Positions 1 to 48,490 of a stretch of DNA of 48,490 nucleotides are shown here, piece by piece (the first letter of the stretch is position 1; every line of letters starts with the position of its first letter). The stretch is from Verrucomicrobiales bacterium. GTDB taxonomy: Bacteria; Verrucomicrobiota; Verrucomicrobiia; Limisphaerales; CANJXF01. The stretch is taken from contig CANJXF010000003.1 of the NCBI GenBank assembly GCA_947478865.1, positions 90,912 to 139,401 of the forward strand, read 5' to 3'. The translations under genes were made by a program, and so were the position numbers. The notes beneath the pieces were generated by a model. That model had not been told where the DNA came from. It did not search any database and saw only the letters and a program-made list of their open reading frames with translations.

Positions 1-1
1 G

Positions 2-1153
2 CTCAATGAGTTTTTGCGGCCTCTTGGAATTTCCGGCGAGCCAGTTCGGCATTCCGAGAAATCGCCCGATCTGCAGCGCGCGAATTTTGAATCGACCAGA
101 CGCCAGCGAGAGCAGGTCCAACAACTGGTCGACCGCGTTCAGAACGTTTTCCGCGATACCGAACGTGTTCGGGAAAATTTCTTCTGGTCGAAACTAAAAG
201 ACGCCAAAGCGCCAGAGCAATGGGGCGACGCAAAAAGGGAGTTTCAAAAGAAGCTCTGGGACGACGTGATTGGCCGCCTGCCAGGAGTGGCCGCGCCCCT
301 AAATCCGCGCAGCCGGAAGATTTTTGAGAACGAAAAATCGACGGGCTACGAGGTCGTGCTCGATACGCGCCCGGATATTTTTGCCTGGGGGATTTTGCTG
401 CTGCCCAAAGATTTGAAAGCGGGGGAGCGACGGCCCGTGGTCGTTTGCCAGCACGGACTTGAAGGCGTGCCGATGGACGCGGTGACGATGGACGCGCAAA
501 CTCAAGGTTATAGATATTACCAGGGTTTTGCGACCCGTTTGGCGGCGCAGGGATTTGTTGTTTTCGTTCCGCATAATCCCTATCGGGGGCAGGACAAATT
601 TCGCGTGCTACAGCGCAAAGCCAATCCGCTCGGATTATCCCTTTTCTCGGTGATTCTTGAACAGCATCAGCAGGTTTTGCGGTGGCTCTCGGAGCAACCT
701 TTTGTGGATGCCAGGCGAATCGGCCTTTACGGACTTTCTTATGGCGGCAAAACGGCGATGCGCGTCCCAGCGTTGCTCGACGGCTACGCGTTATCGATCT
801 GTTCGGCTGATTTCAATGAATGGATTTTTAAAAACGTCAGCGTCGATTATCCGGGCAGCTATATGTTTGTCGGCGAATACGAAATGCCGGAATGGAATAT
901 CGGAAACACATTTAACTATGCGGAAATGGCCGCGCTGATCTCGCCTCGGCCGTTCATGGTCGAGCGCGGACACAATGATTCTGTGGGCCTTGATGAATAT
1001 GTTGCCTACGAATTCGCAAAAGTGCAGCGGCTTTACGACCGTCTTGGAATCGGCCATCGGACTGAGATTGAATTTTTCAACGGACCGCACCAAATCCACG
1101 GTGTCGGCACGTTTCAATTCCTGCACAAATATTTGGATTGGCCGGAGCGTTGA
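2..1153 (+). CDS. Alpha/beta hydrolase (dienelactone hydrolase / acetyl-esterase-like), 5' truncated
   Basis: The reading frame is open to the left edge, so the true start lies outside the window; 383 residues are visible. The nucleophile elbow G-L-S-Y-G-G has its serine codon at 737-739. An NGPHQIHG segment near the C-terminus (about 1082-1105) supplies the likely catalytic histidine, and an acidic residue in the GHNDSVGLDEY stretch (about 970-1002) could complete the triad. The middle part (RRPVVVCQHGLEG, FVVFVPHNPYRG) is the usual oxyanion and strand pattern of the fold. No signal peptide can be judged because the N-terminus is missing. Substrate is unknown; related large verrucomicrobial and planctomycetal members are usually called acetyl-xylan esterase-like or dienelactone hydrolase-like. 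The next gene, a DUF1080 lipoprotein, starts 47 bp later on the same strand and may be co-transcribed. Confidence 0.8.
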   Translation, partial: LNEFLRPLGISGEPVRHSEKSPDLQRANFESTRRQREQVQQLVDRVQNVFRDTERVRENFFWSKLKDAKAPEQWGDAKREFQKKLWDDVIGRLPGVAAPLNPRSRKIFENEKSTGYEVVLDTRPDIFAWGILLLPKDLKAGERRPVVVCQHGLEGVPMDAVTMDAQTQGYRYYQGFATRLAAQGFVVFVPHNPYRGQDKFRVLQRKANPLGLSLFSVILEQHQQVLRWLSEQPFVDARRIGLYGLSYGGKTAMRVPALLDGYALSICSADFNEWIFKNVSVDYPGSYMFVGEYEMPEWNIGNTFNYAEMAALISPRPFMVERGHNDSVGLDEYVAYEFAKVQRLYDRLGIGHRTEIEFFNGPHQIHGVGTFQFLHKYLDWPER

Positions 1154-1200
1154 GCGGTTTCCGCGTTGCCTTTGCAAAATGTTCGTTTAAAAGTGGCGTT

Positions 1201-1929
1201 ATGTTCAGTAATAAAAATTACGCCGTTCTTGTTGTCGCATTCGCGTCCTTCGTCATAGCCGGTTGCCAAACCATGCCGGCGAGCAAACATGTTTTGTTCG
1301 ATGGAAAAACGCTGGCTGGCTGGAAACAGCCGACCGGCAATTGGACGGTGGCGAAAGCCGTTTCGCTGGACGAACGCGATCCACATTTGTTCAAAATTAT
1401 CCCGGGCACAGGCGTTTTCGTGAATGGCGCCAAAGGCCAGGAGCCAAACTTGGTCAACGAAACTCCCCACGGCGATTGCGCGGCGCACATTGAGTTTTGC
1501 GTTTCGAGCAATTCAAATTCCGGCGCTTATTTTCAAGGCCGCTACGAAGTTCAGATTCTCGATAGCTGGGGCAAGATGGAGCCGACCTCGAGCGATTGCG
1601 GCGGAATTTACCAGCGGTGGAAGGGTGACAAAGGTTTTGAAGGTCACGCGCCCCGTGTCAACGCAAGCAAACCTCCGGGCGAATGGCAAAGCTTCGATGT
1701 GATCTTCCGCGCACCGCGCTTTGATGCGAATGGAAACAAGACTGAAAATGCGCGTTTCGTGAAAGTCATTCACAACGGAAAAATCGTCCACGAAAATGTC
1801 GAGGTCACGGGTCCGACGCGTTCAGCGGCTTTCAACAACGAGAAGCCCACCGGGCCGCTGATGCTGCAAGGCGACCATGGGCCGGTCGCGTTTCGGAATA
1901 TTTGGATGAAGTCGCTCGACCTGAAGTGA
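1201..1929 (+). CDS. DUF1080 (3-keto-disaccharide hydrolase-like) lipoprotein
   Basis: A 242-residue protein. I chose the ATG at 1201 because it begins a classic lipoprotein signal: MFSNKNY, a hydrophobic stretch, then V-I-A-G-C with the lipidated Cys at residue 21. An upstream in-frame extension to 1138 lies inside the preceding gene. The mature part has the DUF1080 start (VLFDGKTLAGWK), the N-S-G-A-Y-F-Q-G-R-Y-E-V-Q-I motif of the concanavalin-like sandwich, the SDCGGIYQ segment and a C-terminal GPVAFRNIW strand. The family folds as a beta-sandwich; some members hydrolyse 3-keto-glycosides, while many are unassigned. It probably sits on the inner leaflet of the outer membrane or in the periplasm and acts on sugars together with the upstream hydrolase. 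The exact substrate cannot be read from sequence. Confidence 0.85.
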   Translation: MFSNKNYAVLVVAFASFVIAGCQTMPASKHVLFDGKTLAGWKQPTGNWTVAKAVSLDERDPHLFKIIPGTGVFVNGAKGQEPNLVNETPHGDCAAHIEFCVSSNSNSGAYFQGRYEVQILDSWGKMEPTSSDCGGIYQRWKGDKGFEGHAPRVNASKPPGEWQSFDVIFRAPRFDANGNKTENARFVKVIHNGKIVHENVEVTGPTRSAAFNNEKPTGPLMLQGDHGPVAFRNIWMKSLDLK

Positions 1930-1979
1930 TCGGAAGATCTGAGCTTTTAGATTTTTCGGGCTGCTGATTCGAGAGTTTA

Positions 1980-2360
1980 TTAAGGCACGGTCATTCTAAA
2001 TTTTGGAATTCGCGTCAAAACGCGTCGTCCGTCTGCATCAACGCCCAGATAACTTCCTTCAGCCACGGCGCTATTGGTATCCAGCAGATGATACGAGTTG
2101 TAGCTGAACTTTTCACCAGGCTCGATCGTCGGATGTTCGCCGACAACCCCGTCGCCCTCCACGGCGGTGATTTCGCCGCGCTCGTTGGTCACGACCCATT
2201 TGCGGCCGTGAATCGTGATAGGAACTTCGGTGTTGTTATGAATGCTGATGAAATAAGCAAAGCAATGCGGGCGATCCGCGGGCGTATCCACATCCGGCTG
2301 ATAGGTCACGCGATCAACGGTCACTTTCAAATCCGGCGGTTCAAAAAATTCTGCGCTCAC
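1980..2360 (-). CDS. apaG: ApaG domain protein (Co2+/Mg2+ efflux protein family)
   Basis: A 126-residue single-domain protein that matches the normal ApaG length (about 125). Typical family segments are visible: the strand pair ending in YFISIHNNTEVPITIHGRKW, the acidic GEITAVEGDGVVGEHPTIEPGEKFSY block, and the final G-S-Y-L-G-V plus IPKFRMTVP. ApaG has a fibronectin-III-like beta-sandwich; its cellular role is unsettled (linked to metal resistance and to Ap4A metabolism in enterobacteria). In E. coli apaG is in the surA-pdxA-rsmA-apaG cluster; here it is about 17 kb from surA/pdxA and stands alone, convergent with the DUF1080 gene and divergent from glgB. No clear terminator is seen in the 50 bp shared with the upstream convergent gene. 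Confidence 0.93.
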   Translation of the reverse strand: MSAEFFEPPDLKVTVDRVTYQPDVDTPADRPHCFAYFISIHNNTEVPITIHGRKWVVTNERGEITAVEGDGVVGEHPTIEPGEKFSYNSYHLLDTNSAVAEGSYLGVDADGRRVLTRIPKFRMTVP

Positions 2361-2559
2361 GCGGCGGAACGTAAACTTCGTTGGACAGAAATGACAGGCT
2401 TAACCAAAACAAGGGCGGCAAACATGGCCGATTCGGTTTATTCGGGCTTCTGTAAATTCAGTTAATTCGGCCCGCTGTTTACTTCGGCTACGATTTCATC
2501 CGGTTGCCTTAATTTTTTTGAGGTTCTCATCTTCGGTTCGGGTGTTAGATTCGCGGTTG

Positions 2560-4755
2560 ATGATTTTGACACAGGCAGAATTGGACAGCCTCGTTTACGT
2601 TCAACATCGGTCGCCGCACACGCTTTTGGGCATGCATCCGCTCGGCGATGGTTCCGGCGTTGTGGTCCGCGCTTTTCTGCCTGATGCAGCGCAGGTTGAA
2701 ATCGTCCCCACACACGAAAAGAAAAAGCCGACGATCAAGCTTCAGAAAATTCACGAGTCTGGAATTTTTGAGGGCGTAGCAAAGGACAGTGGCAAAGTTT
2801 ACGCCTACGATTTGGTGGTGACGAATCGCGACGGCAACCGCTGGCAAACGCGTGATCCTTACTCGTTTCTCCCAACGCTTGGCGAACAGGATTTGTATTT
2901 ATTCGGCCAGGGAAATGAGAACCGAATTTACGAAAAGCTCGGCGCGCATCTCCGGCAAATCGATGGCGTTTGGGGAACCAGTTTCGGCGTTTGGGCTCCG
3001 AATGCGCAGCGCGTCAGTGTGGTCGGGGATTTCAATGGATGGGACGGACGCCGTCATTCAATGCGATCTCTCGGCGCGAGTGGCGTTTGGGAAATTTTTG
3101 TTCCCGGCGTCGGCGAAGGTGCGCATTACAAATTCGAAATCAAGAATCTGCACGGCGCGATTGTTTTGAAAACCGATCCATACGGATATTTTTTCGAATC
3201 CGCGCCGAAGAACGCCTCCATTGTCTGGGACATCAACAAAAACAAGTGGAGCGACGAGGGGTGGTTGAAAAAACGGCGCGAGGCCAATCCGTTCCGCTCG
3301 CCGATGAGCATTTACGAAGTCCACCTCGGCTCATGGCAAAAGAAGAATGCGTTTGAGTCGTTCAGCTACCGCGAGCTCGCCGGACCGCTCGTCGATTACG
3401 TGCGCAAAATGAATTTCACGCACGTCGAGTTTTTGCCCGTCTCTGAGCACGCCTATTATCCGAGCTGGGGTTATCAAGTGACCGGATTTTATTCGCCCAC
3501 GAGCCGCTTCGGGACGCCGGACGATTTTCAATTTCTCGTCAACGCGCTGCACGAAGCCGGCATCGGCGTGATCATCGATTGGGTTCCGGCGCATTTTCCG
3601 CGTGACGAATGGGCGCTGGCGAAATTCGACGGCACCGCGCTTTACGAACACGAAGATCCGCGCCAGGGCTCCCATCAGGATTGGGGCACGCTGATTTTCA
3701 ATTTCGGGCGCAACGAAGTTAAAAACTTCCTCTCGGCCAACGCCCTTTTCTGGTGCGACAAATTTCACATCGACGGCCTGCGCGTTGATGCGGTCGCGTC
3801 GATGCTCTACCTCGATTACTCCCGCAAAGCCGGCGAATGGGTTCCGAATAAATACGGCGGGCGCGAAAATATTGAAGCCGTCGAATTTCTCCGTCACGCG
3901 AATCACCTCGTTCACACCGAACATCCCGGCGCGATCACCATTGCCGAAGAATCGACCGCCTGGCCGCAAGTCACTCGACCGCCCTACATTGGCGGGCTCG
4001 GCTTCACGTTCAAGTGGAACATGGGCTGGATGCACGACACGTTGAAGTATTTCAGCCACGACCCGATTCACCGAAAATACCATCAGAACGATCTCACGTT
4101 CGCGATGCTCTATCATCACAACGAGAATTTCATCCTGCCGATTTCGCACGACGAAGTTGTGCACGGCAAAGGTTCACTCATCGGCAAAATGCCCGGCGAC
4201 GACTGGCAAAAATTCGCAAACCTTCGCGCGCTGCTCGGCTATCAATGGCTTTTTCCCGGCAAACAACTTCTGATGATGGGCAGCGAATTCGGCCAAATCC
4301 GCGAATGGAACGAAAACGTCTCTCTCGATTGGGGCCTGCTCGACGCCGGCCCATATCATCGCGGCACACAGCGCTTCGTGGAAGATTTGAATAAATTCTA
4401 TCGGAACGAACCCGCGCTCTGGGATGGTGACTACGATTTATCCGGCTTTTATTGGATCGATTGCGGTGACGCCGACAACAGCATCCTCTCGTTCGTGCGG
4501 CAGAATCAGGACGGCTCGCGACAAGTTGCCGTCATAATGAATCTCACTCCAGTTTTGCGAACGAACTATCGCATTGGCCTGCCCAAACCTGGTTTCTGGA
4601 AAGAGGCATTGAATACCGATGCCGGAATCTACGCAGGCTCCAATGCCGGAAACCTGGGAGGCGTTACCGCGCATCCTCACAAATGGCACAATCAGGAGTT
4701 TTCCGCGGAGATCACTTTGCCCCCGTTGAGCGTGGTGGCGTTCAACAACGACTGA
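2560..4755 (+). CDS. glgB: 1,4-alpha-glucan branching enzyme GlgB
   Basis: A 731-residue GH13 family branching enzyme that forms alpha-1,6 branches in glycogen. The ATG at 2560 fits the family N-terminus better than a TTG 42 bp upstream. An N-terminal domain (about 1-100, containing SPHTLLGMHPL) and a CBM48 (about 110-210, FGVWAPNAQRVSVVGDFNGWD) precede the TIM barrel. Catalytic residues by motif: nucleophile D410 in DGLRVDAVASMLY, acid/base E463 in IAEESTAWP, transition-state D531 in ISHDEVVHGK. Region I reads DWVPAHFP where DWVPGHFP is more usual, a minor change. The C-terminal beta domain ends LPPLSVVAFNND. No other glycogen gene is adjacent, so it appears monocistronic in this window. Confidence 0.97.
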   Translation: MILTQAELDSLVYVQHRSPHTLLGMHPLGDGSGVVVRAFLPDAAQVEIVPTHEKKKPTIKLQKIHESGIFEGVAKDSGKVYAYDLVVTNRDGNRWQTRDPYSFLPTLGEQDLYLFGQGNENRIYEKLGAHLRQIDGVWGTSFGVWAPNAQRVSVVGDFNGWDGRRHSMRSLGASGVWEIFVPGVGEGAHYKFEIKNLHGAIVLKTDPYGYFFESAPKNASIVWDINKNKWSDEGWLKKRREANPFRSPMSIYEVHLGSWQKKNAFESFSYRELAGPLVDYVRKMNFTHVEFLPVSEHAYYPSWGYQVTGFYSPTSRFGTPDDFQFLVNALHEAGIGVIIDWVPAHFPRDEWALAKFDGTALYEHEDPRQGSHQDWGTLIFNFGRNEVKNFLSANALFWCDKFHIDGLRVDAVASMLYLDYSRKAGEWVPNKYGGRENIEAVEFLRHANHLVHTEHPGAITIAEESTAWPQVTRPPYIGGLGFTFKWNMGWMHDTLKYFSHDPIHRKYHQNDLTFAMLYHHNENFILPISHDEVVHGKGSLIGKMPGDDWQKFANLRALLGYQWLFPGKQLLMMGSEFGQIREWNENVSLDWGLLDAGPYHRGTQRFVEDLNKFYRNEPALWDGDYDLSGFYWIDCGDADNSILSFVRQNQDGSRQVAVIMNLTPVLRTNYRIGLPKPGFWKEALNTDAGIYAGSNAGNLGGVTAHPHKWHNQEFSAEITLPPLSVVAFNND

Positions 4756-4881
4756 TCTGGCCCCCCAGCGGGCGCGGTGTGATTTGTTCATGCGCGAGCT
4801 GGACATTTTCTAAGCGCTATCATCGCGCAGACCGGCTCGGTCATTCGCAAATTTTAAAAATCGAGCCACATTCAATGTGGG

Positions 4882-6837
4882 ATGAAAAAGGACAATTCAC
4901 TTCCGCCCGTTCCGCCGCGAAAGGACGCTCCCTTTCCACAGTGGAGATTTCCGCTGTGGTATTTGCCCTTGATGATTTTGATTCTTTGGCTCTGGCAGGG
5001 AACCGTTTCTCAATTTGCCGTGCGCACGATTCCTTACAGCGAGTTCAAGGAGCATCTCGCTCGTGGACAGGTCTTGGAGGCATCGGTCAAAACGGACGAA
5101 ATCACTGGCAAAATTCAAACCAACGCGGTCCCGCCCGAATCGAAAGCGGCCACCACAAGCACGAATGCTTCCGCGGCGGCGAAGTGGGATAGAGGTAAGT
5201 TTATCTTCCGCACCATCCGCGTGGAGGACCCGAAGCTCGTGGAGGAGCTGCAAGCCGCCAATGTGAAGTTCGTTGGGGTGCGGCCGAGTGTTATGTCGCA
5301 GTTTTTGCTCGGCTGGATTTTGCCGATTGGAATCATGATTGCACTCTGGGTCTTCATCTCACGAAAAATTGCCGGCGGTGGAGGCCCGGGCCAATCGATT
5401 CTCAGCATCGGCAAAAGCAAAGCCCGGCTCGCCGTGGATAAAGATACGGGTGTCACGTTTGGCGATGTGGCCGGGTGCGAGGAAGCGAAGTTTGAGTTGC
5501 AGGAAGTCGTCGATTTTTTAAAGAATCCCGATCGCTACAAAGCCATTGGCGCGAAAATTCCCAAGGGCGTTTTGCTGGTCGGCCCGCCCGGCACCGGAAA
5601 AACGTTGCTGGCTCGCGCCGTCGCGGGTGAAGCGAAAGTTCCGTTCTTTTATCTGACCGGCAGCGATTTCGTGGAGATGTTTGTCGGCGTTGGCGCGGCG
5701 CGTGTGCGCGATTTATTTCAACAGGCCAAAGGGCAAGCGCCATGCATCATTTTTATCGACGAACTCGATGCCATCGGTCGCCAGCGCGGCGTGCACATCG
5801 GTGCGGTGAACGATGAACGCGAACAAACCTTAAACCAATTGTTGGTCGAAATGGACGGCTTCGAAGCGAACACCGGCGTGATTTTACTTTCCGCAACGAA
5901 TCGGCCTGACGTTCTCGACCGGGCGTTGTTGCGGCCCGGCCGATTTGATCGCCAAGTGATTGTTGATGCGCCGGACGTGGAGGGTCGCGAGGCAGTTTTA
6001 AAAGTCCATGCACGCGGAAAACCGCTGGGCAACGATGTTGATTTGCGTCGAATCGCCCAGGCGACGCCCGGGTTTTCCGGAGCTGATTTGGCAAATGCGT
6101 TAAACGAAGCCGCATTGCTCGCCGCACGGCATCAAGGCAAAGAAATTTCTGAAAAAGACCTTGAGGAAGCTGTGGAGAAAGTTGTTGCCGGCCCCGAAAG
6201 AAAGAGCCGCCGATTGACCGAAGATCAAAAGCAGCGCGTGGCCTATCACGAGGTTGGCCATGCGCTGGTTGCCGCCCACAGCGAACATTCCGACCCGGTT
6301 CACAAAATCAGCATTATTCCACGCGGACACGCCGCGCTCGGCTACACGATGCAGCTTCCGACCGATGATCAATATCTTCTCAGCCGATCTGAATTGATGG
6401 ATCGCCTGCGCGGTTTGCTCGGCGGTCGCGCGGCGGAGGAGCTTGTTTTTCCCGAAGTGACAACCGGTGCTGAGAACGATCTTGAACGCGCCACCGCTTT
6501 GGCGCGGCAAATGATTTGCGTCTACGGCATGAGCGACAAGATCGGCCTCGTGCATTGCGCCCAGCGCCCGAATCAGTTTCTGATTGGGGCCGATGCGCAA
6601 TTCCAGCGCGATTGCAGCGAGGCAACCGCGCGCGAAATCGATCAGGAAGTAAAGAAATTGCTGGATCGCGTTTATGTGGAAGCAAAGGAAATTCTCACTG
6701 CCTTCCGCCAGGAGCTGGAATTCGTGACGCGCGAATTGCTCAAGAGCGAAAGTCTCGACGGCCCCACTTTTTATCGGCTGATCGGCAAGACCAGTCCGGA
6801 GAGACGCCGCGATCCAGTGGCTGCCGCGATTAGCTGA
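4882..6837 (+). CDS. ftsH: ATP-dependent zinc metalloprotease FtsH
   Basis: A 651-residue membrane-anchored AAA+ protease for quality control of membrane and short-lived cytosolic proteins. Two membrane segments (about 25-42 and 139-158) flank a periplasmic FtsH extracellular domain. The AAA module has Walker A GPPGTGKT (234-241), Walker [12 protein letters not shown] (about 289-299) and the second region of homology ending [10 protein letters not shown]. The peptidase active site is H456-E457-V-G-H460, with D533 in [10 protein letters not shown] as third zinc ligand; the usual motif is HEAGH, so Ala to Val here is a small, zinc-compatible change. The start ATG gives the expected short cytoplasmic tail before the first helix. 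It lies between glgB and sdhCAB with 116-126 bp on each side, so it is probably its own unit. Confidence 0.97.
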
Positions 6838-6953
6838 CGTAACAATTTTCCAAGTCGGGCTTATACCGCATTAGCTTCCATTGACGTCGTGCTCAGCAAT
6901 TATTAGCTTCACTCACGTTGCTCGGAACTTATGACGTCTGCCGAGAACGACTA

Positions 6954-7661
6954 ATGAATATAATCACCAACCTTTTTAGCTCTTCGGTCGGGAAGAAATA
7001 CATCATGGCTGTGACCGGCTTTTCGCTGTTCGGTTTTGTCATCGCGCATTTGATCGGCAACCTCCAGATTTTCCTGGGACCGGAAGCGATCAACCGTTAC
7101 GGGCATTTCCTGCAGTCGAACATGGAAATTATTTGGCCGGCGCGAATTGGATTGCTGGTCATCATCGCGCTGCACATCTGGGCGGCAATCAAGATTTCGG
7201 CAGAAAATAAGGCGGCGCGGCCGGTTGCTTACGCGGAATATAATCCCACGGTCGCCAGTTATGCCTCGCGCACGATGTTGATGAGCGGGCTGATTGTTTT
7301 CTTTTTCATTCTATATCACCTGCTGCATTTCACGGTGCAGGTGGATCAGGTGAACCTCACCGGAAAAAGCTTCGTGAATTTGCATGACGCAGAAGGCCGC
7401 CATGATGTCTTCGCGATGATGGTCCTCGGATTTTCCAAACCGATTGTTTCGCTCTTCTATATTATTGCGATCTCCCTGCTGTCGCTCCATTTGAGTCACG
7501 GCGTTCGCTCAATGTTCCAATCGCTTGGTTGGAAGAAGAAATCGTATGCGAACGTGCTCCACTGTTTCGCGACGGGCGTTTCGATTTTTATTTTCGTCGG
7601 TTATGTCTCCATCCCCATTGCCATCCTGCTCGGTTTTGGAAAGGAGGCGTTAAGTAAATGA
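6954..7661 (+). CDS. sdhC: Succinate dehydrogenase cytochrome b subunit (b558 type)
   Basis: A 235-residue membrane anchor of complex II. The ATG at 6954 starts a normal N-terminus ([22 protein letters not shown]); a TTG 36 bp upstream adds residues unlike the family. Five hydrophobic helices are visible, the first at about 17-37 and the third containing [11 protein letters not shown]. Conserved histidines within the helices ([30 protein letters not shown]) are the expected haem ligands for a di-haem single-subunit anchor of the Bacteroidetes/Wolinella type. Its stop overlaps the start of sdhA as ATGA, showing translational coupling. The operon order C-A-B without a separate sdhD agrees with this anchor type. 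Confidence 0.95.
7641..7647 (+). promoter_or_regulatory. Strong ribosome binding site for sdhA
   Basis: AAGGAGG lies ten bases before the sdhA ATG and inside the last codons of sdhC. It is the best Shine-Dalgarno match I noticed in the window and fixes the sdhA start at 7658. Confidence 0.85.
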
Positions 7662-9574
7662 AACTCGATTCCAAAATTCCGCCCGGCCCAGTCACAGAAA
7701 AGTGGGAGAAATATAAATTCGATTTGAAGCTGGTGAACCCGGCGAACAAACGGAAGTACGATGTCATCGTTGTTGGTTCCGGGCTCGCAGGCGCGGCCGC
7801 GGCCGCGAGCATGGCCGAGATGGGTTACAACGTAAAATGTTTCTGCTATCAGGACAGCCCGCGCCGCGCCCACAGCATTGCGGCGCAAGGCGGAATCAAT
7901 GCCGCCAAAAATTATCAAAACGACGGCGACAGCATTTACCGGCTTTTTTATGACACGATCAAAGGCGGCGATTTCCGCGCGCGTGAGGCGAACGTTTATC
8001 GATTGGCGCAAACCAGTGTGAAAATCATCGACCAATGCGTCGCGCAAGGCGTTCCGTTCGCGCGCGAATACGGCGGCCTGCTCGCGAATCGTTCCTTCGG
8101 GGGCGCGCAGGTTTCGCGCACGTTTTATGCACGTGGCCAAACCGGCCAGCAGCTTTTGCTCGGCGCCTATCAAGCGCTCTGCCGTCAGATCGGCTTGGGC
8201 AAAGTCCAAATGTTCGAGCGCACAGAAATGTTGGAACTCGTCGTTGTGGACGGGCACGCGAAGGGAATCATTGTCCGCGATCTGGTGACCGGAGAGATCT
8301 CAGCGCACGCAGCGGATGCGGTGGTTCTTGGCACCGGCGGTTACGGAAACGTTTTCTATCTTTCGACGAATGCGAAAGGCTGCAACACCACAGCGATCTG
8401 GCGCGCTTACAAAAAGGGAGCTGCGCTCGCGAATCCATGCTACACGCAAATTCATCCGACCTGCATTCCTGTCAGCGGCGAGCATCAATCCAAATTAACT
8501 TTGATGTCGGAATCGCTGCGCAACGATGGGCGTGTCTGGACGCCGAAGCGTAAAGAGGATTGCGGCAAAGCTCCGGGCGATATTCCTGAAGCCGACCGCG
8601 ATTACATTCTCGAACGAAAATATCCGAGCTACGGAAATCTGGCTCCGCGCGACATCTCTTCACGCGCCGCGAAGGAGGCTTGCGACAAGGGTCTTGGCGT
8701 CGGCCCTGGCGGCCTGGGCGTTTATCTCGATTTTGCCGACGCGATCAAGCGCCTGGGCGAAAGCACGGTGCGCGAGCGCTACGGAAATCTTTTTGACATG
8801 TATGAAAAGATCACCGGCGAAAACGCCTACAAGGTTCCGATGCGTATTTATCCTGCCGTGCATTACACGATGGGCGGAACGTGGGTGGATTACAATTTGA
8901 TGAGTTCCATTCCCGGTTTGTTTGTGATCGGCGAAGCGAATTTTTCCGATCATGGAGCAAATCGCCTTGGTGCCAGCGCGCTGATGCAAGGTCTGGCCGA
9001 CGGCTACTTCGTCTTGCCCTATACCATTGGAAATTATTTCGCGACCGAGAAACAGCCGAAGCACAAGACCGATCACGCGGAGTTTAAAAAAGCCTTGGGC
9101 GAAGTTGAGACGCGCACCAAAAAACTCCTCTCGATCAAAGGCAAGCGCACCGTGAATTCTTTCCACAAGGAACTTGGCAAAATCGTTTGGGACAAATGCG
9201 GCATGGCGCGCGATGAAAAAGGATTGAAAGAAGCGCTCCAGCAAATTCCTGCGCTGCGCGAAGAATTTTGGAAAAACGTCAACGTCGCGGGCGAGAACGG
9301 CGAGCTGAATCAAAACCTCGAACACGCCGGGCGCGTGGCTGATTTTCTGGAATTCGCCGAGCTGATGTGCTTGGACGCGTTGAATCGTCGCGAGTCGTGC
9401 GGCGGACATTTTCGAACCGAATTCCAAACTGAAGATGGCGAAGCGAAACGCGATGACGAAAATTTCGCCTACGTCGCCGCATGGGAGTACGCCGGTGAAG
9501 GCAAGCCGCCAATTTTGAACAAAGAACCGCTCGTTTATGAAGAAGTCCACATGAGCACACGGAGCTATAAGTAA
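7658..9574 (+). CDS. sdhA: Succinate dehydrogenase flavoprotein subunit
   Basis: A 638-residue FAD-binding catalytic subunit that oxidises succinate to fumarate. The dinucleotide-binding motif [19 protein letters not shown] opens the FAD domain, and H72 in [11 protein letters not shown] is the expected covalent FAD site. The capping-domain and active-site segments ATGGYGN-like [22 protein letters not shown] and the [21 protein letters not shown] block are present. The length and sequence style fit the long form found with b558-type anchors (Bacteroidetes, Chlorobi, epsilon-proteobacteria) more than the enteric form. It is preceded by a strong ribosome site and its stop overlaps the ATG of sdhB (TAATG), so the three genes are translationally coupled. 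Confidence 0.97.
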
Positions 9575-10341
9575 TGAATCTCACGCTCAAAGTTTGGCGG
9601 CAGAAGAACCCGAATGACGCCGGCGGCATCGTCACCTACGACGCCAATGACATTATTCCCGACATGTCGTTTCTCGAAATGCTCGACGTGGTCAACGAAG
9701 ACCTGATTTCGCGCGGCGAGGAACCGATTGCCTTCGACTCCGATTGTCGCGAAGGAATTTGCGGCACTTGCTCGATGGTCATCGACGGCATCGCGCACGG
9801 CGGTCAGCGCGGCACCACGGTTTGCCAATTGCACATGCGCCATTTCAATGACGGCGATACCATCACGATTGAACCGTGGCGGGCTAAAGCATTTCCCGTC
9901 ATTAAAGATTTGGTCACCGACCGAAGCGCCTTCGACAGAATTATTGAATCCGGCGGTTTTGTTTCCGTAAACACAGGCGGCACACCGGATGGAAATACGC
10001 TTCCTATTCCCAAAGTGGACGCCGACGAAGCGATGGACGCCGCAGCCTGCATTGGCTGCGGAGCGTGCGTGGCGGCGTGTAAGAACGCCTCCGCTATGTT
10101 GTTTGTTTCCGCCAAAGTTTCGCACCTTGCTCTGTTGCCCCAGGGCAAGCCAGAGGCCGAACGCCGCGTCTTGAAAATGGTCAAGGCCATGGACGAAGCC
10201 GGTTTTGGAAATTGCACTGTGACCGGTTCCTGCGAAGCAGTTTGCCCGAAAGAGATCAGCCTGGATTTCATCGCGAAATTGAATCGCGAATTCGGCAAAG
10301 CCATTTTGAAGAATCGCGCGGAACGACAAGTCGCAGATTGA
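9574..10341 (+). CDS. sdhB: Succinate dehydrogenase / fumarate reductase iron-sulfur subunit
   Basis: A 255-residue electron-transfer subunit. An N-terminal plant-ferredoxin-like domain has the [2Fe-2S] cysteines in [10 protein letters not shown] with a later Cys in TTVCQL. The C-terminal domain has [11 protein letters not shown] for [4Fe-4S], and [12 protein letters not shown] closing the three-cluster set. It passes electrons from SdhA FAD to haem and quinone in SdhC. A 7-bp hairpin spans the stop codon. The next gene is convergent and begins at the very next base, so the operon ends here. Confidence 0.96.
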
Positions 10342-10353
10342 TTAATCTGCTTT
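10333..10353 (+). terminator. Possible weak terminator over the sdhB stop codon
   Basis: GCAGATT (10333-10339) pairs perfectly with AATCTGC (10344-10350) across a four-base loop and is followed by only TTT. It covers the stop codons of sdhB and of the convergent gene. The poor U-tract makes this a weak candidate. Confidence 0.4.
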
Positions 10354-10839
10354 CTCAGTCAGGGATTTAGATTTCGTTGCCGGAATGGGAGTGCACATCT
10401 TCCCCATGATCAGGGGAGGCTGCATTCCTAGCCAACCTTTAACTTCCGAAATGGCATCATCCCACATTTCTTCGACGCGGTTGGCGGCTGCGGTTCGCGA
10501 TTCCGGTTTCACGTTCGCGAAAAGTGTCCCTATTCCCAACATAAACAGCGCAATCGCGGAACAGGTCCCAAACTTTACTTTTCGCATGAGCTTGTCCGCG
10601 CCGACCGGACAGTTTTCCAAAAGCATCGTTCCATCGCGGCGTTGATAAAATCGAACGCAAGCCCGGCCTTCTGATTCCAGGATGAATTGCGAAATTTCCT
10701 CCGGCTGCATCTTGGAAAAATTGTAAACGCGCTTGCTGCAGTGTGCGCAAAAACGACTTCGCTCGTCTCCGGCCATGTCTTCCCAGCCCGCGGTGCACGG
10801 TGATGCAATTTCAATCTTCGGCAGAATCGGTTTGTTCAT
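10342..10839 (-). CDS. Membrane protein with N-terminal Cys motif (C-x15-C-x2-C), unknown function
   Basis: A 165-residue protein. The N-terminal half has five cysteines: C15 in ASPCTAGW, C31 and C34 in RFCAHC, C61 in RACVRFY and C77 in ENCPVG, with W19 and the VYNFSKM segment between them. From memory this pattern recurs at the N-terminus of unnamed proteins in Verrucomicrobia, Acidobacteria and Planctomycetes. It could be a small zinc or redox site. One membrane helix follows (about 90-108), then a polar tail of some 55 residues with an MGKMCTPIPATK end. It lies 7 bp downstream of the vWA gene, so it is most likely the third gene of the sigma factor operon. No enzyme motif is seen; function is unknown. 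Confidence 0.8.
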   Translation of the reverse strand: MNKPILPKIEIASPCTAGWEDMAGDERSRFCAHCSKRVYNFSKMQPEEISQFILESEGRACVRFYQRRDGTMLLENCPVGADKLMRKVKFGTCSAIALFMLGIGTLFANVKPESRTAAANRVEEMWDDAISEVKGWLGMQPPLIMGKMCTPIPATKSKSLTEKAD

Positions 10840-10846
10840 GATCCAC

Positions 10847-13177
10847 TCATTCTTCTGTCTGTTTCAGCACCTTCGCTTTTTTAACCAAGGTGATGAACTC
10901 CGAGCGATAGCCTTCCAAATCTTTTCCTTTGGATTCTTCGGCTAGTTTGAGAACCGAGCTAAAGTTCATATTGCCCTTGTGTTCGGAATCTTTCAGCAGC
11001 ATCCCAAAACTCGCGACTGCGGCGGCAAATTTCAAATCAGTGGATGCTTCGCTGAGCCGCTTTCCATTATCCGCAACCGCGAACTCGCTCAGCTTGCTCG
11101 TTTTGCCGTCCGGCTTTTTATAGCGCAGTTTCAAGGTGAGCAACTCCTTGCCGCCGTTCACAGGTTCCTGCGCCCGAGGCGTTTTCACGGCGGGTTTGGT
11201 TTGATATTTCAACTCGTCCACAACGGGCCGAGAGTCGCTGGAATCTGCAATCTCGATTCCTGCCGGGACAATCTCATACAACGCCGTCACGGTGTGGCCC
11301 GCTCCGATTTCGCCCGCGTCCTTTTTGTCATTGTTAAAATCCTCAGCGGCAAGAATGCGCTTTTCGTAACCAATCAGGCGATACGAACCCACCTGGGCGG
11401 GATTGAATTCGATCTGAATCTTCACATCCTTGGCAATCGTCACGAGCGTGCCGTTCATCTGTTGGATCAACACCTTTTGCGCCTCTTCCATCGTGTCGAT
11501 GTAGTGATAATTTCCGTTTCCTTTGTCGGCGAGCTTTTGCATGAGCGCGTCCTTGTAATTATCCGTGCCGACACCAAGCGCGCTGAGGAAAACGCCGCTC
11601 TTCGCCTTTTGTTGGATGAGGTTGATCAACTGACTTTGGTCGGTGATGCCGACGTTGAAGTCGCCATCGGTGCAAAGAATCACGCGGTTCACTCCGCCTT
11701 TGATGAAATTCTCTTCGGCCAAAGCATATGCGCGTTGCACACCTTCGCCGCCGTTCGTGGAACCGCCCGCTTCAAGGCGATCGAGAGCTTCGAGAATTTT
11801 TTCTTTATTCGCGCAGGAAGTCGATTCCAGCACGACACCCGAGCTGCTCGCGTAAACCACAATGGCGATGCGATCATTTTGCGTCATGCGTTTGACCAGC
11901 ATGCGGAGCGCCTGTTTGATGAGCGGCAAACGTTCACCCGGCGACATCGAGCCCGAGACGTCGATCAGGAAAACGAAATTGCTCGGCGGCCGTTTGTCTT
12001 GCGCGATTTCTTTTCCCTTCAGCCCAATACGGACGAGCCGGTGTTGCGAATTCCACGGGCAACCAGCGATTTCGATGTTGGCCGAGAATGGTTCGTCTCC
12101 TTTCGGTTGTGGATAATTGTAGGAAAAATAATTGATCAATTCCTCCACGCGAATGGCGTCTTTGGGTGGCAAACGATTTTCGTTCAGGAACCGCCGCATA
12201 TTCGCATACGAAGCCGTGTCCACATCGACGGAGAACGTGGAAAGCGGCTCCTGCAAAACCGATTGGAAACTGTTTTCCGCATACTTGGGATACCGGGCGG
12301 TTCCGCCAGATCGACCATCGATTTTTGATTTCCCTGAATCAAAGGAGTAATGATGCTCGCGGTCCTCAGTCTTGCGAAAATAACTTTCCGTTGAGCGTCT
12401 CCGGCTCTCTGGTTCCGAGGCGAATCCATTGAATGCCAGTGCCCTGGTTGACTTAGAGGCAGCGGGAGGCCCCGGTGCAAGCGGGGCGGCTTTGGCTCTT
12501 AATCCCCACTCATCTCCCGAAGTGACGGTCGCTGTTCCAGATTGACTGGGCTTTAAAGTCGTGTCCTTCCCTTCACCAGCGAACCTGGGTTCGGCCACCA
12601 AACCCGCAACCTGCGAGCCGTGTTCTTTGTCTTGCGGTGAATTCAACTTTTTCGCGGTCCGCTGCGTTTTGTCCATCTCAGCCTTCTTCGGGGTTGCCAT
12701 TGATGCCGCCGGGCTAAGGGCCGGTGCTGGTTTTGCGATCGGTGGTTGGACCGAAAGTGGCGCAGGTTTCAGAACCGAGTCGGCCGCGATCTCCGAATTG
12801 CGCGCGAATCTTTCCATTGGCACCGCTGCGTGGCGGATGGGCTGCTGAAACCAACCTTGCCACACGAAAACCAGGACGACGCTTGCCGCAATCGCGCTGA
12901 TTCCCGCCATCGACCAAAAACTCCGGTTCGGGAGGGAAATGATTTTCGACGCGTCAACTTGGGCAACGATCGCCTCCTTTTCCTTTTTGGAGAATACGAG
13001 TGGCGATTCGTTCGCAAATTCCTTTTTCAGAAGCTCGGTCGTCTCCCGGATTTCGTTCACCGCATTGCGTAACTCGGGATTGCGCTCGAGTTCCGCCGCG
13101 ATCTGTGCAGTCTCAGCAGAATCCAATTCGCCCAAGGCAAACGCGGTCAGTTTCGGGTCATCAGGTAAAATATTCAT
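10847..13177 (-). CDS. Membrane protein with anti-sigma-like N-terminus fused to a von Willebrand factor A domain (YfbK-like)
   Basis: A 776-residue protein. I set the start at the ATG ending at 13177, which overlaps the sigma factor stop as ATGA; the 117-codon extension upstream is only the sigma gene read in another frame. Residues 1-55 (LTAFALGELDSAETAQIAAELERNPEL and onward) look like a zinc-less anti-sigma domain, followed by a membrane helix at about 88-108. A Pro/Ala/Lys-rich spacer leads to a conserved block before the vWA domain (TFSVDVDTASYANMRRFLN). The metal-ion site is D406-x-S408-x-S410 with a later T-D-G (LCTDGDFN). The end matches the C-terminal domain found in YfbK-like proteins. 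The fusion suggests that an extracytoplasmic vWA domain senses a ligand and controls the sigma factor; that link is inference. Confidence 0.88.
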   Translation of the reverse strand: MNILPDDPKLTAFALGELDSAETAQIAAELERNPELRNAVNEIRETTELLKKEFANESPLVFSKKEKEAIVAQVDASKIISLPNRSFWSMAGISAIAASVVLVFVWQGWFQQPIRHAAVPMERFARNSEIAADSVLKPAPLSVQPPIAKPAPALSPAASMATPKKAEMDKTQRTAKKLNSPQDKEHGSQVAGLVAEPRFAGEGKDTTLKPSQSGTATVTSGDEWGLRAKAAPLAPGPPAASKSTRALAFNGFASEPESRRRSTESYFRKTEDREHHYSFDSGKSKIDGRSGGTARYPKYAENSFQSVLQEPLSTFSVDVDTASYANMRRFLNENRLPPKDAIRVEELINYFSYNYPQPKGDEPFSANIEIAGCPWNSQHRLVRIGLKGKEIAQDKRPPSNFVFLIDVSGSMSPGERLPLIKQALRMLVKRMTQNDRIAIVVYASSSGVVLESTSCANKEKILEALDRLEAGGSTNGGEGVQRAYALAEENFIKGGVNRVILCTDGDFNVGITDQSQLINLIQQKAKSGVFLSALGVGTDNYKDALMQKLADKGNGNYHYIDTMEEAQKVLIQQMNGTLVTIAKDVKIQIEFNPAQVGSYRLIGYEKRILAAEDFNNDKKDAGEIGAGHTVTALYEIVPAGIEIADSSDSRPVVDELKYQTKPAVKTPRAQEPVNGGKELLTLKLRYKKPDGKTSKLSEFAVADNGKRLSEASTDLKFAAAVASFGMLLKDSEHKGNMNFSSVLKLAEESKGKDLEGYRSEFITLVKKAKVLKQTEE

Positions 13178-13710
13178 AGGGCACTCCGTAAATCTTGTTT
13201 GGTTTCGGAATACAATTTCTGGCGCAACGATTTGATTCCGGTGTGAATGAGAAAGCCGACATTGGTCACACTCAACTTTGTGACTCGGCTGATTTCCTGG
13301 TAACTCAAGTCGCTTTGAAATTTGAGCCGAATCACATCGCGCTGATTCGGTGGGAGCGTATCGAGCAGGCGCAAGATTTGGCTCGCCGATTCGTTTTGCT
13401 CCGCGACCAGCGACGGCGAAGGCTCCTGGCTCTCGCGCATTTCCAAATCCATTTCGGTCAGAGGCGTCATACGTTTTTCTTTCCGTTGCACATCGAGCGC
13501 GCGGTTGCGGCAAACCGTGAACAGCCATTCCGCGATGCGCCCTTCCAGTTTATCCGGCTCCTCGCCGCACAATTTGACGAAGGTTTCCTGGACAATGTCG
13601 CGTGCGCGCTCGGCGTCGCCGGTGATGGAAGCCGCATAGCGCAGCAAAGAGCTTTCGTGCCTTTCGAGGGCGGCCCGCACCCACTCGGCCTTGGCTGATG
13701 TATTGTTCAT
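13174..13710 (-). CDS. ECF-type RNA polymerase sigma factor
   Basis: A 178-residue group 4 sigma factor. Region 2 (about 12-80) includes LLRYAASITGDAERARDIVQETFVKL and the promoter -10 reading stretch WLFTVCRNRALDVQRKE. Region 4 (about 115-165) includes LPPNQRDVIRLKFQSDLSYQEIS and the helix-turn-helix VTNVGFLIHTGIKSLRQKL. The linker is acidic and lacks region 3, as expected. Its stop overlaps the start of the vWA protein by four bases, and the Cys-motif membrane protein follows, so the three probably form one operon with the vWA protein as membrane anti-sigma. Family members of this kind usually autoregulate; I could not identify the -35/-10 pair they would use. Confidence 0.93.
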   Translation of the reverse strand: MNNTSAKAEWVRAALERHESSLLRYAASITGDAERARDIVQETFVKLCGEEPDKLEGRIAEWLFTVCRNRALDVQRKEKRMTPLTEMDLEMRESQEPSPSLVAEQNESASQILRLLDTLPPNQRDVIRLKFQSDLSYQEISRVTKLSVTNVGFLIHTGIKSLRQKLYSETKQDLRSAL

Positions 13711-13949
13711 TCGTCTCTTTGCGTCTTCAGAAGTGTCAACGGACGGAAAACAGTTTTATTAGAAACAATTTCAAGAAATATGCTCCTATTAAATTGTCGC
13801 GAAATTGGCGGGCGTTGCGCTCATCGGCTGGCGGAGAGCATCCGAGTTTGCCTGCCAGATCTGTCATCCAAGCGCTGAACTCCCGAACCACGTTGCGCCG
13901 AGTGGTTTCTGTGGCTCTGTAAATTGAAGAAATAATTAGGAACACCGTT

Positions 13950-14594
13950 ATGAAACCCAGATACACCACAAAGACTTCCGAAAGGTTGCGAGACGAGGGT
14001 GCGCCGCTGGCTGGAAAAAAAATCGCGATCCTGGTCGCTGATGGCTTTGAACAGGAGGAAATGGTCGCGCCGCGGAATGCGTTGAAGGATGCCGGCGCCG
14101 AAACGGAAATTATCTCTCCGAGCAAGGGAAAAGTTCGTGGATGGAAGGAAGCGGAGTGGGGCGACACATTCCCTGTGGACGTGCCTCTTGAGAAAGCAAA
14201 CCCGGATGATTATGCGGGCCTGTTGTTACCTGGCGGAGTGATGAACCCCGATAAACTGCGTGCAAATCCAAAGGCGGTGCAGTTTGTTCGCGATTTTTTC
14301 GCCCAGGGAAAACCAGTCGCCGCCATTTGCCATGGTCCGTGGACCTTGATCGATGCGGGCGTGGTAAAGGGGAGGCAAATGACTTCCTATCACTCGATCC
14401 AACGAGACCTGATCAATGCCGGGGCAAAATGGGTGGACGAAGAGGTGGTTGTGGATATGGGGCTAGTGACAAGTCGGCAACCCTCTGATATTCCCGCCTT
14501 TAATCGCAAAATGATTGAGGAATTCGCCGAAGGGCGGCACATCGGCCAAAAAGCGGGGGCTGCGATGTTCGACTCGGGCGTGCCGGAAATTTGA
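13950..14594 (+). CDS. DJ-1/PfpI family protein (type 1 glutamine amidotransferase-like)
   Basis: A 214-residue protein of the PfpI/YhbO branch. KKIAILVADGFEQEEM carries the conserved glutamate (E of GFEQEE), and C127-H128 in AAICHGPWTLIDAG is the nucleophile elbow. LLLPGGVMNPDKLR and the end block VTSRQPSDIPAFNRKMIEEF match the family. An extension of about 20 polar residues precedes the first strand. Members are glyoxalase/deglycase-like or proteases; the role here is probably carbonyl stress protection. It is divergent from the sigma operon across 239 bp and convergent with the CoA-binding gene, so it is probably monocistronic. Confidence 0.93.
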   Translation: MKPRYTTKTSERLRDEGAPLAGKKIAILVADGFEQEEMVAPRNALKDAGAETEIISPSKGKVRGWKEAEWGDTFPVDVPLEKANPDDYAGLLLPGGVMNPDKLRANPKAVQFVRDFFAQGKPVAAICHGPWTLIDAGVVKGRQMTSYHSIQRDLINAGAKWVDEEVVVDMGLVTSRQPSDIPAFNRKMIEEFAEGRHIGQKAGAAMFDSGVPEI

Positions 14595-14605
14595 TCGTTT
14601 TCAAG

Positions 14606-14974
14606 TCAAAGGGAAGAAGGGGAAATGCCCACGGCCAGAATGCTGCACGTTTGCACGGTTTTTAGCCCAAGTGCCTTCGCCCGGATCAAGACCTCGGACG
14701 ATTCAGTTCCTGGATTGAGCCAGAGTTCGTCGCATCCTCGTGCCGCGATCTCCGGCAGAACTTCCAAAAGCCGTTCGGGCCCGAGATAAACGCTGATCAA
14801 ATTCGGGCGTTGTGGCACCTCGCCGATGCTTTTGAAACAGGGTAGCCCTTCTACTTCGGTCTGTGCGGGATTGACGGGGTAAACGGTAAAACCGGTTTGC
14901 TGAAAGGCTCGCACGGCTTTATTTCCGAACTTGCTTCGATGATTGGATGCGCCGATAACAGCCACGGTTTTCAT
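14606..14974 (-). CDS. CoA-binding domain protein (YccU-like)
   Basis: A 122-residue stand-alone Rossmann-type CoA-binding domain. The chosen ATG (ending at 14974) opens directly with M-K-T-V-A-V-I-G-A-S, the nucleotide-binding glycine loop; a longer start 72 bp upstream adds a non-conserved extension. Visible family marks are KFGNKAVRAFQQTGFTVYPVNP, the short SVYLGPERL strand and W-L-N-P-G-T-E-S, ending with QTCSILAV (a Cys common at this place). Members are related to the N-terminus of succinyl-CoA synthetase alpha but have no known reaction. It is divergent from rplU, with the promoter of rplU in the 119 bp between them. Confidence 0.9.
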   Translation of the reverse strand: MKTVAVIGASNHRSKFGNKAVRAFQQTGFTVYPVNPAQTEVEGLPCFKSIGEVPQRPNLISVYLGPERLLEVLPEIAARGCDELWLNPGTESSEVLIRAKALGLKTVQTCSILAVGISPSSL

Positions 14975-15039
14975 GCTGAAAACGTCCCTTGACGATTTTG
15001 TTTGCGCAAGCATGTTAACGGGCTTTTTGAAAACCGGGG

Positions 15040-15068
15040 TTGACACTCGGATTCGTTTTTGGTTTTAT
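15040..15068 (+). promoter_or_regulatory. Sigma-70-type promoter for rplU-rpmA
   Basis: TTGACA (15040-15045) and TTTTAT (15063-15068) are separated by 17 bp. The -35 is a perfect consensus and the -10 matches four of six. It lies 26 bp before the rplU start, allowing a very short leader. Confidence 0.7.
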
Positions 15069-15093
15069 CACCGTCCCTTTGATGGGAAAATTT

Positions 15094-15405
15094 ATGTACG
15101 CTGTATTAGAAACCGGCAGCAAACAATATCGTGTCACCGCCGGAGACACTTTGGAAATTGAACGTTTACCTGTGGAAGCGGGTCAATCTTTTACCTTTGA
15201 TCGCGTCTTGTTGGTGAACAACGACGGCAAAATCACGATCGGCGCTCCGACGGTTGCAGGCGCTGGAGTTGTGGCCGATGTTGTGGCGCACAAGCGTGGC
15301 GAAAAGAAAATCGCATTCAAAATGCGTCGCCGCAAAGGTTACCACCGCACGGTGGGACATCGTCAGGAACTGACGGTGGTGAAAATTACAGAAATTAAAG
15401 CTTAA
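15094..15405 (+). CDS. rplU: 50S ribosomal protein L21
   Basis: A 103-residue ribosomal protein of normal length. MYAVLETGSKQYRVTAGDTLEIERL and the basic end FKMRRRKGYHRTVGHRQELTVVKITEI are diagnostic for L21, which binds 23S rRNA on the large subunit. The ATG at 15094 gives the standard N-terminus and has GGGA eight bases upstream; the frame extends further upstream through the promoter but that part is not coding. rpmA follows after six bases, the universal L21-L27 order, and obgE follows as in many bacteria. Confidence 0.98.
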   Translation: MYAVLETGSKQYRVTAGDTLEIERLPVEAGQSFTFDRVLLVNNDGKITIGAPTVAGAGVVADVVAHKRGEKKIAFKMRRRKGYHRTVGHRQELTVVKITEIKA

Positions 15406-15411
15406 GATTTT

Positions 15412-15675
15412 ATGGCACACAAGAAAGGTCAAGGCAGTGTTCGTAACGGTCGCGATAGCGTCAGCAAACGGCTTGGCGTCAAAGAGTTTGGCGGTCATGT
15501 CGTCAGCGCAGGCAGCATCATTGTGCGCCAACGCGGATCGAAGTTTGTTGCTGGCAAGAATGTCGGAACCGGTCGCGATTGGACATTGTTCGCATTGGTC
15601 GACGGCAAAGTTGCTTTCGACAAAGACAGTCGCCGCGTGAATGTTTTGCCAGAAGTTGCTTCGGCCAACAATTAA
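15412..15675 (+). CDS. rpmA: 50S ribosomal protein L27
   Basis: An 87-residue protein starting M-A-H-K-K-G-Q-G-S, the conserved N-terminus that reaches toward the peptidyl-transferase centre. There is no Firmicutes-type cleaved extension. The segments [26 protein letters not shown] and [16 protein letters not shown] are typical. It is co-transcribed with rplU (six-base gap) and followed by a good intrinsic terminator. Confidence 0.98.
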
Positions 15676-15696
15676 CCACGCAGAAATGATTTCCAC

Positions 15697-15723
15697 GGCG
15701 AGGTCGCAAGCCTCGCCTTTTTT
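15697..15723 (+). terminator. Intrinsic terminator after rplU-rpmA
   Basis: GGCGAGG (15697-15703) pairs perfectly with CCTCGCC (15711-15717) over a seven-base loop and is followed by six T residues. It lies 21 bp past the rpmA stop and separates the ribosomal genes from obgE. Confidence 0.88.
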
Positions 15724-15740
15724 GTTTTCTAAATTTCCTC

Positions 15741-15813
15741 ACTCTTAATCCTGATTTCGCCTTAATCTTATTTGAAAGATTAGAATCAAGAGTAAGATTA
15801 GGGCTAAAATCAG
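15741..15813. repeat. Nested inverted repeats built from TAATCTT / ACTCTTA words, upstream of obgE
   Basis: A left arm at 15751-15769 pairs imperfectly with 15794-15813 (CTGATTT..AAATCAG at the ends, TAATCTT..AAGATTA inside). The same inner word at 15763-15769 can instead pair with AAGATTA at 15776-15782. ACTCTTAATC at 15741-15750 is mirrored by GATTAGAATCAAGAGT at 15778-15793. Two mutually exclusive foldings are possible just before the obgE start at 15820. It could be an untranslated leader structure or one copy of a dispersed intergenic repeat. Confidence 0.6.
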
Positions 15814-15819
15814 AAACCT

Positions 15820-17001
15820 ATGTTCGTCGATCAAATTAAAGTTTACGCGCGCGCTGGACACGGCGGGAAGGGCGCTGTGGCTTTTCATCGCGAAGCCTAC
15901 ATTCCCAAGGGCGGTCCAAGCGGTGGCAATGGTGGACGCGGCGGAAATGTCATTCTGCAAGCCGATCATGACTTGAACAATTTGATCGGGCAGTTTTTCA
16001 AACCGCGCTTGATTGCCGAAAACGGAGAGGGCGGTGGCGGCAAAGGGATGGATGGCCTTGCTGGAAAAGATTTAATCGTCAAAGTCCCCTGCGGCACGCT
16101 CGTTTGGAAGCTTCCTTCCGCTGCTCCAGCGCCGGAAAAAGAGGACGACGAAGACGCGGAAGACGAGGAGCCCCCAACCATGTTGATGGCGAGCTCGAAC
16201 AAGCGCTCATTGATTCGGCGATCCGGAGCGGAATTGGCGGTTGAACTTAACCTGGCCGACGATGGACAGGATGACACTGATGCTGCGCCGACAAATCAAG
16301 GCGAGGAACTCGTCGCTGACCTGACGCACGACGGGCAACAATTTATTCTGTGCAAAGCGGGACGCGGTGGATTGGGTAATCGTAACTTCGCCACATCGAC
16401 CCGCCAAACACCTCGGTTCGCGCAACCGGGCGAACCTGGAGAAGAGGGCGAATATCGCCTGGAACTTCGCACTGTGGCCGAGGTCGGAATTGTTGGATAC
16501 CCCAACGCGGGAAAATCCACTTTGCTCACGGCGATTTCCAAAGCGCGCCCCAAGGTTGCGCCGTATCCCTTCACGACGCTGCATCCGCAGATCGGTATTG
16601 TGGAGTATCCGGATTTCTTTCGGCTCACGGTTTGCGATGTGCCGGGATTGATTGAAGGCGCGCACCAAAATGTTGGCTTGGGCCACGGTTTTTTGCGGCA
16701 CATTAAACGTTGCAAATTCCTCGTGATCCTCATCGACATGGCGGGAACCGACGGACGCAATCCCTGGGACGATTACAAAATGCTCCTGCGGGAATTGGAA
16801 CTCTATGACGCAACCATGCTGGACAAACCGCGTCTCGTGGTGGCCAACAAAATGGATGAGGCAGTCGCCGAGGAAAACCTGAAGAAGTTCAAACGCAAGG
16901 TTCCCAAAACCCCGGTGATGCCAATGTCGGCTGCCTTCGATGAGGGAGTTGAAAAATTTAAACAAACCATTCGTGAAGCAGTAGAAGGCCATGAAGGATA
17001 A
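15820..17001 (+). CDS. obgE: Obg family GTPase with an acidic insertion in the Obg domain
   Basis: A 393-residue GTPase that associates with the 50S subunit and links ribosome assembly to growth control. The glycine-rich Obg fold (about 1-95: GHGGKGAVAFHRE, GGNGGRGGNV, GEGGGGKGMDGLAGKD) resumes at about 162 with LVADLTHDGQQFILCKAGRGGLGNRNF. Between them, residues 97-161 form an insertion that is absent from typical Obg proteins and includes the acidic run EKEDDEDAEDEE. The G domain has G1 GYPNAGKST (226-234), G3 DVPG, and NKMD for G4. There is no C-terminal OCT domain. A terminator and folded repeat separate it from rpmA; ychF starts 39 bp later. Confidence 0.96.
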   Translation: MFVDQIKVYARAGHGGKGAVAFHREAYIPKGGPSGGNGGRGGNVILQADHDLNNLIGQFFKPRLIAENGEGGGGKGMDGLAGKDLIVKVPCGTLVWKLPSAAPAPEKEDDEDAEDEEPPTMLMASSNKRSLIRRSGAELAVELNLADDGQDDTDAAPTNQGEELVADLTHDGQQFILCKAGRGGLGNRNFATSTRQTPRFAQPGEPGEEGEYRLELRTVAEVGIVGYPNAGKSTLLTAISKARPKVAPYPFTTLHPQIGIVEYPDFFRLTVCDVPGLIEGAHQNVGLGHGFLRHIKRCKFLVILIDMAGTDGRNPWDDYKMLLRELELYDATMLDKPRLVVANKMDEAVAEENLKKFKRKVPKTPVMPMSAAFDEGVEKFKQTIREAVEGHEG

Positions 17002-17040
17002 TCGCGGTTCTTCGTTTTTTCGCATCCTGCAATAATATTT

Positions 17041-18144
17041 ATGCTCAAAGCTGGAATTGTTGGTCTGCCCAATGTTGGAAAATCAACCTTGTTTAACGCC
17101 GTCACGCGCACACGTAAAGCTGAGGCGGCGAACTATCCATTTTGCACCATTGATCCCAATGTCGGTATCGTCACGGTTCCTGACGCGCGTCTCGAGGTCC
17201 TGAAAAACATCGCCAAGACACAGATCACGATTCCAGCCGCGATTGAATTTGTGGACATTGCAGGTCTCGTTAAAGGAGCTTCTGCCGGAGAAGGCCTGGG
17301 CAACAAATTCCTGACGCACATTCGCGAAGTGGACGCAATTGTGCAGGTCGTTCGCTGTTTTGAAGACGCGGACATTCACCATGTCGCCGGCACAATTGAT
17401 CCAATTCGCGATATCGAAACGATCACGACGGAGCTGGTTCTCTCCGATTTGGAAACGGTTAAAAAACGGTTGGGCAGCGTCGCCAAGGATGCCAAACGCG
17501 GGGATAAAGTTGCGGCTGCGGAAGAAGCGGTTTTAAAAAAACTGGAACCGCATTTGAACGAGGGCAAACCCGCTTTGCTCGTGGAACTGACGCCAGAGGA
17601 AAAAGTGATTTCGCGCGGCTTTTTCTTGCTGACCGACAAGCCGACCATTTTTGCAACGAACGTGAAAGAAACTGACCTCGCGACGGCGGATACAAATCCG
17701 TTTGTGATGAAGGTTCGCGAATACGCCAAAACTCATCACTCCTGTGAAACCGTCGTGATCAGCGCCCAAATCGAGAGTGATTTGATCGATCTAGCGCCGG
17801 AGGAAGCGAAGGAATTTTTGAAGGAATTGGGCGTGCAGGAATCGGGCGTCGGTGCCTTGATTCGCGGGACGTATCATCTGCTGGGCTTGCGCACCTATTT
17901 CACGGCGGGCGAAAAAGAAGTTCGTGCCTGGACCATTCACGCCGGCGATACCGCACCCAAGGCAGCGGGCGTCATTCACAGCGATTTCGAACGTGGATTT
18001 ATCAAAGCGGAAACCGTTGCTTACGATGCGCTCGTGAATTGCGGGTCGGTGGCCGCAGCTCGCGACAAAGGTCTCTATCGCATGGAAGGCAAGGAATACG
18101 TCGTTAAAGACGGGGACGTTCTGCTCTTCAAGTTCAACGTTTAG
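17041..18144 (+). CDS. ychF: Redox-regulated ATPase YchF (Obg-related, OLA1 family)
   Basis: A 367-residue P-loop protein. G1 is GLPNVGKST (7-15), switch and G3 follow in [11 protein letters not shown] and [10 protein letters not shown], and the G4 position reads N-V-K-E (FATNVKETD), the YchF variation on NKxD that gives ATP instead of GTP preference. A coiled-coil insert (about 130-200, [22 protein letters not shown]) is followed by a C-terminal TGS domain (about 280-367, [28 protein letters not shown], ending [11 protein letters not shown]). YchF binds ribosomes and responds to oxidative stress. It follows obgE closely and its 3' end overlaps the convergent transglycosylase-like gene by 11 bp. 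Confidence 0.97.
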
Positions 18145-19075
18145 GCGCAGAGCGTTTCCGTAGAAAAACGAAGAGCAAGACCCCGGCGGTGGCGATGGCA
18201 GCTAAGGTGATCCAACGAGGGGTTGAAGCTGAAGCAGCGGTGGCGATAGGAGTTGGCGCTTTTCTATTTTCACCTGAAAAAATATTGGTCGGCGCTCTCA
18301 CGCTGATCGAGGCTGCCGGCTTTGATTCTAGACGAACGACTGGCCCCAACCCTGCGGTTCGCTGGTCTTCAGCGCTAAACTTCTCCGCGCGCTTTCGCTC
18401 CTCTTCATCTTTGATTTTTTTTACCTCGGCAAACATCGGCGGCAGCTTGAGATTCGGAACCTTGGGAAGCTTGATCCCGTATTGATCGTAACCGGCCGCG
18501 AGATGCCGGTAAACTTCCAGCGCATGTTGGTGTTTGAAATCCGGCTCTGGAATTCCGGAATACTCCGCGATTGCATAACGCCAACTCTCTAATTCTCCTT
18601 CGCGAGTGCCCGGAGGCTTCTCGGTTTGGTCGTAGATTTTTCGTAACAACGCCGCTCCGCCACGCATGTTATCGAAGGGATCCTTCTTGAGATCCTCCGG
18701 CGTTTTGCCAATCAATTTCGCAGCTTCGATCAAACTGTGGCCGAAGAACTCATTGTCCCAAAGCGACATGATTCCATACGGGCGCGGCTTGCCGCTTTCC
18801 GGCGAATAGCTTTGACCCTCTGGCCAGATGAGATGATCCCACCGTGTTTGCGCGAACGAAACTCCCTCAAGGATTTCCACGGGCACATTAAACTCCCTGG
18901 CTGCCCTCTCAAAAAGAGCCGGATAATTCGCCGCTTCCATCTTGCGCGTGAATTGGGTAATCGCCGCATCACGCGCAAAATCTTCTGGCGTCTTCGGCTT
19001 TTGCTGTGCGAAAGCGGTGGAAAAGGTGAGCCCCATGAAAAGGGCGACGATGGGCTGGTAAATCTCGAAACGCAT
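18134..19075 (-). CDS. Secreted, C-terminally anchored transglycosylase-like (lysozyme-fold) protein
   Basis: A 313-residue protein. A signal peptide (1-23, ending AFA) is followed by a lysozyme-like region (about 45-195): NVPVEILEGVSFAQTRWD, PRPYGIMSLWDNEFFGHSLIEAAKLIG, DPFDNMRGGAALLRKIYD, and WRYAIAEYSG. At the place where lytic transglycosylases and related domains carry the catalytic Glu (typically E-S-R-W), this protein has Q76-T-R-W, so it may be non-catalytic or may use another acid. A basic, charged linker (215-240) and one membrane helix (about 287-304) with RKRSAPKR at the very end complete it. It would sit in the inner membrane with the domain in the periplasm. It lies 16 bp downstream of pdxA, in the same direction. 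Confidence 0.72.
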   Translation of the reverse strand: MRFEIYQPIVALFMGLTFSTAFAQQKPKTPEDFARDAAITQFTRKMEAANYPALFERAAREFNVPVEILEGVSFAQTRWDHLIWPEGQSYSPESGKPRPYGIMSLWDNEFFGHSLIEAAKLIGKTPEDLKKDPFDNMRGGAALLRKIYDQTEKPPGTREGELESWRYAIAEYSGIPEPDFKHQHALEVYRHLAAGYDQYGIKLPKVPNLKLPPMFAEVKKIKDEEERKRAEKFSAEDQRTAGLGPVVRLESKPAASISVRAPTNIFSGENRKAPTPIATAASASTPRWITLAAIATAGVLLFVFLRKRSAPKR

Positions 19076-19091
19076 TCCGGAACTTTGTGAA

Positions 19092-20084
19092 TCAACGCCG
19101 CTGTTTCACGAGCTGCTTGGCCAGGCGAATGGCCGCAATCATGCTCGAAGGATTCGCCTGATTTTTTCCAGCAATGTCGTAGGCAGTACCGTGGTCCGGC
19201 GATGTGCGCACGAAAGGCAAGCCGAGCGTCCAGTTCACGCCATTTTCGAAGGCGACCATTTTCAACGGAATCAATCCCTGGTCATGGTACATCGCGACGA
19301 CCGCTTCGAAGTTTCCGTGATAAGCGTAATAAAAAAGTGAGTCCGCCGCGAATGGCCCTGCCGCATCGATTCCTTTCGCGCGCGCCGCGTTGACGACCGG
19401 CGCAATGAGGCTGATTTCTTCCGTGCCCATTTGTCCGCCTTCCCCTGCGTGCGGGTTTAGGCCGCAAACGCCGATTCGCGCCTGCTCCAAGCCAAGATCG
19501 CGGCACGCCTGCGCCGCAAGCCGGATTGCCAGATCAATTTTCTCCGCGCGCAATTGGGCCGCCACCAGCTTCAGCGGAACATGCGTGGTGGCCAATGCCA
19601 CGCGCAACCAGCGGCCGCGATCGTCCTGGCCGAGCAGCATCATCGCGGTCTGATCCGTGCCGGCCAGTTCCGAGAGATATTCGGTCTGTCCAATGAATGC
19701 CTGTCCGCTGCGCAAGATCGCTTCTTTATTTACCGGGGCCGTCACCAACGCATCGGCTTCCATTCGCAAACAACGCTGGGCGCCATCGGTCAACCATGCC
19801 ATCGCGGCCCGAGCCACACCCGGCGAACCTGGGCTCAAATCGGCTGGCAACGATCCGGGGCAGGGATTGTGCAACGAGAAACGGTGCGTGTCGTTCTTGC
19901 GATCGTATTCAGCGAGGGGAAGGCGCAAGCCAAGTTGGTCGTTCAGCTGGCGCATCAACTCGACATCGCCGATCAGCAGGTAATGAAATTCGTCGGATTG
20001 ACCTTCAGCGGCGAGCGCTTTGAGGGTGACTTCGGGGCCAACGCCCGTCACGTCGCCGATAGAAATTGCAAGTCTGGCAGTCAT
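19092..20084 (-). CDS. pdxA: 4-hydroxythreonine-4-phosphate dehydrogenase PdxA
   Basis: A 330-residue NAD-dependent dehydrogenase of pyridoxal phosphate biosynthesis (DXP-dependent route). Family marks: I-S-I-G-D-V-T-G-V-G-P-E near the start, the metal-ligand histidines in ATTHVPL, GLNPHAGEGGQMG and MYHDQGLIPLK, and TSPDHGTAYDIAGK near the C-terminus. The segment that normally reads G-H-T-E-[FY]-L, whose His contacts substrate phosphate, reads G-Q-T-E-Y-L here; this may be a lineage variant or may shift substrate preference toward PdxA2-like activity. It follows the surA-like gene by 75 bp in the same direction, the order also seen in enterobacteria. Confidence 0.94.
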   Translation of the reverse strand: MTARLAISIGDVTGVGPEVTLKALAAEGQSDEFHYLLIGDVELMRQLNDQLGLRLPLAEYDRKNDTHRFSLHNPCPGSLPADLSPGSPGVARAAMAWLTDGAQRCLRMEADALVTAPVNKEAILRSGQAFIGQTEYLSELAGTDQTAMMLLGQDDRGRWLRVALATTHVPLKLVAAQLRAEKIDLAIRLAAQACRDLGLEQARIGVCGLNPHAGEGGQMGTEEISLIAPVVNAARAKGIDAAGPFAADSLFYYAYHGNFEAVVAMYHDQGLIPLKMVAFENGVNWTLGLPFVRTSPDHGTAYDIAGKNQANPSSMIAAIRLAKQLVKQRR

Positions 20085-20159
20085 GGGAATTTAGGTTTCT
20101 GAACGCCGATATTTGAACTTCATTAACCAAATGAACCAGCCAGCCGCTTGCGGGCAGGA

Positions 20160-21125
20160 TCAGTAGTAACGGACGAATGATTTATTCCTGAGCCGATCAA
20201 TCCATTGCTTCCGCATTTTGGCGGACTCCTGCGCTTTCAAGGTTGATTCAATCTCTTCGCGCACATCCGCAATCGGACGAACGTGAGCGGGTCGCGCTTC
20301 CTCAACAAACATCAGGTAACAACCCTCGGGTTGCTCAATCACTCCGCTAACCTGCCCCGACTTCAACGCAAACGCTGCATCGGCCAATTCCTTTTTCAAG
20401 TCAGTCCGCTCGCGATCCACCCAGCCGCGGTCGCCGCCTTCCGCGCGCTGTGCGCCTTCCGAATAAATCGTCGCCATCTCGGCAAACGCTGCGCCCTCCT
20501 GAATCTTCTTCAAAACTTCCTCGGCCAGCTTTTTGGCGCGGCCCGGCTCCGCAGCGGGCGACTGGCTCAAAACAATCATGCGCAGCTTCACCTGATCTCC
20601 GACTTTGTATTTCTCCTGATTGCTGGCGTAAAATTTTTCGATCTTAAACGGGGAGACTAAAATCTTCTGTGATGAAATATTCTCCTTGCTCAGATATTGA
20701 ACGATAATTCGATCCCGTTGCTGCTGGCGAAAAGCCTCTTTTGTCATTCCCTCCGATTGCAGCGTTTTGGTCAAACGAGCGCTATCGCCATAAAAATTCT
20801 TGCGGATTTCGTCGCGAATCGCGTCATCGATAAAAGTTTCTGGCAGCTTATAGCCCGCCGTCTTGAACTCGTTCAGAATCAGCTGGCGCTCCACCAATTC
20901 CTCGATTTGATCCGCCCGAAGTTTCTTCAAGCGCTCTTCCAGAATCTGCGGTTGATTACGATATTGCCTGACCAGCCCGTCCGCAATCAGCGCGATCCCG
21001 CGCTCGACCTGGTCGTAAGTGATGACCGTGTCATTGACAATGGCGTTGATGCCATTGACCAGCGCGGCCTGCGTGAATCCGGAAGAACAGAGCAAAACGA
21101 CAACAGCAAAGCGAGAAACTCTCAT
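20160..21125 (-). CDS. surA: SurA-like periplasmic peptidyl-prolyl isomerase / chaperone
   Basis: A 321-residue protein with a signal peptide (1-20, ending TQA). The SurA N-terminal chaperone domain is recognisable: LVNGINAIVNDTVITYDQVERGI, then VERQLILNEFKTAGYKLPETFID and the helix pair to about 150. A single parvulin domain follows (about 175-275: VKLRMIVLSQSP, GAAFAEMATIYSEGAQRAEGGDRGW, ALKSGQVSGVIEQPEGCYLMFVEE). E. coli SurA has two parvulin domains; the single-domain form is common elsewhere. The last helix (IESTLKAQESAKMRKQWIDRLR) returns to the chaperone core. Its likely clients are outer membrane proteins. It is divergent from the helicase gene, with 111 bp between the two starts. Confidence 0.9.
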   Translation of the reverse strand: MRVSRFAVVVLLCSSGFTQAALVNGINAIVNDTVITYDQVERGIALIADGLVRQYRNQPQILEERLKKLRADQIEELVERQLILNEFKTAGYKLPETFIDDAIRDEIRKNFYGDSARLTKTLQSEGMTKEAFRQQQRDRIIVQYLSKENISSQKILVSPFKIEKFYASNQEKYKVGDQVKLRMIVLSQSPAAEPGRAKKLAEEVLKKIQEGAAFAEMATIYSEGAQRAEGGDRGWVDRERTDLKKELADAAFALKSGQVSGVIEQPEGCYLMFVEEARPAHVRPIADVREEIESTLKAQESAKMRKQWIDRLRNKSFVRYY

Positions 21126-21236
21126 GCAATTCTCGATTGTAAGCGCGAGTAAATGAAGGTCAAGCGCCAGAGCGAAATCACCAGCTGGAGCTTGAAAATT
21201 CTCGGTCGTTCATCGCGTGGCATGATACGCTAAGCC

Positions 21237-23732
21237 ATGCCGTTGAGGTTCGATGAAGCGAGGAAAGTTTTTACCGTGTCGGTCCGCGAATTGGCGGAGT
21301 CCGACGACGTCCGGCGGGCTGGATTTGAGCGAGGCGAAACCTGGGGCCGGCTTGGGCTCGGAGCCGAGTTGCACGCGAATCTGCTGGAAAAACGGTGTCG
21401 CACGAATGCTTCTTACCAGCGCGAAATTCATCTCGAAACCAAAATCGATTTAGGCGAATGGACCGCCATCATCACGGGCCGCTTGGACGGATGCTTCGAG
21501 CAGAGTGGCGGGTGGCTGATCGAAGAATTTAAATCCGCCCACGCTCCCGAAACTTATGTCCGTCCCTTTGGCCCGAGCTTTGAGCGACATCGCCGGCAGC
21601 TCCTGATTTATTGTCATCTTTGGCGGGCACTCGGCCACGGACCCATCACCGGCGCCTTGATCTACGTGGATATTACAACGGAAAAGGAGTTCGCGTTTGA
21701 GATTCCTTACCACGAATCCGCCCAGCAAAAAGAAATTGAATCGCGCCTTCACCGGTTGCTCGCCATCTGGAAATCGGAGGAATCAGTTCGCAAAAACAAA
21801 GCAACGATTGCTGCGACCCTGCCGTTTCCTCATCAAGCGCCACGGCCCGGCCAGGTAATTTTGATCGATGTTGTGCGCGAAACAGTTCGCTCTGGCGGAA
21901 ATCTTTTAGCCGAAGCGCCGACCGGTTCCGGCAAAACGGCGGCGGGACTTCATCCGGCTCTAGCTGGGGCACTTGCTACTGGTAAAAAGCTTTTTTTCCT
22001 CACGGCGAAAACCTCGCAGCAGAAAATGGCGGCGGACTCCTTGGTGGCGATGAACAAAGCGGGCGGCTTTCGCACCCTGCAACTGCGTTCCAAAGAAAAG
22101 ATGTGCGCCAACGACCGCGTGATTTGCCACGAGGATTTCTGCCCCTACGCGAAGAATTATCCGGAGAAAATGGAGCGGTCTCAATTGCTGGAACGCCTGC
22201 GCGATTCGCAAACGCACCATGACCCTGCCGCCGTCTTTGAAAAGGCGAAGCGCGAGAAAGTTTGCCCGTTCGAAGTTCAGCTTGAATTAGCCTCGCGTGC
22301 CGACGCCGTAGTTGCTGATTACAACTACGTTTTTGATCCGGGCGTGGCGCTGCGGCAAACTGAAGAATTGGAAGACACAATTCTGCTCGTGGACGAAGCG
22401 CATAATCTCCCGGACCGAGCGCGCCAGATTTTTTCCCCGGAACTAATCCAGGCCGATTTTCGCTCTGCGCTCAGCTACGCCGAGGGACACGTCGAAAGAA
22501 AAAGCCGTTCTGCAAAACCTTCCGCAAGGAAAAGCAAAACCGATTCCGATCAAAGTATTCTTTCTTTGGGCGACTCCGCCGGCCAGCAAATGGAGCAGTA
22601 TTTGTTTGCCGAAATCTGTGACGCTCTTTCGGCCGGTTTGACCATTCTGGAAAATACGGCGGAGGTTTTGTCCGTTGAGCAGCCCATTGCTGAAGTGGTT
22701 CCGCCCATGTCGCAATTGCGCAAGCTTTGGAAGGGATGGGAGGGGAATTTCATCGAGTATCTCTCGTGGAAAAGGGAACACAAAATCGCCGCAGTTGATG
22801 ACCCGATCGTCGAAATCCATTTTGCGCTGCAACGGTTTCTATCGGTGCTGAATCAATTTGGTCCCGGGTTTACCTGCGTGGTCGAGCAAGCTACGTCGGG
22901 GATTCGCCTTGCGCTAGTGTGCCTCGATCCAGCGCGCCCGCTCGCTCCACTTTTTGCATCCGCGTCGGCAACGGTTTTGCTTTCAGCCACGCTCAGCCCG
23001 GTCGAAACCATCCGTCGTGTTTTGGGTCTTGAAGCGGCGCGCACGAAATCGATTTCGTTGCCGCCGCCCTTTCCGCGCGAGAACCGGAGCGTATTGATTC
23101 TGCCGCAAGTGAGAACCACCTTTGGCGCGCGCGAAAAAAACTTCCCTCGCATCGCGACTCTGGTTGCCGAGATGGCCGATGCCGTGCCCGGAAATGTTTT
23201 GGTGCTGTTCCCGAGTTACACGTTTTTGGCGAAAGTTGCGGAACTAATGCCTCCGACTGCGGCGCGGTTGCTCAAGCAGCGCCCCAATGTTCCCGAAGTT
23301 GAACGCCAGGAGATTCTGCGTGCGCTATCCAATGCGCGGCATGAAAGAATCCTGCTCTTTGCCGTTTTAGGCGGGATGTATGCCGAAGGGGTGGATTACC
23401 CGGGCGAGCTTTTGTCCGGCGTCTTCGTTGTTTCACCCGCGCTGCCGCAGGTTTCTTTCGAGCGCGAGCTTTTGCGCCGCTATTTTGACGAGCAGGAGCA
23501 AGCTGGTTTCGCTTACGCCTATTTGCAACCCGGGATGACGCGCGTCATCCAGGCGGCCGGGAGATTGATCCGGAGTGAAACGGATCGCGGTGTGATCGCG
23601 TTGATTTGCCAACGATTTTTGCAGATGCCGTATGCCGATTATCTGCCGAGAGATTGGTTCGATGAAGTTCCGGGGGAAATGATCGCGCAAAATCCAACGG
23701 AAAAAATCAGCCGCTTTTTCCAACTCGGATAG
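21237..23732 (+). CDS. PD-(D/E)XK nuclease fused to an XPD/DinG-type Fe-S helicase
   Basis: An 831-residue DNA repair-type enzyme. Residues about 10-170 form a RecB/Cas4-like nuclease domain: the opening VSVRELAE, then GAELH, then D84 in GRLDG and E97-x-K99 in IEEFKSAH as metal and catalytic residues. The helicase has Walker A APTGSGKT (K233) and the DEAH box (386-389). Four cysteines between them, C290, C297, C302 and C343, match the [4Fe-4S] domain of XPD/DinG helicases. C-terminal motifs include VLLSATL, G-M-Y-A-E-G-V-D-Y-P and Q-A-A-G-R-L-I-R-S. Similar fused proteins are known from Clostridia and other phyla. It is expected to be a 5'-3' helicase-nuclease on DNA with single-stranded tails. 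It stands alone, divergent from surA and convergent with ffh. Confidence 0.92.
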   Translation: MPLRFDEARKVFTVSVRELAESDDVRRAGFERGETWGRLGLGAELHANLLEKRCRTNASYQREIHLETKIDLGEWTAIITGRLDGCFEQSGGWLIEEFKSAHAPETYVRPFGPSFERHRRQLLIYCHLWRALGHGPITGALIYVDITTEKEFAFEIPYHESAQQKEIESRLHRLLAIWKSEESVRKNKATIAATLPFPHQAPRPGQVILIDVVRETVRSGGNLLAEAPTGSGKTAAGLHPALAGALATGKKLFFLTAKTSQQKMAADSLVAMNKAGGFRTLQLRSKEKMCANDRVICHEDFCPYAKNYPEKMERSQLLERLRDSQTHHDPAAVFEKAKREKVCPFEVQLELASRADAVVADYNYVFDPGVALRQTEELEDTILLVDEAHNLPDRARQIFSPELIQADFRSALSYAEGHVERKSRSAKPSARKSKTDSDQSILSLGDSAGQQMEQYLFAEICDALSAGLTILENTAEVLSVEQPIAEVVPPMSQLRKLWKGWEGNFIEYLSWKREHKIAAVDDPIVEIHFALQRFLSVLNQFGPGFTCVVEQATSGIRLALVCLDPARPLAPLFASASATVLLSATLSPVETIRRVLGLEAARTKSISLPPPFPRENRSVLILPQVRTTFGAREKNFPRIATLVAEMADAVPGNVLVLFPSYTFLAKVAELMPPTAARLLKQRPNVPEVERQEILRALSNARHERILLFAVLGGMYAEGVDYPGELLSGVFVVSPALPQVSFERELLRRYFDEQEQAGFAYAYLQPGMTRVIQAAGRLIRSETDRGVIALICQRFLQMPYADYLPRDWFDEVPGEMIAQNPTEKISRFFQLG

Positions 23733-23786
23733 GTGCGGATCGCTGCCCCGCGAATCTTGGTTCTTGAACAGCGGCAGCAGGGCGCA

Positions 23787-25130
23787 TCATCGCCGCACCA
23801 TTCCCGGCATCCCTCCGCCCATTTTCGACATCATCTTTTGGAACTTGCCCATCTTTTTCATCATCTGCTGCATCTGCCCAAAACGGTTCAGCAGGTTATT
23901 GAGCTCAGAGACATTCACGCCGCTTCCCTTGGCGATGCGCACCCGCCGTTTCGCATTGAGAATCGTCGGGTTGCGCCGCTCCTGAAACGTCATCGCGCAA
24001 ATCATTCCTTCCATGCGCTTGAATTCTTTTTCCTGTTTGCCGAGGTCTGCGCCTTTCAACATTTCTGAGCCGCCGGGCAACATCCCGACAACGCTTTCGA
24101 GCGAGCCGAGTTTTTTCATCTGGCGCAATTGCTCGAGAAAATCTTCGAGGGTGAACTGTCCCTTGCGCATCTTTTCTTCCATGCGCTTGGCATCGGCTTC
24201 ATCCACGGCTTCTGCCGCGCGTTCGACCAGGCTGACCACGTCGCCCATGCCCAGAATGCGCGACGCCATGCGCTCGGGATGAAACGGCTCGAAGTCTTCT
24301 AGTTTTTCGCCAACGCCGCCGAACTTGATCGGCTTGCCGGTAACCGATTTCAAACTCAAGGCCGCGCCGCCGCGGGCATCGCCGTCCAGTTTCGTGAGAA
24401 TGGCGCCCGTGATATTCAGCGCCTTATCGAAATGGCTGGCGACATTCACCGCTTCCTGTCCGGTCGCCGCATCGAGCACGAGCAGGATTTCCTGCGGCTT
24501 GATCAGGTCGCGCAGGCGCACCAGTTCCTGCACCAGCGGCTCGTCAATTTGCAGGCGGCCGGCAGTATCGAAAATCAACGTGTTGCGATTATTCTGACGG
24601 GCAAAATCAAAGGCGTTGCGCGCGATTTTCAAGACATCGGTTTCGCCGCGCATCACCAGCACCGGGATATCCAATTGTTTGCCGAGCGTCGCCAGCTGAT
24701 CCATCGCCGCCGGTCGATAAACATCCGCCGCGACGAGCAAGGGCGTGCGTCCCTGTTTGTGCAAAAGGCGAGCGAGTTTACCGCTGGAAGTCGTTTTTCC
24801 CGAGCCGTGCAAACCCACCATCATCACGCAACTCGGATTGCCGGAAAGTTCCAGGGATTGGTTGGTCGAGCCGAGCAGCTCCACTAATTCGTCGTGGATG
24901 ATTTTGATGATCTGCTGGCCGGGCTGAATGCTTTGGATCACTTCCTGGCCGAGCGCTTTTTCCTTCACGCGCTCGATGAAATCGCGAGCGACCTTGAAAT
25001 TCACGTCCGCTTCCAGCAGCGCCATGCGCACTTCGCGCAAGGAATCGCCGACGTTGGTTTCGGAAATCTTGCCCAGGCCGCGCAAATTCTTGAAAGCGTT
25101 CTGCAACTTTTCACTAAGAGAATCGAACAT
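23787..25130 (-). CDS. ffh: Signal recognition particle protein Ffh
   Basis: A 447-residue SRP54 GTPase that targets nascent membrane proteins with 4.5S RNA and FtsY. N domain (1-90, MFDSLSEKLQNAFKNLRGLG). G domain has G1 GLHGSGKTTSSGKLA, G3 DTAGR, G4 TKLDGDARGG, and the closing GGVGEKLEDFEPFHPERMASRILGMGD. The M domain is rich in methionine at its end (FGQMQQMMKKMGKFQKMMSKMGGGM) and has the RNA-binding helix-turn-helix segment RRVRIAKGSGVNVSELN. Length and order are standard. No 4.5S RNA gene was recognised nearby. It is divergent from tRNA-Tyr. Confidence 0.98.
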   Translation of the reverse strand: MFDSLSEKLQNAFKNLRGLGKISETNVGDSLREVRMALLEADVNFKVARDFIERVKEKALGQEVIQSIQPGQQIIKIIHDELVELLGSTNQSLELSGNPSCVMMVGLHGSGKTTSSGKLARLLHKQGRTPLLVAADVYRPAAMDQLATLGKQLDIPVLVMRGETDVLKIARNAFDFARQNNRNTLIFDTAGRLQIDEPLVQELVRLRDLIKPQEILLVLDAATGQEAVNVASHFDKALNITGAILTKLDGDARGGAALSLKSVTGKPIKFGGVGEKLEDFEPFHPERMASRILGMGDVVSLVERAAEAVDEADAKRMEEKMRKGQFTLEDFLEQLRQMKKLGSLESVVGMLPGGSEMLKGADLGKQEKEFKRMEGMICAMTFQERRNPTILNAKRRVRIAKGSGVNVSELNNLLNRFGQMQQMMKKMGKFQKMMSKMGGGMPGMVRR

Positions 25131-25322
25131 GCCCGTAAGCTAACGTTTGCGGTTCAAAGTTCAAACAGAAGATGAGGAGCGAGAAAACGTTTCGGGCCGA
25201 ATTTTCAGAAAAAGCTCACATTTCCCCGTTTCAGAATTGGTCGCGCTCCGAAGTGAAGATGGGCTTTTCCGGCAGCCGCGCGCGGGCGGATGGAGTTTGG
25301 CGCGTTCTTCTGACTTCGAGAT

Positions 25323-25351
25323 TTGACAGTGCGGAGGTGTTTGGACATATT
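25323..25351 (+). promoter_or_regulatory. Sigma-70-type promoter for tRNA-Tyr
   Basis: TTGACA (25323-25328) is followed after 17 bp by CATATT (25346-25351). The tRNA 5' end is 17 bp further on, the expected distance for a short 5' leader. Confidence 0.7.
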
Positions 25352-25367
25352 GCGCCGCTCAACGGCT

Positions 25368-25453
25368 GGTAGGTTACCCAAGTGGCCAACGGGGGCAGAC
25401 TGTAAATCTGCTGGCTTACGCCTTCCTGAGTTCGAATCTCAGACCTACCACCA
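25368..25453 (+). tRNA. tRNA-Tyr (anticodon GTA)
   Basis: An 86-nt class II tRNA with encoded CCA. The acceptor stem pairs GGTAGGT (25368-25374) with ACCTACC (25443-25449), with A as discriminator then CCA. The anticodon arm is GCAGA-CTGTAAA-TCTGC with anticodon GTA. A long variable arm, as bacterial tRNA-Tyr requires, precedes the T arm CTGAG-TTCGAAT-CTCAG. A promoter lies upstream and a hairpin downstream. Confidence 0.97.
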
Positions 25454-25462
25454 CCTTTAAAC

Positions 25463-25495
25463 ACGGGGCTAAACCCCGTTTCACCCAATTTTTTC
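25463..25495 (+). terminator. Probable terminator after tRNA-Tyr
   Basis: ACGGGG (25463-25468) pairs with CCCCGT (25474-25479) over CTAAA, followed by TTTCACCC and then a run of six T at about 25489-25494. The U-tract is displaced by several bases, so efficiency is uncertain. Confidence 0.55.
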
Positions 25496-25797
25496 AATGG
25501 TTTTAGAGGTATCTCGGTTTTTCATCAGTGCGCTTTGCTGCTTCTGCCTTCTTTTGCGTTTCCTTCCAAACCGATGCTCAGAAAGCGTACAGAAAGCGTA
25601 CAAGAAAAATAGGGGCGTTTTCTGCGCTGCGTTGCTCTCACCGCTGCATTTCTGATTCGTGCGCCTGAATCGAATTCGTTCGGCTGTTATTTACGATTCC
25701 AACCTCTGAGCGCTAAGGCATCGATCGCAAGTGGGGATTCTCGAAAATATACCGGGGCAAAAGCTGGGGATATGCCGAAGAACGTGACACGCGCCGG
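25496..25797. other. Non-coding stretch between tRNA-Tyr and the first gene remnant
   Basis: About 300 bp without a convincing gene. The only structure I see is the perfect tandem repeat at 25579-25600. There is no integrase gene here. Because it sits between a tRNA and an accessory region, it is where an integration scar would be expected. Confidence 0.6.
25579..25600. repeat. Perfect tandem repeat, 2 x 11 bp (CAGAAAGCGTA)
   Basis: CAGAAAGCGTA occurs at 25579-25589 and again at 25590-25600 without a gap, followed by CAAGAAAAATA. It could be a protein-binding pair or a remnant of a mobile element; nothing decides between them. Confidence 0.75.
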
Positions 25798-25834
25798 TTG
25801 ACCGCTATGCTCCAGCCAAACACTGTATCGAACC

Positions 25835-26619
25835 ATGACCGCAAAAAACTGGCTCCTGCGTCTTCTGCTTCTCAGCTTCATTTCGTCCGTCGCCGCGCTC
25901 GCCGCGCCCGCGCCGCTGTTCGACGGCAAATCATTCGACGGCTGCCCGAATCGCTCTCGCTCCTCCGCGAACGCGTGCAGGACGAGAACCCGCGCGTGCG
26001 GCTCGAAGCCGTGGTCGCCGCGAGCTACGTGCCGAAGGCGGAGGCGGTGGAAGTCGTCGCGGCGGCCGTGGATCGTCCGCGCGATCCGTTCCTCGATTAC
26101 GCCATGCGCCAGAGCGCGCGCGCTTTGCAGCCGCGCTGGGCGACCGCGTTCGCAGCGAACCAGCTCAAGCTCGGCAGCGCGGCGCAGACAGATTATCTGA
26201 AGAAACTTCTCGGCACGCCGCCGAAGCAGGCGTCGCCGGGCGAGATGATTTACGAGATGGCCTGCCTGCCGTGCCATCAGCCGGAGGGCAAAGGTTTACC
26301 CGGCGTGTATCCGCCGCTGGCCGGCAGCGAATGGGTGCGCGGCGACGCGGCGCGGCTGATCAAGATCGTGCTGCATGGTTTGCAGGGACCGATCGCGGTT
26401 GGGGGTCAGAATTTCGGCGGTCCCGGCGCCGTGCCGATGCCCGCCATGGGCGGACTGACCGACGAGCAAATCGCCGACGTGCTCACCTTTGTGCGCGGAA
26501 CGTTCGGCCCGAACGGTGCGCCGGTGAAAGCCGCCGAAGTGCAGGCCGCGCGCTCCGCCGCCGGTCCGCGGGAAACGCCCTGGACCGAACTGGAACTCAG
26601 CCTGCGATTGACCCAATAG
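25835..26619 (+). pseudogene. Chimeric remnant: DUF1080 signal peptide joined out of frame to a HEAT/cytochrome c C-terminus
   Basis: The ATG at 25835 starts a good signal peptide (MTAKNWLLRLLLLSFISSVAALA) and the opening of a DUF1080 domain (APLFDGKSFDG). At about 25942 the similarity switches, in another frame, to the C-terminal part of a PVC-type haem protein: HEAT-like helices (LPESLSLLRERVQDENPRV and onward) then a cytochrome c domain with C-L-P-C-H at 26263-26277 and a likely Met ligand in VPMPAMGGLTDEQI. The cytochrome frame is open from 25798 but its own N-terminus is spurious. The simplest reading is a deletion that fused two genes and destroyed both. If translated from 25798 the product would lack an export signal, so haem attachment is unlikely. 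Confidence 0.7.
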
Positions 26620-26730
26620 TAAGAAACCCCATATCTGAATCGTGTTCCAAATCTCGTGCTGAGATTACAGAAAGCTCTACGTTATGAATGGGACAGCCTG
26701 CTCGAAAAATAATTTGTTTTGGCAATTCAT

Positions 26731-27195
26731 CTACTTTGAAAATAACGGCGGATTCGACTCGCGGGCAGCCACACGAGCCGGCAAGTGGTTAATGCAGAGG
26801 CAGTCTGAGAACTGCTCATAAAATTCCTCGTTCACCCGGTTGGCTTCAAGTTCACGGATGATCTTCCTGCTCTGGACACGGCGTTCTCTTTGTGTCCGCT
26901 TAGGATCTCCAATCACCGGCCAGTAAAAGGCGAGTAGCGCATGGCTTTCTTCAGCGGGCAATTCGACTTCCCGCCCTTTGATCAACATTTCCACTGCGTC
27001 ATATTCGCGCGTTCCCCGACGACCAGCTCTGCGGAAGCTGACCTCATCCACTCGGTCGCTGCCGTTCAAAGTCGCAATGCTCGCCTCATCCCAGGCCGCG
27101 TGGACCACCCGGAAGCCGGACATTTCCAAGTAGAGCGGCAGTGTCAGAAACCATGCCAGATAATCACCCCATTCCCCCGCGTGATCAATGGTCAC
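26731..27195 (-). pseudogene. 5'-truncated metallophosphoesterase remnant
   Basis: A 154-codon frame whose N-terminal half resembles the C-terminal part of serine/threonine-phosphatase-like metallophosphoesterases: LPLYLEMSGFRVVHAAWD supplies the late metal-binding His, and YDAVEMLIKGREVELP matches the following conserved block. The GDxHG and GNHE motifs that should come earlier are absent. An in-frame TAG lies three codons upstream of the first usable (GTG) codon, so no longer product is possible. It lies in the accessory region beside the chimeric remnant. It is most likely non-functional. Confidence 0.6.
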
Positions 27196-27303
27196 GGTTT
27201 CCTACACTTCGCGGGGTCAGCCCCAAAGGGACGCGATAGGCGATGGCCAACCGGCCGGATTCGACCTTTACGGTCCACAGGGTTACGGACATATTCGGAA
27301 TCA

Positions 27304-29709
27304 ATGAAGCCAGCACGATTGAAACTCTCGCCCTTTCTTCTCCTGAAACGCTCAGCCAATGTTTCTGCTGCCTCAATCCTCCTCTTTTCCGGCTTCGCGA
27401 TCCTTCCGTTTACGCAACGGGCGGAAGCATCGCCGCAGGGGGCTTATGCCAATCCCGCGATGCGCAAACTCTGGAAACCGGTCGCCGACGAACCTTACGC
27501 GCAGGAAATCGGTGAAAAGATCGTCACGGAAAAACCGGCCACGTCCATCGCAGTTCGCAAGGGCTCGGTTTATGTCGTCGTGGGCGGAACGCTCAAGCTG
27601 TTGCGCGACGGCGCGTTGATCGATGCCCCGAGTGCTCCGTCCGGAATCAAACGGCTCCGGTCGCTTGGCGGGGCGGTTTGGGCTGCGGCAGAGAAAGGAA
27701 CGTTTCGCCTTGCTGGCGACACCTGGGAGCGCATTGACGAACGGCCGTTTACCGATGCCTGCCTCCATCTGGGCCAGGTTTATGTCGCGACGCCCGATAG
27801 TATTTTTCGCTTTGAGGGCGGGAAGCTGGTTGATATCCGGCCCGCCGAAGGGTGGAGGTCCACCGACACGACTTTGATTGCGGAAGACTTCAGCCAGGTC
27901 CTGCCCGATCCCGTGCAGATCGGGCCGGTGGAGCGAATTGCGTCCTATAGCGGAACGCTCTACCTGCTGCGCCCCGGCGGCCTGGCTTTGCTGGAAGGAA
28001 AAACCTTCGTGCCGGACCCGGCGGACTGGGGAGCGCTCCCGTCCCAGGGCACGCGCGACCTGCTCTCGCTGGGCAGCCGGATCTATGTGGCGACGGACCG
28101 TGGCGTGGGGGTTTTGCGCGGCATGGCGCTAACAACCCTGCGCGGGGTTGATGGCCTGCCCTACGAGGACACGACGTGTCTGGCGGAGGGCTTTGACGGC
28201 GACGTGTGGATAGGCACATCCCGCGGTGCGATTCGAAAGACGGAAAACGAGTATCACTACTTTGGCGCGCAACATTGGCTGCCGGGCGATCGCGTGCAGG
28301 ACATCGCGGTCGACCAACGGGCGGTTTACATCGCGACGGATGGGGGGCTGGGGATCATTCGCTACGAGCCCTACACGCTGGCGAAAAAAGCGGCTTTCTT
28401 CGAACGCGAGTTGGACGAGTGGGGATTCAAGCGGCTTGGTTTCATTCACAAACTCTACTGGTCAGGCGATCGCGATGGATGGTTGCGTGAGGTTAGCGAC
28501 AATGACGGCGGGAATACCGCGCATTACCTGGCAGCGATGACTTTCAAATACGCCGCGACAGGCGACGACAACGCCCGCCAGGAAGCCGTCGAGGCCTTCA
28601 AGTCCATGGTCTGGCTGGATGACATTACACCCAAGCCCGGATTCATCGCACGCGCCGTCTGGTCAGTCAAAGGGGACAAGGGAGAGCGGTCAACCCGGGG
28701 GTCGGGCGGGTTGCCGGCCAAATGGTATCCGACCAAAGATGGAGATTGGTTTTGGAAAGGCGACACCTCCAGCGATGAAGTCAACGGGCACTATTTTGCC
28801 GTCAGCCTCTTCCACGACCTGGCAGCCAAGGGTGCCGAAAAAGATCGCGCGGCCAGGCACATTGCCAACATCACCTCCCATATAATCGACAACGGCTGGG
28901 TGCTTCGCGACATGGATGGCAAGCCCACGCGCTGGGGACGCTGGGATCCCGAATACCTGCAGCGGCCTTACGGGTATGAATCACGCGGCCTGAACGGCAT
29001 GGAGGCGCAGAGCTACGTGCAGGCCGCTTACGCGCTGACGGGCGACGCAAAATTTCAAGCGGGCCTGGAGCAACTTCTCAAATGGCGCTACCACACCTAT
29101 ACCGTCCGGCAGAAAGTCACCTTTCCGCCAGACTCGGTGGTGACCTGGGACGACGAACTGGCATTTTGGTGCTACTACACGCTGCTCACCTATGCCCACG
29201 ATCCGGAACTGCGATCCATTTATTTGCGCAGCCTGGAGCGGAGCTGGGAGATCCAACGCCTTCAGCAATTGCCGTTCTTCAACTTTGTCTATGGCGCCTT
29301 TACCGGCAACGACTGCGAAGCGCCGCAAGCAGTCCAGCATCTCCGGGAATGGTCATTGGACCTGGTGAATCACAACTACCACAACTCGCATCGGAGCGAC
29401 CTCGCTCCCCAGCGCGGCTACACACCCTACGGCGGCGGCACGCGCGCGATCTCGCCACGCGAGTCGGAGTCCAAATGGGGCAGCCGCAGCAGCCTGCAAT
29501 ATGATGGCGGCGAGAACAGTCGCGGTGTCACGCCGCCGATCGGATGGTTGGAGGATTACTGGATGGGTCGATATTACGGGTTCATTGAACAGCCAAAGGC
29601 AAAGGATGAGAACCTAACCACGGTGAAATCCCGCCCGGCGAAACGCCGCGGCGCCGCGCCTTACGCTGGACCACCCCGTCCGCCTGGGAAACTGAGCGGC
29701 GTTTTTTAG
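27304..29709 (+). CDS. Secreted two-domain protein: regulator-propeller-like repeats plus alpha/alpha-barrel domain
   Basis: An 801-residue exported protein. The ATG at 27304 starts a long signal peptide (to about residue 42, ending AEA); the in-frame extension to 26941 overlaps the remnant on the other strand and is not conserved-looking. Residues about 70-380 are short WD-like blades with recurring IYVATDRGVGVLRG, DVWIGTSRGAIRK and VYIATDGGLGIIRY, typical of two-component-regulator propellers. Residues about 400-740 look like an (alpha/alpha)6 barrel: WYPTKDGDWFWKGDTSSDEVNGHYF (D487, D491, E492, H496), TRWGRWDPEY, LNGMEAQSYVQAAYALTGD and VTWDDELAFWCYYTLL. No histidine kinase or receiver is attached. 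The barrel recalls glycoside hydrolases or lyases; catalytic identity is unknown. Confidence 0.75.
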   Translation: MKPARLKLSPFLLLKRSANVSAASILLFSGFAILPFTQRAEASPQGAYANPAMRKLWKPVADEPYAQEIGEKIVTEKPATSIAVRKGSVYVVVGGTLKLLRDGALIDAPSAPSGIKRLRSLGGAVWAAAEKGTFRLAGDTWERIDERPFTDACLHLGQVYVATPDSIFRFEGGKLVDIRPAEGWRSTDTTLIAEDFSQVLPDPVQIGPVERIASYSGTLYLLRPGGLALLEGKTFVPDPADWGALPSQGTRDLLSLGSRIYVATDRGVGVLRGMALTTLRGVDGLPYEDTTCLAEGFDGDVWIGTSRGAIRKTENEYHYFGAQHWLPGDRVQDIAVDQRAVYIATDGGLGIIRYEPYTLAKKAAFFERELDEWGFKRLGFIHKLYWSGDRDGWLREVSDNDGGNTAHYLAAMTFKYAATGDDNARQEAVEAFKSMVWLDDITPKPGFIARAVWSVKGDKGERSTRGSGGLPAKWYPTKDGDWFWKGDTSSDEVNGHYFAVSLFHDLAAKGAEKDRAARHIANITSHIIDNGWVLRDMDGKPTRWGRWDPEYLQRPYGYESRGLNGMEAQSYVQAAYALTGDAKFQAGLEQLLKWRYHTYTVRQKVTFPPDSVVTWDDELAFWCYYTLLTYAHDPELRSIYLRSLERSWEIQRLQQLPFFNFVYGAFTGNDCEAPQAVQHLREWSLDLVNHNYHNSHRSDLAPQRGYTPYGGGTRAISPRESESKWGSRSSLQYDGGENSRGVTPPIGWLEDYWMGRYYGFIEQPKAKDENLTTVKSRPAKRRGAAPYAGPPRPPGKLSGVF

Positions 29710-29729
29710 GTGAGCTTCCGGCTGCCGGG

Positions 29730-31361
29730 TTATTGCGGGCCAGCCGGCCGGAGAAAGACTTCCGCTGCCTGAATATTCATGGGCTTCTCATTTGCGCTAA
29801 CCAGCTTTAGCTCGTGAGCCTGGGTCGTCTGCAATGCCTGGGCAGGGATGCGATAAGTGAGTTCTGTGAACACACGATTGGTGGCGGCTGCGTTCACGAA
29901 ATCGCACCTAACGCCGTTTACAAAAGCCGAAGGCGAGTTTTCCGGTGTAGGCACCGCTGGTTTTTCCGTCGAGCTGGCATCAGGCGCGGGAGAGGCCAGC
30001 CGGATGATGAGATCGTAAATCCAACCCTTGGCCGGCGCGGGACCCAGTTTCATTGAAAGGACGATTTTTTGACCGATCGCTGGCAGGGGCGCCTTGTAAG
30101 ATTCACCTGGGCCGGTGATATCCCGATAGGTGATTCCCACTCGCCGCGGCAACTTGCTCAAAAAATCGAGCGAGGTCATCGACCGGAGCATGCTCTGGTA
30201 AACGGATGGGGAAAACGTTGGTGGAAAGTAGTTAAACAGATAGACGGCGTCCGCTCCCTCTGACAAAACGAGCGTGGCGGCTCCCAAGGCAAGTTCCGGT
30301 GAAACTTGTGACGGCGAACCACTCGGAACGGGCCGATAAAGAATCTCCAGGCCGCCGACGAGAGTTACGTTGGCTTTTCCCAATAGCTGGCGCCATTGCG
30401 CGATGGGTAGATCGTATTCCAATGTGGCCCATCGTGGAGTGACCACCAGTAGGTCAACGAGCCCTTCATTGGCCCAGCTAACCGCATCCAATCCCATCGC
30501 TTTCGCGGTCTCCGGCCGAGATGGCACCCGGACTCCGAGGCGAATGGGATGCCCGCGCTTGGCCGCGGCAGCCTGAACCCGCTGACGCACTTGCCGCAAC
30601 CACTCCGTCAGGATGACGGTGCCGGGAGCTTCCTCTTTGGCACTGAAAAGATACGGCTCCCGCATGAAATCCAGCTCCAGCCCATCCAGGTCGTAGCGGT
30701 CCAAGGTTTCCTGGACCAGAGCTAGATAAAACTCGCGGACTTCCGGAAGTGCATAATCAAGGCAAGTGGCAAAATACCCCGGGCTGTTCTTGCGCTGCAG
30801 TTGGGGGTTGTCCCTCCAGAACCCTCCGTGGAATGGGTGATTGGGAATGTCGTTATAGTGACAATCGTTCATCCGCAGGCTGATCCAAGGCGAGATGTTT
30901 CGAAACCGGCAGCGCTGAATCACCCGACCCGGGTAGTCAACGCCTTGCTGGTGGACTTTGAGCATGTTGCCAATCCCCTTGCGATACGCCGGGATCTCTC
31001 CCTTCGGAATCGACGATAGGAACGGCTGGTCATCCGGACCGTCCGGGGCGTAACCATCCCAGAAGGCATCCCACACCCGGCTTCGATAGTTGGTGCGGCG
31101 CGCGTTCGAATTGCAAAGGAACACCGTCACCCCCGCATTGGCAATCTCGTCAACGTAACGATCAATGGCCTCCCCTGCCTGACCCGGTGGAACGTCGCGC
31201 GTCCAAAAGAAATCCGTGCAGTCTTGATTGTAATACAGCTGTTTCTCGGGACGTGCCTGAACGAGATGGGGGAGTAGCATCCACAATAAAAAGAAAAAGG
31301 AGAGGCCTGCTCTGTCGAGAAAGGATGGGAAGGTCGCGGTGCGGCAAGGATTTGTTTTCAT
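29730..31361 (-). CDS. Secreted TIM-barrel protein, glycosyl-hydrolase-like
   Basis: A 543-residue protein. I chose the ATG ending at 31361 because it starts a signal peptide (MKTNPCRTATFPSFLDRAGLSFFFLLW, cleavage near VQA). The barrel is recognisable by NDCHYNDIPNHP, ATCLDYALPEVREFYLALVQETLDRY and D226-G-L-E229-L-D231-F-M-R, the end-of-strand acidic motif seen in family-10-like and GHL-type hydrolases. Later strands include IRLGVRVPSRPE, VDLLVVTPRW, and GADAVYLFNYF. A C-terminal beta domain (about 420-543) with a Pro/Ala-rich linker may bind carbohydrate. The substrate is unknown. It is convergent with the propeller gene, 20 bp between the two stops. Confidence 0.72.
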   Translation of the reverse strand: MKTNPCRTATFPSFLDRAGLSFFFLLWMLLPHLVQARPEKQLYYNQDCTDFFWTRDVPPGQAGEAIDRYVDEIANAGVTVFLCNSNARRTNYRSRVWDAFWDGYAPDGPDDQPFLSSIPKGEIPAYRKGIGNMLKVHQQGVDYPGRVIQRCRFRNISPWISLRMNDCHYNDIPNHPFHGGFWRDNPQLQRKNSPGYFATCLDYALPEVREFYLALVQETLDRYDLDGLELDFMREPYLFSAKEEAPGTVILTEWLRQVRQRVQAAAAKRGHPIRLGVRVPSRPETAKAMGLDAVSWANEGLVDLLVVTPRWATLEYDLPIAQWRQLLGKANVTLVGGLEILYRPVPSGSPSQVSPELALGAATLVLSEGADAVYLFNYFPPTFSPSVYQSMLRSMTSLDFLSKLPRRVGITYRDITGPGESYKAPLPAIGQKIVLSMKLGPAPAKGWIYDLIIRLASPAPDASSTEKPAVPTPENSPSAFVNGVRCDFVNAAATNRVFTELTYRIPAQALQTTQAHELKLVSANEKPMNIQAAEVFLRPAGPQ

Positions 31362-31746
31362 CGTTCGAGCAATGTTATTCGACTCATGTTTCGCCAAAGA
31401 ATTTTTGCGCGCATTCCTTCGGAGGAGCGAAGGCAAAGAGGCCGGCGAACCTCATGGTGAATGCTCCAAAAGCTAGCGACCCGTGGCCGGTGCTTCAAGG
31501 GTATTCACGCCGCACCAGTCTTGAGTTTTGCGTGCCCATTCGTTTGTGGTGTTTAGAAAAGGCCGAGGCCATGCTTGGCCAGCTCCACCCGGCAGTCTGC
31601 CCGGAGCTGGCATTGACTTGCCTGGCACTTCGTTGAAGATTGCATGTATCACGAGATAGGCATGCTGTTTTGAGACTTCAACAGGTTCCGGCTGTTCCCG
31701 GAACGAAAGACAGATTCCCATCTCAATAACCAGGACTGAAAGCATT
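31362..31746. other. Non-coding stretch with a strong hairpin
   Basis: Between divergently oriented genes. It holds no convincing gene: the open frames on both strands lack family patterns. It contains the hairpin listed at 31578-31611 and presumably the promoters of both flanking genes, which I could not pin down. Confidence 0.6.
31578..31611. repeat. Strong 34-nt hairpin
   Basis: GCCAGCTCC (31578-31586) is the perfect complement of GGAGCTGGC (31603-31611). An alternative pairing extends deeper with CCGGCA against TGCCCGG, one bulge. No T-run follows on either strand, so it is not a standard terminator. Confidence 0.7.
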
Positions 31747-32295
31747 ATGAAAAATCTGATGTGGCGTTTGTGTTTAATGGCAGCGTTCGCTGGGTTGGCG
31801 TGGTTTGGCCGGGCCACCCCGGCATGCGGGGCGGAAGATCGCGCGGATGGCACGGACCGCATGGAACGGTTGGAGCGGCGCGTCAATGAAATGGCCGAGC
31901 GCCAGCAACAAATGATGGGCAACATGGGAGGGCAAATGGAACGGCAGGGACGTCAGGGAATGATGGGCCGCCAGGGCAGCGAGAATTTTCGCCCGCCGAT
32001 GGCACGCCAGGGGAACGACGGGATCCTCCCACCGATGACAGGCCCGGGCGGACCCAAAGCGGTCAGCCCTCACCCCGCTGAAGCGAGACACATGAAGGGG
32101 TTGCATGACCTTCTGGGCTTGCTCTTCCTGATTGGAATTATCACCAACATCCTTTTGGCCATCTGGATTTTCACCGACATTCGCAGGCGCGGTGAAGGCT
32201 CGGGCATTTTCATCGCGATGGCTCTGGTGGCGGGGATTCCGGTAGCGCTGATCTACGCACTGACGAGGCTCGGTGATAAAAAGACCCAACCTTGA
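31747..32295 (+). CDS. Small exported membrane protein with coiled coil, unknown function
   Basis: A 182-residue protein. A signal peptide or first helix (1-29, ending ACGAE) is followed by a short coiled coil (RMERLERRVNEMAERQQQM), then a low-complexity Met/Gly/Gln/Arg stretch (about 55-85: GGQMERQGRQGMMGRQ). Two membrane helices follow (about 122-142 and 153-173) joined by DIRRRGEGSG. The C-terminus is short and charged (LGDKKTQP). The two-helix module resembles generic small inner membrane proteins; I recognise no family. The DUF1080 gene starts 80 bp later on the same strand. Confidence 0.65.
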   Translation: MKNLMWRLCLMAAFAGLAWFGRATPACGAEDRADGTDRMERLERRVNEMAERQQQMMGNMGGQMERQGRQGMMGRQGSENFRPPMARQGNDGILPPMTGPGGPKAVSPHPAEARHMKGLHDLLGLLFLIGIITNILLAIWIFTDIRRRGEGSGIFIAMALVAGIPVALIYALTRLGDKKTQP

Positions 32296-32375
32296 CCGGC
32301 GGCTGCCGGCGGCGATTTGAAGCGACGGAGGGCGGCGTGGCTTGCCTTTCGGGAATCCTTTTTCTAGCCTCAGCT

Positions 32376-33071
32376 ATGCTAATCAAATTGCGCAAGCCTC
32401 TCCAAGTAGTGACCGCCACCGTCGTCGTGGCTGCAAGTTTTCTCTGCGTCGTTCAGGGTCGGGGTGCTGAAACCAAGAGCAAGCTGGAAAGCGATCCGCA
32501 AGGCTGGATGGATATTCTTCCGCCCGCTGACCTGAAAGGCTGGTATCGCGTTTCCGTGCCGCCCGCCGGTCAATTGGGCCGGGAGCAGTGGCACGTGGAT
32601 ACCGAGAATAAGGTTTTGATCTGCGACGGTGACGGTGGGCATGACATGCTGCTATTGGACAAGGAAATCGGTGATGCCGTTTTTCACCTCGAATTCCGCT
32701 ACACCAAGATTGAGGGTAAAACGGGTTACAACAGCGGCGCTTACGTCCGGAATTCCAAGAACGGCGCGATCTGGCATCAGGCTCAATTCGGCGATGCCAA
32801 GGACGGCTTCCTGTTTGGCCAGACGCCGGGAGCGGACGGTCAGAAGAAATCGTTTAATTTGAAAAAGCAGGTCACGGACATGCGGGTGAAGCCGGCGGGC
32901 GAATGGAACACGCTCGAAGTCACTGCGGCGGGCAAGATTTTGACGCTCTGGGTCAATGGCGCGGTGACCTGCCAGTTTGAGGATTGCGGATCGGAGAAGG
33001 GTTACCTCGGCTTGGAGGGCGAAGGCTACCGCATTGAGTTTCGCAATTTGAAGTTGAAAGCGCTGCGCTGA
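32376..33071 (+). CDS. Secreted DUF1080 (3-keto-disaccharide hydrolase-like) protein
   Basis: A 231-residue protein with an N-terminal hydrophobic signal (MLIKLRKPLQVVTATVVVAASFLCVVQG). The ATG at 32376 gives this signal; the open frame upstream to 32292 does not look coding. The domain shows LPPADLKGWYRVSVP, the core YNSGAYVRN motif, then GEWNTLEVTAAGKILTLWVNGAVTCQFED and GYLGLEGEGYRIEFRNLKLK, the standard sandwich ending. It is the second complete DUF1080 protein of the window and differs clearly from the lipoprotein at 1201. It probably acts on oligosaccharides in the periplasm together with the neighbouring secreted proteins. Confidence 0.85.
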   Translation: MLIKLRKPLQVVTATVVVAASFLCVVQGRGAETKSKLESDPQGWMDILPPADLKGWYRVSVPPAGQLGREQWHVDTENKVLICDGDGGHDMLLLDKEIGDAVFHLEFRYTKIEGKTGYNSGAYVRNSKNGAIWHQAQFGDAKDGFLFGQTPGADGQKKSFNLKKQVTDMRVKPAGEWNTLEVTAAGKILTLWVNGAVTCQFEDCGSEKGYLGLEGEGYRIEFRNLKLKALR

Positions 33072-33236
33072 GTCGCGTTCCCCTGCGGTGAAGGTGCGTG
33101 ACGGTCCGTCGCCTCCTTCGCCAGGTCCATTCAAACCAATCTCGCGGACGGGGGAATCTCGCAAGGGAACCTGCTCAGGACGCCGCTTGACGCATCGCCG
33201 CTTGACGCCAAAAAAGGCGGGGCGCACGATTCTCAA

Positions 33237-34211
33237 ATGTCCATCGATGAAAATCGTCTCTCCCGCTCTCACGCCGTTCAGGCAGCCGTTGGTATTTTAT
33301 CGGTCTTCATCTTCACCGCCAGCGCAGCCGAGACGCGGCGCGGTCCGGAGTTCCCGGATGAACTGGTGCATTTTGAACCCGACACCAAGGAAGTTGTCTT
33401 TGCCGGGACGGACAAGGATACGTGGGACCGGAAGATTCGTGAGCGAAGCTACATTCTCCACGAAGGAAAGGACTGGCGCATATGGTATAACGGCTACAAC
33501 GACAGCCGAACGCCGACCCACTTTCTCGGCTATGCCAGGTCGAAGGATGGCCGGCAATGGGTGCGGGCCAGTGATGAGCCGATCTATGACAAGGGGTGGA
33601 TCGAAGACATCTGCGTGGTCAAGCACGCGGGGGCCTACTACATGTTCTCTGAAGGTCGCGATGATATCACCCATCTGCTCAAGTCCAAGGACGGCCGACA
33701 ATGGACGGAGCAAGGCAACCTCGACATTCGTAAAGTGGATGGAAGCCCGATCGCTCCCGGTCCCTATGGCACGCCTTCGGCCTGGATAGAGAACGGCGAG
33801 TGGTATCTTTTTTACGAACGCAATGACGCGGCAGTGTGGCTGGCAAAATCCAGGGATCTCAAGACGTGGACTAACGTCCAGGACGAGCCGGTTTTGAAGT
33901 GCGGTCCAGAACCTTACGATCGCTATGCCGTGGCCTTCGATCAGGTGATCAAATACCAGGGCCGCTATTACGCCTATTACCACGCCTCGGCGCATCCGAA
34001 GTGGCATGAGTGGAGCACGAACCTGGCTGTCTCCACCGACTTGGTGCATTGGAAGAAGTATCCCGGTAATCCAATACTGCCGGTGGATCCGATCGATCCC
34101 AAGCGTAGCAGCGCCTACCTCGTGCAGGATGGCAATCGCTTCCGCCTGTATGCCACGCATCCGGATGTAAGGATCTTTATTTCGAAGAAGGCGAAGGCGG
34201 TCGGGGAATGA
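33237..34211 (+). CDS. Secreted five-bladed beta-propeller protein, GH43/GH32-like
   Basis: A 324-residue protein. An N-terminal signal (MSIDENRLSRSHAVQAAVGILSVFIFTASA) is followed by blades each carrying the S-K-D-x-x-x-W pattern: GYARSKDGRQWVRA, LLKSKDGRQWTEQ, LAKSRDLKTWTN and VSTDLVHWKKYPGNPI. Aromatic strand segments DWRIWYNGYN, AYYMFSEGRDD, EWYLFYERND and RYYAYYHASA lie between them. These are typical of glycosidase-type five-bladed propellers (GH43, GH32, GH130 and relatives). Acidic residues suited to catalysis are present (for example GWIEDICVV and FYERND) but I cannot assign a family. It follows the DUF1080 gene by 165 bp. Confidence 0.75.
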   Translation: MSIDENRLSRSHAVQAAVGILSVFIFTASAAETRRGPEFPDELVHFEPDTKEVVFAGTDKDTWDRKIRERSYILHEGKDWRIWYNGYNDSRTPTHFLGYARSKDGRQWVRASDEPIYDKGWIEDICVVKHAGAYYMFSEGRDDITHLLKSKDGRQWTEQGNLDIRKVDGSPIAPGPYGTPSAWIENGEWYLFYERNDAAVWLAKSRDLKTWTNVQDEPVLKCGPEPYDRYAVAFDQVIKYQGRYYAYYHASAHPKWHEWSTNLAVSTDLVHWKKYPGNPILPVDPIDPKRSSAYLVQDGNRFRLYATHPDVRIFISKKAKAVGE

Positions 34212-34344
34212 AGAGACCGCTTTTGTCGCGAGCCGGTGGTTGGTAATTCAGGATAGCTCTCGTCTGACTTGCAAGTGGACCCAAAGCGGAGTGGCGCTAT
34301 TTTTCGGCCTTCAGTCGCAGTTGCCGTCGTGTCATGCTGCGGAC

Positions 34345-35508
34345 ATGGCAAATGATGCGAAATCAAAACCCAAGGCGTCGGCGGTGGCTCAGGGGAGTGG
34401 GTTGCAGGGCAGCCCGGCGCGGGTGAAGGCCCTTCTCTTGCACATTGCTGTGCTCTTTGTTTTCGCGCTGGCGGCGGGCGCTGCGGAAAAGAAACGGCTC
34501 ATCGAGTTTGGCTGGGACGAACCGGACACGGCGTTCATGCGGAAACATATTTTCGAAATGGAGAAGACCCCCTTTGACGGTTGTGTCTATACGGTCAATT
34601 ACACCACGGCGAATGGCGTCAGCGGGAGCTTCATGAAAGAGGCGTGGGGCACCCGGGCTTTCACCGATGCTGAATTGAAACCGGCCCTCGATGATTTAAG
34701 GGCCACGCCTTTCCGAAAGCTGACGTGCAATTTTCTGCGGTTCAACGTCACGCCCGGAAACGTGGATTGGTTCGATGATTTTTCCGCAATTCTGCAAAAC
34801 GCACGGCTCGCGGCGCGGGTCGCGCGCGCGGGTAAAAGTAAAGGCATCCTATTCGACATCGAGCATTATGCGACGCCGCTTTTTCATTACCGCAAGCAGC
34901 GTGATTCCGCGACCAAATCATGGGAGCTCTATGCTGCGCAGTCGCGCCTGCGCGGACGCGAAGTGATGACGGCGTTTCAGGCGGAATTTCCAGAGGTGAT
35001 CGTTTTTCTCACCTTCGGTTACAGCCAGCCGTGGGCGGGATCGGACAATGGGAAAAAGTCGCTGGCCGACGTTGAATACGGCCTGCTTGCCCCCTTTCTC
35101 GATGGAATGGTCGAGGTCAGCACGCGCCGCCATAACATCATCGAAGGCGGCGAGATCGCTTACTCATTTAGGGAGACAAACAAATTCCTGAGACATTACA
35201 AGGTGATGAAGGAGAACCTGCTTCCGATTGTTGCCAATGAAAGAAAATATCACTCGGCGGTTTCCATCGGGTTCGGAATCTGGATGGACTATGACTGGCG
35301 CAAAAAAGGCTGGGACGCCCGCGACGTGGCGAAAAATTTTTACACGCCGGAACAGTTCGAGGCCAGCGTTCGCGAGGCGCTGAACGTTGCGGACGATTAT
35401 GTCTGGATCTACACGGAGCAAGCGCGCTGGTGGACGCCGGAAGGAAAACCAACCGCTCTGCCAGATTCCTACGCGGAGTCCCTTCAGCGGGCCAGGGAAT
35501 TTCGCTAA
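34345..35508 (+). CDS. Secreted TIM-barrel-like protein, putative glycosidase
   Basis: A 387-residue protein. Start uncertain: the ATG at 34345 precedes a hydrophobic segment (about 28-45, LLLHIAVLFVFALAAGA), a signal with a long polar n-region; a GTG nearer the helix is possible. The barrel has RLIEFGWDEPDTAFM, FDGCVYTVNY, L-F-D171-I-E173-H-Y (the likely acidic active-site strand), VIVFLTFGYSQPW, and a final DYVWIYTEQARWWTPEG. The order resembles uncharacterised glycoside-hydrolase-like proteins of Planctomycetes and Verrucomicrobia. Its last about 116 bp are duplicated 505 bp downstream as a fragment without the rest of the gene. Confidence 0.72.
   Translation: MANDAKSKPKASAVAQGSGLQGSPARVKALLLHIAVLFVFALAAGAAEKKRLIEFGWDEPDTAFMRKHIFEMEKTPFDGCVYTVNYTTANGVSGSFMKEAWGTRAFTDAELKPALDDLRATPFRKLTCNFLRFNVTPGNVDWFDDFSAILQNARLAARVARAGKSKGILFDIEHYATPLFHYRKQRDSATKSWELYAAQSRLRGREVMTAFQAEFPEVIVFLTFGYSQPWAGSDNGKKSLADVEYGLLAPFLDGMVEVSTRRHNIIEGGEIAYSFRETNKFLRHYKVMKENLLPIVANERKYHSAVSIGFGIWMDYDWRKKGWDARDVAKNFYTPEQFEASVREALNVADDYVWIYTEQARWWTPEGKPTALPDSYAESLQRAREFR
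35375..35490. repeat. Direct repeat copy A (3' end of the TIM-barrel gene)
   Basis: These 116 bp match 35880-35995 with four differences by eye (about 97% identical), at a constant 505 bp offset. Here the repeat lies within an intact gene. Confidence 0.9.
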
Positions 35509-35605
35509 GTAATCTCGCGCCCGACAACCAGGGATTCAATCGTGATGGCACTTCTGAAGATAAACCACTTCACCCGCCGGGAGCGGTAGGTCCTTGGGTA
35601 GTCCT

Positions 35606-35743
35606 TTATTTACGTTGATGATCGTAAAGGCTCTTCAGTGCGAGCGTAATTACTACACCCTGACGGACGCCTCCAAAGTGGTTGCTGAGCCACTTGATTA
35701 GCTTCAAATCCTTTGCCGAAAACTGTATTGATGTTTTCCTCAT
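35606..35743 (-). CDS. 45-residue ribbon-helix-helix-like protein, copy A
   Basis: ATG at 35743-35741, stop TAA at 35608-35606. The product fits a minimal ribbon-helix-helix DNA-binding fold: strand TSIQFS (4-9), helix A KDLKLIKWLSNHFG (11-24), turn GVRQG, helix B VVITLALKSLYD (30-41). Length is at the lower end of the CopG/Arc class. A second intact copy lies at 36112-36249. They differ at six residues and about 18 of 138 bases; most changed codons (about nine of fifteen) are silent, which suggests selection on protein sequence. No ribosome site is obvious upstream of this copy. No toxin-like partner is recognised, so an antitoxin role is only one possibility. Confidence 0.68.
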   Translation of the reverse strand: MRKTSIQFSAKDLKLIKWLSNHFGGVRQGVVITLALKSLYDHQRK

Positions 35744-35879
35744 AACGTAGGGTTAAACCGCAGCCAAGGACTGAACCTTACAATAAAGTGAAAGAATTTT
35801 TATGCGGGCGGACGTGCGCTTCAGCGTTTTGGATTGCGCGGGGGAGAGCAGGGTTACGCCGCTTTGGGTGCGGTTTTTA

Positions 35880-36019
35880 AGGCGCTGAACGTTGCAGGCG
35901 AATATGTCTGGATCTACACGGAGCAAGCGCGCTGGTGGACGCCGGAAGGAAAACCAACCGCTCTGCCAGATTCCTACGTGGAGTCCCTTCAGCGGTCGCG
36001 GTCGAGATTCGTTAAGTGA
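35880..36019 (+). pseudogene. Direct repeat copy B: orphan 3' fragment of the TIM-barrel gene
   Basis: Repeats 35375-35490 from ALNVA to PDSYxESLQR in translation, but the rest of the gene is missing. The local open frame starts at 35834 with unrelated codons (MRGGEQGYAALGAVF) and ends at a shifted TGA. It is probably not expressed as a functional protein. Identity to copy A (about 97%) is higher than in the small gene that accompanies it (about 87%). Confidence 0.85.
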
Positions 36020-36111
36020 CCTGAACCTGACAGGCTGGGGAGTGAAGCGGGGTGGAATTTCCTAAATCAATTCTCCTTTTTGGCGATCGGACGCGATCCA
36101 AAAGCGCCCGT

Positions 36112-36249
36112 TCATTTATGCTGCTGATCATAAAGGCTCTTCAGTGCGAGCGTAACCACGGCGCCCTGACGGACGCCTCCAAAGTGGTTGCTGAGCCATT
36201 TGATCAGCTTCAAGTCCTTTTCCGAAAACTGAATCGATGTTTTTTTCAT
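36112..36249 (-). CDS. 45-residue ribbon-helix-helix-like protein, copy B
   Basis: ATG at 36249-36247, stop TGA at 36114-36112. Sequence begins MKKTSIQFSEKDLKLIKWLS and ends LKSLYDQQHK; compared with copy A it has K2, E10, A30, V32, Q42 and H44. The strand-helix-helix layout is the same, and hydrophobic positions of both helices are unchanged. A GGGCGGGA-type ribosome site lies just before the start, which copy A lacks, so this copy is the better candidate for expression. Two adjacent palindromes lie 68-102 bp upstream (36317-36351), a plausible place for an autoregulatory operator of an RHH protein. Confidence 0.72.
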   Translation of the reverse strand: MKKTSIQFSEKDLKLIKWLSNHFGGVRQGAVVTLALKSLYDQQHK

Positions 36250-36316
36250 AATTTCCCGCCCTCAGCCCTTTTGCTGGAATTCTTCAAAAGTTTTTCCACC
36301 TGCGAACTGACTTTAG

Positions 36317-36351
36317 ATCATCAGAAGTGATGATGGAAAGGACTTTCCATC
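36317..36351. promoter_or_regulatory. Two adjacent palindromes, possible operator
   Basis: ATCATCA (36317-36323) mirrors TGATGAT (36328-36334) over four bases. GATGGAAAG (36332-36340) mirrors CTTTCCATC (36343-36351) over two bases. Both are perfect and they overlap slightly. They lie upstream of the copy B ribbon-helix-helix gene. No T-run follows, so they are unlikely to be terminators. Confidence 0.55.
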
Positions 36352-36616
36352 GCCTCCCTGAACTGCCTTTCATCTAGCAGCGTGAATGCGGTGTTCTCAC
36401 CACTTCAAATGGTCTCGGGAATCTGGAATCGTAGCGTGGTGTGCTGGCATTTGGTATTCAGCATTTCCGAAGGCGAACGATGAAATTTAAAATGCCGCAA
36501 ATGAGTTGCCGCTTGATCGCGGTATTGGGATCTACGGCACATCGCCGCAGGTTCATGAACAAGCCGTCGAGCCGAACGACCCAAACCCATTTTCGACTGG
36601 ATACGGCAAGCCGTTT
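36352..36616. other. Non-coding stretch, no recognisable content
   Basis: About 265 bp upstream of the palindromes and downstream of the propeller gene stop. Open frames on both strands are short and show no family pattern or compositional support. Confidence 0.55.
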
Positions 36617-37906
36617 TTAATTTTTCCCGATGCGATAGAGATGGCTGTCCGTCCGCAAATAGAGGGTTCGGTCCACGATGGCGGGCGTCGCTATGGCTTC
36701 GTTCGGTAGCACATTTTCCGCAATTTTTTCGAATCGCTTGCCTGCTTTGATCACGGTGCTTTTTCCGTCTTTGCCAAAGAAATAAACGCGACCCTCGGCG
36801 AGCAACGGTGACGCGAGGTGTTGTCCACCTAACCGTTCCTGCCAATAGACTTCGCCGTTCGCGGCATCAGCGCAATTCGCCATGCCGTCATCGGAAACCC
36901 AATAAATTTCGTTGCCCGACATGACGGGAGAAGACATGACCGGAACCTGCTTCGTTGTTTTCCAGGCGACATGCGTGCTGGTCACATCGCCCGAGCCATC
37001 AGCACGGACCGCAAAGAGTTGCGCCTTCATGCAGCCGGTGCTGAAGAATACCATCCCGTGACCGTAAACCGGGCAGGAACCGATCGAGAATCCCACGCCA
37101 TGCCGCGCGCGCCAGAGCTCCTTGCCGGTGGCTGGATCGTAGGAGACAACCCAGTGCGCGGCGGGCGAGATCAATTGGGTTTCGCCATTCGTTGGCACCA
37201 GCAAAGGCGTGACAAATGACTTCTTGAGATTGGGGCTGGAGGCTTCGATGGGTGGCCGATCGGTTTTCCAGACGGCTTTTCCGGTTTTTTTGTCCAACGC
37301 CGTGACGTATTGCGCCTCTCTTCCATCGCGGACGAGGATCAGCAGGTTCCTGTAAACGACGGGCGAACTGCCGGGACCGACCTGATGATCGGACGGCACC
37401 TTGGTTTTCCAAATTATTTTACCTGTCTTGGTATCGAGGCAAGCCGTGCCGAAGGTTCCGAAGTCGCAATAAATCCGGCCCGGCTCCACGACCGGAGTAG
37501 GCGTCGCCCAACTGTTGAACCAATGGACGGGGTCTGGTTTATCAATGTCAAACAGTCGCGTGCGCCAGAGAATTTTGCCGCTGTCGCGAGCGAGACAAAC
37601 CGTTTCCAGAGAAACGTGCTCAGCGGTTTGCATGTCGTCGCCGCCAATCGGAACGTGGCGGACGTCTTGTTCAAGGGCAGTCGTCAGCCAGATCCGGTCG
37701 CCGATGATGACGGGGGAAGAGCGACCGCGGCCGGGCACAGCGGATTTCCAGACGACGTTGTTGGTTTCTGCCCAGGTTACAGGGACATTGCGGGCGGCGG
37801 TGGAGCCATCGCCATGCGGCCCTCGAAATTGCGGCCAGTTCAATTCTGCCGCCGTGGTGGTTTGGGCCAGTAATGCCGCGAGCATCGCCGATTGAAAAAA
37901 GCGCAT
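36617..37906 (-). CDS. Secreted PQQ-type beta-propeller protein
   Basis: A 429-residue exported protein: signal peptide (1-19, ending TTA-A) then N-W-P-Q-F-R-G-P-H-G-D-G, the hallmark opening of a large family in Planctomycetes and Verrucomicrobia. The blades carry the PQQ-repeat pattern A-x-D-x-x-T-G-K-x-x-W: CLARDSGKILWRT, CLDTKTGKIIWKT, ALDKKTGKAVWKT, SYDPATGKELWRA and CADAANGEVYWQE. Family members resemble BamB and quinoprotein dehydrogenases in fold, but most lack a demonstrated cofactor and function is unknown. It is the first gene of the minus-strand side of the accessory region, downstream of the pseudopilin gene by 85 bp. Confidence 0.9.
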   Translation of the reverse strand: MRFFQSAMLAALLAQTTTAAELNWPQFRGPHGDGSTAARNVPVTWAETNNVVWKSAVPGRGRSSPVIIGDRIWLTTALEQDVRHVPIGGDDMQTAEHVSLETVCLARDSGKILWRTRLFDIDKPDPVHWFNSWATPTPVVEPGRIYCDFGTFGTACLDTKTGKIIWKTKVPSDHQVGPGSSPVVYRNLLILVRDGREAQYVTALDKKTGKAVWKTDRPPIEASSPNLKKSFVTPLLVPTNGETQLISPAAHWVVSYDPATGKELWRARHGVGFSIGSCPVYGHGMVFFSTGCMKAQLFAVRADGSGDVTSTHVAWKTTKQVPVMSSPVMSGNEIYWVSDDGMANCADAANGEVYWQERLGGQHLASPLLAEGRVYFFGKDGKSTVIKAGKRFEKIAENVLPNEAIATPAIVDRTLYLRTDSHLYRIGKN

Positions 37907-37991
37907 GGTCCATTAATAACGCGATCCCCCGCGCGAGTCCATCCTTGGAAAGGGCCGCCGCTTCGATGGCTTGATTGAATTTCCGGCAAAA

Positions 37992-38798
37992 CTATTTCTT
38001 CCGCACGCTGCTTCGTTCTTTCAACCAATTGAAATCCGTCAGCGGCGTGGCCTCGAACGTGCCGCCTGCGCCGCCGTTCTGCGCCGTTCTTTTCGTATCC
38101 TCGAGCGCCCATCGATGGCTTTCCACGTGGCCATCAGCGAAGGAGAGGTTGGCCGCGCCGTTGTGATAGGAGGCTGGAAGGTTTCCCCAGCGGGTTTCGT
38201 CCCAGCGATTCATGAAAAAGCCGTCGTTGATCGTGTCCGGGTGTTCATCGAGAAAGACATAAATGCTGGCGGGATGGGAGATATCGGACGACCGGAAGAA
38301 TTGGATGAGCTGAGGATTGAAGCGGTTCGTCAATTCGCCGGGATCGCCCACGAGCGAGTTCATCGAGAAACTGCGGATGCGCGGGCCGTTCGCGGCGATG
38401 GATTGGTCTGACGGACATTTGAAAACGGCCGTGTTTTTCTGGAGCAACGGAGCAAGTTTTCCGGTGGTCAACGTGGCGAGGTTCGTGTTCCCATCGCTAT
38501 CCAGCCAGTTTTCTAAGTTGTTAACCCAGTTCTGTTGGAGTTTGGCGGTTTCCTGGAGCCCATGATTGTTGACCAGCAGATTTGAATTTTCATCGGCATA
38601 CAGCGCCCAGGCGACCGAGAGCTGCTTAATATTGTTCGCGCAGCCAATTCCCTGCGCCTTGAGCTTTGCTTTGCCAAGGGTCGGCAACAAAAGCCCGGCC
38701 AAAATGGCAATGATCGCAATTACCACCAGGACTTCGATCAAGGTGAAGCCGGCAGCGCGCGCTTCCAGTGCGGAGGATTGATTTTCGCCCACGTTCAT
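37992..38798 (-). CDS. Pseudopilin-like protein with prepilin-type N-terminal methylation motif
   Basis: A 268-residue protein. I chose the ATG ending at 38798. The prepilin peptidase motif is A-A-G-F-T-L-I-E-V followed by the hydrophobic helix [41 protein letters not shown] is the conserved continuation in verrucomicrobial and planctomycetal pseudopilins. The C-terminal domain shows [26 protein letters not shown], matching the H-x9-DG pattern of the type II secretion G-domain-like family. These proteins occur in many copies per genome with unknown function, likely parts of secretion or surface structures. No secretion machinery gene is adjacent. Confidence 0.92.
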
Positions 38799-38889
38799 TG
38801 CTGCAACTTTATGCCTGGGCCAGAAGGAGCGCAGCAATTTTCAAATCTTTCGCACGGGTGGCTTTCGTTGAAGGTTGGCACCGGGCAAA

Positions 38890-39603
38890 TCAGATGAAGG
38901 TGAGCAAATGCGGGCTGGCCAGGTGGGGGACGGCGTTGAAGGCCACCAGCGAAAAGCGGCCGGGCGAGAAAAGAAATTCGGTGTAGGAGGCGTTGCGGAC
39001 AACCCAGCTCAACTCCAGGGTTTTTTCGTCATGAAGGTTCATCGCCAGCCCCATCGCGGCCGCCACGGGACCGCCGGAGCTGAACACGGCGACTCGCTTT
39101 TGACTACCGGCAACCGCCGTCATTTTCGCCAGGCCACGGCCGATCCGGTCGCGAAACTCGTGCCACGCTTCGAGGTCGGGCAGGTCCAATTCGCGGCGAA
39201 CCCACAGCCGCGTCACCTTTTGAAAAAGCCGGAGGTAATCGCGCTGTGCGGTATAGGAATCGCGGCGCAGGTTCTGCCGCATCTCCCGGATCACTGGGTC
39301 GCGTTGCATCAAATCCGGCAGCGACCGGGTGAGAACATCCTGCCCGCAATGCTCATCCAGCTCCGGCAGTTGAATCGGCTCCGGCCAGTGCAGGCCGCGT
39401 TCGCGATAAACCTCGGCGACGGCATCGTGGGTTTGCTGATGGCGTCGGCGCGGGCCGACGTAAGCGCAGTCGAAGACGAGTTTCTGTTGGGCCCAATGCA
39501 GCGCGAGCTCGCGAGATTGTTCGACGCCGCGCGGCGAGAGTTGATCGTAATCAGCGGCGTGAAAAGAGGCTTGTCCGTGCCGAACAAAATACAGAAGGCT
39601 CAT
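38890..39603 (-). CDS. Histidine phosphatase family protein
   Basis: A 237-residue protein starting M-S-L-L-Y-F-V-R-H-G-Q-A (catalytic H9 in RHG). I chose the ATG ending at 39603; an upstream in-frame start overlaps the SDR gene. The second conserved segment reads V-A-V-F-S-S-G-G-P-V-A where classical phosphoglycerate-mutase relatives have S-H-G-G. This S-G-G form also occurs in a subfamily found beside acyl-CoA dehydrogenases, so it may still be active but with an altered acid-base site. It is the last gene of the acyl-CoA dehydrogenase / kinase / SDR operon, 10 bp after the SDR. The natural substrate is unknown. Confidence 0.85.
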   Translation of the reverse strand: MSLLYFVRHGQASFHAADYDQLSPRGVEQSRELALHWAQQKLVFDCAYVGPRRRHQQTHDAVAEVYRERGLHWPEPIQLPELDEHCGQDVLTRSLPDLMQRDPVIREMRQNLRRDSYTAQRDYLRLFQKVTRLWVRRELDLPDLEAWHEFRDRIGRGLAKMTAVAGSQKRVAVFSSGGPVAAAMGLAMNLHDEKTLELSWVVRNASYTEFLFSPGRFSLVAFNAVPHLASPHLLTFI

Positions 39604-39613
39604 CGTGGTCGGC

Positions 39614-40375
39614 CTATTCGGCGACGATTCCTCCATCCATCACCAGCGAATGTCCGGTGATGAACGCCGCGGCATCCGAGAAAAGATAAATCGCCGCCTG
39701 CGCAATTTCTTCCGCCGTGCCCAATCGTTGCAGCGGAACGCGCGCGATTAATTTTGCTTCGAGGTCCGGTTTTTTTTCCAACATTCGATCGAGCATCGGC
39801 GTGCGCGTGTAAGCCGGGCAGATGGCGTTCACGCGAATCCCCGCCTTGGCGTAATCGATCGCCGCCGTTTTGGTCAGGCCGATCACGCCATGCTTGCTCG
39901 CGGTATAAGCGGCATGACCGGGAAAACCAGTGACGCCCGCAACGGACGACATATTCACGATGGCACCCGAGCCCTGCTTCACCATCACCGGGAGCTGATA
40001 TTTCAAACAAAGAAAAACGCCGGTCAGATTCAAGTTGATGACCTGGTTCCAGATCTCCTCGGGATAATCGGCGGCGCGGGCCCGCACGCCGTCGATGCCC
40101 GCGTTGTTCAATGCAAAATCAAGGCGACCAAATTCGCTCACGGTGGCCGCGACCATTGCTTCAACCTCGCTGGATTTGGTGACGTCGGCCTTCACGAAAA
40201 TCGCCTGCCCGCCCGCCGCGGTGATCATTTGGACCGTGGCTTCACCTTCGCCCGCCGCAATGTCCGATACGACGACCCGCGCGCCCTCGTTGGCGAGTGC
40301 GACTGCGGAAATCCGACCTAAACCCGAAGCGCCGCCGGTCACTAATGCCACCTTGCCTGAGAATTGTTTCGTCAT
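39614..40375 (-). CDS. SDR family NAD(P)-dependent oxidoreductase
   Basis: A 253-residue classical short-chain dehydrogenase. Cofactor loop T-G-G-A-S-G-L-G (13-20), N-N-A-G (90-93), and the catalytic set S144, Y157 and K161 in IVNMSSVAG and AYTASKHG. PAYTRTPMLDRM and the closing FITGHSLVMDGG are typical of the 3-oxoacyl-reductase-like branch. The D at the end of strand two (VVVSDIA) favours NAD over NADP. In its operon with an acyl-CoA dehydrogenase and an APH-like kinase it would oxidise a hydroxyacyl intermediate; that role is inferred from context. Confidence 0.93.
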   Translation of the reverse strand: MTKQFSGKVALVTGGASGLGRISAVALANEGARVVVSDIAAGEGEATVQMITAAGGQAIFVKADVTKSSEVEAMVAATVSEFGRLDFALNNAGIDGVRARAADYPEEIWNQVINLNLTGVFLCLKYQLPVMVKQGSGAIVNMSSVAGVTGFPGHAAYTASKHGVIGLTKTAAIDYAKAGIRVNAICPAYTRTPMLDRMLEKKPDLEAKLIARVPLQRLGTAEEIAQAAIYLFSDAAAFITGHSLVMDGGIVAE

Positions 40376-40523
40376 GATGAAGGAATTCCGTCGAGCGTAG
40401 CGGAATACCGATCAAAGCAAAGTGCCAACTAAGGCAGCTCTGATCGCCCTCTTACACGTTTGGCTCTGATGATTTTGCAATGTCGGAGCGGGCGGAATTG
40501 TTTTTGAAGTTGCCGATCACAGG

Positions 40524-41606
40524 TTAGGACAGGCCCGTGATGCGCTTTTTCTCAATGGCCAGGCACGCGGTCTGGCTCCCGGCGCGAACGAGGTGAATTA
40601 AATCGGCGAAGCGCGCGTCCTGCGTCACGCCCATTTTGTAGCGCGCGTAAATCTGCTGCACGATCACCGCGATTTTGAATAAACCGTAGGCATAGTAGAA
40701 AACGCCGTCGCACACGGTGCGTCCGCTTTGATTGAGGTAGCGCGCGAGCAATTCTTCGCGGTTCAAATTCCCCGGCAGCGTTGTCACGCCAAACGATTGT
40801 CGCTGCCACTCATCGGGATCGTCGGCATCAACCCAGTAACCGAGCGTCGAACCGAGGTCCATGAGCGGGTCGCCGATGGTGGCCATTTCCCAGTCGAGCA
40901 CGGCTTTGATTTGCGCGATGTCGTCGGGATCAAGCACAAGGTTGTCGTATTTGTAATCGTTGTGGATGAGACAACCGCCTGCGTCCGGCGGTTTGTTTTC
41001 GGCGAGCCAGACGGCCGCCCGGTCCATCGCGGGAATGTCATCGGTGCGCGCATTTTGATAACGCTTGATCCAGCCTTCCACCTGGCGGGCGACGTAGCCT
41101 TCGGGCCGCCCCAATTCCCCGAGGCCGGCAGCGACGTAATCCGCGCCGTGGATCGCCGCGAGGTTATCGACAAAATGTTCGGAGATGCGCCGCATCAACG
41201 GCGGCGTCAACGCGAGCCCCTCCGGCGGTTTCTTGCGCAGGATGATTCCCTGGACCCGTTCCATGATGTAAAACGGCGCGCCCAAAACCGATTCATCGGC
41301 GCAGTAGGCGAGCGGTTGCGGAACTCTTGGATAAACGGAAACGAGATGCGACAGGATGCGATATTCGCGACCCATGTCGTGGGCGGTTTTGATTTTCGCG
41401 CCAAACGGTGGACGTCGCAAAACGAGTTCGCGTCCTCCCGCGCGCAGCAAATAGGTCAGGTTGGAATAGCCTTTGGCGAACTGCGAGATTTCCAAGGCGC
41501 CGCTCAAATCGGGCAGCGTTTGCCGCAGGTAAATTTCCAATTTGGCGCGGTCAAGTTCTTCTCCCGGTCGCGTCGCCTGCGGTTGATCGAGCAAAGCGGT
41601 TGGCAT
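40524..41606 (-). CDS. APH-type phosphotransferase family protein (ACAD10/11 kinase-domain-like)
   Basis: A 360-residue kinase-fold protein. Nucleotide-binding lobe: FAKGYSNLTYLLRAGGRELVLRRPP. Catalytic loop: C-L-I-H-N-D-Y-K-Y-D-N. Metal-binding aspartate: V-L-D-W-E-M-A-T-I-G-D-P-L-M-D-L. The sequence style (GREYRILSHL, GAPFYIMERVQGIILR, HNDYKYDNLVL) is that of the kinase-like half of animal ACAD10/ACAD11 and of bacterial relatives next to acyl-CoA dehydrogenases, including the levulinate pathway kinase LvaA. The gene is 12 bp downstream of such a dehydrogenase. The likely reaction is phosphorylation of a hydroxyacyl-CoA so that the dehydrogenase-like partner can eliminate phosphate; the substrate here is not known. 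Confidence 0.88.
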   Translation of the reverse strand: MPTALLDQPQATRPGEELDRAKLEIYLRQTLPDLSGALEISQFAKGYSNLTYLLRAGGRELVLRRPPFGAKIKTAHDMGREYRILSHLVSVYPRVPQPLAYCADESVLGAPFYIMERVQGIILRKKPPEGLALTPPLMRRISEHFVDNLAAIHGADYVAAGLGELGRPEGYVARQVEGWIKRYQNARTDDIPAMDRAAVWLAENKPPDAGGCLIHNDYKYDNLVLDPDDIAQIKAVLDWEMATIGDPLMDLGSTLGYWVDADDPDEWQRQSFGVTTLPGNLNREELLARYLNQSGRTVCDGVFYYAYGLFKIAVIVQQIYARYKMGVTQDARFADLIHLVRAGSQTACLAIEKKRITGLS

Positions 41607-41618
41607 TTTTTGGCCGGG

Positions 41619-42824
41619 TTAAATCGAGATGCTGCAACCCTGTTTTTTCAAATGAATGCGGGCCACCACGGATTTGTGCACTTCGTCCGGCCCGTCGTAA
41701 ATGCGCGCCGCCCGCTCGTGCCGATACCAATGCGAAAGCACGAGATCATCGGTCATACCCAGCGCGCCATGGGTTTGGATGGAGCGATCGAGAACCTTTT
41801 GCAGCACGTTCGCCACGTAAAATTTAATGATGGAAATTTCCTCACGCGCGGCACGGCTGCCTTCGTGTTCGATTTTCTCGGCGGCTTGCATTACCAGCAA
41901 TCTCGATGCGTTGATTTCGGCGCGGCTTTCCGCAATCCACTCCTGGACGATTTGCCGGGTGCCCAGCGGTTTTCCCGGCGCAAGCAAACGGGTCGCCGCG
42001 CGATGACACATCATTTCAAAAGCGCGTTCGCAAATTCCAATCCATCGCATGCAATGATGAATCCGCCCCGGCCCGAGGCGTTGTTGTGCGATCTCGAATC
42101 CCTTGCCTTCTTCGCCCAATAAATTTTTTTGCGGCACGCGGCAGTTCTCGTAATGAATTTCTGAGTGGCTGACGTAATCCTCGCCCGCGCCGCCCATGAT
42201 CGAAGTGTTGCACACGCGATTAAACCCCGGCGTATTCGTCGGCACAATAATCTGGCTGGTGCGAGCGTAGGGGCTTTCGGCATCCGGATTGGTGATCGCC
42301 ATCACGATGGCGAAGGCTGCGCCATCGGCGGCGGACGTGAACCACTTGCGCCCATCGATGACGTAATCGTCGCCGTCTTTGCGCGCCTGCGTTTCCATCC
42401 ACGCCGGATTGCTTCCGGCAAAATCGGGTTCGGTCATCGAAAAACAACTGCGGATCTCGCCGCGGGTCAGAGGAATGAGCCAGGCGGCCTTCTGTTCCTC
42501 GGTTCCATAAGCCATCAACACTTCCATGTTGCCGATATCCGGCGCCTGGCAGTTGAAAAGATAGTGACCGAGGGGACTGCGGCCAAGGGCTTCGCTGATG
42601 CGTGCAAATTCCGGCAACGAGAAACCTTGCCCGCCCAGTTCTTTGGGCAGATGCGGCGCCCAGAGCCCCAGCGCCTTGACGCTTTTCCGCTTGGCTTCGA
42701 GCTGCGGCAACAGCTCGCGGAAAGGGCGATGCAGGAAATCTTCTTCCAACGGCAAGACTTCGTCGCGAACGAACGCCTGAATCTTTTCGAGGGCACAATT
42801 CAACGGTTCACTGGTCATAAGCAT
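41619..42824 (-). CDS. Acyl-CoA dehydrogenase (ACAD10/11-like)
   Basis: A 401-residue FAD enzyme of normal length. Family marks are FSMTEPDFAGSNP, the GRKWFTSAADGAAFAIVMAITNP strand block, LGPGRIHHCMRWIG, the QWIAESRAEINASRLLVMQAA helix and ARIYDGPDEVHKSVVARIHLK at the end. MEVLMAYGTEEQKAAWLIPLTRGEIRS is typical of the large-acyl branch. The CMRWIG-type segment and adjacency to an APH kinase group it with ACAD10/ACAD11. It is the first gene of a minus-strand operon that continues with the kinase, SDR and phosphatase. Confidence 0.94.
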   Translation of the reverse strand: MLMTSEPLNCALEKIQAFVRDEVLPLEEDFLHRPFRELLPQLEAKRKSVKALGLWAPHLPKELGGQGFSLPEFARISEALGRSPLGHYLFNCQAPDIGNMEVLMAYGTEEQKAAWLIPLTRGEIRSCFSMTEPDFAGSNPAWMETQARKDGDDYVIDGRKWFTSAADGAAFAIVMAITNPDAESPYARTSQIIVPTNTPGFNRVCNTSIMGGAGEDYVSHSEIHYENCRVPQKNLLGEEGKGFEIAQQRLGPGRIHHCMRWIGICERAFEMMCHRAATRLLAPGKPLGTRQIVQEWIAESRAEINASRLLVMQAAEKIEHEGSRAAREEISIIKFYVANVLQKVLDRSIQTHGALGMTDDLVLSHWYRHERAARIYDGPDEVHKSVVARIHLKKQGCSISI

Positions 42825-42905
42825 GGCATCGGGATTAGTGGAGCGGGCAAAAACTAAACCTGCGTCTGGCTGGATTCGAGGAAATTAATTTCAACTCGCG
42901 CGCTG

Positions 42906-44978
42906 TTAAAATTCCCGGAGCGGTTGATTGGAATGGAATCGCTCCAGGTGCGCATCGATTTGTTCGACCAACTTGGACTGCCCCAACTTGACGGCCAGTT
43001 TCTTCGACTGCTCCGAGGCTTGAATGGCTTCGGCAAATTGGCCGGCCTCGGCGAGCGCCGCGGCCAAGGTGTCGAGATAAACAGGGTTTTCGTAGCGGAC
43101 CAGCTCGCATGCGCGACCAGCCAATTGGACCGCCTCCTTGCCATTGCGGATTTGCGGATCGTTGCTTGCAGCCAAAATGCGGGCGAGAAAATTCAACGGC
43201 GCAGGCCAGCCAGGCTTCAATCGAGCTGCAGTGCGGAGATGCTCGATGGAGGCGGGAAGCTGCTTCCGGCCGGCAAGGAGAATGCCCGATTGAAAGTGCG
43301 CCTGTTCGTTGGCGGGATCGAGCCGGATTACCTCGAGAAATTGCGGCAGTGCTTCAGCTTTGCCCTGCTTGAGGAGAAACACTGCAAAGTTGAAATGCGC
43401 CTCGCCGTGGTCGGGGTTGAGCCGAATGGCTTCGCGAAAATGCAGTTCGACCTCCTGCGCGGTTCCCGATGTTTGCAAGACCACCGCGAGGTTGTTGTGT
43501 GCCTGCGCGTCATTCGGATTCGCCTTCAGCGCGGCCTGATAATGAGTGATCGCTTCCGTCGTCTCGCCGATTCGCGCGAGTGCATTGGCGAGATTGTAAT
43601 GGGTTTCGCCGTGGTCGGGCTTCACCTTGAGCGCGGCGCGATAATGCTGGATCGATTCAGCCACCCGGCCCTGCCGGCCAAGCACCACGCCGAGATTGGT
43701 GTGCGCCGTAAAATTATTTTTCGTGACCGCCAAAGCCCTTTCGAAAATGGTGACGGCATTTTGCCAGTATTGAACCTGAGCGCGGGTGGCCATGACGCAG
43801 GCAAAGACCGCGAGCGCGGAGAGAATGAACGCAACTTGCCTTCCAGCTTTCTGGAGAAGCTCCTGCATTCCCCAAACCAAGGCGATGAACAGCCCGATGA
43901 GCGGCACGTAGGAATAGCGATCGGCCATCGACTGCACGCCCACTTGCACGATGCCGATGACCGGGACGAGCGTTCCGAGAAACCAAAACCAGCCCACTGC
44001 GAAATAGGGGCGGCGCGCGGCGGTGCGAATGGCCAGAAATGTGATGGCTAGGAGGAAAACGGCCGCGCTCAACGTTTGCCACAGGTTCCATTGTTGGAGC
44101 GGATAGAGTAGCGCGAGGTCAAGGGGCCAGATTGTTTTCCCGAGGTAGCGGCAGTAGGAAACCAGCGCGTTGGCGACGCGCGGGAGCAGGGAAAGATGCA
44201 CGAGCGACGAGACCGCGCCTCCTTCTTTTTGGACGAAAAAAGTAACAAAACTGGAAAGAAGGGAGAGCGCGAAGAATGGGAGTTTCTCGGAAAGAATCAG
44301 GCGATTGATTTTCAGTGGCGGAAATTGAATTCGTCGCAGCGGCCAAAAATCGAGGAGGAGCAGTAAGAACGGCAGGGTGACAAGCATTGGTTTTGACATC
44401 AAGCCGAGTGCGAAAAAGGCGAGTGCGAGGAGGTAGTTGGATTGCGATTGAAATTTTCGGGTCGGGGATTCGATTGTATTCGCAAAACTTTTGGCGTAGC
44501 GGAAATAATTTCCCAGGGCGAGCAGCAGAAAAAATGTGCTCAGGACATCTTTGCGTTCCGAAATCCAGGCAACGGATTCGACGTGGAGCGGATGCAGCGC
44601 GAACAACGCCGCGACCAGAGCGCTCCGCCACTGCGCACCGGTGGCCGACCTTAGAATTGAGAAGAGCAACAGGGTGTTTGCGATGTGGAAAAGCAAATTC
44701 GTGAAGTGATGACCGGAGGGTTTGAGACCGTAAAATTGGCAATCGAGCATGTGTGAAAGCCACGTGACGGGATGCCAGTTTCCCGTGCGCCCGGTTTGGA
44801 ACGCCCAGATCGTTCCATCCAAGGTGATTCCCTGCTGGACGAATTTATTTTCCGTGACGTAATCGGGATCGTCAAAGTTGATAAATCCGCATCGAGTCAC
44901 TGAAGCGAAGCTGGCCAGCGTGATCAGCGCGAGGAAAAAACAGATTATGTAAAAATGTTTTCTGTTTTGCGAATTCAT
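42906..44978 (-). CDS. Polytopic membrane protein with C-terminal TPR array (TMTC-like)
   Basis: A 690-residue protein. The start codon may be the GTG at 44981 or the ATG at 44978; both overlap the stop of the ABC gene. The N-terminal half has about ten membrane helices and a conserved start: FINFDDPDYVTEN, then GNWHPVTWLSHMLDCQFYGLKPSGHH, and ALFALHPLHVESVAWISERKDVLS. The DD pair and H-P-x-x-V-E-S-V-A-W motif are those of TMTC/ArnT-like glycosyltransferases of the GT-C fold. The C-terminal part (about 415-680) is TPR repeats with recurring AHNNLAVVLQ, AHFNFAVFLL. Eukaryotic TMTC proteins are O-mannosyltransferases; bacterial relatives are uncharacterised. Confidence 0.85.
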   Translation of the reverse strand: MNSQNRKHFYIICFFLALITLASFASVTRCGFINFDDPDYVTENKFVQQGITLDGTIWAFQTGRTGNWHPVTWLSHMLDCQFYGLKPSGHHFTNLLFHIANTLLLFSILRSATGAQWRSALVAALFALHPLHVESVAWISERKDVLSTFFLLLALGNYFRYAKSFANTIESPTRKFQSQSNYLLALAFFALGLMSKPMLVTLPFLLLLLDFWPLRRIQFPPLKINRLILSEKLPFFALSLLSSFVTFFVQKEGGAVSSLVHLSLLPRVANALVSYCRYLGKTIWPLDLALLYPLQQWNLWQTLSAAVFLLAITFLAIRTAARRPYFAVGWFWFLGTLVPVIGIVQVGVQSMADRYSYVPLIGLFIALVWGMQELLQKAGRQVAFILSALAVFACVMATRAQVQYWQNAVTIFERALAVTKNNFTAHTNLGVVLGRQGRVAESIQHYRAALKVKPDHGETHYNLANALARIGETTEAITHYQAALKANPNDAQAHNNLAVVLQTSGTAQEVELHFREAIRLNPDHGEAHFNFAVFLLKQGKAEALPQFLEVIRLDPANEQAHFQSGILLAGRKQLPASIEHLRTAARLKPGWPAPLNFLARILAASNDPQIRNGKEAVQLAGRACELVRYENPVYLDTLAAALAEAGQFAEAIQASEQSKKLAVKLGQSKLVEQIDAHLERFHSNQPLREF

Positions 44979-45955
44979 CACCGGGCAAAAATCTGGCGAA
45001 TGACATCTTCAATGGGCACTTCCTGAATATCGATATCGGTCACCGGCAAGTCGTCGAGCAAGGCTTTGCAAACGGAAATCACGCGGTCGCGTTTGACCTT
45101 GAGTTTGATCGAATCCGAAGCGCGTTCGAGCACTTCGCCATACTTGGAGAGATCGGCGTTTTGGCAATTCGCCGCGGCGCCACAGGAAATCGTGACCAAC
45201 TTGGAATCGGCAAAACGATCGAGGATTTCACTCAGCCGGCCGTCGAAAAAAATCGTTCCTTTGTCGATGATGATGACCCGCTGGCACAATTCCTGGATGT
45301 CAGCCATGTAGTGGCTCGTCAACAGAATGGTGGTTTTTTTTGTCGCGTTGTGGTTGCGCAAAAATTCGCGCACGGTTTTCTGGGAAACGACGTCCAGTCC
45401 AATGGTGGGTTCGTCGAGGAAGAGCACTTTTGGTTGGTGCAGGAGCGCGGCGATCAGCTCCATTTTCATGCGCTCACCCAGCGAGAGTTCGCGCACCATG
45501 ACGTTGAGCTTGTCTTTGACGTTCAGCAGTTCGGTCAATTCATCGACGGTGCGCTGAAATAGTTTTTCTTCGATGCCGTAAATCTTGCTGTTGAGTTCAA
45601 GCGATTCGCGCGCGGGCAGATCCCACCAGAGCTGATTTTTTTGCCCGAGGAGCAGGGCGAATTGCCGACGATAACCGTCGTCGCGTTCCCAGGGAACGTA
45701 GCCGAGCACGCGCGCTGAACCGCTGGTGGGATAAAGCAGGCCGGACAACATTTTGAGCGTGGTGGTTTTGCCCGCTCCGTTGGGCCCGAGGAATCCGACC
45801 AATTCGCCTTCTTCGACTGTGAAATTAACGTCTTTGACCGCGAGGGTTTGCTCGTATTTACGATGAAATAGACCGCGCAGTGCGCCCTTGAATCCAGGTT
45901 GCTTTTTGTAAGTGCGAAATGCTTTTGTCAGCCCCTGAACTTCAATGAGCGCCAT
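44978..45955 (-). CDS. ABC transporter ATP-binding protein
   Basis: A 325-residue ATPase. Walker A G-P-N-G-A-G-K-T (57-64), Q-loop near LLLGQKNQL, signature L-S-L-G-E-R-M-K-M-E, Walker B VLFLDEPTIGLD, H-loop TSHYM. The N-terminal stretch (about 14-36, YKKQPGFKGALRGLFHRKYE) is a short extension seen in exporters related to the ABC-2 viologen/daunorubicin group, and a C-terminal domain of about 85 residues follows. Such ATPases need ABC-2 type permeases, but none is adjacent; the neighbours are dnaA and the TMTC-like gene, which it overlaps. The transported molecule is unknown; a link to surface glycan or lipid export is speculative. Confidence 0.93.
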   Translation of the reverse strand: MALIEVQGLTKAFRTYKKQPGFKGALRGLFHRKYEQTLAVKDVNFTVEEGELVGFLGPNGAGKTTTLKMLSGLLYPTSGSARVLGYVPWERDDGYRRQFALLLGQKNQLWWDLPARESLELNSKIYGIEEKLFQRTVDELTELLNVKDKLNVMVRELSLGERMKMELIAALLHQPKVLFLDEPTIGLDVVSQKTVREFLRNHNATKKTTILLTSHYMADIQELCQRVIIIDKGTIFFDGRLSEILDRFADSKLVTISCGAAANCQNADLSKYGEVLERASDSIKLKVKRDRVISVCKALLDDLPVTDIDIQEVPIEDVIRQIFAR

Positions 45956-46027
45956 AATTTATAGAAGAAAACCACAAAATTCACAAAAAGCTCTGTGAAT
46001 TTTCCAACTTCTGCCGCGGCCGCGGAC

Positions 46028-47389
46028 TTATCGCAACAATTGCTTTTCCAGGTAACTGACGACCTGACGAACGTTGGAATCGACTTCCATACGGCCTTTC
46101 ACCAAACGGCAGGCGTGCAGAACGGTTCCGTGGTCGCGGCCGCCAAATGCTTCGCCAATGGTGTTGAGGGAACTTTCGGTCATCTGCCGGGCGAGGAACA
46201 TGGCGATTTGCCGAGGAAACGCGATGTTCTCAGGACGGCGTTTGCTGGTCATGTCCGCGAGGCGAATATCAAAATGTTCGGCTACACGTTTCTGGATCAC
46301 ATCAATGTTGATGGTGAAACGGCCTTCTTCGTGGAGAACTTCGCGAAGCAATCCTTCGATCATCTCGAGCGTCAGCTTTTTTCCGGTCAACGAGGCGTAA
46401 GAAGCGACGCGAATCAAAGCACCTTCCAGACGGCGAATGTTGGTGCGGATGCGATGGCCGAGGAAATTTAAAATTTCCTCCGGCAAATCGACGCCCATCG
46501 CGGCTGCTTTTTTGCGCAAAATTGCGAGGCGGGTTTCGACATCCGGCGGCTGCATGTCGGTGACCAAACCCCATTCGAAACGGGAGACGAGGCGATGTTC
46601 CAGGTTTTGAATTTCGCTCGCTGGCCGATCGCAGGTCAGGACGATTTGTTTGTGCGCTTCGTGCAAGGCGTTGAACGTGTGGAAAAATTCTTCCTGAATT
46701 CGCTCTTTGCCGGCGAGGAATTGAATGTCGTCGATCAGGAGAACATCGGTCTGGCGATATTTTTTCCGGAAACGAACGAGCTGATTATTTTGAATCGCAT
46801 CGATGTATTCGTTGGTGAATTTCTCGGAAGAGACATAAGCCACGCGCGCCGTCTTTTTGTGTGCGGTGACGTATTGGCCGATCGCATGAAGCAAATGGGT
46901 CTTGCCCAACCCGACGCCGCCGTAGAGAAACAGGGGATTGTAGGATTTTCCCGGCGCCTGTGCGACCGCCATCGCCGCAGCATGCGCGTGATTGTTGGTT
47001 TCACCGACGACGAAAGTGTCGAACGTGTTTTTTGGATTGAGAACCAGTTCGCGGTTCAGGGCCGCGCTGCGCTCGGCTTGGTCTGAATCGAGTTTAGCTT
47101 TGCTCTTGATCGGAATAGGTTCGACCGAAATCGCAGCCCCTGAGCCAACCTGAAATTTGATGTCCAACGGCTGGCCGGAGCTGTGAAGGAGAACGTCGCG
47201 CATCAGGCCGATATAATTATCCTTTAGCCAGACTTCGCAGAAATCGTTGCTAACCTCCAGCGTGATCACGTCGCCATGCAGCGCGGTGGCCCGGACCGGC
47301 ATGAACCAAAGATTGTAAATATCTGCGTTGAGCATGGTGCGGAGCATTTGCTGCGCACCCGTCCAAATTTTTTCTGCGGAGACTTGCAT
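46028..47389 (-). CDS. dnaA: Chromosomal replication initiator protein DnaA
   Basis: A 453-residue initiator from the chosen ATG ending at 47389; a GTG 27 bp upstream gives nine more residues and cannot be excluded. Domain I (1-75), a short linker, then AAA+ domain III with Walker A G-G-V-G-L-G-K-T (157-164), Walker B VLLIDDIQFLAGKE and the sensor/Arg finger region HRLVSRFEWGLVTDMQPPD. Domain IV has the DNA-binding signature G-G-R-D-H-G-T-V-L-H-A-C. It opens origin DNA by binding DnaA boxes; matches lie just upstream. No dnaN/recF/gyrB genes follow; the next gene downstream is an ABC ATPase. Confidence 0.97.
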   Translation of the reverse strand: MQVSAEKIWTGAQQMLRTMLNADIYNLWFMPVRATALHGDVITLEVSNDFCEVWLKDNYIGLMRDVLLHSSGQPLDIKFQVGSGAAISVEPIPIKSKAKLDSDQAERSAALNRELVLNPKNTFDTFVVGETNNHAHAAAMAVAQAPGKSYNPLFLYGGVGLGKTHLLHAIGQYVTAHKKTARVAYVSSEKFTNEYIDAIQNNQLVRFRKKYRQTDVLLIDDIQFLAGKERIQEEFFHTFNALHEAHKQIVLTCDRPASEIQNLEHRLVSRFEWGLVTDMQPPDVETRLAILRKKAAAMGVDLPEEILNFLGHRIRTNIRRLEGALIRVASYASLTGKKLTLEMIEGLLREVLHEEGRFTINIDVIQKRVAEHFDIRLADMTSKRRPENIAFPRQIAMFLARQMTESSLNTIGEAFGGRDHGTVLHACRLVKGRMEVDSNVRQVVSYLEKQLLR

Positions 47390-47513
47390 GATGATTTTCT
47401 GCCCGACTTTATTCACCGGGCAGCCTGAACGCCCTTTAAAATCAATTGTTTACTGCGGTTTCCCGTTATTTTCATCGATTCGACTGAGTTAATGATGGTC
47501 AATTACGAACCGC

Positions 47514-47522
47514 TGTGTAAAA
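47514..47522 (-). promoter_or_regulatory. DnaA box (TTTTACACA on minus strand)
   Basis: Fits the relaxed consensus TTWTNCACA exactly. It lies about 125 bp upstream of dnaA. Confidence 0.55.
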
Positions 47523-47690
47523 CCTTGCTTTCGCTATTGTTAAGTGCTTTAAAAAAAACAGATTACGTTGTTTTTCAAAAAAGCCATGCAAGGTTTCCTT
47601 CATCAATTCAAAATTCTTTTCGTCGCTCATTTTGAGCGGCAGTGTTTGTATGCAATGGCCTTGGCGGTGACGAGGGCAACATATTAACTT

Positions 47691-47699
47691 TTATTCACG
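47691..47699 (+). promoter_or_regulatory. DnaA box, one mismatch (TTATTCACG)
   Basis: Eight of nine match to TTWTNCACA, in tandem with the next box, start-to-start spacing 11 bp (one helical turn). Confidence 0.5.
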
Positions 47700-47701
47700 A
47701 C

Positions 47702-47710
47702 TTATTCACA
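47702..47710 (+). promoter_or_regulatory. DnaA box (TTATTCACA)
   Basis: Exact match to TTWTNCACA and one base from the strong E. coli box TTATCCACA. Same orientation as its neighbour 11 bp away. Confidence 0.6.
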
Positions 47711-47834
47711 CCAATAATCCCCTTTAAAATCGGGCTTTCTATTAGGTTTCGGTCAGTTGGTCGGCTGAACAATACTGCTCTCGTTCATAACGTTTCACAC
47801 GATTATTGGCGTGCGATCGACGATGCGGCGGTTT

Positions 47835-48194
<360 letters not shown>

Positions 48195-48359
48195 CTAACA
48201 ATCGAAGCGGGGGTGTAAACATGAAAACTTCTTTTTAAAAATTTATCCAAAATACTGTTGTCTTCCCGAATTAATTCCCGTGCGGAAGCCCATGCGGAAA
48301 GCTAATCAGCTCTGTAAACGCAGTAATACTTGCTAAACGCACTGTCAAAGCTCTTTAGA

Positions 48360-48394
48360 AATGTCCCCTCTTTAACTCAGGAGAGAATGTCCCC
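48360..48394. repeat. Two copies of AATGTCCCC, 26 bp apart
   Basis: AATGTCCCC at 48360-48368 and 48386-48394. Repeated GGGGACATT words (reverse complement) are commonly seen at the ends of some insertion sequences with integrase-core transposases; recognition is from memory and the element itself is outside the window. Confidence 0.5.
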
Positions 48395-48433
48395 TTGGTT
48401 GTTTGGTTCTGCTGTTTGGTTTTCTTCGACCTG

Positions 48434-48490
48434 CGGTGCGGGAGGCAGGGAGGCCGAAGCGGAGCGTAGGCCGACCGGAGTCCCGCACCG
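48434..48490. repeat. GC-rich inverted repeat at the window edge
   Basis: CGGTGCGGGA (48434-48443) is the perfect complement of TCCCGCACCG (48481-48490), with 37 bp between. The repeat may continue beyond the edge. Confidence 0.75.

Follow-up and report, generated by a model that had tools for sequence, protein, structure and literature searches.

A tandem pair of 45-codon genes in a Verrucomicrobiales bacterium, probably encoding a minimal ribbon-helix-helix protein

Layout of the locus and of its duplicated block

The window analysed here, a stretch of 48,490 nt from a chromosomal contig of a Verrucomicrobiales bacterium, carries on its minus strand two small open reading frames of 45 codons each, both with an ATG and a stop codon, just as the first-pass annotation had read them (Table 1). 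Of their 138 bases, 18 differ between the frames, with 1, 5, and 12 changes at the first, second, and third codon positions. Sixteen codons are affected, namely the stop codon (TAA or TGA) and fifteen sense codons, nine of which are changed silently and six are not; this recount agrees with the earlier estimate of about nine silent changes in fifteen. Minus frame 0 is the only one of the six reading frames that is open in both copies. The GC contents of the small genes (43.5% and 47.1%, versus 55% for the window) are compatible with recent acquisition. A search for a promoter-like site serving the small genes found none.

Table 1. Features of the duplicated block and its surroundings (positions within the window).
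Feature	Position	Strand	Remarks
Block copy 1	35375..35746		3' end of plus-strand gene, spacer, RHH-like gene 1
Block copy 2	35880..36252		Detached 3' fragment of the same plus-strand gene, spacer, RHH-like gene 2
Copy of the 3' end of gene 34240-35508	35880..35995	+	97% identical; non-functional fragment; 3 of 4 changes alter the protein
RHH-like gene, copy 1	35606..35743	-	45 aa, MRKTSIQFSAKDLKLIKWLSNHFGGVRQGVVITLALKSLYDHQRK, ATG to TAA; RHH profile z 4.8
RHH-like gene, copy 2	36112..36249	-	45 aa, MKKTSIQFSEKDLKLIKWLSNHFGGVRQGAVVTLALKSLYDQQHK, ATG to TGA; RHH profile z 6.3, AlphaFold pLDDT 84
Two inverted repeats (ATCATCAgaagTGATGAT, GATGGAAAGgaCTTTCCATC)	36317..36351		Lie upstream of copy 2; could be an operator or form RNA hairpins

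The duplicated block that had been noticed around these frames is indeed present, but it is larger than first described. Each of its two diverged copies is about 372 bp long and consists of the 3' end of the plus-strand gene 34240-35508, a spacer of about 105 bp, and the small gene. The small-gene parts are 87% identical, and they cease to be alike no more than three bases beyond the start and stop codons (35603-35746, compared with a frame at 35606-35743). The spacers can be aligned only with gaps and only barely, with a score of 18 that nevertheless exceeds those of all 200 shuffles (mean -15, maximum 15). Upstream of their start codons, the copies are unrelated in sequence.

The 116-nt piece derived from the plus-strand gene (35375-35490 and 35880-35995) is less diverged than the small genes, even though it is non-coding in block copy 2 (4/116 versus 18/138 differences, Fisher P = 0.007; 4/116 versus 12/46 at the third codon positions of the small genes, P = 6e-5). 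A single duplication running on one clock can therefore not have yielded both values. Later gene conversion, or a second and recent duplication of the 116-nt part, likely explains its lower divergence.

The product of gene 34240-35508 itself is 422 aa long and putatively secreted, and no fewer than four genomes of the order contain homologues of 55–61% identity. The protein has no match in Pfam or NCBIfam and represents an uncharacterised family that is possibly carbohydrate-active. An RHH-like (ribbon-helix-helix-like) gene was looked for downstream of these homologues, and none was found there. The other neighbours of the small genes encode carbohydrate-linked and PQQ-repeat proteins, a setting that suggests nothing specific about their role.

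Selection on the two frames and their distribution

The changes between the copies were compared with a neutral null in which the same substitutions were placed at random across the frame. An intact frame is left after 18 substitutions in 23–34% of such trials, so that intact frames alone are weak evidence. Non-synonymous codons, by comparison, number six against a null mean of 11.2–11.6 (six or fewer at P of about 0.002), a placement that rejects neutrality and supports purifying selection on the two small genes originally proposed. The dN/dS estimate suggested for the pair has now been run, and it lies below 1 by all three methods: 0.11 by NG86 (dN 0.059, dS 0.54), 0.16 by LWL85 (dN 0.062, dS 0.40), and 0.43 by YN00 (dN 0.095, dS 0.22), a spread that reflects how little 45 codons tell. 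That similarity is confined to the frame argues for a gene as well, independently of the substitutions. Because this similarity stops at the frame ends while the flanks have diverged, both frames are probably selected genes.

Relatives of the small proteins were sought at increasing distance. The source genome contains none beyond the pair, and 97 related genomes contain no homologue. The first-pass annotation had looked to related genomes for homologous intact frames, and none were found in the overlapping samples of 320 genomes of the order, 384 of the class, and 387 of the phylum; weak matches among the 320 turned out on inspection to be chance pieces of other frames. Plasmids and phages, searched with tblastn, hold no relative either, nor is there one among the matches listed by scans of viral and GTDB contigs with short exact-peptide patterns. 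None of the other genomes compared belongs to the family of the source genome. Since the pair itself carries a signal of selection, the lack of homologues makes it an orphan family and nothing more. Members of the RHH_1 family are common in the order (38 of 58 genomes), and the source genome has no RHH_1 match above the cut-off.

Evidence for the fold and comparison with known proteins

RHH domains are known for weak sequence conservation, and for this reason we built a profile of our own, comprising 20 RHH domains (RHH_1, from other genomes of the same order) and CopG, the sequence of which was confirmed against PDB 1b01. Scoring was global, over the full length, and in a fixed register with at most one gap; shuffled sequences served as the null. 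None of 3000 shuffles scored as well as either protein, a signal that is seen under global fixed-register scoring alone, a scheme that also favours any strand followed by two amphipathic helices. Against 9396 real 45-aa windows taken from 21 proteins of the window, copy 2 ranks above all and copy 1 falls within the top 0.05%. Known RHH domains, held out one by one, reach z values of 5.7–11.6, with one outlier at 0.9. The two halves also match separately: the N-terminal half at z 4.0–5.4, and residues 26-45, in fixed register against RHH helix B, with only 8/3000 (copy 1) and 1/3000 (copy 2) shuffles as good, in a test that gauges mainly amphipathicity, so that another kind of strand-helix-helix protein could score well too. 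In global alignment to CopG (1b01), 6/5000 and 1/5000 shuffles did as well as copies 1 and 2.

A local HMM made from the same RHH set detects neither protein, and neither has a match in Pfam (E up to 10), NCBIfam, or PADLOC. PHROGs returns one weak match (phrog_3887, ‘transcriptional regulator’, E = 0.11, residues 2-43). Sequence searches of the PDB with phmmer and hmmsearch gave no significant match; 8btn_B (E 0.87) and 6ft5_A (E 0.086) were set aside as chance or low-complexity-like. The RHH-like reading of the first-pass annotation is thus favoured by the profile for both copies, but not by any library or by the local HMM, and an RHH fold is likely for both proteins on this sequence evidence.

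AlphaFold monomers have an extended N terminus and helices at residues 10-22 and 26-44, as expected for RHH proteins (mean pLDDT 72 with both copies aligned and 84 for copy 2 alone). The order of strand, helix A, and helix B within about 45–50 residues is thereby reproduced, the strand itself not being formed in the monomer. Foldseek searches of single chains against the PDB and BFVD found no RHH protein, and neither these nor a VIA second look gave anything meaningful. The Foldseek test is weak because single RHH chains of the CopG or Arc type should for the most part lack order (PMC4803016).

Several known proteins invite comparison. CopG, the copy-number repressor of plasmid pMV158 (PDB 1b01, 2cpg) and a compact RHH protein without an extra domain (PMC4803016), has exactly 45 residues and can be aligned globally to the small proteins with one gap and a common core pattern. 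The two differ in that identity is low, so low that phmmer and hmmsearch against the PDB do not detect it, and in that CopG is plasmid-borne, whereas the contig of the small genes is chromosomal and no gene for plasmid replication was noted next to them. CdbA and CdbB of Myxococcus xanthus are likewise a paralogous pair of small RHH-type proteins with an alternating strand pattern; in CdbA, alternate strand residues are exposed while L11 and F13 face the core (PMC7156744), and the strand of the small proteins follows this pattern. The likeness is one of description, and c-di-GMP binding and a role in the nucleoid are properties of the Myxococcus proteins. Finally, the RHH_1 (PF01402) proteins of the same order have the profile core in common with the pair under global scoring, but the pair falls below every Pfam threshold.

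We assign a probability of about 0.68 to the reading that the two frames are real paralogues, derived from a local tandem duplication and encoding a DNA-binding RHH protein that belongs to the CopG/Arc type and has a minimal length of 45 residues. In other words, the pair is best read as a tandem duplication of a minimal, CopG-like repressor restricted to one lineage, and it is probably an orphan, CopG-sized RHH regulator. The earlier label of an unclassified small DNA-binding family is fair with respect to the sequence libraries, but less so with respect to structure, as the probable fold is known and CopG would be a close analogue.

Alternative readings, proposed function, and significance

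The small genes could be RHH antitoxins of a toxin-antitoxin module, or orphan antitoxins, the toxin having been lost or not recognised. RHH is a common DNA-binding domain of antitoxins (PMC4803016). Duplicated small genes of lower GC content also fit accessory modules. A type II antitoxin gene has its toxin gene adjacent to it, usually overlapping, but none is recognisable among the flanking frames, which are not toxin-like and the small ones of which have no Pfam match; in this respect the first-pass annotation was right. As the 45 residues are entirely taken up by the RHH domain, there is no C-terminal tail for binding a toxin, and PADLOC finds nothing, which leaves this explanation improbable.

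A selected small protein with a strand and a helical hairpin could also be neither RHH nor DNA-binding, for example a protein–protein adaptor. No library or structure search confirms the RHH fold, as this explanation would have it, but both halves, taken separately, match the RHH profile in the register expected of them, and we consider the adaptor reading distinctly unlikely.

The chief competing fold is that of LAGLIDADG homing endonucleases, of which the small proteins could be a fragment or derivative, residues 4-25 corresponding to strand, D, helix, and FGG. Viral LAGLIDADG_1 proteins have the pattern IxVxNTDxxLxKWLxxxFGG in common with them, and the strand-helix-FGG layout also occurs in unselected viral hits; the high scores of the best viral matches are circular, since these were selected by pattern. 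LAGLIDADG proteins were therefore drawn from annotated phages for a split-half test. Five proteins not picked by pattern still reach z of about 4 in the N-terminal half, which fits LAGLIDADG (z 4.0) and RHH alike. After FGG the likeness to LAGLIDADG_1 (PF00961) ends: 1192/3000 and 1884/3000 shuffles match residues 26-45 as well as the two copies do, and these residues fit RHH helix B instead and are turned into a helix by AlphaFold (26-44). The endonuclease fold is too big for 45 residues (the small proteins are about a fifth of the size of LAGLIDADG_1), and a dead fragment would lack the synonymous bias. The LAGLIDADG reading, which we now regard as very unlikely, was dropped after the split-half test, and RHH is preferred. 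As a separate observation, a viral contig (L220:9538-11463) carries two LAGLIDADG_1-like endonuclease genes close together.

That the frames are not genes at all, but stretches of duplicated non-coding DNA left open by chance, would agree with the lack of homologues in any collection searched, the lack of a promoter-like site, the ease with which frames stay intact by chance (P = 0.23–0.34), and the 97% identity of the 116-nt fragment, which is non-coding in copy 2 and thus shows that identity alone does not amount to selection, but it is hardly credible given that 12 of the 18 differences fall at third codon positions, that only six codons change sense (P = 0.002), and that similarity starts and stops at the frame.

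If the two genes encode RHH proteins, residues 3-9 (KTSIQFS) of two chains would pair as an antiparallel ribbon. By analogy with CopG and CdbA (PMC4803016; PMC7156744), I6 and F8 would lie in the core, and K3, S5, and Q7 would point toward the major groove of the DNA, while helices 10-22 and 26-44 would form the core of the dimer. Such dimers may act as transcriptional repressors at short repeated operators, their own promoter being the simplest target for autoregulation. Residues 3-9 are identical in both proteins; both copies should therefore read one and the same DNA sequence, and mixed dimers could arise.

Two perfect, adjoining inverted repeats (36317-36334 and 36332-36351, with arms of 7 and 9) are found in the gap between the PQQ-repeat gene and copy 2, 68–102 bp upstream of the latter. 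The 48-kb window has only three distinct perfect repeats with an arm of at least 9 and a spacer of at most 4, one of which is that upstream of copy 2. Copy 1 has no counterpart upstream. The perfect copy of the palindrome at 36332-36351 is unique in the genome, and its use as a repeated, genome-wide operator was accordingly discarded. Rfam gives no match and thus no support for a structured RNA. As a candidate operator, the repeats are a lead. A more specific proposal, that of a lineage-restricted RHH family in which the DNA-reading ribbon stays identical between two tandem copies as the remainder diverges, the copies locally regulating the neighbouring carbohydrate-processing genes, seems doubtful.

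The understanding of RHH regulation would stay unchanged by such a protein, its general type being well known. The pair does, though, illustrate neatly and on a small scale how regulator genes of very short length slip through family libraries, and it demonstrates that a paralogous pair alone can hold enough substitutions to argue for selection, without a curated model or a known relative. If confirmed, it would represent a near-minimal DNA-binding protein without sequence relatives, and would bear on the question of whether such proteins originate de novo or diverge beyond recognition.
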